A DNA stretch of 43,694 nucleotides from a virus: positions 1 through 43,694 of the IMG/VR virus record IMGVR_UViG_3300022750_000004; one strand, written 5' to 3'. Numbering within the stretch: the stretch's first letter is position 1; each line of letters opens with the position of its first letter. A program made the position numbers and the translations under genes. The notes below the pieces were generated by a model. The model was not told where the DNA came from. It saw only the letters and a program-made list of their open reading frames with translations, and did not search any database. Of the stretch, positions 1 through 43,694 are shown one piece after another.

Positions 1-127
1 GAGCGGCGGAATGCGGCAACCGAAGCTAACGCGAATCGTTATATTGGGATTCGCGACGTCATCCCGCTTGGTGAGCTCTCTGAAATAACAGGAGAACTCC
101 AAACGGGGGCCGAGTGGGATGATGCCA
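1..127. repeat. Direct terminal repeat, left copy (127 bp)
   Basis: Bases 1-127 are identical to bases 43568-43694. The reading frame that crosses the right copy continues without a break into the left copy, so the two ends join. A length of exactly 127 is a common assembler k-mer size, so this is probably the overlap left by assembling a circular or circularly permuted genome, not a biological terminal repeat. Confidence 0.97.
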
Positions 128-168
128 TCGACGCCGCCCTCACCAAACCCGAAGAGGCCAAGTCATGA
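1..168 (+). CDS. 3' part of a coiled-coil phage protein that crosses the contig junction
   Basis: This is the continuation of the frame that starts at 43280. Joined across the circle the protein has 151 residues, and it stops with TGA at 166-168. The middle is a predicted coiled coil rich in Glu, Ala, Leu and Arg (DREDAAQSELAALREELAEI and on), a type common among small phage accessory proteins of unknown role. The next gene begins at 165 in an ATGA overlap, which supports both the stop and the circular join. I do not recognise a function. Confidence 0.85.
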   Translation, partial: ERRNAATEANANRYIGIRDVIPLGELSEITGELQTGAEWDDAIDAALTKPEEAKS

Positions 169-353
169 GCAATGAACAGAAATACCGAGAACTTGTTCAG
201 CTATTGAAAGACACTGGAGTTATGCAGCTCGATGACCCCTGGGCTCAGGAAATTCAAGCATTGGTGAAAAGCCACAAGGGCGATTCAAAAATCCACCAGC
301 ACGAATACCATCTTGGCGAGTGCGCATGTGGCGCTATTAGCCCAACGGAGTGA
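165..353 (+). CDS. Small phage protein of unknown function (62 aa)
   Basis: The start is fixed by a 4-base ATGA overlap with the junction-spanning gene before it. The product is 62 residues, mostly hydrophilic and helical, with a C-terminal Cys-x-Cys (GECACGAIS) and two nearby His residues, a possible partial metal site. It belongs to the chain of small overlapping genes that runs from about 41.6 kb through the junction to 2.3 kb. No family recognised. Confidence 0.75.
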   Translation: MSNEQKYRELVQLLKDTGVMQLDDPWAQEIQALVKSHKGDSKIHQHEYHLGECACGAISPTE

Positions 354-357
354 AGCC

Positions 358-648
358 ATGAGCGAATTTGTGATGGTGAAGCGGGAGCTTCTGGAGCGGA
401 TTTTATGCTGCATAAGCTACGAGGAAGCCGACGAACTCCGCGCCGTTCTCGCTCAGGAAGCGGGGCCGGTCGTCGAGCGGCAAGATCCGGTTCTCGATCT
501 CGAGTCGGCAGCCAAGGTTCTGGCGAACTGCATGGATTACCCATGGGAGCACATGCCGGAAAATGGCCGAGCGCTGATGCGCAAGCATGCAAGGTGCATT
601 GTCGATGCTGCACTGGCACAACCAAACAAATCGGGAGCAAGCGAATGA
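358..648 (+). CDS. Small phage protein of unknown function (96 aa)
   Basis: The ATG at 358 is preceded by GGAG at the right distance (acggagtgaagccATG), so it is preferred to the upstream in-frame ATG at 313 that overlaps the previous gene. The product begins MSEFVMVKRELLERIL and has a middle segment (ADELRAVLAQEAGPVVERQDPV) of the type found in many short phage proteins that precede a C-terminal module. It overlaps the next start by ATGA at 645. The next protein has a very similar first half, which suggests paralogues. Confidence 0.8.
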   Translation: MSEFVMVKRELLERILCCISYEEADELRAVLAQEAGPVVERQDPVLDLESAAKVLANCMDYPWEHMPENGRALMRKHARCIVDAALAQPNKSGASE

Positions 649-1139
649 ACGTGAAAATTGAGATTTCTCGGGAGCTGCTGCAGCGATACGTATCCAGTGT
701 TGAGGCGCATAACTATGGCTTCGATGGTGATGACGAGGTTCGTGCAGTTCTAGACGCCCAAGCCGTCGAGCGCCAAGAGCCGGTGGCGTGGATTACAAAG
801 TGCAAATTATCCGGGCTTATTGAGCAGGCAGAGCCGAACGAAAAAGCCAGCAACCCTGAACACTGGACTGATGCCTTTCCTGTCTACACCTCGCCGCCCG
901 CGCCGGTAGCGGTAGTGCTGCCACAGCGTGATCATGTGCATGAGTGGGATATTAACGACCACGGGGCGGCGACTGTTTGTTCTATATGCGGCATAAAATC
1001 TAGCGATGAGGCGCAATCGAAACCAACTATTTCCCTCCCGGACCCCATGAAACACAGGACTGACTTTCCTGCGGCATACCGCCGATACGCAAAAGGCTGG
1101 AACGCCTGCCTCGACAAGGTCAAGGAGCTGAATCAATGA
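645..1139 (+). CDS. Phage accessory protein with a zinc-ribbon-like segment (164 aa)
   Basis: The start at 645 overlaps the previous stop (ATGA). The first 50 residues (MNVKIEISRELLQRYV, then DDEVRAVLDAQAVERQEPVAW) parallel the preceding 96-aa protein. A middle segment holds HVHEWDINDHGAATVCSICG, with two His and a CxxC that look like a small metal-binding knuckle. The C-terminus (FPAAYRRYAKGWNACLDKV) is helical. The 'ERQEPVAWI... FPVYTSPPAP' style is common in accessory proteins of Pseudomonas and enteric phages. The function is unknown. Confidence 0.8.
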   Translation: MNVKIEISRELLQRYVSSVEAHNYGFDGDDEVRAVLDAQAVERQEPVAWITKCKLSGLIEQAEPNEKASNPEHWTDAFPVYTSPPAPVAVVLPQRDHVHEWDINDHGAATVCSICGIKSSDEAQSKPTISLPDPMKHRTDFPAAYRRYAKGWNACLDKVKELNQ

Positions 1140-1312
1140 TCGTCTACATCCGATGCAGCAAGTGTCATCACAAAGAAAAGGCCGAAGGGAAATCTTTTGG
1201 ATTCCCTCAGTGCCCGAAATGCCAGTCCAACACAGTCGACATGAAAATTGGCAAGGCTCCAGACTGGTGGGCCAACTCAGACGAAGTCGGGCGGATTGAG
1301 GATAAATCATGA
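1136..1312 (+). CDS. Zinc-ribbon mini-protein (58 aa)
   Basis: This short frame has ATGA overlaps at both ends (1136 with the previous stop, 1309 with the next start), which is strong evidence that it is real. The protein MIVYIRCSKCHHKEKAEGK... has two CxxC pairs, RCSKC and QCPKC, about 19 residues apart, the signature of a single zinc ribbon. The C-terminal half is acidic and has a WW pair. The role is unknown, possibly nucleic-acid or protein binding. Confidence 0.8.
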   Translation: MIVYIRCSKCHHKEKAEGKSFGFPQCPKCQSNTVDMKIGKAPDWWANSDEVGRIEDKS

Positions 1313-1707
1313 GCGAACTAAAGCCGTGCCAGGTCTGTGGATCTCAAGCATGTGAGGGAGAATGGCCAGAGGGCGGAGGAACAAATAGGTTTGGCTGCTC
1401 AAATTTCAGCGGTGACTGCATTGCCTGCCTGATGGATGCCACGCGTGAAGAATGGAATCAGCGCCAAGAAAAACAGTGGCGCCAGGTTCAAGAGCCTGCG
1501 TCGATAACGCTGGTGGAGACAGTCGATCCAGAAAGCGTGGCTCCGGAGGTTCTGGTTAGAGCGAGAGAGTACAGCCATTACCCACAACTGGATTCAGGAC
1601 CAGGCTCAACCCTGAAAGTAATGCGCGGCCCAGGCGGCGGACTGTACCTGTCAGGCGTCGAGGATCTGCGCGAAGGCGATGTGTTTCGGCGGGAGGTGAG
1701 GGGATGA
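1309..1707 (+). CDS. Lar-like zinc-ribbon protein (132 aa)
   Basis: The N-terminus MSELKPCQVCGS, followed by CSNFSGDCIACL and EEWNQRQ, has the layout of the Lar/restriction-alleviation-like family: a CPxCG-type knuckle, a second Cys pair, then an 'A..WN.R' tail. Lar of the Rac prophage eases type I restriction, but most phage members have no tested role. The C-terminal 70 residues (SITLVETVDPESVAPEV...) look like a separate appended domain. It overlaps both neighbours by ATGA. Confidence 0.65.
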   Translation: MSELKPCQVCGSQACEGEWPEGGGTNRFGCSNFSGDCIACLMDATREEWNQRQEKQWRQVQEPASITLVETVDPESVAPEVLVRAREYSHYPQLDSGPGSTLKVMRGPGGGLYLSGVEDLREGDVFRREVRG

Positions 1708-1997
1708 AAAGAGGTCGCGGAAACAAAACTCCAGAGGAGGCCATTGATAAAATGGTGGCCCTGTATGCGGCGGGGTTTACTGGAAAAGCAATCGGATCAA
1801 AGCTTGGGTGTTCTCCAGCCAATGTATTCAAGCACTTGACTGCCAGGGGTATTGATATGTCTAGAAAGGTGCAGGCCGGAGAGCAGTACGGACTTCTGGC
1901 GAAGAAACTCCGGGATGAGGGATTATGCTGGAAGATGGTTGTTAGGCGCATAGGGTTCTCAAGAACAACTCTGCGCAGAGCGATGGCAGCACTATGA
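1704..1997 (+). CDS. Small helix-turn-helix protein (97 aa)
   Basis: The protein carries two HTH-like segments: residues about 12-45 (EAIDKMVALYAAGFTGKAIG, then SKLGCSPANVFKHL) and about 64-97 (LAKKLRDEGLCWKMVVRRIG, then FSRTTLRRAM). Both resemble the short HTH of resolvases and transposase N-termini ('aG.s...ia..lgvs..tv.r.l'). No catalytic domain follows, so it is probably a DNA-binding accessory protein. The neighbours are joined by 4-base overlaps. Confidence 0.7.
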   Translation: MKRGRGNKTPEEAIDKMVALYAAGFTGKAIGSKLGCSPANVFKHLTARGIDMSRKVQAGEQYGLLAKKLRDEGLCWKMVVRRIGFSRTTLRRAMAAL

Positions 1998-2299
1998 ACG
2001 CCACCGAGTCAGAGCTTAGGTTCCACGTCATGCGGCTTGGCAACAGGAAGCGCGTAGCTGAGCTGTATGGCGTCTGCTACAACATCGTTTATCGAGACCT
2101 TCCGGTATGCGATGTTGATCACTATGCGCGCGGCCAGATGGTAATGATCGGAGGGGTCGCGGCAAAGAAATGCCTTAAGTGCGGAACTGCCAGGGAGCTT
2201 GAAAGATTCTGGTCAAATCCATCGGCCAAATCTGGATGTCGCGAGACTTGCGACGTTTGCAGGTTGAAGGCAGGCATGGAGAAACACAATATTCAATGA
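1994..2299 (+). CDS. Zinc-finger-like small protein (101 aa), last gene of the operon
   Basis: The ATGA start at 1994 overlaps the previous stop. Residues 10-45 look HTH-like (VMRLGNRKRVAELYGVCYNI). The C-terminal half has two CxxC pairs (KKCLKCGTARELERFW ... CRETCDVCRLK) and matches the small 'K.C.KCG...L..F......GC...C..C' zinc-finger module often found beside phage HNH or HTH segments. A strong terminator begins 15 bases after the stop, so this closes the plus-strand small-gene operon. Confidence 0.7.
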   Translation: MNATESELRFHVMRLGNRKRVAELYGVCYNIVYRDLPVCDVDHYARGQMVMIGGVAAKKCLKCGTARELERFWSNPSAKSGCRETCDVCRLKAGMEKHNIQ

Positions 2300-2313
2300 C
2301 TCCTGATTTCCAC

Positions 2314-2339
2314 AAGCCAGCCACCGAGCTGGCTTTTTT
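2314..2339 (+). terminator. Rho-independent terminator of the small-gene operon
   Basis: A perfect 8-bp stem, AAGCCAGC/GCTGGCTT, with a 6-base loop is followed by a run of T. It lies 15 bases after the stop at 2299 and faces the convergent primase operon. Confidence 0.9.
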
Positions 2340-2362
2340 GCGCTTGCATTTCCATCGCCCAT

Positions 2363-2386
2363 AAAAAAGCCCCTCCGAAGAAGGGC
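2363..2386 (-). terminator. Rho-independent terminator of the regulator-primase operon
   Basis: Read on the minus strand, GCCCTTC-TTCG-GAGGGGC forms a 7-bp stem (one G-T pair) capped by a UUCG tetraloop and followed by six T. It lies about 45 bases after the primase stop. With the plus-strand terminator it insulates the convergent operons. Confidence 0.9.
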
Positions 2387-2432
2387 AACCCAGGAAATAC
2401 GCTTGACAGGAGCAAAACCGGGTATTTGAAGG

Positions 2433-3302
2433 CTATGCCGCCACTACCTTTCTGTCAAGTTTGGCGTAGGGATCGACCGGCAGCGCGATGAATGCTCGGC
2501 CCATCTCGGCATGATCGTCGGCCTCTGATGGGTCACAGCCAACGTGGGTGAATCGATCCTTGCAATTAGCCAGCATCCAGTTGAGGTTATCGACCTCCAT
2601 GGTCGCCAGCACGCGAGACCGGCCTGACTGCGCCCACCAGATCCGCCAGGCGTGCGCGTAGTCGGCGCAGATAATTGTTTTGCCATCATGCTGGCTGGCG
2701 TCCGCTGGCTCCAGAATTGCTGTCGAGCCGAAGGATGGGTTGCCGGCTGCGTAGCTGATGGCGCCACTGGACATGATTGCGGCGGTGTTGGTGACTTCGC
2801 CGATGTTGTTGACCAGGGGGATAATCAAAATCCCTTTGGTGTTGACGAGGCATGTGTCGTGCGGGGCGGTATTGTTCTGCATGAGGTGCTTGTGCTGCTC
2901 TACTGGTTGGCAAATGGAAAGGATTCTTGCTGACTTCTCGCGGTCTTCGGCGTGGCCAGGCAGGTCGCAGCGGACTGCGCGCACTACTGGCGCCCTGCGG
3001 ACGGCTGAGGGCTCCAGGGTTACCTCGCCAAGGATGGACTCGACGGCCGCCCTGAAGCTCATGCCTGGGTTCATCTTGCGGACAAACCCGACGGCATCGC
3101 CAGACGCCCCGCAGCCCTGGCAATAGTAGAAGTCTTTCGACTCTACCACTCCAAAGCTTGGCGTCTTCTCTTTGTGGAATGGGCACAGCGCAACCCAGTT
3201 CTTGCCAGCCTTTTTCAGCTCCGGCAGATACCCGCGAATCACGTCGACGATGTCCTCGTTGGCGCGGTCGACAATGTGTTGCGGGACTAGGTGGCCGGTC
3301 AT
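2433..3302 (-). CDS. DNA primase-like protein with CHC2 zinc finger (289 aa)
   Basis: The N-terminal 100 residues are a clear CHC2 primase zinc-binding domain: C40 and H43 in CPFHKEKTPSF, C61 and C64 in YYCQGCGASGDA, as in DnaG, where this domain reads the template for primer synthesis. The remainder (residues about 130-280; IIPLVNNIGEVTNTAAI, TIICADYAHAWRIWW, HVGCDPSEADDHAEMGR) looks like a shortened and diverged TOPRIM-type domain; a clear ExG...DxD set is not obvious. There is no helicase domain. The helicase-like DUF3987 protein is encoded 35 kb away on the other strand. It is last in a minus operon, overlapping the 64-aa gene by ATGA. Confidence 0.85.
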   Translation of the reverse strand: MTGHLVPQHIVDRANEDIVDVIRGYLPELKKAGKNWVALCPFHKEKTPSFGVVESKDFYYCQGCGASGDAVGFVRKMNPGMSFRAAVESILGEVTLEPSAVRRAPVVRAVRCDLPGHAEDREKSARILSICQPVEQHKHLMQNNTAPHDTCLVNTKGILIIPLVNNIGEVTNTAAIMSSGAISYAAGNPSFGSTAILEPADASQHDGKTIICADYAHAWRIWWAQSGRSRVLATMEVDNLNWMLANCKDRFTHVGCDPSEADDHAEMGRAFIALPVDPYAKLDRKVVAA

Positions 3303-3493
3303 GGTCGGCGCTCCATTTGACGCTGGCGATATCTTGACGGCGGGTTAATCATCCCCCATCCACTATTTTTGGTTTGCGCATAGTGCCATCGCCCGAACAA
3401 ATCAGTCTTGTACCACCCAGCCATAAATTTAGCAGTCTCGGGCGCCCATGCCTGGGCATCGCTTGGCGCCCTGCTCCAGCTCGCGCCACTCAC
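3299..3493 (-). CDS. Small protein of unknown function between regulator and primase (64 aa)
   Basis: The frame starts with GTG at 3493 in a GTGA overlap with the regulator stop and ends in an ATGA overlap with the primase start, so it is translationally coupled on both sides. The protein is rich in Trp, Arg and Pro (SGASWSRAP, KFMAGWYKTDLFGRWHYAQ, SRYRQRQMERRP) and basic at its end. No family recognised. The coupling suggests a role in replication or regulation. Confidence 0.75.
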   Translation of the reverse strand: MSGASWSRAPSDAQAWAPETAKFMAGWYKTDLFGRWHYAQTKNSGWGMINPPSRYRQRQMERRP

Positions 3494-3927
3494 TTCTGAA
3501 GACCCAGCAGCGTAGGCAGCTTAATCGCCGGAATGCGACCGCGAGTCTTGTAGGTGTGGTAATCGCCGACGGTGATGAATGCTGCCGCGCACAAGGCTTT
3601 CACGCTGCCGAACTGCTTGGCCAGGCTGATCAGCAGTTTGGCATCCTTGGTGGTGGCAACTGGCGGCCGACCAGGCACCGGACCTTCAAAGTCACGCGCC
3701 CACTCTTCGGCTGTCAGATCCGGACGAAACTCTTCTTTCATGCGTCCAGTTAGCTCGGCCAGCGTGCAGGCTGCTCTGCGCGACATATAGCCCTTCTTGA
3801 CCCATAGGGCGGCGGCAGGCTGGCAAACGCCTACAGCGCGGCCCAGCGCAGCCGCAGACCCATACTCTTCGATCAGGCTGGCGAGTGCGCGGCCTCGGTC
3901 GTCTTGCTGTAGATCGATTGGGGGCAT
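3490..3927 (-). CDS. Tandem helix-turn-helix regulator, candidate repressor (145 aa)
   Basis: The first half (residues about 15-60: LIEEYGSAAALGRAVG, VCQPAAALWVKKG, SRRAACTLAELTG, then EEFRPDL) has the YdaS/Cro-like pattern of a single-domain HTH protein, including the 'RPD' ending. The second half (residues about 97-145: LISLAKQFGSVKALCAAAFI, TVGDYHTYKTRGRIP) repeats the same layout, giving two HTH units in one chain. I chose the ATG at 3927 because GGA lies 9 bases upstream. An ATG at 3948 would add seven residues but overlaps the operator-like element and has no ribosome site. It is first in the minus operon and divergent from the early genes, the classical position of a phage repressor. 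Confidence 0.75.
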   Translation of the reverse strand: MPPIDLQQDDRGRALASLIEEYGSAAALGRAVGVCQPAAALWVKKGYMSRRAACTLAELTGRMKEEFRPDLTAEEWARDFEGPVPGRPPVATTKDAKLLISLAKQFGSVKALCAAAFITVGDYHTYKTRGRIPAIKLPTLLGLQK

Positions 3928-3941
3928 AATTGAATTCCGTG

Positions 3942-3977
3942 TTGACATAGTGATTATGTTTCGTGGATAGTACCACC
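3942..3977 (+). promoter_or_regulatory. Early promoter with operator-like element, copy 1
   Basis: TTGACATAGTGATTATGT at 3942-3959 has a consensus -35 (TTGACA) and, 18 bases on, GATAGT as a possible -10. The ATA...TAT half-sites form the interrupted palindrome shared with four other sites. It drives the genes from 4009 and overlaps the upstream end of the divergent regulator gene. Confidence 0.7.
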
Positions 3978-3997
3978 AGAGCGACAATTATGGCAAT
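3968..3997 (-). promoter_or_regulatory. Candidate promoter of the regulator-primase operon
   Basis: On the minus strand TTGCCA, an 18-base spacer and TACTAT form a plausible sigma-70 promoter. Transcription would begin close to the operator-like element at 3942-3959, a geometry that would allow the regulator to control itself. Weak sequence evidence only. Confidence 0.4.
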
Positions 3998-4008
3998 GGA
4001 GAAGAGAG

Positions 4009-4215
4009 ATGAGCTATTGGATTAAATGCAGTGAAGAGATGCCAGAGATCGGCGCCAAAGTCCTAATCAGGATCCCTGTGGGCGGACACTGGAATGTCGA
4101 AAACGGCGAGTACCGAGGCGACGGAAACTGGTATGGCGCTTGGTGCTCAAGTCGCGGGAAGGATCATTGCTACAAAGTTTGGCAGTGGGCGCCAATGCCG
4201 GATGAGCCGAAATGA
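4009..4215 (+). CDS. DUF551 family protein (68 aa)
   Basis: The sequence MSYWIKCSEEMPEIGAKVLI ... HCYKVWQWAPMPDEPK has the DUF551 plan: 'W(I)...MPe.g..VL.....' at the start and 'V..WmPlPe.P' at the end. DUF551 proteins are frequent small phage and prophage proteins of unknown function. It is the first gene after operator copy 1 and has a GGAGAAGAG ribosome site. A second, diverged DUF551 gene lies at 9241. Confidence 0.85.
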   Translation: MSYWIKCSEEMPEIGAKVLIRIPVGGHWNVENGEYRGDGNWYGAWCSSRGKDHCYKVWQWAPMPDEPK

Positions 4216-4475
4216 AAACCCACACCCGCTGCGCCAGCTGCCGAGCCAGGCGAAAGCTAAAGCAGCACCCGGACGCCTACCGCATCCAACCGAAATGCCT
4301 ATGCGGAGCCAGGGACTGGCGGAAGGACGAGTACAGACATCGGGTTGAGTTGCCGCAAATTAGGGCTAAGACGGGGCGGTACACACCTTGCCATGCCGAC
4401 TGCTTCCATCACCCGCACAGAGCCGGATCAACAGGCTGCAAATTCGACAAAGATTTTAATTATCGCGACAACTGA
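4212..4475 (+). CDS. Cys/His-rich small protein (87 aa)
   Basis: It starts by ATGA overlap with the DUF551 gene. The protein has CASC and CLCG pairs in its first 35 residues (MKTHTRCASCRARRKLKQH, PKCLCGARDWRKDEYR), then CHADCFHHPH and a late Cys, so it probably binds zinc. It is very basic. Similar short proteins occur in phages without known function. It ends 48 bases before the next transcription unit. Confidence 0.7.
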   Translation: MKTHTRCASCRARRKLKQHPDAYRIQPKCLCGARDWRKDEYRHRVELPQIRAKTGRYTPCHADCFHHPHRAGSTGCKFDKDFNYRDN

Positions 4476-4502
4476 TTCGATATCTTGATATAATTGTTAT
4501 CT
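4465..4502 (+). promoter_or_regulatory. Early promoter with operator-like element, copy 2
   Basis: TTGATATAATTGTTATCT at 4485-4502 is the second copy of the shared element and its best inverted repeat (ATAA-TTG-TTAT). Here a perfect TATAAT -10 (4489-4494) is embedded in it, with GCGACA 18 bases upstream as a weak -35. It precedes the Nmad5-like/ParB/helicase operon. Confidence 0.65.
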
Positions 4503-4522
4503 ACCTAGACAGGAGCTTCACC

Positions 4523-5110
4523 ATGACCCGGATTACTACAGCGCTGAAAGATGCTGTCATCAAGAATGCAGTGGCGAAGTCAGGCGTAACCGCCGAGCTT
4601 GAAGCGATCAAAGCAAAGCGATTTGCGTGGGCTGAGCGCGTGCGGATTCAAGTTGTCGGCGGACCAAAAAAGGCTGCCGAATACGCCAAGATCAACGCCG
4701 AAGCGGCGACCGCATATGGTGCGTTGCCTACGGAAATGAAAGATCACTCCAACATTGTCGAGCGGCGCTCATCGTTCTACGTAAACCTTGCGGGGGTTTC
4801 GGTTACCGTGAAATTGAACGGCTATAGCGAGACCCCGAATAATCGCATATCTATCACGGCCGCCAGCCCTCTCTGCCAGGAATTCTACGATATCGAGACT
4901 GAAGAGAAGGCAGCGATTGAGCGCGGGACCGTTATCGAAAATCAAGTGCGCGCCACGCTGGACAAGTTCGGCACCGTCAAGCGCCTGACCGAGGCATGGC
5001 CGGAAGTCGTCGAGCTGCTGCCGCCAATGACTGTCTCGGCGAAATCGAATCTGCCGGCTATCCAGGTTGCCGACCTCAACAAACTCGTCGGCCTTCCAAG
5101 CGATAAATAA
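4523..5110 (+). CDS. Nmad5-like protein, possibly linked to DNA modification (195 aa)
   Basis: The start follows GACAGGAG by 7 bases. The protein (MTRITTALKDAVIKNAVAKS, ... ERVRIQVVGG, ... SPLCQEFYDIETEEKAA, ... FGTVKRLTEAWPEVVELLPP) has the layout I associate with 'nucleotide modification associated domain 5' proteins of phages and bacteria: a helical N-terminus starting MTRLT..LRDAI..NAL, a central beta region and a conserved 'TVK.L...WPE..ELLP' near the end. The family name rests on gene neighbourhood and no enzymatic activity is established for it. It heads the operon and is followed by a ParB-like gene. The assignment is from memory of the pattern. Confidence 0.5.
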   Translation: MTRITTALKDAVIKNAVAKSGVTAELEAIKAKRFAWAERVRIQVVGGPKKAAEYAKINAEAATAYGALPTEMKDHSNIVERRSSFYVNLAGVSVTVKLNGYSETPNNRISITAASPLCQEFYDIETEEKAAIERGTVIENQVRATLDKFGTVKRLTEAWPEVVELLPPMTVSAKSNLPAIQVADLNKLVGLPSDK

Positions 5111-5135
5111 TTCATATCTGACAGGAGCTTCACCA

Positions 5136-6044
5136 ATGGCTTTCACTTTGAACAACATCGCATCCGACAAGAACAACGAAGCAGCCAAGCGCGGCGACGC
5201 AATCCGCGCGCTGCTCAGCAAGATCAAGATCGTCAACGGCTTCAACGAGCGTGATTTTCAGCGCGAAGACGTGCGCCTGCATATCGCCTCCATTGTCGCG
5301 GCACTCATTGCCGGCGAGCCGATTCCTGCGCTAGTGGTCTGGACCAATCCAGAGACTGGCGATATCGAGCTGGTCGATGGCGAATGCCGTTACTGGGCCT
5401 ATACCGACTTCGCCGGATCTTACCCGGATCGCTTCGATGGCTACGTCAGTGTCGTTCCTTTTCAGGGCACTCCGGCGCAACGCAAGGCCTTGGTGGCTAA
5501 GAGCAACAGCCAGCTTCCGCTTGATCCTGTTCAGCGTGGCCGCGTCTATCTGTCTCTGCGTGATGAGCATGGCATGAGCCGGCAGGACATTGCGGTCGAG
5601 ATGAATAAGTCGCTGGCGCATGTTGATCAGATGATTCTGCTGGCTGGCGGCAGTCGCGAGATGCATGAGGCCGTTGAGCGCAAAGAGATCAGCGCCACCG
5701 AGGCCACCAAGCTGATTCGAGATCACGGTGTTGATGCTCCTGCCGAGCTTGAGCGACGCAAAGAGGCTGCCAAGGAGATTGGCAAGGGCAAGGTAACTGC
5801 GAAGGTTGCGGCGCCGAAAGCACCGAGTCGCCCGAAAGTTGATATGGTGGTTTCGAATGCTGTTGTGCTGGTGAATGGTCTGAACGGCGCCATTCTTATG
5901 GCTTGCGAGCAGGCCGAGGATTCTCTTGTACCAGTCAGTGCTCACGCCCTTGCAGACCTCATCATGGCCGTTCGCGAAATGCAGCAGGCTGGCAAGGCGG
6001 TGGATGCTGACAAGCAGGTTGTGCTTTTCGAAGGGGAAGAATAA
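5136..6044 (+). CDS. ParB-like nuclease/DNA-binding domain protein (302 aa)
   Basis: GACAGGAG at 5120 sets the start at 5136. The N-terminal domain has ParB/sulfiredoxin-fold features: GFNERDFQ at 36-42 and ELVDGECRYWAY at 78-89, equivalent to ParB's 'dGerR..A' box. Residues about 148-175 form an HTH (MSRQDIAVEMNKSLAHVDQM). The C-terminal part is a Lys/Ala-rich linker followed by a small helical domain. No ParA gene is present, so a partition role is not supported. Phage ParB-like proteins may be nucleases, CTP-dependent DNA binders or regulators. It lies between the Nmad5-like gene and the helicase. Confidence 0.75.
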   Translation: MAFTLNNIASDKNNEAAKRGDAIRALLSKIKIVNGFNERDFQREDVRLHIASIVAALIAGEPIPALVVWTNPETGDIELVDGECRYWAYTDFAGSYPDRFDGYVSVVPFQGTPAQRKALVAKSNSQLPLDPVQRGRVYLSLRDEHGMSRQDIAVEMNKSLAHVDQMILLAGGSREMHEAVERKEISATEATKLIRDHGVDAPAELERRKEAAKEIGKGKVTAKVAAPKAPSRPKVDMVVSNAVVLVNGLNGAILMACEQAEDSLVPVSAHALADLIMAVREMQQAGKAVDADKQVVLFEGEE

Positions 6045-6400
6045 TGACTATCGTTAAATGGCTGGTAAGCCCCTATGCTTCGGCTCCGGAGCGCAAAGAG
6101 TACGAAAAAGAAACGAAATGCTTTTATATCTACAGCTCCGGACGGGCAAAAGTTGCTCGCCGTGACGACAAATCATCTCTGTATTATCGCTATTTCGATA
6201 GCGAATCTGACGCCATGGAATACATCCGTCGGCGCGAAGAAAACAAGGCTGACCAAAGGCGCATTGATCAGATCAATCGCTGCGGTGTCGAGCTTTTCGA
6301 GGCCTTGGGTAAAATGCTTGATCACTTCGAGAGCAATATTCCATTGGAGTTATTCGAGTTGGCCGAGGCGGCAATCGCCAAAGCAAAAGGAGAGGCCTGA
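6044..6400 (+). CDS. Phage protein of unknown function (118 aa)
   Basis: It starts at the TAATG overlap with the ParB-like gene and ends sharing one base with the helicase start. The N-terminal half is basic with aromatic residues (MTIVKWLVSPYASAPERKEY, KCFYIYSSGRAKVARRDDKS) and the C-terminal half is helical (QRRIDQINRCGVELFEALGK, LELFELAEAAIAKAK). Its place inside the replication operon suggests a helper to the flanking DNA enzymes. No family recognised. Confidence 0.75.
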   Translation: MTIVKWLVSPYASAPERKEYEKETKCFYIYSSGRAKVARRDDKSSLYYRYFDSESDAMEYIRRREENKADQRRIDQINRCGVELFEALGKMLDHFESNIPLELFELAEAAIAKAKGEA

Positions 6401-8442
6401 TGGCCCTCCACCTACTGGAACACCAGCTCCCCTCAACCGCCGCCATGCAAAAGCACTTCCGCAGCCGCGAGACGGTGAAGTGGGGCGACCGTGACATTCA
6501 TCCGCCAATCGTCTGCAACGCCTCGGTATCCAGCGGCAAATCGATCATGATCGCCGCTCTGGCAATGGCAGTTCGAAAGGCTGCCATCAACGCTGCAAAG
6601 CCTCGCTCTGTCTTCGTGCTGGTCATCCAGCGCCAAGGCGAGCTGTGCATGCAGAATTCGGAAGCGGCCTGGGCATTCAACGATGAATCCAAGCTGCTCA
6701 ATAACTCCCTGTTCTCGGCCAGTTGCGGAAAGGTCAAGTCGACTCATTTCCAAGTTGTATACGCCACCGAGGGCACACTTTCACGCGCTCTAGGCTTTGG
6801 CGTAAAAGCCAAGGATGGTGAAGAACCTGAAGCGCCAAAACCTCAATACCGGTTCTCGCCATACACTTCTGAAGAACTCGCTAAGACGCCAGAGCAGCGA
6901 GCGCTGCTGAAAAAGTTCCACCCTGATTTGATCATGTGGGATGAATGCCATCAGATCCCATACGACAATCCAGACAGCATGGCGGTCAAGATTCTCAATC
7001 ATTTCTACGACTGCAAACCGGCCATGCGTTTTGCCGGATTCAGCGGGTCATGCTTTCGCGGCACCGAATCGATTGTCGGAGATACGCCGCAGCACCTTTG
7101 GAAGAAGTTCGCCAGCATCGCGCAGGACGATCCGGATTACCCGGAAGGCGGCGTAGGCGACGGGATCATCACGACAGAATTCATGATCGAGCAAGGTTGG
7201 GTTGTGCCGCCGACGTTCGGCTATCCAGATGACACGGATAAGCAATACGACTTCAGCCATCTCAACCCCAACGGCTGGGAGTATGACGAAGCCGAGATGG
7301 ATGCCGTTGTAAGCGATCACCAGAAGCTGCTGGCGGTCTGCTCTGACGTGATCGAGAAGGCTGCAAGCCGCAAGGGCGTCCTGATCTTTGCGGCAACTCA
7401 GCGTCACGCTAGGCAGATTGCTGCCGCCATGAAGGATCTCGGCGTTGATCCCGACACAATTGGCGTCATTACCGAGAAGACCAAGGACAAGGATCGGCGC
7501 CGGATTCTGGATCAGGCGAAAACAGGCGTCATCAAGTACACGATCAACGTGGCCGTGCTGACAACGGGGGTCAATGTACCCTGGTGGGACACACTGGTAT
7601 TCATGCGGCCAATCGGATCGCTGGTTCTTCTCATCCAAGCTATCGGTCGAGTGCTGCGCCTGCTGATCCTTGACGGCGAAGTTCCGATGTTTGAGCGCTC
7701 CAACCTGTTCGGCTTGACCGCGGCTGATCGCCTTGAGCTGATCGCGGCCAGCAGCAAGCCAGATGCGCTGGTGATGGATTACGCTGACGTGATGAACACG
7801 CTCGGGCACCTCTACGACAACCAGATCCTCGAGCAAGCCGAGCTGGAGAAGGCGAAGAAAGAGAAAAAGGATCTGATCGAATGTCCGAAATGCATGGCCG
7901 ACCTGGGCATTCAGACCATGAACAGTCCTTCGGCGCGGCGCTGCATATATCGCGACAGCAAAGGCGAGCGCTGTGAACACTTCTGGCACTTCCGACTATG
8001 CCCTGGTTGCATGACACAAAACGACCAAGTTGCCCGCGAGTGCCGGTCTTGCCGACGCATGCTGATCGATCCGAATGCCGTGCTGAACAATAAGAGTTAT
8101 TCCGATGGGGAGTCGATTCCGGTTCGATCCATGAAAGCCGGTCACGGATCTGGGGGGAAACTCTGGTTCCGCTATGAACTATCGACCGGCGACACACCGA
8201 TGGAGATCTTCTATCCGCATGCCGGTGAGAACAAGAAGGTCAACAACATCATCTGGGGCAAGTTCGTTGATGCGTTGCCGATTGATCAGCGCTCGCGTTT
8301 GCGGCTTAGGGCGATGAAGGCGGAAACCGTGATGGAGAATATTGATTTGATTCCGGTTCCGGCCGAATTATCGGCGAGGAAGAAGGGGTCGCGCTGGACA
8401 ATCGGAAGACGTCGCTATCAGGAACAGGAGGTTGCGCTTTGA
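6400..8442 (+). CDS. DEAD/DEAH-type superfamily 2 helicase with C-terminal zinc fingers (680 aa)
   Basis: Superfamily 2 motifs are visible in order: Walker A ASVSSGKS (41-48), DECH box (181-184), motif III-like FSGS (214-217), LIFAATQRHARQ (328-339), TTGVNVP (388-394) and motif VI QAIGRVLR (413-420). After about residue 490 come Cys pairs C495/C498 with C515/C525, and C534/C537 with C548/C551, consistent with two zinc knuckles. The last 100 residues form an extra domain. Such proteins are common in phage replication modules that have a VRR-NUC nuclease, as here, where the nuclease start overlaps the helicase stop. It probably unwinds or remodels DNA at forks or the origin. Confidence 0.9.
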   Translation: MALHLLEHQLPSTAAMQKHFRSRETVKWGDRDIHPPIVCNASVSSGKSIMIAALAMAVRKAAINAAKPRSVFVLVIQRQGELCMQNSEAAWAFNDESKLLNNSLFSASCGKVKSTHFQVVYATEGTLSRALGFGVKAKDGEEPEAPKPQYRFSPYTSEELAKTPEQRALLKKFHPDLIMWDECHQIPYDNPDSMAVKILNHFYDCKPAMRFAGFSGSCFRGTESIVGDTPQHLWKKFASIAQDDPDYPEGGVGDGIITTEFMIEQGWVVPPTFGYPDDTDKQYDFSHLNPNGWEYDEAEMDAVVSDHQKLLAVCSDVIEKAASRKGVLIFAATQRHARQIAAAMKDLGVDPDTIGVITEKTKDKDRRRILDQAKTGVIKYTINVAVLTTGVNVPWWDTLVFMRPIGSLVLLIQAIGRVLRLLILDGEVPMFERSNLFGLTAADRLELIAASSKPDALVMDYADVMNTLGHLYDNQILEQAELEKAKKEKKDLIECPKCMADLGIQTMNSPSARRCIYRDSKGERCEHFWHFRLCPGCMTQNDQVARECRSCRRMLIDPNAVLNNKSYSDGESIPVRSMKAGHGSGGKLWFRYELSTGDTPMEIFYPHAGENKKVNNIIWGKFVDALPIDQRSRLRLRAMKAETVMENIDLIPVPAELSARKKGSRWTIGRRRYQEQEVAL

Positions 8443-8831
8443 TCCGCATCTACGACAGCGGCTATCGGGGTGATTGCCGCTCAGAGCGCTGCGAACAGAT
8501 CGACGCTATCGGCTGGCTGAAGCATAACTACCCGGATCGATGGCCGCTGATATTCCACTGCCCAGGGGAAACGAAAGCCAGCCCTCAGCATATGCAGATG
8601 CGCGCCAAGGAAGGCGTTCGCGCTGGCGTGCCAGATATTATCGACCTTGGAGGCGTTGTCGGCCTGTTTGAGCTGAAGCGACTGGACAGCAAGAAATCGA
8701 AGGTCAGTCCCGAGCAGAAGCTTTTCCTGACCAATGGCGCCAAAGCTGGACACTTCTCCGCCATCGTCTACGGGTTCGAGCAATTCAGGCTGGCCTACGC
8801 CGATTACCTGGCATTTGTCGCATCAAAGTAG
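8439..8831 (+). CDS. VRR-NUC domain nuclease (130 aa)
   Basis: This is a stand-alone VRR-NUC (PD-(D/E)xK superfamily). GVPD with D66, FELK with E78 and K80, and Q93 in PEQ make the catalytic set, preceded by HMQMRAKEGVRAG, the usual lead-in. The start is TTG at 8439, overlapping the helicase stop and preceded by a strong AGGAGG. There is no good ATG. Phage VRR-NUC proteins are structure-specific nucleases, likely acting on branched DNA during replication or packaging. It is the last gene before promoter copy 3. Confidence 0.88.
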   Translation: MIRIYDSGYRGDCRSERCEQIDAIGWLKHNYPDRWPLIFHCPGETKASPQHMQMRAKEGVRAGVPDIIDLGGVVGLFELKRLDSKKSKVSPEQKLFLTNGAKAGHFSAIVYGFEQFRLAYADYLAFVASK

Positions 8832-8860
8832 TTGACATAGTTATTATCTTGAGCCACTAT
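8832..8860 (+). promoter_or_regulatory. Early promoter with operator-like element, copy 3
   Basis: TTGACA (8832-8837), a 17-base spacer and CACTAT (8855-8860). The element TTGACATAGTTATTATCT (8832-8849) is identical to copy 4 at 41522. It starts the recombination operon at 8900. Confidence 0.8.
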
Positions 8861-8899
8861 CTCAGCACCTAAAGCAGTATCCATGACAGGAGCAATACG

Positions 8900-9244
8900 A
8901 TGAGATTCCAAGATTTCGATATGTCGGAAGTCCAGAAGGCTATCGACGCCGTGAACGATCAAGGATGCACCTATGCATGCCTTCAGATCACCTGCACCGG
9001 GAAGACGGTCAGCTTCACAATGTACACGCCAGAAACTAAACATCAGACTTTCAAGGATGCCGAGAGCCTGGCTGATTACCTGAAGCAGATCGCCGGTAAT
9101 GGCGAAGGAGCGGTGTCTGCCATGCTGGCTCAGCTCAAGATCGAGCGGGCTCGCGAATCTATCGCGCAGGCCAACGAAGATATCACCGAAGCTGAAGCGG
9201 TTCTTGCTCGCCAGTCGACCGACGCTGACGGGGTGCCGGTATGA
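8900..9244 (+). CDS. Small phage protein of unknown function (114 aa)
   Basis: GACAGGAG at 8885 precedes the ATG by 7 bases. The first 70 residues form a mixed alpha/beta region (SEVQKAIDAVNDQGCTYACL, SFTMYTPETKHQTFKDAESL), and the last 40 are a charged helix (LKIERARESIAQANEDITEA). It is first in the unit that holds the exonuclease and SSB-like genes. It may be a recombination or inhibitor protein, but nothing in the sequence says so. Confidence 0.75.
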   Translation: MRFQDFDMSEVQKAIDAVNDQGCTYACLQITCTGKTVSFTMYTPETKHQTFKDAESLADYLKQIAGNGEGAVSAMLAQLKIERARESIAQANEDITEAEAVLARQSTDADGVPV

Positions 9245-9483
9245 GCCAGTGGATCAGCATCAAAGACCGCATGCCGGAGCTGCATCAGATTGTAGCGCTG
9301 GCGAACAATGACCGATGGATGAATTCCATGGCTCATGACCCAGAAGGTCTGAACTGGTATGGCGCCGGATACTTAGCTGATGCGTGTTCGAACAGTCAAT
9401 ACTGGAATGTCATTGGCGAGACGCGCTCGCAATGCCTTGATGCCGTTACCCACTGGATGCCGCTGGAGGTAGTACCGCAATGA
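9241..9483 (+). CDS. DUF551 family protein, second copy (80 aa)
   Basis: MSQWISIKDRMPELHQIVAL ... AVTHWMPLEVVPQ fits the DUF551 family: 'WIs..drmPe....V' at the start and 'THWMPLp' at the end. It overlaps both neighbours by ATGA. It is only distantly related to the copy at 4009 and is longer in the middle. The function of the family is unknown. Confidence 0.85.
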   Translation: MSQWISIKDRMPELHQIVALANNDRWMNSMAHDPEGLNWYGAGYLADACSNSQYWNVIGETRSQCLDAVTHWMPLEVVPQ

Positions 9484-10292
9484 TTATCGAAAACCTCCCA
9501 GCCGAAGACTACTTCGCCATCGAAGCGGCCAGCAACTCGGGGCTCAAGCTGATCCGCCGCAGTCCGGCGCACTTCAGGTTCCGCGAGCCAGACTCCGGCG
9601 ATACTCGCGCCAAGCAGATTGGCTCAGGCCTGCATATGGCCTTGCTTGAGCCTGACCTGTACGCCAAGACCTACCACGTCGCGGAGGCTGATCTGCGTAC
9701 TGATGCCTTCTACCGTGGCATGGCAAAGGATCTTGGCGGCTCAGTTGTCCTGACGCGACCTGAGAGCCGCCGGATGCTGGGCATGCAGTCAGCCGCCTAT
9801 CGCAACAAACGATTCGCCGCCTACATGAAAGCACCTGGCCGAAACGAGCTGTCGGTAGTCGCCACCGACCCTGAAACCGGCGTGAAAGTTAAGTGCCGCT
9901 TCGACCGCATGGGCGACTCTATCTTTGCGCTCGACGTGAAGAAGTGTCAGGACGCTCGCGGCGTCGAGTTCACCAAGCCGATCACGAATTACGGCTATTA
10001 CATGCAGGTCGCTTTCTACAGCGATGTGTGGTTCTGGGCGACTGGCGAGCGGTTGAAGGAGTTCCCGCTGTTCGCAATCGAGGAAGACTCGCCGCATGGC
10101 ACTATGTTCCACGACCTGGACGAGATCGCGCTGGAGCTGGGGCGTATTCATTATCGTGAGGCGCTGAACACTTATGCGCGGTGCCTGGAGTCTGGGGCTT
10201 GGCCTGCGTATGCAGATGAATCGGAAGTCACTAGCGTGACGAACTGGGCGGCCAACGAGCTGCTTGGCGATGTTGCTTTTGGGGGTGTTTGA
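9480..10292 (+). CDS. RecE-like PD-(D/E)xK exonuclease (270 aa)
   Basis: The sequence matches the phage RecE/exonuclease VIII-like nuclease fold (DUF3799 type): S20-G-L-K at the start, H52 in SGLHMALLEP, E123, D142 in CRFDRM, D152-V-K154 as the catalytic DxK, and Q176 with Y180 in MQVAFY. The length is about that of the isolated nuclease domain. Such enzymes degrade one strand of duplex ends to prepare for strand annealing. The gene is two places upstream of an SSB-like gene, so the operon looks like a recombination or replication-repair module. It overlaps its neighbours at both ends. Confidence 0.85.
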   Translation: MIIENLPAEDYFAIEAASNSGLKLIRRSPAHFRFREPDSGDTRAKQIGSGLHMALLEPDLYAKTYHVAEADLRTDAFYRGMAKDLGGSVVLTRPESRRMLGMQSAAYRNKRFAAYMKAPGRNELSVVATDPETGVKVKCRFDRMGDSIFALDVKKCQDARGVEFTKPITNYGYYMQVAFYSDVWFWATGERLKEFPLFAIEEDSPHGTMFHDLDEIALELGRIHYREALNTYARCLESGAWPAYADESEVTSVTNWAANELLGDVAFGGV

Positions 10293-10471
10293 TGAAGGCT
10301 TTTATCTGGAAATTGCGCGCCTACCTGTACATGCGCCGCCGCGCCGGATGGGCTCGCTGGGACATGGCGTCATCGCTGTATGAAATATATGTCGATGAAG
10401 ATGCCGATAGCAATTGGTCGCCTCAGGACGCCGTAGACGAAGACCTGTCGTATTGGAGGGATGATCAATGA
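10292..10471 (+). CDS. Small protein between exonuclease and SSB-like genes (59 aa)
   Basis: I use the ATG at 10292 in a TGATG overlap; a TTG one codon earlier is possible. The first half is basic and aromatic (KAFIWKLRAYLYMRRRAGW), the second half strongly acidic (EIYVDEDADSNWSPQDAVDE). No family recognised. Position suggests a partner of the flanking recombination proteins. Confidence 0.7.
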   Translation: MKAFIWKLRAYLYMRRRAGWARWDMASSLYEIYVDEDADSNWSPQDAVDEDLSYWRDDQ

Positions 10472-11127
10472 CACTCACAGCCGAAGACCTGCAACGCGCC
10501 ACGCAGGCAAAGTCAGACCAGCTCAATAGCTGCGATCTTCTTGGCGGCCCAATCGTCGCCAAGATCCTCGACGTTAAGCCTGGCAGCAGCGAGCAGCCGG
10601 TGATCATCGTCATCGACTCATGGAATCAGCCGTGGAAGCCATCGAAGACCTCCCTGCGCGTCCTGAGCGCGTGCTGGGGTGGCGATCCATCGGAATGGAT
10701 CGGACGGTATGCGGTCCTGTACTGCGACGAAGCTGTGACCTTTGGCAAGGAAGCAATCGGCGGCATTCGCACCAGTCACCTGAGCCACATCAGCGGGACG
10801 AAGAGGGTCGCCGTCAACACGACTCGCGGCAAGAAGGGCATCCAGACCATTGAGCCATATTACCCGCAGGAAGAATCTGCTCCGGTAAATGCTGAGCCGG
10901 TCTTCTGGCCTGACGAAGCATTCGCCAAACGCCTGGCATCTGCGCAGGACAAGATCGATTCCGGCGAGCTGACCATTGAGGCATTCATCGCAGCCCTGGA
11001 GAAGAAGGCGCCGATGACTGCTGGTCAGAAGGCGCGGGTTAAGCCGACGCCTGCGCCGATTATCGATGACGACGAGCCGCCGCAGTACGATGGCGACAAC
11101 GTGTTCGACGACGACATCCCATCGTAA
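10468..11127 (+). CDS. SSB-like / recombination-associated OB-fold protein (219 aa)
   Basis: The core (KSDQLNSCDLLGGPIVAKIL, QPWKPSKTSLRVLSACWGGD, EWIGRYAVLYCDEAVTFGKE, GGIRTSHLSHI) is the conserved block of a phage family usually next to RecE-like nucleases and thought to be OB-fold single-stranded-DNA-binding proteins. The C-terminus is acidic and Pro-rich (IDDDEPPQYDGDNVFDDDI), like the acidic tails of SSBs. The segment FIAALEKKAPMTAGQKARVK is helical. The gene ends 10 bases before a terminator. The SSB role is inferred from context and the tail. Confidence 0.65.
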   Translation: MTLTAEDLQRATQAKSDQLNSCDLLGGPIVAKILDVKPGSSEQPVIIVIDSWNQPWKPSKTSLRVLSACWGGDPSEWIGRYAVLYCDEAVTFGKEAIGGIRTSHLSHISGTKRVAVNTTRGKKGIQTIEPYYPQEESAPVNAEPVFWPDEAFAKRLASAQDKIDSGELTIEAFIAALEKKAPMTAGQKARVKPTPAPIIDDDEPPQYDGDNVFDDDIPS

Positions 11128-11137
11128 CGCAATCCAC

Positions 11138-11163
11138 AAGCCTGCATTCGTGCGGGCTTTTTT
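11138..11163 (+). terminator. Rho-independent terminator of the early plus-strand region
   Basis: AAGCCTGCA-TTCG-TGCGGGCTT makes a 9-bp stem (one G-T pair) with a TTCG loop, then T-rich sequence. It separates the early genes from the convergent late operon ending at 11178. No T-run is visible in the minus direction. Confidence 0.9.
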
Positions 11164-11177
11164 GTTATCTGGATTGA

Positions 11178-11768
11178 TCACTTATCCGGCTTCGTCACCG
11201 TCCCGGCAGAGGTGGCGAAGTCGGTAACAATCGCATTCTGCTTCTGCGATTCCTTGGTCATACCAAACCAGAAGCCCATCACCTCCTTGGTCATACCAAG
11301 CCACAGGCCTAGCACGGTGCCGACTGTCAGCGCAGCAGTCGGATCCTTGATCACCTCGTTGGCCCAGCCGATCAGCACGGCCACCACCACGAACAGCGAG
11401 CCGCCCAGCATGATGAACGTTAGCGCGGGCCGCACAATGTCATTCGGCTGCTTGGCCGCCAACTGCCTGGCGCTATCCCGGTCAGCCGCCTCGGCTGAAT
11501 ACTGCGCACCAGCAGCCTGAAGCCGCATGGTTTCCGCCTGGACTGCCAGCTTCTCCAGCTCGACACGCGCAGTCAGTTGCAGCTCTTGCACGCGAACGAT
11601 GGCGTCAGGGCTTCCAGTAAGCGCCACGCTGACCGCTTCAGGGTCATTCGGTACATTCAGCACGCTTGCAACCAGGGCGCCCACACCGGCACCAGCGGGA
11701 CCCCCAAGAAGGGTGCCGACGATTGGTGCAGCCTTGCCAACGATACTTCCGATGTCTGACCAGTTCAT
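11178..11768 (-). CDS. Three-helix holin (GTA-holin type, 196 aa)
   Basis: Hydrophobic segments at about residues 8-38 (Gly/Ala-rich, GTLLGGPAGAGVGALVASVL), 112-135 (LTFIMLGGSLFVVVAVLIGW) and 142-165 flank a charged helix. This is the plan of the 'holin of 3TMs' family known from gene transfer agents. Holins make membrane holes that release the endolysin. A near-duplicate WLGMTKE / WFGMTKE occurs close to the third helix. It overlaps the endolysin stop by ATGA and is the last gene of the late operon. Confidence 0.8.
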   Translation of the reverse strand: MNWSDIGSIVGKAAPIVGTLLGGPAGAGVGALVASVLNVPNDPEAVSVALTGSPDAIVRVQELQLTARVELEKLAVQAETMRLQAAGAQYSAEAADRDSARQLAAKQPNDIVRPALTFIMLGGSLFVVVAVLIGWANEVIKDPTAALTVGTVLGLWLGMTKEVMGFWFGMTKESQKQNAIVTDFATSAGTVTKPDK

Positions 11769-12223
11769 GAGTCGAGAACTCCACCTTTAGTCTGATAGAT
11801 ACCGATCAGGCGATCAGTCGTATGCTCGTGCTGCCCGTAACCAGCGCCAGGCAGCGATGCCCAGCGAGACCGACACTTGTGCAGGGCATCACTGATTCGG
11901 CCCGCATTCACATCATCCAGCGCCTTGCATTCCTTGATTAGCTGAATGGCGATCTTATCCTGGCTAGACGGGGAGAAATCAGAGAGTTTGAGCTGCTTCT
12001 TGTAGGCGTCGTAATACCGCGCCAGTACCTGATATCTACCGGCCGCCGTGGATTTAATGCCGAGCTTTGGGAATTCAACAAGTTTCCTGGGGTGGTCGGA
12101 ATAGCCTGAGAATAGGGCGCCGCCAACGATTACGTCGTACCCTCGATCCTTCGTAGGCTGCCCAGCCTTATCCGTCCCTTCGCTAAAAGCGATGGTATCC
12201 AGAAACGCAGAAAGATTTGTCAT
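11765..12223 (-). CDS. Endolysin, lambda R-type lytic transglycosylase (152 aa)
   Basis: The protein aligns by eye with lambda R: FLDTIAFSEGTD (catalytic Glu at 15), GYDVIVGGALFSGYSDHPRK, KSTAAGRYQVLARYYDAYKK, DFSPSSQDKIAIQLIKE and ASLPGAGYGQHEH are all conserved. Lambda R cuts the glycan strands of peptidoglycan, leaving 1,6-anhydro ends. No signal peptide or SAR segment is seen, so it needs the holin. The start at 12223 overlaps the upstream stop (ATGA). Confidence 0.95.
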   Translation of the reverse strand: MTNLSAFLDTIAFSEGTDKAGQPTKDRGYDVIVGGALFSGYSDHPRKLVEFPKLGIKSTAAGRYQVLARYYDAYKKQLKLSDFSPSSQDKIAIQLIKECKALDDVNAGRISDALHKCRSRWASLPGAGYGQHEHTTDRLIGIYQTKGGVLDS

Positions 12224-12525
12224 TTCGCACTCACTCCAATCCGGCAAACGCCCGCAAGCGCTGCAATTTCGTTATCCTTTTTGCTGAGCTGCCGCATATA
12301 ACGGTTATGCAGGCTCGCCCGTTCCTCGCTGGCCGCGAAAGAAACATCGGCCAGCACATCCTGATGCTTGGCATCCATAGCCGCCAGCGTATCCTGATAC
12401 TTGATCGAGGCCATCGAGTAACCAAACCCGACAGCCAGAGCTATCGAAATTGCCCCATAGACCATGAAGAGCCTGCGCTCTTTCGAGGCCCTTACTGGAT
12501 CACAGTGTTGTGATTGATCGGACAT
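12220..12525 (-). CDS. Rz-like inner-membrane spanin candidate (101 aa)
   Basis: The start is the ATG at 12525 with GGAGG just upstream. A basic N-terminus (RASKERR) is followed by one membrane helix (about residues 25-45; MVYGAISIALAVGFGYSMAS) and a helical C-terminal part (QDTLAAMDAKHQDVLADVSF, EERASLHNRYMRQLSKKDNE). By the positive-inside rule the C-terminus is periplasmic, as in Rz-type spanins. It sits directly before the endolysin. I found no lipoprotein Rz1 partner with a lipobox in or near it, so the call is tentative. Confidence 0.5.
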   Translation of the reverse strand: MSDQSQHCDPVRASKERRLFMVYGAISIALAVGFGYSMASIKYQDTLAAMDAKHQDVLADVSFAASEERASLHNRYMRQLSKKDNEIAALAGVCRIGVSAK

Positions 12526-12862
12526 TTGATCCTCCGCCGAGCTTGCGAACTTCAGCCCGCAACTCTTCGTTTTCCTCTCGCAGATGCTTAATTTGTTCAA
12601 TCATCACCGCATTCTGCGCCTTCATTTCGGACTGATCGATAATGATTTGGTTCAGCTTGGCTCGATAATCATCAATGGCAGTCTCGGCCTTTTCCGCCCT
12701 GGACTGCCATCTGTCGCGGTCTTCAGAGAGAATCGTGACCTGGGTCACATCGTTCTTCTGCGACTGGCTCCACTTGTTGAAGGCGGCAATACAGGCGAAG
12801 AAGACCCCTACAGCCGTCGCGATTGTGGTTGGCAGACCGGTCAGGCTAACGGGGTCATCCAT
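12500..12862 (-). CDS. Membrane-anchored coiled-coil protein of the lysis region (120 aa)
   Basis: An acidic start (MDDPVS) is followed by one membrane helix (LPTTIATAVGVFFACIAAF) and then a long coiled coil (residues about 45-110; DRWQSRAEKAETAIDDYRAK, MIEQIKHLREENEELRAEVR). Charge placement suggests the coiled coil is cytoplasmic, which is unlike Rz. It overlaps the next gene by 26 bases. It may be a holin accessory or pinholin-type protein. The AAGGATC ribosome site supports this start. Confidence 0.65.
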   Translation of the reverse strand: MDDPVSLTGLPTTIATAVGVFFACIAAFNKWSQSQKNDVTQVTILSEDRDRWQSRAEKAETAIDDYRAKLNQIIIDQSEMKAQNAVMIEQIKHLREENEELRAEVRKLGGGSNVRSITTL

Positions 12863-12900
12863 GCTTGATCCTTGGCTAGGTAGTTGTAGGTCGTGCGAAT

Positions 12901-13929
12901 TTATGCGTATTCCAAAATCAGCGCCGAACCTGTAATTCCGTTTCCGCCAGGCCGAGCAGTGCTGCCAGGTGAGTTTGCGGCGCCGCTGCCGCCAGACCCT
13001 GGGGCAATGCCCGCAATACCATTCTGCCCAAGCCCGACAGCGGGACCGCCGCCAGCGCCGCCCACTAGCGGGGATCCGCCGCCGCCACCAGACACCGAAC
13101 CCAATTCAGCATTCAACCCGTAAGCCCCAGGGACGCCTGACGAGTTGTATATGTTGCCGCCAGACCCGCTACCAGCACTGCCAACGCTTGTGACTGCCGA
13201 TGTGGTTGACGATACCGCTGGACCGGAAACGCCGCCGCTGCCACCGGTTGCAGTCATCAGGCTGCCGAACGTAGAGGTTCCGCCACCGTTCCCGCTCCCA
13301 CCTGCAACACCAGCTCCGCCAGCGCCAAGCGTGACAACGATGCTGGCGCCTACTTGCGCAGCGGTAAAGACGCCGCGCGCGATGCCGCCACTGCCGCCGC
13401 CACTACCAACAGAGTGGATGGATGCCCCGGTTACAACTGCCCCGCCGCCAGCGCCACCAGAGCCTTGCAGCGTGACGTCAAATGTTTTCGATCTAGGATC
13501 TGGCGTGAATGTCCCGGTGGTCGAAACCACTGTGGTTTTTATCAGCTTCCCAGAGTCTTTTGACTCCCAGCTTGACGGCGAAGAGGCGGGGTTGTTGCCA
13601 ACGTTGGTATTGATCAGTGAGCGATAGATGACCCCTGATGCAACGGTAATGCTTCCGGCGTGATATTCCTGTGCCGAGTTGTATTCGGCGATACCGACCT
13701 GATGGAGATACGCCAGGAGCTGCCCATGGGTGTACATGGCGGCGTTGAAATCTTCAATGGTTGGCTGGTCGGAAGGTCCGACAATACCCCAGCCACGAAG
13801 AAAATCGGCGTTGATCTGGCTGGTCAGGTCATTGGCTTGCGTCACGCTGCCGAAGATCGTTCTTTCCGTGCCTATAGCTGCCGAGGCGAAGGCCTGGAGG
13901 TTGCCATTGAAGCGAGTAATTTTCGCCAT
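12901..13929 (-). CDS. Tail fibre with glycine-rich C-terminal domain (342 aa)
   Basis: The N-terminal 80 residues (MAKITRFNGNLQAFASAA, QPTIEDFNAAMYTHGQLLAY) look like a phage fibre attachment domain. A short Trp/Tyr module (EYHAGSITVASGVIYRSLIN, then SSPSSWES) resembles a carbohydrate-binding insert. From about residue 160 to the end the sequence is a Gly/Ser-rich region (GGAGGGAV, GGGSGGIA, GGGGGSPLVGGAGGG), like the glycine-rich adhesin tips of T-even-like phages, where such stretches pack as polyglycine helices and loops set the receptor choice. It follows the DUF2612 gene, the usual fibre position. Confidence 0.8.
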   Translation of the reverse strand: MAKITRFNGNLQAFASAAIGTERTIFGSVTQANDLTSQINADFLRGWGIVGPSDQPTIEDFNAAMYTHGQLLAYLHQVGIAEYNSAQEYHAGSITVASGVIYRSLINTNVGNNPASSPSSWESKDSGKLIKTTVVSTTGTFTPDPRSKTFDVTLQGSGGAGGGAVVTGASIHSVGSGGGSGGIARGVFTAAQVGASIVVTLGAGGAGVAGGSGNGGGTSTFGSLMTATGGSGGVSGPAVSSTTSAVTSVGSAGSGSGGNIYNSSGVPGAYGLNAELGSVSGGGGGSPLVGGAGGGPAVGLGQNGIAGIAPGSGGSGAANSPGSTARPGGNGITGSALILEYA

Positions 13930-13930
13930 T

Positions 13931-14647
13931 TTAGATCACCTTTCTTGCGAAGACGCCGCCGACACGCAGGGGGTCAAATTTACTTGAGAAGCCAAGGGAG
14001 GATGGATTGTTCTTGAATCCAAATGTCGCGCCTGGCTCGGCTTGGACGATCATCCTGTACCGAACTCCTTGCGGCTTTGGCAGCAAGTTAAGCGCCTGGA
14101 TAAGGCGTAGGCGGTCCAGGCTGAAGACTGGTGACACGTAGAGCGTCAGCGTCATGTCGAGGTTGTCCACGACAAAGGCCCTGCCATCAAATGCGGCCAG
14201 CACGACATCTTGGATGCTGATGTACTTGTCGCTTGACAGGTATCCGGCAGCCCTATTCAGCGACGCCTTAACGCGAATGAAAAATCGATAATCACTATCC
14301 CCTAGCTGGAGGTCGGTGAAGGCCGAAGAGAACTTGCTGTAAAACGGACCGCCGACGCGCAACTGATCAAACTTGCTCGCGAAGCCTTTGTTGATGGGGT
14401 TTATGCTGAACCCGAAATAAACCTTTGGGATCACATCCGGGACTGACCGGCTGATACCGACGATTCGGCCCAGCACGTCAAGCTGCGCACCCACCGCATT
14501 GTCCAGGTCGAAGGCCGGATCGAGCGCCGCGAGAAATGCTCGAGCCTTCTCCCAGGTCGAGGCCTGAAGCTCAATTTCAGCCTTGGCTTTCGGCTTCTCC
14601 CAATACTGCTTGATCAGCAGATTGGTGGTTTCCTCGACCAATGCCAC
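13931..14647 (-). CDS. DUF2612 baseplate/tail protein (gpI-like, 238 aa)
   Basis: It starts with GTG in a TAGTG overlap with the baseplate J stop. The N-terminus (LIKQYWEKPKAKAEIELQAS, AVGAQLDVLGRIVGISRSV) is the conserved start of DUF2612 proteins, which occupy the P2 gpI position and link the baseplate to fibres. Residues 78-105 and 209-236 are a clear internal repeat: both have FGF, NP, GF, SKFD and LRVGG in the same order and spacing. The second copy is the extreme C-terminus. Confidence 0.85.
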   Translation of the reverse strand: MALVEETTNLLIKQYWEKPKAKAEIELQASTWEKARAFLAALDPAFDLDNAVGAQLDVLGRIVGISRSVPDVIPKVYFGFSINPINKGFASKFDQLRVGGPFYSKFSSAFTDLQLGDSDYRFFIRVKASLNRAAGYLSSDKYISIQDVVLAAFDGRAFVVDNLDMTLTLYVSPVFSLDRLRLIQALNLLPKPQGVRYRMIVQAEPGATFGFKNNPSSLGFSSKFDPLRVGGVFARKVI

Positions 14648-15825
14648 TAGATCACCTCGGTAATTGTGATATTGGCCACAATGATCTCAAATTTCGCGCC
14701 AGGGTCTGGGGTCAGGATGCCATCGGTAAAGGTCAGGTTGTCGCTACTCACCAGCATGTCGGTCAAAATGAAGTCATTGCCGGCCGTATAAGCTGGAGCG
14801 TACAGCTCGCCCGCCTGGATTGGGTTGCCGATGTAAAATTTGTAGGCGGCGATCTTCTGCTTGATCAGGTCAAGGTCAATTGAGACCAGCGGATCTTTCC
14901 GGGTGGCGGTCAGCGTGACGTAGATTTGATCGATCACCGGCCTATCAAACCTTCTGACCTGATAAGTCGTGAAGGTGCTGCCATCCGGCCGAGTCAATTC
15001 CTCCGGAAGGAATGCTGCGATATCACCCTTGATGCCGCAGCCACCAGTCTTCTGGTACAGCAGCGCCTGCATGATCTCGCCAATGGTTCCGCCATCGACA
15101 ACAGCCCATATGCTGTGCGCGTCAAGGTCGTTTATCGGGTCGTACACGTCGGTATCGTTGTCGTAGACCCTGGCGTCGGACACGCCAGTTGTATTCAAGA
15201 GCCTGGCAGTCAGCGAATTGGTTGTCGAGAATGCTGGGTTTTCCAGGCTCAGGTTTCGCTTCTGAACGAACTCCTCATCAGTCTCTTCGTCGACCCCTGG
15301 ATCTGCCTCGACTGAGGCTGTGAACCCGGTAACGCCAAGCACCACGGTGACCGGAGTAAACACGGCTCCAGGAAGCCCGGTTACCGACCCGAGATCGGCA
15401 GAGACAAAGGTGATTGGGGATACGCCGACTGCCAGCGTCACGTCGCCAGGAAGCTGCCATAGCTGCCCGAGGTCGTCGGATATTTGATATCCAGACGTGA
15501 GCGTTAACGGCCTTGTTGTGGTGATTGATAGATCCCACTGAGAGCGAGTCGCGGGCCTTGGAAATACCCCAGACAGCTTGGCGATTTTCGCCTGAAAGAT
15601 ACCGCGAGCAAAGTCGGGGTCGAAGTTGTTTGCGATCAGCAGACCGAAAGCCTGCATGTCCTGGCGAGCCTTAGCTTCAATGGCTACGCGCTGTCCGTCC
15701 GGAGTGTTCTGACCTAGGTCAACATCGACGCCATAAATAGCCTGATAGCCAGCTACAAGCTCGGCGAAGACCTCTTCGAAGCTCTGGATCGTGATCCCGC
15801 TGGAGTCAATCGTTGGGCCTAGCAT
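14647..15825 (-). CDS. Baseplate J-like protein (392 aa)
   Basis: The segment order is that of phage baseplate wedge J proteins: FAELVAGYQAIYGVDVDLGQ, TPDGQRVAIEA, FDPDFARGIFQAKIA, SVEADPGVDEETDEEFVQKR, TGVSDARVYDN and HSIWAVVDGG. The 'G.d.Etde.fr.R' motif is diagnostic. J joins the central hub to the outer baseplate in contractile tails. It overlaps W (TGATG) and the DUF2612 gene (TAGTG). Confidence 0.95.
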   Translation of the reverse strand: MLGPTIDSSGITIQSFEEVFAELVAGYQAIYGVDVDLGQNTPDGQRVAIEAKARQDMQAFGLLIANNFDPDFARGIFQAKIAKLSGVFPRPATRSQWDLSITTTRPLTLTSGYQISDDLGQLWQLPGDVTLAVGVSPITFVSADLGSVTGLPGAVFTPVTVVLGVTGFTASVEADPGVDEETDEEFVQKRNLSLENPAFSTTNSLTARLLNTTGVSDARVYDNDTDVYDPINDLDAHSIWAVVDGGTIGEIMQALLYQKTGGCGIKGDIAAFLPEELTRPDGSTFTTYQVRRFDRPVIDQIYVTLTATRKDPLVSIDLDLIKQKIAAYKFYIGNPIQAGELYAPAYTAGNDFILTDMLVSSDNLTFTDGILTPDPGAKFEIIVANITITEVI

Positions 15826-16178
15826 CAGATGGTTATCTCGTCAGTAATGCTTTCGTCAAAAATCGTGCCAAACGAGAGCATTATAGTGGCATTGCGTGTC
15901 GATGTCTTTACCTGGATGTCTAGCGCCGTGATGACGGTCACTCCGTCGGTCGCCAGGGTGACGCGCTCGATATTGCGTAGGATCTCTTCCTTTGTGCCTT
16001 TGCGGCCAAGAAGGTCGATCCAGTCGATACAGGCATCAGTGTCGAGGAAGAAGTCGGTGCGGAATGATTTTAGGCGGGTAGCAACGTTCTGGCGGATCGC
16101 TTCGGCGCGAGTGATGTACACGGCTTTACCGCGACCAAACCGCCAGTCGTTGTTTTCATCAAGGCCGGATACGCGCAT
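15825..16178 (-). CDS. gp25/W-like baseplate wedge protein (117 aa)
   Basis: The protein (DDNNDW-type start: MRVSGLDENNDWRFGRGKAV, TRLKSFRTDFFLDTDACIDW, EEILRNIERVTLATDGVTVI) has the pattern of the short wedge proteins that precede baseplate J. These have an N-terminal strand region, 'I.q.v...L.t..g' and a C-terminal beta segment, and bind the sheath. The family assignment is supported mainly by its size and position between spike and J. Confidence 0.7.
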   Translation of the reverse strand: MRVSGLDENNDWRFGRGKAVYITRAEAIRQNVATRLKSFRTDFFLDTDACIDWIDLLGRKGTKEEILRNIERVTLATDGVTVITALDIQVKTSTRNATIMLSFGTIFDESITDEITI

Positions 16179-16217
16179 GGCATCACCTGCAAAAGTTATG
16201 CCATGCAGTCTACATCA

Positions 16218-16823
16218 TCAGGAGACGTTTGTGATAAGGCCGGAGATCACGGTGACGGTTCGGCTGTCTCCAGTTGCGAAGGTTCCAGTCCATCCAGGGG
16301 TTCCGGCGACTGAGTAGGTCGTCGAGTCGGTATTGCCTATGACGATCATGCTGCCGGTCAGCGTGTAGTTGCCAGCGTGAACCCAGTTACCCGTTACCGT
16401 GGAGTCGCCCTTGCGCTCAATGGTGGCCGGGATGAGTTTTGCCGCTGATGCCGGAGCTATGCCGACCAGGGCAAAGCAGTCACTGTAATCGTGCATACGC
16501 TGCTCGATTGGCGGCACGTTGTCGGCGCCGTCGTACCAGCGATCAAATGAGCGCTCGCTGACCAGTAGCAGGCAGTAGTCGCCAGCGGTGATTGGGTGCG
16601 CGTCATAGTTCTCGCCGCCGCTCATGAAGATTGGCGGCACGCTCGGGAAGACCGGGAGGTCTATTGCCTCACCGTCGACAACGCGCTGAATGACTGGTTG
16701 CACGTCAATAGTGGTAGTGCCGACGGTTACGACCTTCGCCACGACAATCGTGTGGGTGTTCGCCAGAGCGGTCATCACGCTGTCATTGAGTACGTCCGTC
16801 AGCTCTTGTTTTTCCTGGGTCAT
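16218..16823 (-). CDS. Baseplate spike with Gp138 N-terminal-like domain (201 aa)
   Basis: The start at 16823 is set by the ATGA overlap with the hub stop. Residues 1-110 (VLNDSVMTALANTHTIVVAK, TTIDVQPVIQRV, YDAHPITAGDYCLLLVSERS, DRWYDG) are the OB-fold 'Gp138 N-terminal' domain of membrane-piercing spikes such as phi92 gp138. The C-terminal 80 residues are repetitive Thr/Gly-rich beta sequence (VTGNWVHAGNYTLTGSMIVI), suiting a trimeric beta-helix needle. Confidence 0.85.
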   Translation of the reverse strand: MTQEKQELTDVLNDSVMTALANTHTIVVAKVVTVGTTTIDVQPVIQRVVDGEAIDLPVFPSVPPIFMSGGENYDAHPITAGDYCLLLVSERSFDRWYDGADNVPPIEQRMHDYSDCFALVGIAPASAAKLIPATIERKGDSTVTGNWVHAGNYTLTGSMIVIGNTDSTTYSVAGTPGWTGTFATGDSRTVTVISGLITNVS

Positions 16824-17695
16824 TTCGGCACCACGTAATTTGGGGCGATCTCGGCGGTGATTTTTTGGTCCCACGATGATCCATCATAATCGCCGCTGTA
16901 GCTGATCATGCTGACCTTGTAGACCCCGTTTAGGTGCGGCGATACCGTCGATATGAGCTGTAGCAGGCCGCCGACCTTGATCGATGGGTTGAGCCAGGTA
17001 GTCATGGTGACAACCTTCTTGTCGGAGTCAACGACCTTCAGGCCAGTCTCGGCACTGACGACAGGTGTGTACCCCGACACAACCTCATCGCTGCCCAGGA
17101 TGTTCAGTCGCTCGTCGTCGATGAACCAGCGCTGATCAGGGTCGAGCATGTCCTGAATCGTCGCCATGGAGTTGCCGACAAGGATCTTCGGGCGGGTGAT
17201 ATCCTTTTGCGCGCCGATCTTACCCTTCTTGGTGTTAGGCATGGTGCCAAGCACAGCGTCGATTGCGGCCGTCTTGCTGGTCACTGAAGTGCTGATGAAG
17301 CCCTTGAGGAAGTCATGGCCGCCATCCAGGCAGTTCAGAGTGGTGACGAACTGGGCGCCCTCCCTGACTGATCCGCCCTCGTCTACCGACCCGCGAAAAA
17401 TGGTCTCGACTCGCCCCTGATAGCCGATCTTCAGCTCAATGGGGAAATAACCACTATTAGAAGGCGCGGTTGACTTGTTCCCGTCCTTATCCTTGGTTTC
17501 CTTTTCGTCTGCATCGCGGACAAGGCGCCGCCGCTTGTCCTCGTTCAGTCCGTCAATCTTCAAAGTCATCTTGTTCAGATCGGCCTTGTCGGTTTTGTCA
17601 GCGCTGAAGACGATTCGAAACGGCGGGCGGACTTCGACCGCCTGCGCGCCCAGGCCAATGGTTAGGATGTAGTCGCGCAGGAAGCGGTTGGTCAT
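16820..17695 (-). CDS. Baseplate hub protein (gp44/gp27-like, 291 aa)
   Basis: The N-terminal half (RIVFSADKTDKADLNKMTLK, IELKIGYQGRVETIFRGSVD) and the 'TLNCLDGG' and 'KVVTMTTWLNPSIKVGGLLQ' segments match the phage hub family of four related domains that binds tube and spike. It is directly followed by the Gp138-type spike, as expected. The length is typical. The start at 17695 follows the stop of the 185-aa gene by a few bases. Confidence 0.8.
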   Translation of the reverse strand: MTNRFLRDYILTIGLGAQAVEVRPPFRIVFSADKTDKADLNKMTLKIDGLNEDKRRRLVRDADEKETKDKDGNKSTAPSNSGYFPIELKIGYQGRVETIFRGSVDEGGSVREGAQFVTTLNCLDGGHDFLKGFISTSVTSKTAAIDAVLGTMPNTKKGKIGAQKDITRPKILVGNSMATIQDMLDPDQRWFIDDERLNILGSDEVVSGYTPVVSAETGLKVVDSDKKVVTMTTWLNPSIKVGGLLQLISTVSPHLNGVYKVSMISYSGDYDGSSWDQKITAEIAPNYVVPK

Positions 17696-17698
17696 GGG

Positions 17699-18256
17699 CT
17701 AGGAGTCCTTTTGTTTGCGGTAGCCGTGATTATAAAGCGTTTCGAAAATGTGAGTGGTTCCAGAACTTCCGCCGCCGAACAGGTACTGCATCTCCTTGAT
17801 TGCCTTTGCCTTCTCTTCCGCCGCGATCTGCTCGGGCGTGCGGATTGGGCGGAACTTTGCTGTACTAGGATGACAAAGGAACTCTTGCTTGATGCCTCCC
17901 TTGTCTTCTATCCGGCGAGCAACAACGGTCACGTTGCTGATGTACATGACTTCGACCGGCTCAAAGAATTTAGGTCCTTCATGCTGAGTCGACATGAAGT
18001 CGCATACGGTGCCAATTGGCGGTAACCCTCCTCCAGCCCATGATTTAGATTTAATTGAAGCCTCATAGACCTCTTCGGCGACTGCGCTTACCCTTCCGAT
18101 CTCAGTTCCTGTCCAGTGGCGCGATACTCCGGAAAGGCAGAATGACTTCTTCCCAATCTTGATAATCTCTTTCGCCTTAAAGGAGGCATCAAGAGCCGAA
18201 AGAATCGCCTCACCAAACGAGGTTATTTCTAAGCGGGATGGTTCAGGAATGGTCAT
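17699..18256 (-). CDS. Unknown protein inserted in the baseplate cluster (185 aa)
   Basis: The ATGA start overlaps the PH-domain gene stop. The sequence begins with a patch around KAKEIIKIGKKSFCLSGVSR, has a central stretch VEVMYISNVTVVARRIEDKG followed by Cys/His, and ends with RTPEQIAAEEKAKAIKEMQY, a charged helix that I associate with hypothetical proteins of Pseudomonas phages. It does not look like a baseplate part. With the PH-domain gene it may form an accessory pair between the tailspike and the hub. Confidence 0.7.
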   Translation of the reverse strand: MTIPEPSRLEITSFGEAILSALDASFKAKEIIKIGKKSFCLSGVSRHWTGTEIGRVSAVAEEVYEASIKSKSWAGGGLPPIGTVCDFMSTQHEGPKFFEPVEVMYISNVTVVARRIEDKGGIKQEFLCHPSTAKFRPIRTPEQIAAEEKAKAIKEMQYLFGGGSSGTTHIFETLYNHGYRKQKDS

Positions 18257-18759
18257 GCTGCACCGCCTTGATTGATGCCGGCAGCGAACACGGCTGGATC
18301 GACATTGAATTCTTTGATGCCAGAAACGCGCACTTCAAGCTGCTGACGATACTCGCAAGCATCATCCACCAGCCGGCGGAACACCAGCGGATCTTTAACC
18401 CCCTTCATCACTGCATCATTCCCCCCGCTACCCGAGATGATCACGTCGCCATAGCCGAAGATGCGCCCCAGGAATCCCTGCTTGACCGACACTGATTCAA
18501 CCTTGCTCAGCCGGATCTCACTGGTATCGCGCATGATCACGCCCGACTTGCGAATGACACGCTTGCTGGTGACACCCATCTCGGTCGAACGGATCTTCAG
18601 GTAGGCGTACAGCAGCAGCGCGGCGCTGATCGGCAGGCAGATGATCGACACGCCGAATATCACGGCGGCGCAGTAGATGTGGAAGAGCGACCACTTGGAG
18701 ATTTTCCCCTCTGCTAGGAGGGTTTCGTCTTTGGCTAGCGTATCGGTGATGTATGTCAT
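18253..18759 (-). CDS. Membrane protein with bacterial PH domain (168 aa)
   Basis: The start is the ATG at 18759, preceded by GACAGGGGA. An upstream in-frame ATG at 18807 is possible but would overlap the promoter. Residues about 22-52 form two close membrane helices (SLFHIYCAAVIFGVSIICL, ISAALLLYAYLKI). Residues 56-130 are a bPH_2 domain of the YdbS/YdbT type (EMGVTSKRVIRKSGVIMRDT, IRLSKVESVSVKQGFLGRIF, GYGDVIISGSGG). The C-terminus is short and unique. Such proteins are usual in bacteria, not phage particles. It has its own early-type promoter inside the late operon, so it is best read as a moron, perhaps affecting the host envelope or superinfection. Confidence 0.85.
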   Translation of the reverse strand: MTYITDTLAKDETLLAEGKISKWSLFHIYCAAVIFGVSIICLPISAALLLYAYLKIRSTEMGVTSKRVIRKSGVIMRDTSEIRLSKVESVSVKQGFLGRIFGYGDVIISGSGGNDAVMKGVKDPLVFRRLVDDACEYRQQLEVRVSGIKEFNVDPAVFAAGINQGGAA

Positions 18760-18797
18760 CTCGGTTCCCCTGTCATTGCGCCTCATTGCGCCCTTGA

Positions 18798-18826
18798 ATA
18801 ATCGCAAGAGATAACGATTATGTCAA
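18798..18826 (-). promoter_or_regulatory. Promoter with operator-like element, copy 5, before the PH-domain gene
   Basis: On the minus strand TTGACA (18826-18821), a 17-base spacer and GATTAT (18803-18798) form a good sigma-70 promoter. The element TTGACATAATCGTTATCT (18826-18809) has the perfect ATAA-TCG-TTAT palindrome and the same layout as the early promoters. Confidence 0.8.
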
Positions 18827-19047
18827 GGGGCGGTATCTGCGCCCAGCTTTGCGCGAGGATCATCAGCAGCATAGAAGCCTCCATCGAAGCCGACTATCAC
18901 CTCCTCATCAGCCTCGGTAGCTCCGGGCGGCAATGGATTGGTTGCTACCGACACCTCTTCGCCGTCGCCGCCCAATTCAAGCACGTAGACGTAATCCCAT
19001 TCGCCGATGTTGATCGGCTTGCCATCCATATCACGAATCACTTTCAT
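18823..19047 (-). CDS. Small protein following the tailspike (74 aa)
   Basis: The ATG at 19047 overlaps the tailspike stop (ATGA). The protein (MKVIRDMDGKPINIGEWDYV, EVSVATNPLPPGATEADEEV) is acidic and resembles the short proteins often found directly after fibre and tailspike genes in Pseudomonas phages. A chaperone or attachment role is possible by position. It ends inside the -35 of the next promoter. Confidence 0.75.
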   Translation of the reverse strand: MKVIRDMDGKPINIGEWDYVYVLELGGDGEEVSVATNPLPPGATEADEEVIVGFDGGFYAADDPRAKLGADTAP

Positions 19048-21119
19048 ATCAGTACCCAGCCGGTATTTCCGGACCCTGTCAGTTTTTGATAGTTGCCGCC
19101 GCCGCTGGTAGTTTGCAGCCAGAGCGAACCAGGTGGCGCAGTGATTAAGCCCTCGGGACTGCCGGCACCTCCGCGAATTATAGGGCCTGCATTGCCAACC
19201 CTGAGCTGCGTTGCTCTCCATTGGATTTCATCAACTGTAGCCCCGGTCCTTGTCACCAGCTCGTAGTTGGTTCCCACTCCTGCATCAGTAGCAACCTGCC
19301 GGTTGAACGAGTTTGACCCGAGCGCGAATCTCCAGATGCGGTTGTCTGCCACTGCGTTTGACCGAGTCAAAGACATTGCAGCGGAACCGCTGGTTTGAAA
19401 GTCGAATGCCTGGTTCATCATCTGGATCGGGTTGGGCAGTGTAGCCGCATCCTTGACAAGGATATTCCCTGAAAAAGAAGACACTACCGAATAGTTACCG
19501 ATATGAGTGTTTCTGGTGTTATTAATGAAATGGAACAGGTTGGCGGCAGGGCCGGACTGGAATGACTCTGTATTACTGATAACAATTTGAGAGCAGTTAT
19601 CAAGAAGTATCCCGTCATCACAAGTGGTGCCGACAAGAACGCCGTCTATTAGGACTCCACCACATGTATTAAGATACATGTTGTATTGATTCCCAAGAAA
19701 AGCTCCGTCCACTTCGGACGGCTCAGCTTCAAATTTAGAAATCCAGGTTGAGTTACAATTGTCAAGCTTGAGTCCATACCAGTCATAGGTGGCGCTTTTC
19801 CATCCGAATCGATGCCTGCGGACAATAACAGTATCAATACGCCGACCACCAATATCAAAGAAGTAGACTCCGAAATGTTGTGAGTTAATGTTCCCATTAG
19901 ACAGGACGCACTCGTTAAAGGCTCCGGCCTCTATCTGATAGACTCCATCAAAGGAGTGCGAAATGTCAAAGTTAGTGATTTGCCAGAAAGAACCCTTGCC
20001 AATCTCAATTCCGCGATAAGCATTAGTAATTGTGAGTTTTGACAATTGCGCGGTTAGCAATGTGAAAGCCGCACGCAATCTAATCCCGCAAGATTGAACC
20101 TGAAGGTCTGGGTCGGTATCACTTCTATAGTTGCCGAAGAATTGATAGCTTGTAATATCACAGCCAATCCCGTCTCCAGTCTCGATACCGCACAGCCACG
20201 TTTCGACAGTCTCAAAGGCGTTCTGCGTGCCAGGCGGTGGTAGCGTGTAACCGGCAATGTAAAGATTGTCGAAAATGTACGCGCTTCTACGAGTGGCGTA
20301 CTGTATTGAATTCTGCGGGGCAACGAATGCTCGACCGGCGTTAGTCCCTCTCGCAAGTAAAGTTAGGTGTATCGCCCCCGAAAGGGTCTGCTGGATCTGC
20401 GGGTTGAAGACAAATCCGTCTGCTCCAGCCATGTTGTCGAATACGAGCACAGAGTCACGACCATCCCCGCTGATCACCCCGGAGTTCTTACTTAGCGTTG
20501 AGGTTAGTACGTAGACGCCGCCAGGGATCTTGATGTCTGCCTGGGGATGCGCCAAGAAGCAAGCCTGGAATGCAGCGGTATCATCCGTTACTCCATCCCC
20601 GATAGCCCCAAAGTCTTTTACAGACACAACATCCCGAAGCTTTCCCTGAACTGTGCGCGGGACCGACCCTGCTCCCTGCCCCACCGAGCCTACTAGGCTT
20701 GATCCGCTAGGAGCTAAAAGATCATTCCGCAAAGTCTGATCATTCCGCAAAATCAAATTAGGAGCGTCAGTCGCAAATATCCCAGTCAAAACAAACGGAA
20801 AGGCATTCGGCACCTTTACGCTGTAGATGTTGCCTGCGCGCTCGATGGTCTGAGTTGAGCGATCAACCTGGAGCGGGACGCCATCAACATAGACCAGCGG
20901 AGGATACTCAAAACCTGACGCCGCCAAGAACTGCTGAAACTCGACATTGCGAGCCGCCTCGGCAGAGTCATAGGCGGCGTTGATACCGGCGAAGGTCCGC
21001 ACAACCTTCGTGGTACGGGTTACCGTCGTCAGCTCATCACCGTTGACTACGATGTCTTCGGTCTTGGTGTTCGCCAGAAGGTCAGCGACCTCCTCGGATG
21101 GAACTGGAGTAAATGTCAT
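19044..21119 (-). CDS. Tailspike with pectate-lyase-type beta-helix, likely depolymerase (691 aa)
   Basis: The N-terminal 130 residues (FQQFLAASGFEYPPLVYVDG, QTIERAGNIYSVKVPNAFPF) form a particle-binding domain. At about residue 165 comes VKDFGAIGDGVTDDTAAFQA, the signature that opens right-handed beta-helix tailspikes, followed by PGGVYVLTSTLSKNSGVISG and many short beta turns to about residue 570. The C-terminal domain (about 575-691) includes WRATQLRVGN and ends with WVLI, the type used in trimerisation. Such spikes bind and often cut capsule or O-antigen. The active residues cannot be named by eye. The middle has a visibly lower GC content than its neighbours (about 35-48% in sampled 60-base lines), a sign of exchange. 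Confidence 0.88.
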   Translation of the reverse strand: MTFTPVPSEEVADLLANTKTEDIVVNGDELTTVTRTTKVVRTFAGINAAYDSAEAARNVEFQQFLAASGFEYPPLVYVDGVPLQVDRSTQTIERAGNIYSVKVPNAFPFVLTGIFATDAPNLILRNDQTLRNDLLAPSGSSLVGSVGQGAGSVPRTVQGKLRDVVSVKDFGAIGDGVTDDTAAFQACFLAHPQADIKIPGGVYVLTSTLSKNSGVISGDGRDSVLVFDNMAGADGFVFNPQIQQTLSGAIHLTLLARGTNAGRAFVAPQNSIQYATRRSAYIFDNLYIAGYTLPPPGTQNAFETVETWLCGIETGDGIGCDITSYQFFGNYRSDTDPDLQVQSCGIRLRAAFTLLTAQLSKLTITNAYRGIEIGKGSFWQITNFDISHSFDGVYQIEAGAFNECVLSNGNINSQHFGVYFFDIGGRRIDTVIVRRHRFGWKSATYDWYGLKLDNCNSTWISKFEAEPSEVDGAFLGNQYNMYLNTCGGVLIDGVLVGTTCDDGILLDNCSQIVISNTESFQSGPAANLFHFINNTRNTHIGNYSVVSSFSGNILVKDAATLPNPIQMMNQAFDFQTSGSAAMSLTRSNAVADNRIWRFALGSNSFNRQVATDAGVGTNYELVTRTGATVDEIQWRATQLRVGNAGPIIRGGAGSPEGLITAPPGSLWLQTTSGGGNYQKLTGSGNTGWVLI

Positions 21120-21562
21120 GGTCGCTCCACGTTGGTGGCGATATCGAATAGGCCCCGATTCAAGAAGAAGTCAGGCGCGATTATCCACTCAGGGAAAATG
21201 TATGGGATTGCCTGAGACTGGAACGGGAACAGTTGCCCCGCTCTATCAGCCTCGATCTCTTCCCTTGATGCAAAGTAAAGCTCGCATCTTCCGTCGCTAA
21301 AATCGCCCAGCCTGAATGGTGCCATCCCACTGCTGTCGGTAGTTACGCAGAAGAAATCAAATGGCCAGTTCAGCGACCGGATATGCAGGCACCCCAGGCT
21401 TATCATGAAGCCATTGTAACGCACCTCGCGCCACGATACATCGAACGACCACATCTGAGTCACTTCGTAGAAGTTGAGGATCAGGGTGATCTCTTCGTCG
21501 CCCGATAGCAGTATGTGGCGCTGGCTTGGCTCGTCGGTGATATTGGTTATCTGAAATGCCAT
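21116..21562 (-). CDS. Baseplate plug protein, Pam3 gp18-like (DUF6983, 148 aa)
   Basis: The sequence EITLILNFYEVTQMWSFDVS followed by SLGCLHIRSLNWPFDFFCVT and then GRCELYFASREE fits the short beta-rich family with 'l.l.y....w.fdi....g.....Gi.l'. These lie between the Dit-like and hub genes and are named after the plug of cyanophage Pam3's baseplate. Position agrees, except that the tailspike and three other genes separate it from the hub here. Confidence 0.65.
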   Translation of the reverse strand: MAFQITNITDEPSQRHILLSGDEEITLILNFYEVTQMWSFDVSWREVRYNGFMISLGCLHIRSLNWPFDFFCVTTDSSGMAPFRLGDFSDGRCELYFASREEIEADRAGQLFPFQSQAIPYIFPEWIIAPDFFLNRGLFDIATNVERP

Positions 21563-21563
21563 G

Positions 21564-22337
21564 CTATCGCCCCAGGACTGCGGTTAGGACAGACTTTTGC
21601 TTCTTGTTGGCGGCTGCATCGCCATCGGCGGGCTGAACCCCTTTGTCCGCCGTGCCGGCTACCTGGCTTTTCACGGAAGGAGCTGGCTTGCGATAGAATT
21701 GCGAGGCCTGAACAAAGACTGTCTTGGCTATTCTGAACTTTTGCGCCGTCAATGAGAAGGTCAGTGCGTTGCGTTGGTTGTCTCGCGTGATCGTTACGCC
21801 ATTGATTGCCATGTTGTCATGCTTGCGAAACGGCATGGAGATCTCAACGAGCTGCTTGCCGTAGTGGATCGCCTCAATGAAGTCGATGAACTGCTCGCGG
21901 TACGACTTGGCGCCGGATGAGTTTCCGGTCAGCTGCTTGACGTTGGCTCCACCGCTCATCTGCTCGTCAATGCTGCGCCGACGATCTGCTGCGGTGTCGA
22001 TTATATCGCGAACCCACTGCAACTGTGATGCCGTGCGAGGCGGCACAAATGAGGTGACATTGCCGACAGTTGGCAGCCGACTTTCAGATTTGCTAGGGGT
22101 GGTATCAGGGATGAAGATGTCGGCCACGTCACCGCTGATCGTAAGCCTGATGGGGGCGTTGATCAGGTGGTCGCCGATATAGCTGCCATCCTCAACCACG
22201 GAGGTCGGCGAATCAGTTTGATAATCGGTCGAGTCGCTGACCCTGGCGAAGAATGTAAACCCGCCAATGCCGATCTCTTCCGTCGAGGCCGAGCCAAGCG
22301 CCTCCCCTTCGCCAGCTTTAAGGCGCTCATAGCTCAT
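21564..22337 (-). CDS. Dit-like tail/baseplate protein (257 aa)
   Basis: TSVVEDGSYIGDHLINAPIR with LTISGDVADIF is the hallmark of the Dit-like N-terminal family ('pVE.Ga.itDHv...P..i.i.G.vsd'). The segment QFIDFIEAIHYGKQLVEISM and MAINGVTITRDNQRNALTFS continue the same fold (g..l.v.t....y.nm.i..i...r). The C-terminus is a Lys/Ala-rich tail. It follows the tape measure with an ATGA overlap and should form the ring between tube and hub. Confidence 0.75.
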   Translation of the reverse strand: MSYERLKAGEGEALGSASTEEIGIGGFTFFARVSDSTDYQTDSPTSVVEDGSYIGDHLINAPIRLTISGDVADIFIPDTTPSKSESRLPTVGNVTSFVPPRTASQLQWVRDIIDTAADRRRSIDEQMSGGANVKQLTGNSSGAKSYREQFIDFIEAIHYGKQLVEISMPFRKHDNMAINGVTITRDNQRNALTFSLTAQKFRIAKTVFVQASQFYRKPAPSVKSQVAGTADKGVQPADGDAAANKKQKSVLTAVLGR

Positions 22338-23953
22338 CTGCCACCTCGATTGACCTGGGTCTTGGCGGTCTTCAACTGATCCTGTAGCGAATCGTTAACA
22401 GCCGCTCCAGCAGCCTGAGCATCCGGCGCAGTGACCCTGATCTCGATGTTCTGCTCGACACTGCTATTGCTGACACTGCTATTTGACGAGCCGATCCCAA
22501 TGGCCTGATTGGGGGTCATGCCGACAAAGTCGTTGGGGTTGTCAACCATTGGCACATCGCTTGGAGCCTGTCCGCTACCGCTTGGCAGAGGCTCGCTATT
22601 TTGCGGCGCTTCAGGTGTTCCGCCGCTCCCTACCAGATCGACCGCCCACTGCGGAAGCACGGAAGTTGCAGCGTCTTTGATGCCGGAGAATATCCGCCCA
22701 ATCGAATCGCTAAGGTAGCCGAACACTCCCGAGAAAATCATTTTGATGGCCTCTCCAAGCGAGTTGAATGCGCCAAGCAGGCTGTCAAGTGCGGCATCCC
22801 AGTCGCCCGTGAAGAGCTGGACAATAGCCACTGTGAATTGTTTCCAGAAATCCCACAGCTTGCCGATCAGCGCAATCACCCCGTCGATCATGACCACGAA
22901 AGCATCGTACACGCCGTGCATGATCGGCACGATGTCGATGCCGAGGAACTCCATAAAGAAGTCGGCGATGACGGATTGGCCGCCCTGAAAGGCCGTGATC
23001 AGGTCGTCAACGATAAGCAGCAGCGCAACGATAGCGGCGGTGATCAAAACCACTGGAGAGAGAACCAGGCCCATCACAGTGGCGAACCCACCAGTTGCCA
23101 GCCATGCAACACCAAACGCTGCGGCCAGGCCCAGGACAATTGGCGACATGCGCTCAATGAATCCCATGGTGGAGATAATGATTTCGCCCAGGTACTTCAG
23201 CCCGTTCTCGATCAGCTCATGGTTTGCCTCAAGGAATCCGACAAACCGATTGGTGATGTCCGTCATTGCTGGCGCCAGGCCGATAGCCACCTTCTGGCGC
23301 AGCGCGTTGACGCCGTAGCCTGCGATTGCGAGTGAGTCCTGGAACTTGGCTGATGCCTCGGCCTGCTCAGTCGTTACGACGCCAAGAGCGCGGGCTTGCT
23401 CAACCAGAGCGCCAACCTCATCGCTGGTGGCATTCAACAGCTGCAGCGTCGAGGGATCGAGGCCGAGTGATGCAATGATGGATTTTTGGGTGGCCGAGTC
23501 GGTCCCGAGCTGGCGGAACTTATCGCCAAGCTCTCCGAACAGGACGTCGGCTGTCTTCACCTTGCCGCTGGAGTCTTTGACGCTGATACCAAGTTCATCG
23601 AAGGCCTTCTTGCCACGCCCAAGGCCGCGAGCGGCGTCACCCGCCACCTTGGATAGGCCGGATAGGCTAGAGGTCATCTGCTCGGCGCTGGATCCTGACA
23701 GCTCTGCCGCATAGCCAAGCTCCTGAATGGCCTCAACGGTCACTCCGGTTTCGGCGCTGATGTCGGTCAGCTTGTCAGATGCCTCGGTGCCAGCAGCAAC
23801 GAACGCGAACAGCCCGCCAGCAGAGGCGATGACGGCAGTAGCGAGGCCGCCAAGCAGCGTGATGGACTGGGTCAACCCCTTGTTGAAATCCATCTGCGGG
23901 GATAGGTCCCCGAGGAAGGAGAACCGAGTTACTAGCTCGTTAACCACTGCCAT
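22334..23953 (-). CDS. Tail tape measure protein (539 aa)
   Basis: The N-terminal half has the helical tape-measure pattern (LTDISAETGVTVEAIQELGY, AEQMTSSLSGLSKVAGDAAR, GISVKDSSGKVKTADVLFGE), typical of phage tail length proteins. There are hydrophobic segments around residues 35-55 and 275-325 (VLGLAAAFGVAWLATGGFAT, LSPVVLITAAIVALLLIVDD). At 539 residues it is short for a myovirus, implying a short tail. The start at 23953 overlaps the end of the frameshifted chaperone by 14 bases, as is usual. Confidence 0.9.
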   Translation of the reverse strand: MAVVNELVTRFSFLGDLSPQMDFNKGLTQSITLLGGLATAVIASAGGLFAFVAAGTEASDKLTDISAETGVTVEAIQELGYAAELSGSSAEQMTSSLSGLSKVAGDAARGLGRGKKAFDELGISVKDSSGKVKTADVLFGELGDKFRQLGTDSATQKSIIASLGLDPSTLQLLNATSDEVGALVEQARALGVVTTEQAEASAKFQDSLAIAGYGVNALRQKVAIGLAPAMTDITNRFVGFLEANHELIENGLKYLGEIIISTMGFIERMSPIVLGLAAAFGVAWLATGGFATVMGLVLSPVVLITAAIVALLLIVDDLITAFQGGQSVIADFFMEFLGIDIVPIMHGVYDAFVVMIDGVIALIGKLWDFWKQFTVAIVQLFTGDWDAALDSLLGAFNSLGEAIKMIFSGVFGYLSDSIGRIFSGIKDAATSVLPQWAVDLVGSGGTPEAPQNSEPLPSGSGQAPSDVPMVDNPNDFVGMTPNQAIGIGSSNSSVSNSSVEQNIEIRVTAPDAQAAGAAVNDSLQDQLKTAKTQVNRGGR

Positions 23954-24523
23954 TGCGCGCCACCTCGATCTTGTGCGCCTGGATGTCAGCGCTTATCTGT
24001 TCAAATTCAATGGCGTCAAGAAACTGATCGGTGTCCCACGCCTCAATCTCGGCCAGGCTTCCATACCCGGCCTTGGCTAAGGCGAACATTGCCATGCGCT
24101 CGCCGCTTACATTGGTTTCAAGGATGAAGTCGTCGCTTGCGTCTCTACCACGGATGCTGAGGCGATACCTGCGGCGCGCAAAAAAGGGTACGACATGACC
24201 CCCATGGCTGTGCTGACCAAGGTCATGTAGTCCTCCGGGTACTCTTCCCAGTGGTCACGCAGCTTGGAGATGGTGGCGCCTTCGAAGGTAACCCCCTTCC
24301 ACATTACTTCCTCTACCTGCGCATAGGCTGGCGAGTCGAGGAAAAGGAAGTTGCCAGCCTGGAGCTGGCCCTGAACCGAACTGAAGAGCGCAAAGACCTT
24401 GCGGCGCTCTACGTGAACCATCTTGTGGAACTTGTAGGTGCGGCCGTTGATCTCGGCCTCACCATCTTCGTAGACGCCACGGATCTGCGCCAGAGCGGCT
24501 TCACGTTGCTCTTGTGGAGTCAT
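23940..24523 (-). CDS. Tail assembly chaperone, long form made by -1 frameshift (about 194 aa)
   Basis: Reading the 24107-24523 gene to codon 114 and then slipping back one base on CCCTTTT gives an open frame of 80 more residues (begins FARRRYRLSIRGRDAS, ends QAHKIEVARNGSG) that stops at 23940-23942. This is the lambda G/GT arrangement, in which the long form recruits the tape measure. The extension has no good independent ribosome site and overlaps the tape-measure start. Written as one span, the coordinates hide the slip. Confidence 0.75.
24107..24523 (-). CDS. Tail assembly chaperone, short form (138 aa)
   Basis: The gene lies between the tube and the tape measure, where contractile and siphophage genomes carry the chaperone. 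The protein (EAEINGRTYKFHKMVHVERR, LQAGNFLFLDSPAYAQVEEV, KLRDHWEEYPEDYMTLVSTA) resembles the short forms of DUF3383-sheath phages. It ends SSLKPM at 24107 if no frameshift occurs. TACCCTTTTTTG near its end holds the slippery site. Confidence 0.8.
   Translation of the reverse strand: MTPQEQREAALAQIRGVYEDGEAEINGRTYKFHKMVHVERRKVFALFSSVQGQLQAGNFLFLDSPAYAQVEEVMWKGVTFEGATISKLRDHWEEYPEDYMTLVSTAMGVMSYPFLRAAGIASASVVETQATTSSLKPM
24182..24188 (-). other. Slippery heptamer for -1 ribosomal frameshift
   Basis: On the minus strand CCCTTTT is in the X-XXY-YYZ register (in-frame codons CCT-TTT, after slip CCC-TTT) and is followed by two more T. The -1 frame after it stays open for 80 codons. No obvious stimulating stem was identified by eye. 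Confidence 0.75.
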
Positions 24524-24526
24524 GGG

Positions 24527-24958
24527 TTACAGGCTCCGTTTCGCGGTGCGGAAGCGCACGGTGTATTCCATCAGCGCGTTGCCGTCTTGGTTGTTCTTGG
24601 TCTGGGTCGGCTGAGTCGTGATGCTACCGGCGTCCAGGTTCCAGCTTTCAACGCCTGGCGAGCCGTCGATGGTGTAGGACTCTTTGAGGGAGCCGGCCAG
24701 CAGCGTGACACCTTCACCGTTGAGCAGGCCAGTCATGAACACGTCATCAGTGCCGTACTTCTGCACTCGCACCACAAGGTCGTACACGTCGCGGTCGAAG
24801 CGCTCGCTGATGGACACGCCGCCGCCTGCCGAGTTGACGTGCGCGCTTGCCGCGTTGGCAGGCGTCAACGTCAGATAGTCACCTTCGGCAAAGGTGGTGA
24901 TGGAACGATCATTCAGGATCAGCGTGGCGCTGTCCGCCGAGATAGTAATTACGCTCAT
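24527..24958 (-). CDS. Tail tube protein (DUF3277 family, 143 aa)
   Basis: MSVITISADSATLILNDRSI, then TLTPANAASAHVNSAGGGVS, YDLVVRVQKYGTDDVFMTGL and MEYTVRFRTAKRSL are typical of DUF3277 tubes, which polymerise inside the sheath. The adjacent upstream sheath gene agrees. Size and order match related myoviruses. Confidence 0.9.
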   Translation of the reverse strand: MSVITISADSATLILNDRSITTFAEGDYLTLTPANAASAHVNSAGGGVSISERFDRDVYDLVVRVQKYGTDDVFMTGLLNGEGVTLLAGSLKESYTIDGSPGVESWNLDAGSITTQPTQTKNNQDGNALMEYTVRFRTAKRSL

Positions 24959-24970
24959 TGGTCACGCCCC

Positions 24971-26467
24971 TTACAGGTTGAAATTGATGATGATGTCGAC
25001 ACTGTGGATCGCGCCAGCATTCTTGACGGCAGCCTGCAAGACCGGGGACTTGCGGGCTTGGCGGTCAACCTGCGGCTGGTCCTTCAGCAGGCCGGCAAGC
25101 CAGTAGAAGCCGAACTGCTCGATGTTGCGGTTGAAGGTATCGATATTGCCGAAAGTATCAGGGCTAGACCAAGCGCCAGGCGCGAACACGCCAGCCCTGA
25201 CGAAGCCTCTGGTGGTTTTCTCGCCCTGAGCAACCAGCTGCTGAACGCCGCGAGTGGTTTGCGGGATCTTGGTCCCGGTCGCCTTCAGGACGTTGAACAT
25301 GTCGGTTTGCACGGCGTCGATGAAACCGGAAATGTTGTAGACGTTATCGACAAAGTCGTTGGCGCCACTGGTCAGTACAACCGGGGTGTCCTTGATGGTC
25401 GTGTAGATGTCCAGGCCGACGCGCTTAGCTGCGTCAATCTCGGCCTGGTCATAGCTCTCAGCTGGAACATTCAATTCCTTCAGGTTCATCGTGATAGCCG
25501 AGTTCTCGGCGTTGAAGTTCACGGTATGCGTGCGCGCCATGTAGGTGGCCGCATACAGGCGATTGCCGGCCTTGCTATACAGGCAGCGGAACGCCGACTG
25601 ACCGGCCAACTTGACCGCCCACACCGGGTTGTTCGCAGCAACAGCCAGGTACGACGAGCCGCTGAACACGTTGTAAATGATGGTCTGATTCGCCTGCGCC
25701 CACAACGCTACGTCATCGACTTCAGCATCCAGCACAACATCGGTGAACACGCTGCCCTTGAAGTTGACTTTCGACTTGAGCGCCGACAGCGATTGAACCT
25801 TGGTTTCGATTGGCAGGACTACCGAGGCAACACCCTGGGTCAGCGTGCCGCCAGTGCCAGAGGACATGGTGAGGATGCCGCCGATGAAGGTGCCCGCAGC
25901 GCCAGGCTCCATGAAGGTCAGCAGGCTGGTCACGCCAGTGGTAGAGCTGGTGATCGTGAAATAACCGTTATTGACCGCGACAGTGGCGCCTGCGATGTTG
26001 GTGTCAAGCAGCGCGGCAACGCCAGCCAGGGTGGTGACAATGCTGAAGTCCAGACCGGTCGCGGTAACGGTCACACCGTCAACGTCGATATCGAAGCTGC
26101 CGTCAGTGATGGTCTGGAGCTGCGAGATCAGGGTCGCTTCGACGAATTGAGTGCTGACCAGGGTTGCGGCCTTTGCCGGAACAGTCTCGGCAGTTGCGCG
26201 ATGCAGGCCGATGATCAGCGATCCGCCGAAGTTGATCGGGTTTGGTCGGGTGCCGAAGACGGTCTGCGCATACTGAGCGGTGATCGAAGCCGTGCCGAAG
26301 TCCGCTTCAACAGCAGCCGCATCACGATAGCTGCGAAAGCGCTCGGCACTGAAGATCACGCCGGTTTCACTGGTCAGTACTGCGACAGCATTCATATTCG
26401 TCCGCTGGGCCTGCTGGCCCTCAGGAATCAATGCTACCGAAATTACGTTCGTTACTGATGCATTCAT
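24971..26467 (-). CDS. Tail sheath protein (DUF3383 family, 498 aa)
   Basis: The protein starts MNASVTNVISVALIPEGQQA and shows the DUF3383 pattern: 'd.a.veadFG..s..a..A..vF...Pnp' (AAAVEADFGTASITAQYAQT, GTRPNPINFGG) and the 'NFNAENSAITMNLKELNVPA' core near residue 320. DUF3383 proteins are contractile sheaths of a phage group that pairs them with DUF3277 tubes. It proves a myovirus tail. GGGAG precedes the ATG. The HNH gene lies just upstream on the opposite strand. Confidence 0.92.
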   Translation of the reverse strand: MNASVTNVISVALIPEGQQAQRTNMNAVAVLTSETGVIFSAERFRSYRDAAAVEADFGTASITAQYAQTVFGTRPNPINFGGSLIIGLHRATAETVPAKAATLVSTQFVEATLISQLQTITDGSFDIDVDGVTVTATGLDFSIVTTLAGVAALLDTNIAGATVAVNNGYFTITSSTTGVTSLLTFMEPGAAGTFIGGILTMSSGTGGTLTQGVASVVLPIETKVQSLSALKSKVNFKGSVFTDVVLDAEVDDVALWAQANQTIIYNVFSGSSYLAVAANNPVWAVKLAGQSAFRCLYSKAGNRLYAATYMARTHTVNFNAENSAITMNLKELNVPAESYDQAEIDAAKRVGLDIYTTIKDTPVVLTSGANDFVDNVYNISGFIDAVQTDMFNVLKATGTKIPQTTRGVQQLVAQGEKTTRGFVRAGVFAPGAWSSPDTFGNIDTFNRNIEQFGFYWLAGLLKDQPQVDRQARKSPVLQAAVKNAGAIHSVDIIINFNL

Positions 26468-26533
26468 GGCAAGCTCCCGCTTTAACCTTGTTCATACTCA
26501 TGGTAAGCTAACCGTCCTTATCGGGAGTCAGCC

Positions 26534-27178
26534 ATGCCAAAACTAATTAAAGACCTTGGGTTAATCCATACAGGATCAAAGCGGGTCCATTTTGCAATCT
26601 ACTCATGCCCTCAATGCCTGATTGAGTTTACCACCAGATGCCGCAAGGATCTCTCCTGCGACGCGGGCATATGCAGGCGCTGCGCTAGCATCAATAATGC
26701 CACAAAACATGGCCATTCCTCGAACAGTCTTTACTCTATCTACAAAGGAATGGTAGTGCGCTGCGAGAGCCTTGACAGAAAGGACTCCGAATACTATTCG
26801 GCAAAAGGAATATCTGTCTGTCGAGACTGGATCACATCTTTCGAGGCCTTCTCCGTCTGGGCCGCCTCTTCGGGGTACAGGACAGGCCTTAGTATTGAGC
26901 GATTGAGCAATGACAAAGGGTACGAACCTGAGAATTGCTGCTGGATTCCGAAAACCAAGCAGTCGATTAATCGCGGAGTATTTTCCAACAACACCAGCGG
27001 ATTCAAAGGCGTGAGCCTCATGCCGAAACATGGCAAATTCAAGGCGTACATCGGAGTCAACAAGAAGGTGATTTATCTTGGACTGCATGCCACGGCAGAG
27101 ATTGCCGCCGCCGCCTATGACGACTACGTCATTGCGAATGGCCTGGCTCATCCGCTTAACCTTCCCCTACGCCAGTAG
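26534..27178 (+). CDS. HNH-type homing endonuclease with AP2 DNA-binding domain (214 aa)
   Basis: This plus-strand gene interrupts the minus-strand late operon between the neck and sheath genes. It has an N-terminal CPQC...CRRC knuckle, a central HNH/His-Me region (IYKGMVVRCESLDRKD, GISVCRDWITSFEAFSVWAA, SIERLSNDKGYEPENCCWIP, KQSINR) and a C-terminal AP2-like domain (NNTSGFKGVSLMPKHGKFKA, KVIYLGLHATAEIAAAAYDD). That is the plan of free-standing phage homing endonucleases. GGGAG precedes the ATG. The sequence is richer in AT than its neighbours. It ends 5 bases from the convergent neck gene. Confidence 0.9.
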   Translation: MPKLIKDLGLIHTGSKRVHFAIYSCPQCLIEFTTRCRKDLSCDAGICRRCASINNATKHGHSSNSLYSIYKGMVVRCESLDRKDSEYYSAKGISVCRDWITSFEAFSVWAASSGYRTGLSIERLSNDKGYEPENCCWIPKTKQSINRGVFSNNTSGFKGVSLMPKHGKFKAYIGVNKKVIYLGLHATAEIAAAAYDDYVIANGLAHPLNLPLRQ

Positions 27179-27183
27179 CAATA

Positions 27184-27690
27184 TCACCGCTCATAGATCA
27201 AACCTCGTTCGCCGATTATGCGAAGTTGTGCAGTGTCGATGCGCAGTATATCAACAACCACGGATGGGCAGTAGTGTACTTGGCATTGCAATTGCATACG
27301 CTCACCATATTGCTGGCCGGTCAGCGCCTTGACGTCAGTTGCAGTAGTCGGATGCCACACGGTAACGCCCAGGGACTGCTGAAGTTCAAGCGATGCCTGG
27401 GAGCGCGCCAGTAGCCTGAAGTTCCGGCATAGCGTATGAGCGGTAGGGCCGTAGAAATCCCACACGAAAGCGCGGCTGACGTATTCCGTGTATGTCATCT
27501 GCTCAAGGTCGCCGTCGTAAACCTCGGCGCTCGATTGCGGGTTGTCGCCTGACAGCGAGTCGACCACGATAAATGGCTGCTCAAAGTGTTGGCGGTCGAA
27601 GTTCTGGCGGCCCGCCTTGATGAATGCCTCTGGGTGCGTCAACAGGTCGCGAGTGAGCCGCATCAGCTGAATCATTACGGGATCGGTCAT
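27184..27690 (-). CDS. Neck/tail-terminator protein (168 aa)
   Basis: The sequence QNFDRQHFEQPFIVVDSLSG, MTYTEYVSRAFVWDFYGPTA and GVTVWHPTTATDVKALTGQQ fits the 'phage neck terminator gp12-like' family (LIC_12616 type), which caps the tail end at the neck. It overlaps the previous gene by ATGA. In related phages the sheath gene follows directly; here the HNH gene is between them. Confidence 0.75.
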   Translation of the reverse strand: MTDPVMIQLMRLTRDLLTHPEAFIKAGRQNFDRQHFEQPFIVVDSLSGDNPQSSAEVYDGDLEQMTYTEYVSRAFVWDFYGPTAHTLCRNFRLLARSQASLELQQSLGVTVWHPTTATDVKALTGQQYGERMQLQCQVHYCPSVVVDILRIDTAQLRIIGERGLIYER

Positions 27691-28034
27691 GGCGTCAGCA
27701 CCAGCAGCGGCAGTTTCGTTTCTTCGCCCACGGCTTCAGTGTAGCCGTATTGGCCATAGCCCTTGCGGAACGGAACCAGCTTGAAGTCGCGGCCAAGCCA
27801 TTCGACGTATTGGCCGATAGCCATTGGCGAGACGCTGTGAATCTGGATGTACTCCAGGCTGTAATCGATCTGCTCGACCTTCAGCTTTTCAGGGTCTGCC
27901 GGCTGGACTACGGCCATGATGTTGACGCCGACAATGGTTGTGGTCGGCACGAAATCGACAGTCGTCTCGCTGACGGCCTTCAACACGACAGGTTGCGACC
28001 ACTCGGTCAGGACTTCGGACATGTCAGGGAGCAT
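27687..28034 (-). CDS. Phage collar/neck protein (115 aa)
   Basis: A TAATG overlap sets the start. The short beta-rich protein (TEWSQPVVLKAVSETTVDFV, YIQIHSVSPMAIGQYVEWLG, RDFKLVPFRKGYGQYGYTEA) follows the gp10-like gene and precedes the terminator. The 'i.v.s...l..Gq.v...Gr.f.v.....y..yGy.e' pattern is the usual one for this neck position. It probably joins the connector to the tail. Confidence 0.7.
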   Translation of the reverse strand: MLPDMSEVLTEWSQPVVLKAVSETTVDFVPTTTIVGVNIMAVVQPADPEKLKVEQIDYSLEYIQIHSVSPMAIGQYVEWLGRDFKLVPFRKGYGQYGYTEAVGEETKLPLLVLTP

Positions 28035-28513
28035 TATTCAACCACCCAGGTAATTGCATTTCGCAGTATGCCGGTATCGATCAGTACCTGACTAGAACCT
28101 TTGGCGTCCTTGGTCGACTGCTTGATATCCGCCCAAACCCCGTATCCGCGAGTCTTGAAAGCACCACGACTGATATTGACCGCCGTCAAACCGATGCGGC
28201 CAAGAGCGACCTCGATATCAAGTCCGCTTTCAAGAACGAGATTGAACTGAACATCTAGGGCGCGAGAGATCTCGGCTTGCTTTTCTTCGAAAGGCCCGCG
28301 CAGGAATGAGCGCATCGGGACGAATTGCGTACCGTACTCATGAAATATGCCGACCTCAAGCACGGTAGCTGCCGGCCTGTTGCCGTCCGACGTGTACGCT
28401 TGAGATGTAGCCTGCTCGCCAGCAGGAAGCCCAACCTTAACCGATGCCTGCTTCGCTCTCTGCATGGCCGCAACCTGTCGCTGCGACCTTGCCAAGAACT
28501 CCTGGGGGGTCAT
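28034..28513 (-). CDS. Head-tail joining protein, HK97 gp10-like (159 aa)
   Basis: The ATG at 28513 overlaps the DUF4054 stop by ATGA. The region VKVGLPAGEQA ... LEVGIFHEYGTQFVPMRSFL, then RGPFEEK, is the conserved core ('vg..neyGt...PaRpFlr') of HK97 gp10-like and Mu-type virion morphogenesis proteins. The C-terminus has LIDTGILRNAITWVVE, the usual 'l.dTG.l..si...v'. It forms part of the head-tail interface. Confidence 0.85.
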   Translation of the reverse strand: MTPQEFLARSQRQVAAMQRAKQASVKVGLPAGEQATSQAYTSDGNRPAATVLEVGIFHEYGTQFVPMRSFLRGPFEEKQAEISRALDVQFNLVLESGLDIEVALGRIGLTAVNISRGAFKTRGYGVWADIKQSTKDAKGSSQVLIDTGILRNAITWVVE

Positions 28514-28856
28514 ACAAAGCGCGCCCCGGTACGTCGGCCGCCACTGAGTATCCAATAGGTCTGCCCGTAGCGGTTGGAGTTGAACCAGGAGGCCAGGTTA
28601 CTGCCTTGCGTGGCCGAAGCCTCATAGGAGACCGAGACGCTGCCCACTGACTTGCTGGCAACGTTGCGCGCCGAGCCGGTGCCAGGCGCTGCGGCATTGG
28701 TGAGCAAGAAAGCGATCAGGTTAAGGATCGCCTCCTTGTTCTTGTCGTTGTACTCAAGGCAGGTATAAGAGGGCCAGGTCGACGCGATAGCCTCAACCCA
28801 CACAATCGGCGGAACCGCCGTGGCGAAGCGCTCTTCGAAGTCGGTCTGGATACTCA

Positions 28857-28857
<1 letters not shown>
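28510..28857 (-). CDS. Head-tail connector protein (DUF4054 family, 115 aa)
   Basis: MSIQTDFEERFATAVPPIVW, ... NKEAILNLIAFLLTNAA ... KSVGSVSVSYEASATQGSNL and QTYWILSGGRRTGARFV match DUF4054 connectors ('F......y......a...vG..S..y......yG..y..l.....'). It sits after the capsid block. The TAATG overlap at 28857 sets the start. Confidence 0.85.
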
Positions 28858-29339
<482 letters not shown>

Positions 29340-29384
29340 GACGAACCCTCCAAAATAGGCGGCGCATCCTTGCGCCCAGGGAAA

Positions 29385-30380
29385 TCAGAGACCAGTCAGA
29401 GTGGCAGCAGCGCCATCTTCGATCACGTCCAGGCCTGCAATGGAGAAGTAGCTCTCCATGTAGTACTTGAACCCGCGCTGATCGATGCTGGAGATTTCCA
29501 GCGGCACCGGCAGGCGGAATTGCATAGCGCGACGGTTGCGCGAGAATGCAACGGTGGTCGAGGTCACGGCAGCCTGGCCAGCTTCAGCCCGATTGGTCAT
29601 GCCGAAGGTCACGCCCGCGAAGTTGTCCTGCAAAGCACGCAGCACGCTGGACGAGCCGGCAGCGGTGTTCAGGATCTTGGTGGTGGCGATGTTGTAGACC
29701 GACCATGGCATGGTCACATGATCAGCCATGTAGGCTGGCACGTTGAACACGTTGGCCCACTGGCGGTTGATCAGGCCAGCGATCTCGTCGTACAACTCTT
29801 GACCAGTCAGCGCCGAAGCCAGGCCCGCAGCGGCGTCAGTATCCCAGCCGGTGTAGTTCAACAGGCCGCGAGTCTTGAACGTGCCGTTAGAACGAACCTG
29901 GCCAACGTAGCCGATGGCATCGATCTTGCGGTTGTACAGCTCGTTGTGCGCTTCCATGAACCGGCTTGGCAGGTTGATGTTTTGCAACTCGGCCTTCTTC
30001 AGCTCGATCTCGGACCAATCCGACTCGGCATCCATGGTGAACACCGGGATGTTGTCGTCTTCACCTTCCAGCGTGATCTTGCCGGTGGTGTTGGTGTTGG
30101 TGCCAGCTTCGCGGAAGTCACCAGCGATGGCCAACTTGATCTTCTTGATCGTGTCAGCATAGCCGCCTTCGTTGTTGATGGTGATACCTTGCTGGAGAAA
30201 GGTCAGCTCAGGATATTCCTGGGTGAAGATCTCGGTGCTGAGGTATTCAAGGTTGCGCGCCAGGATGATGCCGCCGGCATCGGTGAACTTCTTGGCGTGC
30301 GCGGCCTTGTCCTGGAAGGACTTGGTGTTGTAGATCGATTTGACTCGCGCCAATTGCATTTCAGGCGTCATATTTTTCAT
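29385..30380 (-). CDS. Major capsid protein (DUF2184 family, 331 aa)
   Basis: The protein has the DUF2184 pattern: YLSTEIFTQEYPELTFLQQG near residue 45, a beta region with 'd..a......g...p', LINRQWANVFNVPAYMADHV near 205, and a C-terminal RRAMQFRLPVPLEISSIDQR followed by YYMESYFSIAGLDVI. DUF2184 is the HK97-fold capsid of many myoviruses with DUF1073 portals and DUF2213 proteases. No long scaffold-like N-terminus is present, in keeping with the separate protease/scaffold gene. Confidence 0.9.
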   Translation of the reverse strand: MKNMTPEMQLARVKSIYNTKSFQDKAAHAKKFTDAGGIILARNLEYLSTEIFTQEYPELTFLQQGITINNEGGYADTIKKIKLAIAGDFREAGTNTNTTGKITLEGEDDNIPVFTMDAESDWSEIELKKAELQNINLPSRFMEAHNELYNRKIDAIGYVGQVRSNGTFKTRGLLNYTGWDTDAAAGLASALTGQELYDEIAGLINRQWANVFNVPAYMADHVTMPWSVYNIATTKILNTAAGSSSVLRALQDNFAGVTFGMTNRAEAGQAAVTSTTVAFSRNRRAMQFRLPVPLEISSIDQRGFKYYMESYFSIAGLDVIEDGAAATLTGL

Positions 30381-30383
30381 GAC

Positions 30384-30869
30384 TTAAACCCCGGTCAGAT
30401 AATTTGGAATCAGGACAAGCCAGCAGCCGGGGCGTTTAGCTTCCCAGAATACGGCGCCAGGAACGATGGCGTTGCTGGTGGCGGTCTCGGTTGCCTTACC
30501 CAGGTTGGCGCCAGCAGTGTTCACGGCGTAGACCTGCTGGAATCGGGCCGGGGTATCGCCAGCCAGAACTTCAACGGTGACGAAGCCGAAGTTCACGATC
30601 TCGGCCACTTGGTCTGGCGCGATACCGAGCTTGGTGTAGGTCAGGTTTTCCAGGGCGCTTGAGATCTTGCGGCGCACGACGCCAGCAATCAGCGGGGTAG
30701 CCGAGGTGTCGAGCAGATCGATGGAGCCGGTGTCGTACTTGACGAAACGGCCAGGCACCAGACCTTCTTCCCATACGTCGAACGCCGAGCAGTTGTAAGG
30801 CGATGCAGCAATGAACTCGCCAGGCATCAGGTCTGGTGGAGTGACTACAACGGCTTCATTAAAGGCCAT
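30384..30869 (-). CDS. Capsid decoration/cement-like structural protein (161 aa)
   Basis: The beta-rich sequence (NCSAFDVWEEGLVPGRFVKY, TPLIAGVVRRKISSALENLT, FGFVTVEVLAGDTPARFQQV, AIVPGAVFWEAKRPGCWLVL) resembles the small structural proteins, DUF2190-like, found directly before the capsid gene and thought to cement the shell. The order protease, cement, capsid is common. The exact family was not confirmed. Confidence 0.7.
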   Translation of the reverse strand: MAFNEAVVVTPPDLMPGEFIAASPYNCSAFDVWEEGLVPGRFVKYDTGSIDLLDTSATPLIAGVVRRKISSALENLTYTKLGIAPDQVAEIVNFGFVTVEVLAGDTPARFQQVYAVNTAGANLGKATETATSNAIVPGAVFWEAKRPGCWLVLIPNYLTGV

Positions 30870-30871
30870 GA

Positions 30872-32035
30872 TTATTTGCCCCCGAAGGATTTGAGAAGGC
30901 GAGCATCAAGGTCATTGTCATCTGCCTTGCGATCACCGAAGGTTTGGTATTCGCCGCCGGATTTCTTCAGCAGCTTGAAGGCGACGGACAACTCGGCATC
31001 GCTGAATTTCTGCGAGCCATGCTCGACAGCCAACGCATCACGCATAACCTGAGCGGTGGACTTGTCGGCGAACGAGTAGGTTTCCGGCAGAACGGTACGA
31101 CCTTTCTCGATGACGGCAGCGTGAGCCTTGACGGCAGAGTTCACAGCGGAAGTCATTGCGTCTTTGAACCTGGCGCGAGCTTTCTGGCGGATGACCTTGC
31201 GCATCGAGTCGGTAACCTTGACGCCATCCTTTGCAGGCTCGGCAGCTTCATCCATCAACGCGTCAACTTCCTCATCAACCACCTGAGCGGTCTCTTCGTC
31301 AGTCATCACGTCTTCGACCAGTGGAGTATCTGCTGGAACTTCGACGCCTGCCTCAGTGGCGGCGGCCATGATTTCCTGAAGCGCTGGCAGCAACTCAGCC
31401 AGCTTATCAGCAGGTACATTCTTGATCGCTTCCGGCAGGCCAGCGGCCAGCTCCACGATCTGTGAAAGACTCAGGGAGCCGTCGGCGTCACAGAACGCCT
31501 TGTGCAGCTTCTTCGGCATGGTAGCCTCCGGGGTTGGTTTTCGGTCGATGAAGCGGCAGCCAGAACCGCAGCGGCCTGAATCAACTGTAGCAAGATGGGT
31601 CGGCACAAGGTCACGCTGTTCGAAGTCCCACTTGTCGTGGGGAACTAGACGGCCTTCGTAGCCAAGAGATAATTGATTTTTCCCGCCCTCGATTTCGGCG
31701 AGCATGTCGTCGTCGAGGAACAGCTTATTCTGGATGGCCAGGGTTGAACTGGTCGACTCATCGAACGCATCGATAAAGGACGCTGACTCAACGCGGCTCT
31801 GGATGTCGTCAGGCTCGGTGCCTGGCTCAATGTGATCGCCAATGACCGGGATGCCCGGCATCTGCGAAACAAGGCTGGCAATGGTGGCTGGCGAGCGGTA
31901 GACCGTGAAGATCTTGTCGGGTGGCTCCTGGCCGATCTCGCTACCCAGGTACTCAAGCACGCCGTCACGAACGCTGACAGCTGTCCGTAGACTACCGTCA
32001 TATGTTGCCACGTCGATGAACTTGAGCTTTTCCAT
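30872..32035 (-). CDS. Prohead protease/scaffold, DUF2213 family (387 aa)
   Basis: The ATG at 32035 is preferred (AAGG upstream). Residues 1-165 (VRDGVLEYLGSEIGQEPPDK, VYRSPATIASLVSQMPGIPV, IGDHIEP, GKNQLSLGYEGRLV) are the DUF2213 domain, a herpes/U35-type prohead protease relative. GDH with its His and QLSLGY with its Ser fit the catalytic positions. The rest is acidic and helical (DEETAQVVDEEVDALMDEAA, MRKVIRQKARARFKDAMTSA), as expected for a fused scaffold. A Cys/His cluster (DSGRCGSGCRF) joins them. Confidence 0.85.
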   Translation of the reverse strand: MEKLKFIDVATYDGSLRTAVSVRDGVLEYLGSEIGQEPPDKIFTVYRSPATIASLVSQMPGIPVIGDHIEPGTEPDDIQSRVESASFIDAFDESTSSTLAIQNKLFLDDDMLAEIEGGKNQLSLGYEGRLVPHDKWDFEQRDLVPTHLATVDSGRCGSGCRFIDRKPTPEATMPKKLHKAFCDADGSLSLSQIVELAAGLPEAIKNVPADKLAELLPALQEIMAAATEAGVEVPADTPLVEDVMTDEETAQVVDEEVDALMDEAAEPAKDGVKVTDSMRKVIRQKARARFKDAMTSAVNSAVKAHAAVIEKGRTVLPETYSFADKSTAQVMRDALAVEHGSQKFSDAELSVAFKLLKKSGGEYQTFGDRKADDNDLDARLLKSFGGK

Positions 32036-32103
32036 TATCCAACCTTGGCATAAATCTTGCCGAATTGTAAACCCGGCAAGATTGGAATGCAAATTGCATA
32101 GGG

Positions 32104-32970
32104 CTACTGAGGGAGAATTGGGAAGTCAGTGCCGCCCTCATACCAGGTCAGGAAGTAATCGAGGTCGACCGTGCCCGTTCCCAGGTTCCTGAATACGACC
32201 AGATAAGAGCTATTCGCTTTAAGGATGCGATCACCGCCAGGCGCTAGCCCCGAGCCGGTACGCTGACCAACGCCAGACTGGCCGTAGATGTTTTGCGGAT
32301 CTCCCCACGAAACCCCATCGCTCACAGTGGTTACGCCGCTACGCACAACCACCGTGCTAACTGGCGCCGGGATAATGGCATCATTGAAGTTCTGAATAGT
32401 TACCAGTGTGCCGCCAGGAGCTGGGGCGTTTGGCTGCTTGTACACTTGAAGCTGAGCCTTCTCGGCCGCGCCGTACATGTCGCGAGCCTTGACCAATACC
32501 TGCTTGGATCCGGTCGTGAAAAGCAACTTCGAAACGCCAGTCGTGGCAGCAAGAGTTGGCACATTATGCTGGATGTAGAACTGACCACCGTTCTTTACAT
32601 TCGCCTCGATGTAATTCTGAATGACCATCGCTCGCAGGCCTGTAAAGGCGCCGTCCGGTGTCATGATCATAGGGTCAGCAGTGCGCCAGATGATCACCCG
32701 GTAAGTCGTGTATCCGGTCACTCCAGTCAGGCTAACCTTCACGCGGGAAGCCGGGCCATTGAACCGCCACTCGCCGACAGCAAACGGCTGGACCGTTTTG
32801 AAGATGTTGCCGGTATCGTAAATGCTCTGCGAAACAGCTGGCAGGCCAACAACCGAAACCGGCAGGCCTCCCGCATCGAAGAACAGGAAGGAGACAAGGC
32901 AGCCATCCCAGTCGAGAGCCATTGCGGGGCTGATGGTCTGGCCATTTTCAATAAAATATCGTGCGGACAT
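32104..32970 (-). CDS. Unrecognised beta-rich protein in the head gene block (288 aa)
   Basis: I use the ATG at 32970 with AGGA upstream. The N-terminal 130 residues (SARYFIENGQTISPAMALDW, VGLPAVSQSIYDTGNIFKTV, WRFNGPASRVKVSLTGVTGY, TTYRVIIWR) resemble the particle-facing domain of accessory structural proteins in Pseudomonas phages. The remainder is a second beta domain (FTTGSKQVLVKARDMYGAAE, VTIQNFNDAIIPAPVSTVVV). It lies between the MuF and protease genes and could be a head fibre or decoration protein. No fold is certain. Confidence 0.7.
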   Translation of the reverse strand: MSARYFIENGQTISPAMALDWDGCLVSFLFFDAGGLPVSVVGLPAVSQSIYDTGNIFKTVQPFAVGEWRFNGPASRVKVSLTGVTGYTTYRVIIWRTADPMIMTPDGAFTGLRAMVIQNYIEANVKNGGQFYIQHNVPTLAATTGVSKLLFTTGSKQVLVKARDMYGAAEKAQLQVYKQPNAPAPGGTLVTIQNFNDAIIPAPVSTVVVRSGVTTVSDGVSWGDPQNIYGQSGVGQRTGSGLAPGGDRILKANSSYLVVFRNLGTGTVDLDYFLTWYEGGTDFPILPQ

Positions 32971-32975
32971 AATCC

Positions 32976-33857
32976 TTATTCCTGTTCGACTGTTTCCGGA
33001 ATGATCATCGTGTAGGTGCAGCGGCAATTGTAGTCAGTGCCTGGCAGCAGGTACAGGTCATCGAGCGACGAATAAAGACCCTCTGCCAGATCGAACTCCT
33101 TGCCTTCCCGATCCTCATGCGACGGCCGCACTCTCTCATCACCAGCAGTCTCCCAGATCGCCTTGGTGATCCCTAGGTTCTGCGCACGGATCTTGGTGGT
33201 GATCGAGTTGTAATTCTGCACCTGATTGCGAGCCAGGAACTTGGCATGGTTCTTGCGTTCGCTGACGACGCCGTCAAACTGGCTGACGATGGTATCTAGC
33301 GACTCGCCCTGACTCATGCCGAACAGGGTGTTGTTCGTGAACTTCTGAAAGGTATCGTCGCGCAAGGTCTGAATCCACTGCGCGGTTTCGGCGACCAGGG
33401 CATTGGTCGTCGACTTCATCCCCTCCTTCGCAATCAGGTCGGCGACGTTGATTCCGGTCTTGGCGGCAACTCGCTTGTAGAATTCCTCCTTCGACTTTCT
33501 GTCAAGCTTTGCCAGCATCTGCTGACTGATCGTCTCAAGGCGATCATTGCTGAATTGCTTCAGGATGCTTTTCTTGGCGGACTTTGCCAGGCGCAGGAGG
33601 ATCGCTGCGAAGTTGCCGGTCTGGGCGTCGGCGAACTTGTACCGACTCAACGCTTCCAGGTCAGCGGGATCTGGCGCCTCGTCCGCAAACTTCTCGACCG
33701 TCTTGACCTGGATCTGCCCCAGTACCTGATTCTGAAACCGTTTAGCCATCGTCTCGACCATGAACTCGATCACGTCGGCCAGCTCGTTCTCGATGCCACG
33801 GGGAGACTTTGGCGCCTTGATGGGTGTCGGCGTGGCCGTGGTTATCTGGCGCTTCAT
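32976..33857 (-). CDS. Minor head protein, Mu gpF-like (293 aa)
   Basis: The C-terminal half has the MuF domain: HAKFLARNQVQNYNSITTKI, RAQNLGITKAIWETAGDERV, RPSHEDREGKEFDLAEG and a closing YNCRCTYTMI, the usual 'W....D.rvR..H....g' followed by 'NCRC'. The N-terminal half is helical. MuF proteins join the capsid at the portal vertex and are often ejected. The neighbouring portal gene overlaps its start by ATGA. Confidence 0.9.
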   Translation of the reverse strand: MKRQITTATPTPIKAPKSPRGIENELADVIEFMVETMAKRFQNQVLGQIQVKTVEKFADEAPDPADLEALSRYKFADAQTGNFAAILLRLAKSAKKSILKQFSNDRLETISQQMLAKLDRKSKEEFYKRVAAKTGINVADLIAKEGMKSTTNALVAETAQWIQTLRDDTFQKFTNNTLFGMSQGESLDTIVSQFDGVVSERKNHAKFLARNQVQNYNSITTKIRAQNLGITKAIWETAGDERVRPSHEDREGKEFDLAEGLYSSLDDLYLLPGTDYNCRCTYTMIIPETVEQE

Positions 33858-35095
33858 GGCAGCAGCCCGGCAGTCAAGTCGGCAGCAGGCTCATCCTCAA
33901 TCGGAGCGAACAACTCCTTCCACGGGTCTTTCTTGATCACGTCATGCTCAACCAGGTAGGCGCGATAATCCTCGCCCAAGGCCTCCAGCTTGACGGCGTT
34001 GTCGATGACCTTGGTTTCGAAGTCCATGCGCTCGGTTGCGGTGCCGCCTTGGTTCTCTTTGAAGCAAACGTCTTCGATGCCGTAGTGCGCGCAAAGCTCC
34101 TTAATCGGGTCTTCCATGTAATCGAACTGGAGGTTTTCGACCATGTCCTGGAACGACTGGCGCTCCTGGCTGCCACTGCTATTCAGGCCCTGAACGGACT
34201 CGCCGACCAGCAAGGGGACTGGAATCGAAGTCACCAGCGCTAGGCGGCGAATGGTGATGTTGTCGACGGCATCCAGATTGGTCAGTGTCTGCGCGACACT
34301 TATCACGTCGTCAGCCGCATCAATCAGGCCGTCGCCATAGATGCCCCTGATCTCTGCGAGCTTGGCATAATAGCTGATCAGGTAGTCATCATCGCCGCAA
34401 AGAACCGCATCAGCAAAGCCGGCGATCTTGTGGAACAGCGTCGAGTTCTTTTCGAGGATCGCGCCACTTGCCCGCTCAACAATGCCGTCATTGATGAGTT
34501 GCGTGTGGATCATTTCGAATTCTGAGATGCCGCCGTAACGGTAGGTCGGCAGGTCGAGCTCTGGCGGCGCGTAATAGGTGAAGTCGATCACGCGCGACCA
34601 GTGGAAGGACTTACCGCGAACGCTGTAGGTCTTCGGCTTCTGATAGCGGATATCATTCAGGTCGATGCTGACATTCATCGGCGCGACCATGTCGCCACTG
34701 AAAACGTCCAGCTTGACCTTCGCCATGTCCATCTTGCCGACAAGTGGCTTCGACAGATCGACGCCTTTCTCATTCAGCAGGATGATGCCGCGACCGAAGC
34801 CGAGCATGAACTTGGAGGCCTTTTTAACGGCGCGCTGCAATCGGCGCTTGTAAAGCTCTTCGTCCTTGTCGTTCGCGAACTGGAGCGTGTCATTCAGCGC
34901 GTAACCAGTCTTGATACTGATTATCTTGGCGCCCAGACCGGTCTTGAAGATGGCGCGAAGCTGGGTGTCATCCAGGCGAGTCGATGTGATCACGTTGGTC
35001 GCAACAGCAGACCGGCGATTGGCCAGGCCGTTGACGATGTTCGTCATGCCGTCCCGGAACTTTGGCTTGCGACCGACGCCGCGCTTTTTGCTCAT
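33854..35095 (-). CDS. Portal protein (DUF1073 family, 413 aa)
   Basis: The start at 35095 overlaps the terminase stop by ATGA. The order of segments fits DUF1073 portals: MTNIVNGLANRRSAVATNVI, LRAIFKTGLGAKIISIKTGY, SKFMLGFGRGIILLNEKGVD, YGGISEFEMIHTQLINDGIV, FADAVLCGDDDYLISYYAKL and ALVTSIPVPLLVGESVQGLN, then SSGSQERQSFQDMVENLQ, the portal-type 'N.sGe.d...y...v'. The portal is the dodecameric channel for DNA. The database family shares its name with Acb1 anti-CBASS proteins, but the position after the terminase makes a portal the sound call. Confidence 0.9.
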   Translation of the reverse strand: MSKKRGVGRKPKFRDGMTNIVNGLANRRSAVATNVITSTRLDDTQLRAIFKTGLGAKIISIKTGYALNDTLQFANDKDEELYKRRLQRAVKKASKFMLGFGRGIILLNEKGVDLSKPLVGKMDMAKVKLDVFSGDMVAPMNVSIDLNDIRYQKPKTYSVRGKSFHWSRVIDFTYYAPPELDLPTYRYGGISEFEMIHTQLINDGIVERASGAILEKNSTLFHKIAGFADAVLCGDDDYLISYYAKLAEIRGIYGDGLIDAADDVISVAQTLTNLDAVDNITIRRLALVTSIPVPLLVGESVQGLNSSGSQERQSFQDMVENLQFDYMEDPIKELCAHYGIEDVCFKENQGGTATERMDFETKVIDNAVKLEALGEDYRAYLVEHDVIKKDPWKELFAPIEDEPAADLTAGLLP

Positions 35096-36525
35096 AGCAT
35101 GCTTCTCCAATCTCGCTTGCCCTGGTTCAGGACGTTATCGATGGCGTCCATCGTTGGGTCGATCTGGTCATCATTGCTGCCTTTGGGGAAGGCCGCGAAC
35201 TCGGACAGGTAGTCGGAGAGCCATGGCGCGTTGCGTGGCAGCAGTACGTTTCCTGATTGTATCAGGGGGATGGCATCCATGGCGCGGGTGATTTTGTCAA
35301 CAGATCGCTGGATGCCGAGGATGGGGATGCCCTCTTTCTTCAGCGTCTGGATCAGGCCGGTGCCGCTCGCCTTGTCCTCAACGTTGAATGACCTCAGCGT
35401 TCCAGTGCCGTCGCCCTTGTGCTTTGCCCAGAATGCCCGCGCCTGAGTCAGCAGCTCTGGAGCCTCCCACTTGCCACGGATCTGATCGACCATGACAGCC
35501 TGGCCTTCAAATGATTCTCCCCAGCACTGGAAGACCGAATAATCGTTTTGCTCTTTGGTCTTGAGCGCAGTGTCGCCGAAGATCGCCCGCCACTTGAGTT
35601 TTGGCAGCACGTCATAGAATCGGAACTCGTCGGTCTTGAACATGTTGCCGCCGAGCGCGACAGGGGATTGCTGATACATCGCCGACCAGAAGTAGTCGGA
35701 CATGATCGCCTTGGTTTCGAGAAGCTTATCCAGGGGGTGCAGATCCGGTACAAGTGCACCCTCTCGCCTGGAGGGGTCATAGCCTTTCTCGCCTGGCAGG
35801 TTGACCGCGACGAACTTTAGGTGCTTGGCCTTCGGATTGATCTTCAGTATGCGACCAGACAAGTCGTCAGTCGCCCAGCTGGTAGCCATGATGATCTGGC
35901 CACTGTTCTTGCTGAGGCGCGTCAGGAAGGTTGTGATGTACCAGTTCCAGATGCCGTCCTTGATCGTCTCGCTTAGCGCTTCCTGTGCGTTTTTTATCGG
36001 GTCGTCGATCAGGCCGATGTCCAGGCGCTTACCAGTGAGAGGGCCGCCGACACCTTGGCCAACGTATCGACCTTTGCGCCCAACGATCTCAAACACGTCG
36101 CTGTTGCGCTTAGCCTCCACGTCCACAGTCACGGCGCGCTTTGCACTCAGCGAGGCGCCAGGAAACAACCGGTGGTATTCAGGGCTGAGCATGATCCGCT
36201 GAACATCGCGGTTCATGTCGGTCGCCAGGTCTTTCGAGTAGGACAGTCCGCCGATGGACAGATCTGGAGCCTGGCCGAACAGGAACGCAGGCGCGTATCG
36301 GCTGACGATATCCGACTTGCCGTGTTGTGGTGGCGCCTGAACAACCAGCACGGGTCGCAAGCCAGCCTGCTGATCAACGAAGAACTGATCGAGCGCCGCG
36401 CATAACTCCTGCGCAAATTCGCTGACGATGTATTCGGGGTTGATATACAGGATGAAGTCGAGAAGGCCCCTGCGAGCCTTCCTACGCCTAAGCAGCTCTT
36501 GGGCTGCCAGTTGCACTGGCGTCAT
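35092..36525 (-). CDS. terL: Terminase large subunit (477 aa)
   Basis: The ATPase domain shows Walker A QAPPQHGKS (63-71), SYSKDLATDMNRDVQRIMLS, a Walker B-like LDIGLIDDP (168-176) and the coupling motif MATSW (213-217). The nuclease domain begins with AIFGDTALKTKEQNDYSVFQ and continues with SFNVEDKASGTGLIQTLKKE, the RNase H-type acidic residues. It powers DNA packaging. The length is normal. It overlaps terS and the portal gene by four bases each. Confidence 0.95.
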   Translation of the reverse strand: MTPVQLAAQELLRRRKARRGLLDFILYINPEYIVSEFAQELCAALDQFFVDQQAGLRPVLVVQAPPQHGKSDIVSRYAPAFLFGQAPDLSIGGLSYSKDLATDMNRDVQRIMLSPEYHRLFPGASLSAKRAVTVDVEAKRNSDVFEIVGRKGRYVGQGVGGPLTGKRLDIGLIDDPIKNAQEALSETIKDGIWNWYITTFLTRLSKNSGQIIMATSWATDDLSGRILKINPKAKHLKFVAVNLPGEKGYDPSRREGALVPDLHPLDKLLETKAIMSDYFWSAMYQQSPVALGGNMFKTDEFRFYDVLPKLKWRAIFGDTALKTKEQNDYSVFQCWGESFEGQAVMVDQIRGKWEAPELLTQARAFWAKHKGDGTGTLRSFNVEDKASGTGLIQTLKKEGIPILGIQRSVDKITRAMDAIPLIQSGNVLLPRNAPWLSDYLSEFAAFPKGSNDDQIDPTMDAIDNVLNQGKRDWRSML

Positions 36526-37145
36526 TCTTCTTTCGCCGCAGGGCCTGCAATCAGAGCCAGCAACTGCTCATCCGAAAGCTCGGTGACATCCTTGGTCAGG
36601 ATCGGGCCACCGCCAGGGCCAGCGTGTTCGAATTTCTGCGCGGCTTCCCATCCACCCATCTTGGCGAGCTGAGCGATGGCCGCCACCTTCGAATGCTGCT
36701 TGATCTTAGGGCCATTCTTGCCGACTTCCAGCTCGGAGATAATCATTAGCTTGTCGGGGTCATTCGCCTGAAGGTCTTCGTCAATCAGCCAGGTCGTCTG
36801 GTGAACGTCATCGCCGGTCTCGGCATTTTGACCGATGTGCGAGGTTTTGAATTTGACGATGTCGGTCAGGTTTCCGCGACCGAGCTGGGTGAGGATTTTC
36901 ATGGCCTCTTCACGATCCATAATCGCATCAGAAACCGCTTGCGCCTTCATTGAATCTGTGAAGGCCTTCACCCTTACGTCGCTCAACATAGTCGATGCCG
37001 AAGAATCTGCCGAGTCATCACTGGTAGCCTTGCCGCCACCACGGTAGTACGCCTCACGCTGGGTCATGCCGGCAAGCCAATTCGTAGCCACTCGCTGTTG
37101 CAGCTCGGTCAGGTTATCGAAAAGAATCAGCTGCTCAGGAGTCAT
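36522..37145 (-). CDS. terS: Terminase small subunit (207 aa)
   Basis: The N-terminus LTELQQRVATNWLAGMTQRE, then AYYRGGGKATSDDSADSSAS and MLSDVRVKAFTDSMKAQA, is the HTH 'Lt.kq..F....l.g....eAy..aG' of Terminase_2 proteins, which bind the packaging start site. The middle (EEAMKILTQLGRGNLTDIVK) is the usual 'a...L..i...d..dfv.f' region. It is the first gene of the late operon and overlaps terL by ATGA. Confidence 0.88.
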   Translation of the reverse strand: MTPEQLILFDNLTELQQRVATNWLAGMTQREAYYRGGGKATSDDSADSSASTMLSDVRVKAFTDSMKAQAVSDAIMDREEAMKILTQLGRGNLTDIVKFKTSHIGQNAETGDDVHQTTWLIDEDLQANDPDKLMIISELEVGKNGPKIKQHSKVAAIAQLAKMGGWEAAQKFEHAGPGGGPILTKDVTELSDEQLLALIAGPAAKEE

Positions 37146-37184
37146 TAGATTTTTCGCCTGTCACGAAAGTGGATAGATGCCAGA

Positions 37185-37193
37185 ACTATATCA
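37185..37193 (-). promoter_or_regulatory. Candidate late promoter, extended -10
   Basis: On the minus strand TGATATAGT is a good extended -10 (TGn plus TATAGT), about 40 bases before terS and just after a terminator. No convincing -35 is present, so an activator could be needed. The shared early element is absent here, so late control looks different. Confidence 0.45.
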
Positions 37194-37208
37194 CGAAGAC
37201 TGAAATGA

Positions 37209-37240
37209 AAAAGCCCGCTTCCGTGAGGTTGCGGGCTTTT
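37209..37240 (-). terminator. Terminator between the 54-aa gene and terS, possibly bidirectional
   Basis: AAAAGCCCGC/GCGGGCTTTT is a perfect 10-bp inverted repeat with a 12-base loop. On the minus strand it ends the transcript of the 54-aa gene before terS. The symmetric A and T runs would also allow action on the plus strand. Confidence 0.85.
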
Positions 37241-37254
37241 GCTTGCTGATGGCG

Positions 37255-37419
37255 TTAGCCGTACTGCTTAAGCATCTGGGCGAGCGCATCATCGTTATTC
37301 ATCTGCCGCGACTGGCCAGGGAAGCCGAACATCTTTTTGCTTGGGGCGATGACGCGAGCGGTCGAATGCTTGTTGATCAATTCGAATGCGGTAGGAAGCT
37401 TTGGCTGCGGATAGCTCAT
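37255..37419 (-). CDS. Small protein upstream of the late operon (54 aa)
   Basis: This short frame has the GACAGGAG ribosome site (complement 37427-37434) 7 bases before its ATG, exactly as in the early genes, so I think it is real. The protein starts MSYPQPKLPTAFELINKH, continues STARVIAPSKKMFGFPGQSR and ends ALAQMLKQYG. The middle is basic. It is cut off from terS by a terminator, so it is a separate small unit next to the putative origin. No family recognised. Confidence 0.75.
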   Translation of the reverse strand: MSYPQPKLPTAFELINKHSTARVIAPSKKMFGFPGQSRQMNNDDALAQMLKQYG

Positions 37420-37434
37420 GGTGAATCTCCTGTC

Positions 37435-38475
37435 ATTAAGTTAGCCGCCTGTGCGGGCACTTGTCTTTTGTCGCTCTTTCGCCATCAGCGCGACCACTGA
37501 CACTTTGGGGAAACAACTAACCCTGGCTAGACACATTCATCGCATTGCGCTACCGATGAGGAAGTACGGTCACTGCAAACTTTGCGAAGTTTACCGATGT
37601 GCTGACGGATACAGCGGCGGCGTTGGTTGATTCTGTTTCAAGTTTAATTGTTATTCGGCTGGTCAGTGTTCAGTTGCTTAATCTTCTGCTGCACCTCGAC
37701 CCACGTACACATCCTAAAAACTAATGCTTTTTGGTGGTCGCCATGACTAACTGGAAAGCTATCCCGGAAATCAAATCCAGACTCTGTTTACAGAGCAACA
37801 GTGGACGCTGACATTCTGCTCATCGCGTGTCGCATATTTAATCCATGCTCCGCACTGACCATGCGAATAACAACTTCAGATTTAAAGAGCGTTGTAAGTT
37901 GTGGTGGCCGGTGTCGATCTCCGGCTTTCCGGCAGGATGATGTTCCCTCCGGCTTCGCTTACTTCTCCACCCAGTTCACCACAAGGGTTTCCAGTGGATT
38001 TTGGTTCCTTGAGCATCGACCTGCTCATTCACCACGAATCCATAATCGCCGATCTACAAAACTATGTCAACACCCTGTCGAAAATGATTTTGCATATCCA
38101 GGGCTAGATCTATGCCGTTTTGCAAATCTTGACTTTTGGGTAAGGAAATCAAAGTGCGGGCAGCTGCGGGCAGAGTGCGGGCATCATTAGCACGTAGGTC
38201 TAGCCCTTGTACTGCGTGGCCTGTAGCTATTCTGCGGGCAGTGCGGGCAGTTTTCAGGCGTGCGCACATTTCAAAGTCGACATCTGGTTAAATTTTGATC
38301 AATGAATGCATTTTTTTTAAAAACTGCACGTAGAGCACGTAAACCACCTCAAAGCCTTATGCGGCGTGGCCTGGAGGTGCGGGCAATTGCTGCACGTAAC
38401 CTGCACTCACGCTGCACATAAACACGCTGAACATTCGCCTAATGCGCAAATTCAATCGCAAACAGAACGCAAACG
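37435..38475. other. 1.0-kb intergenic region, control or origin candidate
   Basis: No frame here has a convincing ribosome site and phage-like protein. Two short plus frames (about 37898-38107 and 37743-37811) are weak. The right part (38155-38398) holds repeated words TGCGGGCA and GCACGTA and an AT-rich tract. One further TGCGGGCA lies at 37452-37459. The left part is AT-richer than the flanking genes and shows nothing else I can name. Confidence 0.6.
38155..38398. repeat. Iteron-like repeats with AT-rich tract, possible replication origin
   Basis: TGCGGGCA occurs at 38155, 38165, 38176, 38233, 38242 and 38378, several spaced 9-11 bases apart, about one helical turn. GCACGTA occurs at 38190, 38326, 38335 and 38392. 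Between the groups lies AT-rich sequence (about 38288-38323, including eight T and five A in a row). Direct repeats beside an AT-rich tract are the layout of iteron origins. No DnaA box was seen and no Rep gene adjoins, although a DUF3987 helicase gene starts 355 bases downstream. Confidence 0.5.
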
Positions 38476-38504
38476 TTGACTGAATGTAATCGACGCAATA
38501 GACT
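38476..38504 (+). promoter_or_regulatory. Promoter for the DUF3987 operon
   Basis: TTGACT (38476-38481), a 17-base spacer and TAGACT (38499-38504) form a good sigma-70 promoter 27 bases before the gene at 38532. It lacks the shared operator-like element. Confidence 0.6.
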
Positions 38505-38531
38505 CGCCAAAACACACAGAGAGGGTGCGGC

Positions 38532-38753
38532 ATGACGAATATTGAAAAGGGGGTTCCTTTGCAGAATCACCAATCCAAAAAGAAGTACCCGTTCTCCAAA
38601 ATGCAGATCGGCGACAGCTTTTTCTTCGAGGAATTGCCCGAGGTAGAAAGCGCTCAGAATGCCGGAAAGGGGTATGCCAATCGCCACAATCCTGAATTCA
38701 AGATGACCCGCCGCAAAGTCGAGGGCGGCTACCGGTTGTGGCGGATCGCATAA
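38532..38753 (+). CDS. Small phage protein upstream of DUF3987 (73 aa)
   Basis: The C-terminal two thirds (KYPFSKMQIGDSFFFEELPE, NPEFKMTRRKVEGGYRLWRI) match a short phage family with the pattern 'yPF..m.vGdSF......kFt.Rkv.gg.rvWRi'. Its function is unknown, but it is often found next to primase or helicase genes. It ends at a TAATG overlap with the DUF3987 gene. Confidence 0.8.
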   Translation: MTNIEKGVPLQNHQSKKKYPFSKMQIGDSFFFEELPEVESAQNAGKGYANRHNPEFKMTRRKVEGGYRLWRIA

Positions 38754-40300
38754 TGGATATCGATATCAGCAATCCGCCAGAGTTTGATGTTGCGCCAGTA
38801 GAGCTATATACGAACGTCATGCCGGATGATGAAGAGTTCGCAATTGAAGCTTATGACATTGGAGTGTACGAGGAGATACAGAAAAACGTTCCGCTACCAA
38901 CTCCGGTAGCGCCAAGAAAGCCGCGTGCAAAGCGTGCCGAGAAGCTTGCGGAAGTTGATCGAATAGAGCCGCTTCTTCAAATACCCGATGAGCTGATGGA
39001 TACGGTCATTGGTCGACTTGCCGAAGTTACCGCTGAATGCCTGGAGTTTCCTGAGGCGAGCGTTTTCATGGCGCTTCTATCAACGGCAAGCTCAATTGCG
39101 TCGACCGCTTACGCCGTCCAGTACGACACCGGAAAGACCGTTGCGCTTGGCCTGTACACCGTTATTGAGCAGCCTCCAGCCACAAAGAAGAGTTGGTTGC
39201 TTGGCATCGGGCTTGATCCGTACAAGAAGGGAATGAGTGCACACAACCGAAAGATCGGGGGCCGCATTCGTGAATTTATCGAGCGCGATCAGAAGCCACC
39301 AGCATCATTGCTGCCTGGGTTTTATTACACGACAGACCCAACATCGGCAGGCATGGATAGCCACATGGCGAATTGTTCCGAGGGTCGCTTTGTCGTGGCA
39401 TCAGCCGAGCAATCAGCATTCTCGTCACTCTTCCCTGATGGCGCATTCCCAAGCAACAACGAGCTGCTGCTCAAGGGCTGGGCCGGCGAGGACGTCGCTG
39501 GGATGCGAACGACGCGAAAGGCATACGAAGGGGTTGCGCAGGGCTCGATCACGCTTGTGGCGCAGCCAGGATCATCACGGCGCGTCTTGAATGCGTCTGG
39601 AGGCTCGGGATTGGCGGAGCGATTCATCTTCATTTGCGAGCCTGATCTTTTGGGATTCCGCAAGCACGAAGGTATCCGCGTTTCGAATGAGGATCAGGCT
39701 GAATACCGCAAGGCTGCACAGAGCTGCATCGACATCTATTCGAGCAACATCCTGTCGTTTGCGAATTCGGAGGAGCGCATCATTTATGACCCGGACAACC
39801 TGATCCAGCTGCGACCAACGGAGCGCGGGCAACTTGAGTTCCTGCTGCGAGCAAGAAAGAACGAGCCGCACATGCAAAGCCTTAAGGAGTCCGGTGACAT
39901 GGTGATGCTGTCATGGATCGGAAAGTTCGAAACCTTCGTACTGAAGATCGCTGCCATCATCCATGTTTTCGAGTGCCACGCCAGCGGATGCAAGGTTCCG
40001 GACATTATCCCGGATAGCCTGATATTTGCCTCAATGGATTTGATCGATGCGCTAGGTTCTCACGTTCAGCAACTCATTCGTGATGCCGGCGAATCAGGTA
40101 CAGATGCGGAAGAGTCTGCGGTGATCTCTGTACTTGACAAGCCAATGGTTATGCGCGCTCTACGGGATAAGCTAAGGGGCAGAAAGCCATTCCGATCCAT
40201 GCCTGGAAGTGGATACAAGGCGATCACGGCTCGCGTCAGCACCATGCTAAAGGAAGGTTCCCTTGTGATCAGTGCCGACGGAAAAATCACGGTGGTATGA
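38753..40300 (+). CDS. DUF3987 replicative helicase/primase-C-like protein (515 aa)
   Basis: I start at the ATG of the TAATG overlap at 38753; a GTG five codons earlier is less likely. After an acidic leader, the segment TLL-type FPEASVFMALLSTASSIAST, then LYTVIEQPPATKKSWLLGIG, is the DUF3987 core with a degenerate P-loop (PPATKKSW). It continues with GFYYTTDPTSAGMDSHMANC, VVASAEQSAFSSLF, LLKGWAGEDVAG, VAQPGSSRRVLN and GLAERFIFICEP, the order typical of DUF3987. These proteins are regarded as primase-associated ATPases or helicases. The CHC2 primase is on the other strand 35 kb away. Confidence 0.85.
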   Translation: MDIDISNPPEFDVAPVELYTNVMPDDEEFAIEAYDIGVYEEIQKNVPLPTPVAPRKPRAKRAEKLAEVDRIEPLLQIPDELMDTVIGRLAEVTAECLEFPEASVFMALLSTASSIASTAYAVQYDTGKTVALGLYTVIEQPPATKKSWLLGIGLDPYKKGMSAHNRKIGGRIREFIERDQKPPASLLPGFYYTTDPTSAGMDSHMANCSEGRFVVASAEQSAFSSLFPDGAFPSNNELLLKGWAGEDVAGMRTTRKAYEGVAQGSITLVAQPGSSRRVLNASGGSGLAERFIFICEPDLLGFRKHEGIRVSNEDQAEYRKAAQSCIDIYSSNILSFANSEERIIYDPDNLIQLRPTERGQLEFLLRARKNEPHMQSLKESGDMVMLSWIGKFETFVLKIAAIIHVFECHASGCKVPDIIPDSLIFASMDLIDALGSHVQQLIRDAGESGTDAEESAVISVLDKPMVMRALRDKLRGRKPFRSMPGSGYKAITARVSTMLKEGSLVISADGKITVV

Positions 40301-40647
40301 AAATGAACCCACGGCAGGCGATTCGAGAGCATTACGGGGTAAGGCTTGGCCCTAGCCCCGCCGATGGCAAATATCGGTCGTTCAAGATCGACGATCTTCG
40401 CAATGGGTTTTTGATAGAAATTGATGATATGGCTGTTTTTGGGTCGATTATTGATGCTGAACGTATAGTTTTTGATGGTAAATCGTACTTTTCTTTTGCG
40501 GTAGAACACAAAGAGCGCAAAGACGCCAAACAAGAATGGCTGATCTGGGAGTGCGCCAGGTCGATGCTGGAGCGTGGCGAAAGGTTGAGCAGGGCAGACG
40601 GCGAGCGATTGGCGCTTGCGGTGCAACGGCTTGAAATGTGGTTATAG
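40297..40647 (+). CDS. Primase N-domain-like small protein (116 aa)
   Basis: The ATGA overlap with DUF3987 sets the start. The first 60 residues (REHYGVRLGPSPADGKYRSF, NGFLIEIDDMAVFGSIIDAE) recall the 'adGk.hRf...g..nGWYvl..dg..aGaFGsw' segment that opens TOPRIM-type phage primases. Residues 80-116 are helical. There is no catalytic domain, so this may be the template-binding partner of the DUF3987 protein. The coding sequence is notably AT-rich (about 40381-40520). Confidence 0.55.
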   Translation: MKMNPRQAIREHYGVRLGPSPADGKYRSFKIDDLRNGFLIEIDDMAVFGSIIDAERIVFDGKSYFSFAVEHKERKDAKQEWLIWECARSMLERGERLSRADGERLALAVQRLEMWL

Positions 40648-40660
40648 ACAGGAGAGGAAA

Positions 40661-40753
40661 ATGATCCCATATAAATGCGAAAATTGCGGCCGTCCAGGCT
40701 TGATGTCTGCCTACTGCCCTACGTGTTTCCATATCCACAGGAGCACCAAATAA
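40661..40753 (+). CDS. Zinc-ribbon micro-protein (30 aa)
   Basis: GACAGGAG at 40647 is well placed before the ATG, and the stop overlaps the next start (TAATG). The peptide has YKCENCGRPG and YCPTCFH, a complete four-Cys zinc ribbon in 30 residues. Micro-proteins of this kind are common in phage accessory operons. Role unknown. Confidence 0.75.
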   Translation: MIPYKCENCGRPGLMSAYCPTCFHIHRSTK

Positions 40754-41035
40754 TGAATATCGAGAAAATGCGGGAAGAGTTTGAATCGGTCATCAGAAAT
40801 GGTGATTTCCTTAATGATGCTACTGACGCCGCAAAGGACATGATATTGGAACGTAACCATAATGGTGCGTACCGATCCCTGCGGATTCGTGATGTCTGGT
40901 GGGCGCTGGCAAGCAAGCCGCGCAGCTATCGAGGTGCCATTGAATGCGTGGGGATGCGAAGAGGGATTCGATGTGGTGGATGAGAGTGATATTCGCCACG
41001 AACTTGAATCCCTCGGCCTCAAGGTGAAAGCATGA
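40753..41035 (+). pseudogene. Frameshifted small phage gene (about 93 aa if repaired)
   Basis: From 40753 the frame reads MNIEKMREEFESVIRNGDFL ... RIRDVWWALASK and stops at 40983. The +1 frame from 40907 reads WQASRAAIEVPLNAWGCEEG ... ELESLGLKVKA and stops at 41033-41035, overlapping the next start by ATGA. 'W..WQASRAAIEV' is a stock ending of this phage family, so one gene seems split by an extra base near 40903-40906. Alternatives are a real +1 event, a sequencing error, or a separate 47-aa frame from the ATG at 40892. Confidence 0.65.
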
Positions 41036-41205
41036 AAATCAAACTATGGAGCCGTCCTTATAACGGCGGATGGATATGGTTCGACAAATCCCAGGCAGGC
41101 CGATTCAGCTATGGCTGGCATAAACCGAAGCTTTGGTGGTGCATTTTTGGATTTTGCGGGAGCATTACCATTCAAACCTGGCCATGGCAGAAGAGGCCGA
41201 AATGA
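41032..41205 (+). CDS. Trp-rich small protein (57 aa)
   Basis: ATGA overlaps at both ends (41032 and 41202) support it. The peptide has many aromatic residues (LWSRPYNGGWIWFDKS, KPKLWWCIFGFCG, TIQTWPWQKRPK), with CIFGFC in the middle, and a basic end. No clear membrane helix and no family recognised. Confidence 0.75.
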   Translation: MKIKLWSRPYNGGWIWFDKSQAGRFSYGWHKPKLWWCIFGFCGSITIQTWPWQKRPK

Positions 41206-41525
41206 AAATCTTCGACCTCTCCTTCACCGACGGCAAATCCTGCCGAGTAATCGACCCGGACCCAGAAGGCAACGCCGAGGAATCCCTGCGAGGCTACCAG
41301 TCGATGTTTCAGCCTGGGTATCTGGTCGGCCTGGTTCAGGTTATTGCGCCGCCTCCTGATAGGCTGCCGTGGAGGCGCGACGGTGAATTCTGGAGGATTG
41401 GCGCTTTCGTCCTGGTCAGGCTGGATGGCGGGGGATTCAAATGCTTCTGGCCTGGCGGCGATGTCACTGGTGACAAGGATGCCATATCCGATGCCGTCCG
41501 CGAGAATTGGCACCTTCACGCTTGA
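41202..41525 (+). CDS. Small phage protein of unknown function (107 aa)
   Basis: The start at 41202 is set by overlap with the 57-aa gene; in-frame ATGs upstream lie inside that gene. The protein (KIFDLSFTDGKSCRVIDPDP, SMFQPGYLVGLVQVIAPPPD, GGFKCFWPGGDVTGDKDAIS) looks like a compact beta-rich domain. It ends in the -35 of promoter copy 4. No family recognised. Confidence 0.75.
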   Translation: MKIFDLSFTDGKSCRVIDPDPEGNAEESLRGYQSMFQPGYLVGLVQVIAPPPDRLPWRRDGEFWRIGAFVLVRLDGGGFKCFWPGGDVTGDKDAISDAVRENWHLHA

Positions 41526-41550
41526 CATAGTTATTATCTCGGCATAGTAT
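41522..41550 (+). promoter_or_regulatory. Early promoter with operator-like element, copy 4
   Basis: TTGACA (41522-41527), a 17-base spacer and TAGTAT (41545-41550). The 18-bp element is identical to copy 3. It opens the small-gene operon that crosses the contig junction and ends at the terminator at 2314. Confidence 0.8.
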
Positions 41551-41585
41551 CTAATCCATCGAAACGAACAACGGAGCAAGACGAG

Positions 41586-41729
41586 ATGAAGAACTTCCAA
41601 GCCCAAACCGCTCAAGATAAAGATATGCGCGCCGCTGTCCAAGACGCGATTTTACACTTCCGAGTTACCGGGGAGCGCTGCTATGCATCAGCCTTCGGCG
41701 TGCTGCTTTGGCACAGCGATCGCCCATAA
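41586..41729 (+). CDS. Small protein, first gene of the junction-crossing operon (47 aa)
   Basis: CGGAGC lies 9 bases before the ATG, and the gene is first after promoter copy 4. The peptide (MKNFQAQTAQDKDMRAAVQD, AILHFRVTGERCYASAFGVL) is helical, then beta-like. It is followed by a weak hairpin that may attenuate transcription. No family recognised. Confidence 0.6.
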   Translation: MKNFQAQTAQDKDMRAAVQDAILHFRVTGERCYASAFGVLLWHSDRP

Positions 41730-41737
41730 CCAGCCTC

Positions 41738-41758
41738 GCCCCCCTTAACCGGGGCTTT
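41738..41758 (+). terminator. Weak hairpin, possible attenuator
   Basis: GCCCC/GGGGC with an 8-base loop is followed by only three T. It lies between the first and second genes of the operon, so at most a partial terminator. Confidence 0.3.
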
Positions 41759-41790
41759 GCCAGTACCAAATCCCCGACAGGAGCAACGAG

Positions 41791-42057
41791 ATGAACACTG
41801 CAACCACTAGCGGCAAATCGGCACTTGAGATCGGCACTGAAATTCATGAGCGCCTTCTCGGCAGCAAGCTGACCATCGCCCAATCAATACGCCGCTCAAG
41901 CGACCCGTATCGCGCATCAATCACCAGCTTCATCCGCCGCGAAGTGATCCGCTCCGATGACGGCCATCACGACAAGAAAATCTTCCACTTCGAAGACCGC
42001 TCCTTCCTGACCTTCGAAGTCACCTACACAGCAGTTGAAGACGGCGGCGGCCAGTGA
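41791..42057 (+). CDS. Small phage protein of unknown function (88 aa)
   Basis: GACAGGAG at 41776 precedes the ATG by 7 bases. The protein (KSALEIGTEIHERLLGSKLT, IAQSIRRSSDPYRASITSFI, KIFHFEDRSFLTFEVTYTAV) is alpha then beta and ends in a Gly-rich tail. The stop overlaps the GTG start of the next gene. No family recognised. Confidence 0.75.
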   Translation: MNTATTSGKSALEIGTEIHERLLGSKLTIAQSIRRSSDPYRASITSFIRREVIRSDDGHHDKKIFHFEDRSFLTFEVTYTAVEDGGGQ

Positions 42058-42152
42058 TTCGGTTGGTCGCGCTTATCACCGCATTAATCCTGATCGCCGC
42101 GCACGTCACGGCGGCGGTCATCGCTCTCTACGTTGAAGGGGTTTTGAAATGA
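42054..42152 (+). CDS. Single-pass membrane micro-protein (32 aa)
   Basis: It starts with GTG in a GTGA overlap and ends in an ATGA overlap. Nearly the whole peptide (IRLVALITALILIAAHVTAA, VIALYVEGVLK) is one membrane helix. Phage peptides of this type often act on the host envelope, but nothing specific is known here. Confidence 0.65.
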   Translation: MIRLVALITALILIAAHVTAAVIALYVEGVLK

Positions 42153-42466
42153 GTAAGCACACCGCAGGGAAATGGAAAGTTGTTGAGAATGGTGGCCGCA
42201 TGGTCGGGGTAATGAGTGGCCGCGCCTGGGTGGTTTACAAGTCGGGCAATGACTGCATGCTGACTGAAGAGCTTGAGTCAAATGCCCTTCTGATCGCCGC
42301 AGCACCGGATCTGCTTGAGGCCCTTGAGCAAACGCGCAACGAGTTGCAGCGACTTATGCCGATGATGCAGGCAGATGAATCAGGCCTCGGTCCTGACTGC
42401 ACTTCTTACTTCCAAGCGATTTTTAACGCTGGCGCCGCGATCGCCAAGGCAACAGGTGAAGCATGA
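42149..42466 (+). CDS. Gp63-like small phage protein (105 aa)
   Basis: SKHTAGKWKVVENGGRMVGV at the start and ESNALLIAAAPDLLEALEQT in the middle belong to a very common phage family ('HT.gpW.v.......AnArLIaAAPelLeAL'). The function is unknown. It overlaps its neighbours by ATGA. Confidence 0.85.
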   Translation: MSKHTAGKWKVVENGGRMVGVMSGRAWVVYKSGNDCMLTEELESNALLIAAAPDLLEALEQTRNELQRLMPMMQADESGLGPDCTSYFQAIFNAGAAIAKATGEA

Positions 42467-42609
42467 ACATCCCAATCATCGCCAGCAGCTTTGCAGGGAT
42501 CGCTGATCAGCTTGTATCAATGGGGTATGACCTGATTGCGCCAATCGCCTGGAATCGAATCCCAATGCGCATCAACGGCGTTTGGCATGCCGAGGTTCGC
42601 CATGGCTAG
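42463..42609 (+). CDS. Small phage protein of unknown function (48 aa)
   Basis: An ATGA overlap sets the start, and the end overlaps the next gene by 8 bases. The peptide (NIPIIASSFAGIADQLVSMG, LIAPIAWNRIPMRINGVWHA) has no recognisable family. It is too short for an independent fold call. Confidence 0.6.
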   Translation: MNIPIIASSFAGIADQLVSMGYDLIAPIAWNRIPMRINGVWHAEVRHG

Positions 42610-42676
42610 AACGCTTAAGTGGTCGGCCGCCGCGCTGATCGTTATTTTGTGGATGGCTGGGATGGGGTATTTGTGA
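42602..42676 (+). CDS. Membrane micro-protein (24 aa)
   Basis: The peptide MARTLKWSAAALIVILWMAG plus four residues is a basic start followed by one membrane helix. It lies between overlapping genes (start inside the previous gene, stop sharing a base with the next ATG). Support is only from packing and composition. Confidence 0.45.
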   Translation: MARTLKWSAAALIVILWMAGMGYL

Positions 42677-43092
42677 TGGTCGATAAGATGAAACCGCTAA
42701 AGATGTATACGGCTGGCGCTCGCTATCCTAGCGAATATTCGGTGGTTGCCGCATGCATTGCGCGAACTCACAAGGAGGCCAAAAAACTGCTTTGGTCTGG
42801 TTCTGACACGCTGCGCCAAGAGTGCGATTGGAATTTCACAGACATGCGCGTCGGCCGGAGCAATTCTGATGACGAGATCGCTGCAAGTATTCAACCGCAG
42901 GAGCCGCACGTAATCGATGACACCGCTATCACTCGCAAGATGGGGTGGTTTTGTATTGGTGACGCAGGGTGTTCAGAGTGCGGGCTTTACGAAATGGACG
43001 GCGATTTTCCTCTGTGCCAAGAGTGCGGTTTCTGCGCCGAATGCGGCCATGATGAGGCATGCAAATCAAAGCCTGACGAGATGAAACCATGA
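42676..43092 (+). CDS. Cys-rich zinc-binding phage protein (138 aa)
   Basis: The ATG at 42676 is used; an earlier in-frame start would overlap two genes. The N-terminal half (EYSVVAACIARTHKEAKKLL, CDWNFTDMRVGRSNSDDEIA) is a small alpha/beta region. The C-terminal 45 residues hold CSECG, CQECGFCAECG and HDEAC, at least seven Cys and a His, consistent with one or two zinc sites. The function is unknown. Confidence 0.75.
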   Translation: MVDKMKPLKMYTAGARYPSEYSVVAACIARTHKEAKKLLWSGSDTLRQECDWNFTDMRVGRSNSDDEIAASIQPQEPHVIDDTAITRKMGWFCIGDAGCSECGLYEMDGDFPLCQECGFCAECGHDEACKSKPDEMKP

Positions 43093-43244
43093 AACTAACC
43101 AACCGATTCTACCTCGGCGACCACAACCTGGAGCCGCCCGAAGACGACGAGCCCGAAGACGGCCTGACCGACGCCGAGCGCCGCCAGAAGGCATTCGACG
43201 ACTTCGATCCGCCGGATTGTGGCGACTTCAGCGAACCGCTGTAA
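43089..43244 (+). CDS. Acidic small protein (51 aa)
   Basis: It overlaps the previous stop by ATGA. After KLTNRFYLGDHNL the peptide is highly acidic (EPPEDDEPEDGLTDAERRQK, DDFDPPDCGDFSEPL). Acidic phage peptides sometimes mimic DNA, but no such role can be claimed here. No family recognised. Confidence 0.65.
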   Translation: MKLTNRFYLGDHNLEPPEDDEPEDGLTDAERRQKAFDDFDPPDCGDFSEPL

Positions 43245-43279
43245 CCGCCCCACCTCATAAACGGCAAGGAGTTTTGGAA

Positions 43280-43694
43280 ATGAGTGAAGTGAAGCGATAT
43301 CTGATCAACTGGCATATGGAAGAAGAGTTCGAACATCCTCAAGGCAGATTCGTCATGGCATCAGACTTTGATGCAGAGCGAAAGGATTGTATTGAGCTAC
43401 GTGACGCCCTGAAGTCGACAATGGATCGCGAAGACGCCGCCCAATCCGAGCTGGCTGCTTTGCGGGAAGAGCTGGCCGAAATAAAGCATAGTCGCGATTA
43501 CTGCAACCGGGTTGCGATCCACAACAAAGAGCTTGGCGACGACCTTCAGCAGCGCCTTGCGGACGCAGAGCGGCGGAATGCGGCAACCGAAGCTAACGCG
43601 AATCGTTATATTGGGATTCGCGACGTCATCCCGCTTGGTGAGCTCTCTGAAATAACAGGAGAACTCCAAACGGGGGCCGAGTGGGATGATGCCA
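43280..43694 (+). CDS. 5' part of the junction-crossing coiled-coil protein
   Basis: AAGGAG precedes the ATG at 43280. The frame (MSEVKRYLINWHMEEEFEHP, FVMASDFDAERKDCIELRDA) is open to the last base and continues at base 1 to the stop at 166-168. The first 138 residues are on this side if the repeated 127 bases are counted here. See the entry at 1-168. Confidence 0.85.
   Translation, partial: MSEVKRYLINWHMEEEFEHPQGRFVMASDFDAERKDCIELRDALKSTMDREDAAQSELAALREELAEIKHSRDYCNRVAIHNKELGDDLQQRLADAERRNAATEANANRYIGIRDVIPLGELSEITGELQTGAEWDDA
43568..43694. repeat. Direct terminal repeat, right copy (127 bp)
   Basis: Identical to 1-127. It should be counted once when the circle is closed, giving a unique length of 43,567 bp. 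Confidence 0.97.

Follow-up and report, generated by a model that had tools for sequence, protein, structure and literature searches.

The late operon of the phage genome analysed here contains a gene for a small membrane protein with a bacterial PH domain (the PH gene), and this gene carries the promoter element of the early genes. The window, i.e., the whole stretch of DNA that was analysed, comprises all 43,694 nucleotides of IMG/VR record IMGVR_UViG_3300022750_000004. Comparison with related genomes gives good support to the PH gene being a moron in a small inserted cassette, and it is probably under early-type regulation. Our overall reading, with a probability of roughly 0.4, is that it is an early-controlled cassette gene whose product serves in superinfection exclusion or as an envelope guard at the inner membrane. 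It would be a moron that belongs by its control to the early regulon of apparently lytic phages while located within the late operon.

The record has a perfect 127-bp direct terminal repeat (1-127 and 43568-43694) and is thus very likely a complete phage genome; the terminal repeats of relatives are 127 or 123 bp. Profile searches identified contractile-tail genes, including those encoding a DUF3383 sheath-type protein, baseplate J and an E217 gp41-like hub. Late genes are on the minus strand and early genes mostly on the plus strand. A gene that runs against the late genes (26534-27178, +) has a weak AP2-domain match and a partial match in only one of seven relatives, and is perhaps a homing-endonuclease-like insertion. 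The sample compared consists of metagenomic contigs. The host is presumably Pseudomonas, as the ParB-like protein is 59% identical to its counterpart in the cultured phage Amjad_SA. No tyrosine integrase was found in the ten records searched for one, suggesting a lytic lifestyle. The PH and hub proteins were not found in bacterial genomes, with search patterns that reach close relatives only, so related prophages may exist. The features discussed below are listed in Table 1.

Table 1. Features of the PH gene locus and of the shared element, in window coordinates.
Feature	Position	Strand	Basis or remark
Operator copy TTGACATAGTGATTAT	3942..3957	+	at early promoter
Operator copy TTGATATAATTGTTAT, TTGATA variant	4485..4500	+	just upstream of Nmad5/ParB/helicase operon
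Operator copy	8832..8847	+	promoter of recombination operon
Operator copy	41522..41537	+	at early promoter
Operator-like element TTGACATAATCGTTAT	18811..18826	-	overlaps -35 hexamer of PH promoter
Sigma70-type promoter TTGACA-17-GATTAT, extended -10 TG	18798..18826	-	sequence; architecture conserved in relatives
Leader element GCGCAATGANGCGC, potential small hairpin	18778..18791	-	between promoter and ribosome site
Ribosome site GACAGGGGA	18766..18774	-	sequence
PH-domain membrane protein CDS	18256..18759	-	168 aa; stop codon 18253-18255
Second cassette gene, phrog_3483-like	17699..18256	-	E 7.1e-31; ATGA overlap with PH gene
Baseplate hub (E217 gp41-like), downstream flank	16820..17695	-	PF22759 E 9.6e-14
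Tailspike-like gene, between phrog_349 gene and cassette	19044..21119	-	PF12708 and phrog tail families
phrog_349 virion/tail gene, upstream flank in relatives	21116..21562	-	E 2.1e-8
Cro/YdaS-like HTH protein, candidate regulator, 145 residues	3493..3927	-	PF15943 E 2.7e-5, below Pfam cut-off

The most likely start of the PH gene is the ATG at 18759, which is kept in relatives; longer readings would begin at an in-frame ATG (18786) or TTG (18807). A prior reading of this DNA from its sequence alone (the sequence-only reading) had described a two-helix membrane protein with a bacterial PH domain, and domain searches bear this out. In detail, residues 57-129 match PF03703 (bPH_2) with an E-value of 2.8e-15 and 56.8 bits, against a curated cut-off of 22, and residues 1-140 match positions 1-138 of the 142 of phrog_3707, a “membrane-flanked domain” of the moron category (E 1.2e-32). 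Residues 20-58 form a single hydrophobic stretch of ~38 residues with a proline break and basic residues around it. Because this one stretch is broken by proline, we predict a helical hairpin, and because basic residues flank the hairpin, both ends of the protein, and hence the PH domain, should lie on the cytoplasmic side. A structure model built from 21 homologues in a more diverse alignment (mean pLDDT 76, pTM 0.52) showed weak but consistent similarity to PH, PTB and FERM-F3 domains in the PDB (Foldseek E-values of at least 0.03; Z 5-6). It replaced a first, poor model based on close relatives alone (mean pLDDT 62, pTM 0.34). Searching solved structures by sequence revealed no relative and only two chance-level pantothenate kinases. 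The dN/dS of the PH gene against seven close relatives is 0.09-0.19, indicating that it is functional and under purifying selection.

Homologues of the PH protein were detected in 280 records of a cultured-phage collection, nearly all of them Ackermannviridae (such as Limestonevirus, Kuttervirus and Miltonvirus), in which the homologue is a core gene (PMC10892097 Table 5). Temperate elements also encode it, between an HTH regulator and an integrase (L145) or directly after a repressor gene (Funu2). Among plasmids, those of group IncP-1gamma encode a bPH_2 hairpin protein in trbW, with which their trb transfer operon ends (7995-8441 in both L148 and L149). L150 (NZ_CP076310, 2213 bp) and similar 2.2-kb enterobacterial miniplasmids have only three annotated genes, one of them for a stand-alone bPH_2 membrane protein. 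The membrane PH family is widespread and linked across phages and plasmids, which makes it a specific candidate for a mechanism of exclusion not described before.

Exclusion is suggested by the fact that unrelated mobile elements carry a membrane PH protein, often where it would be made at establishment. We hypothesize that the PH protein inserts into the inner membrane of the host as a hairpin of helices, leaving its two ends inside the cell, and that it most likely acts on incoming competitors, at or near the DNA entry site, during the lytic cycle. The presence of homologues in lysogeny modules, at the end of the trb operon and in miniplasmids, and the precedent of sie285, are consistent with this proposal, which we regard as tentative. 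The precedent is imperfect, as the Sie285 protein has bPH_3 and SHOCT domains and no clear hairpin, and the need for exclusion is less obvious in phages without an integrase match. In addition, the bacterial relatives are tied to bacteriocin transport or envelope stress, not to phage (PMC8657885, PMC2817789), and PADLOC gave no match. In a broader reading, stand-alone hairpin-PH proteins could form a general exclusion module of mobile elements that acts on incoming DNA at the inner membrane. Its carriers would be lytic phages (with early control), prophages (with a repressor), conjugation operons and minimal plasmids. We consider this broader proposal rather unlikely.

Envelope guarding and counter-defence are close rivals of exclusion. 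The PH protein could be an envelope or membrane-stress protein that is made early and steadies the host inner membrane in the face of ion leak, injection lesions or host antimicrobials, without excluding phages. In Bacillus, the bPH_2 proteins YdbS/YdbT appear with the sigma-W regulon of envelope stress, bacteriocin transport requires DdE/DdF, a YdbS/YdbT-like pair (PMC8657885), and the universal retention of the homologue in Ackermannviridae suits a housekeeping role in infection (PMC10892097 Table 5). However, a need during lytic infection does not explain carriage in lysogeny modules and minimal plasmids, and the two-gene YdbS-YdbT arrangement is absent at the PH locus. We judge this explanation somewhat unlikely.

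The cassette has been exchanged independently of its flanks, given that the dS of the PH gene (0.47-0.69) is about half or less of that of the hub (1.00-1.73) in the same genome pairs, and that the pattern is opposite in L011, where protein similarity is lower for PH (70%) than for the hub (78%). The C-terminal tails of the PH proteins of relatives vary on a conserved core, and the last residues, QGGAA, are mostly kept. The companion genes belong to early-type families, as the Ead-like gene in the cassettes of some relatives resembles window 42149-42460 (+), and a phrog_3483-like gene is located far from the hub in the cassette-less sister phage G011. Horizontal exchange among relatives, the variable tail, the early-type companions and early-type control of the PH gene itself would all suit a counter-defence or host-takeover factor at the membrane, for example one that blocks a membrane-linked anti-phage system or a host process. 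No known anti-defence family was matched, however, and broad spread among plasmids does not single out counter-defence, a role that we consider improbable.

Regarding its expression, the sequence-only reading had given the PH gene its own sigma-70 promoter, an 18-bp element in common with the early operons and an early-like ribosome site. We recovered all three. The promoter hexamers are TTGACA (18826-18821) and GATTAT (18803-18798), separated by 17 nt, though such a promoter alone is no better than chance (four promoter-like sites in the region against 4.2 expected). In the window and in relatives alike, the upstream gene ends within the -35 box, its stop codon overlapping it, though the upstream genes differ. 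The 14-nt leader is kept in the window and in the cassettes of relatives regardless of which gene comes first, and differs by one base in L010. The ribosome site resembles the GACAGGAG of early genes. A search for strong terminators on both sides of the cassette yielded only weak terminator-like sites; thus, late transcripts may read through into the PH gene and early transcripts into the hub.

The 18-bp pattern, with up to three mismatches, had three matches in the window, against 0.01 expected. The pattern TTGACATARTNRTTAT occurred 44 times in nine related records and not once in reversed-pattern controls. Near-complete relatives (n = 7) have five or six copies, once seven, and two shorter fragments have one copy each. 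With one mismatch allowed, the pattern was absent from the cassette-less sister records tested. All near-complete relatives in the clade share the element with their early promoters, and it adjoins a candidate repressor gene; both findings support early-type control. Alternatively, it could be a strong host promoter sequence and no operator, in which case the PH gene would be constitutive and not switched with the early genes; the element, a putative operator, does include the -35 hexamer. Among 34 sites from six genomes, however, the element is constant, with nearly fixed positions beyond the -35 hexamer, while the -10 and its neighbours vary. These sites were chosen with the TTGACATARTNRTTAT pattern, so constancy at the defined positions is partly by construction; the controls gave no matches. 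Moreover, the site at 4485, at the Nmad5 operon, keeps the element without a -10 at 17-nt spacing, pointing to a site bound by a protein more than to a promoter alone, and both the window and the operator-bearing relatives have an HTH gene next to the element. A promoter-only role for the element is therefore quite unlikely.

Amjad_SA has the operator, and the phage collection contains no PH match for it. L010 has the PH gene, with a promoter that includes a different dyad, TTGACATTCCGTCAA, found at one site in the 10.5-kb L010 contig and, among the matches listed in a scan of the collection, at one site per contig. A second early-type operator promoter was detected on the late strand of some relatives (G007:C1:32414 (L028), G001:C1:32396, G005:C1:43764 and G004:C1:10471), ~10.5 kb upstream of the PH promoter where checked. 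In G007 it drives a DNA methylase-like gene and in the others small genes; the window is without it.

The Cro/YdaS-like gene points away from the operator promoter at 3942, to which it is divergent, and its product likely regulates the operator. Each of the eight operator-bearing relatives tested (G001-G007 and G010) has this gene, with a TTGACATAGTGATTAT operator close to its start. Of two sister phages without the operator, G011 lacks the gene and G012 encodes a protein of only 36% identity. The same kind of operator lies between a homologous Cro/YdaS-like gene and a divergent early operon in Amjad_SA, which is a cultured Pseudomonas phage described as lytic (PMC12968170). From this arrangement, we infer that the Cro/YdaS-like protein could be the repressor of the early regulon. 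A ParB-like gene (5067-6044) may be an alternative candidate, as each of the five operator-bearing relatives compared has it and the two operator-less ones do not; unlike the YdaS-like gene, it has no adjoining divergent operator promoter. Another HTH gene (1704-1997) was set aside, as it matches only one of seven relatives compared. Because the PH promoter is of host type and carries the operator of the early regulon, host RNA polymerase should transcribe the PH gene with the early genes, and transcription would begin soon after DNA entry.

The location of the PH gene inside the baseplate cluster, as claimed from the sequence, holds: tail genes lie upstream of it and the baseplate hub downstream. 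It heads a cassette of two genes, the second of which was missing from that account. We compared gene presence and absence at eighty loci of hub relatives, a few of which start too near the hub to tell. In the clade of the window, the order is phrog_349 gene, operator promoter, up to two small early-type genes, PH gene, phrog_3483-like or another small gene, and hub. More distant relatives mostly have the phrog_349 gene directly against the hub, in some cases with an ATGA overlap (L043, L044 and L048), and no PH gene was found at these loci. At this junction, several further lineages carry different cargo, i.e., a tailspike (L042), ParB-like genes (L088 and L097) or unknown genes (L065 and L100). 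Given these empty, cassette-filled and other-cargo states, we infer that the junction is an insertion hotspot. The junction in the window also gained a 132-aa gene and the tailspike-like gene, which has no match at this spot in the loci of relatives; a different spike occurs there in L042.

The sequence-only reading had proposed a moron, and the PH gene indeed lies on extra DNA between genes that are adjacent in related phages and has its own promoter, as predicted from the sequence and conserved in relatives. A deviant base composition is another trait often ascribed to morons, although it is no strict requirement. The GC content at 18-19 kb (0.547) does not differ from that of the genome (0.555), a result that an insertion of long standing or a donor of similar composition would also give. 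The clear empty site, together with the candidate regulator, makes the question of timing directly testable.

A tail-related or assembly protein, for which the position beside the hub would be functional, is very improbable even though the gene is near baseplate genes both here and in Ackermannviridae and a homologue lies among structural genes in a different, unrelated phage (L126), as the junction is a general cargo slot, the promoter is of early type, many relatives make the same baseplate without the PH gene, and the homologue in Kuttervirus Sajous1 (gp59) yielded a single spectrum from purified particles, compared with 924 from the major capsid protein (PMC10892097 Table 6). Such low counts may be contamination (PMC10892097 Table 6), and gp59 is probably expressed but hardly a structural component. 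Nor is the PH gene conserved in all relatives as a virion protein; close relatives conserve it within a cassette of early type, and its product is no known virion protein.

Among known systems, the phrog_3707 proteins of Ackermannviridae (LIMEstone1 ORF020 and Sajous1 gp59) belong to the same family over residues 1-136, with hairpin and bPH_2 domain, and are encoded in the non-structural module beside a dCMP deaminase gene. They differ in being 33-37% identical to the PH protein, in being encoded by a core gene of 150-kb phages, and in being without the variable C-terminal tail. Bacillus YdbS and enterococcal DdE likewise combine two transmembrane helices with one bPH_2 domain (PMC8657885), a YdbS-family trait that the PH protein has. 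However, those proteins are encoded on the chromosome or in a bacteriocin operon with a YdbT-like partner. No such partner was found beside the PH gene, whose neighbours are the phrog_3483-like gene and tail genes, and we therefore do not file the PH protein as YdbS.

The lactococcal gene sie285 (bIL285 orf2) is listed as a superinfection-exclusion gene (PMC6127208), and its product is described as a PHb-domain membrane protein (PMC6127208; Xu et al. PMC2817789). In the text consulted, resistance tests are reported for sie309 and sie312, not for sie285. Like the PH protein, Sie285 is phage-borne, has a bacterial PH domain and is described as a membrane protein. From the published text, the two might be taken to share one architecture, but we rejected this on domain scanning, which revealed a different PH family (PF14470, bPH_3) with SHOCT and no clear transmembrane hairpin; sie285 is also part of the lysogeny module of a temperate phage. 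HK97 gp15 is reportedly a moron-encoded membrane protein with superinfection-exclusion activity. It is unrelated to the PH gene product, is expressed from the prophage and is not known to be under an early lytic operator. The TrbW proteins of the IncP-1gamma plasmids QKH54 and pMBUI1 are, like the PH protein, stand-alone and mobile-element borne, with hairpin and bPH_2 domain and ~40% identity, and differ in that trbW is the last gene of a conjugation operon.
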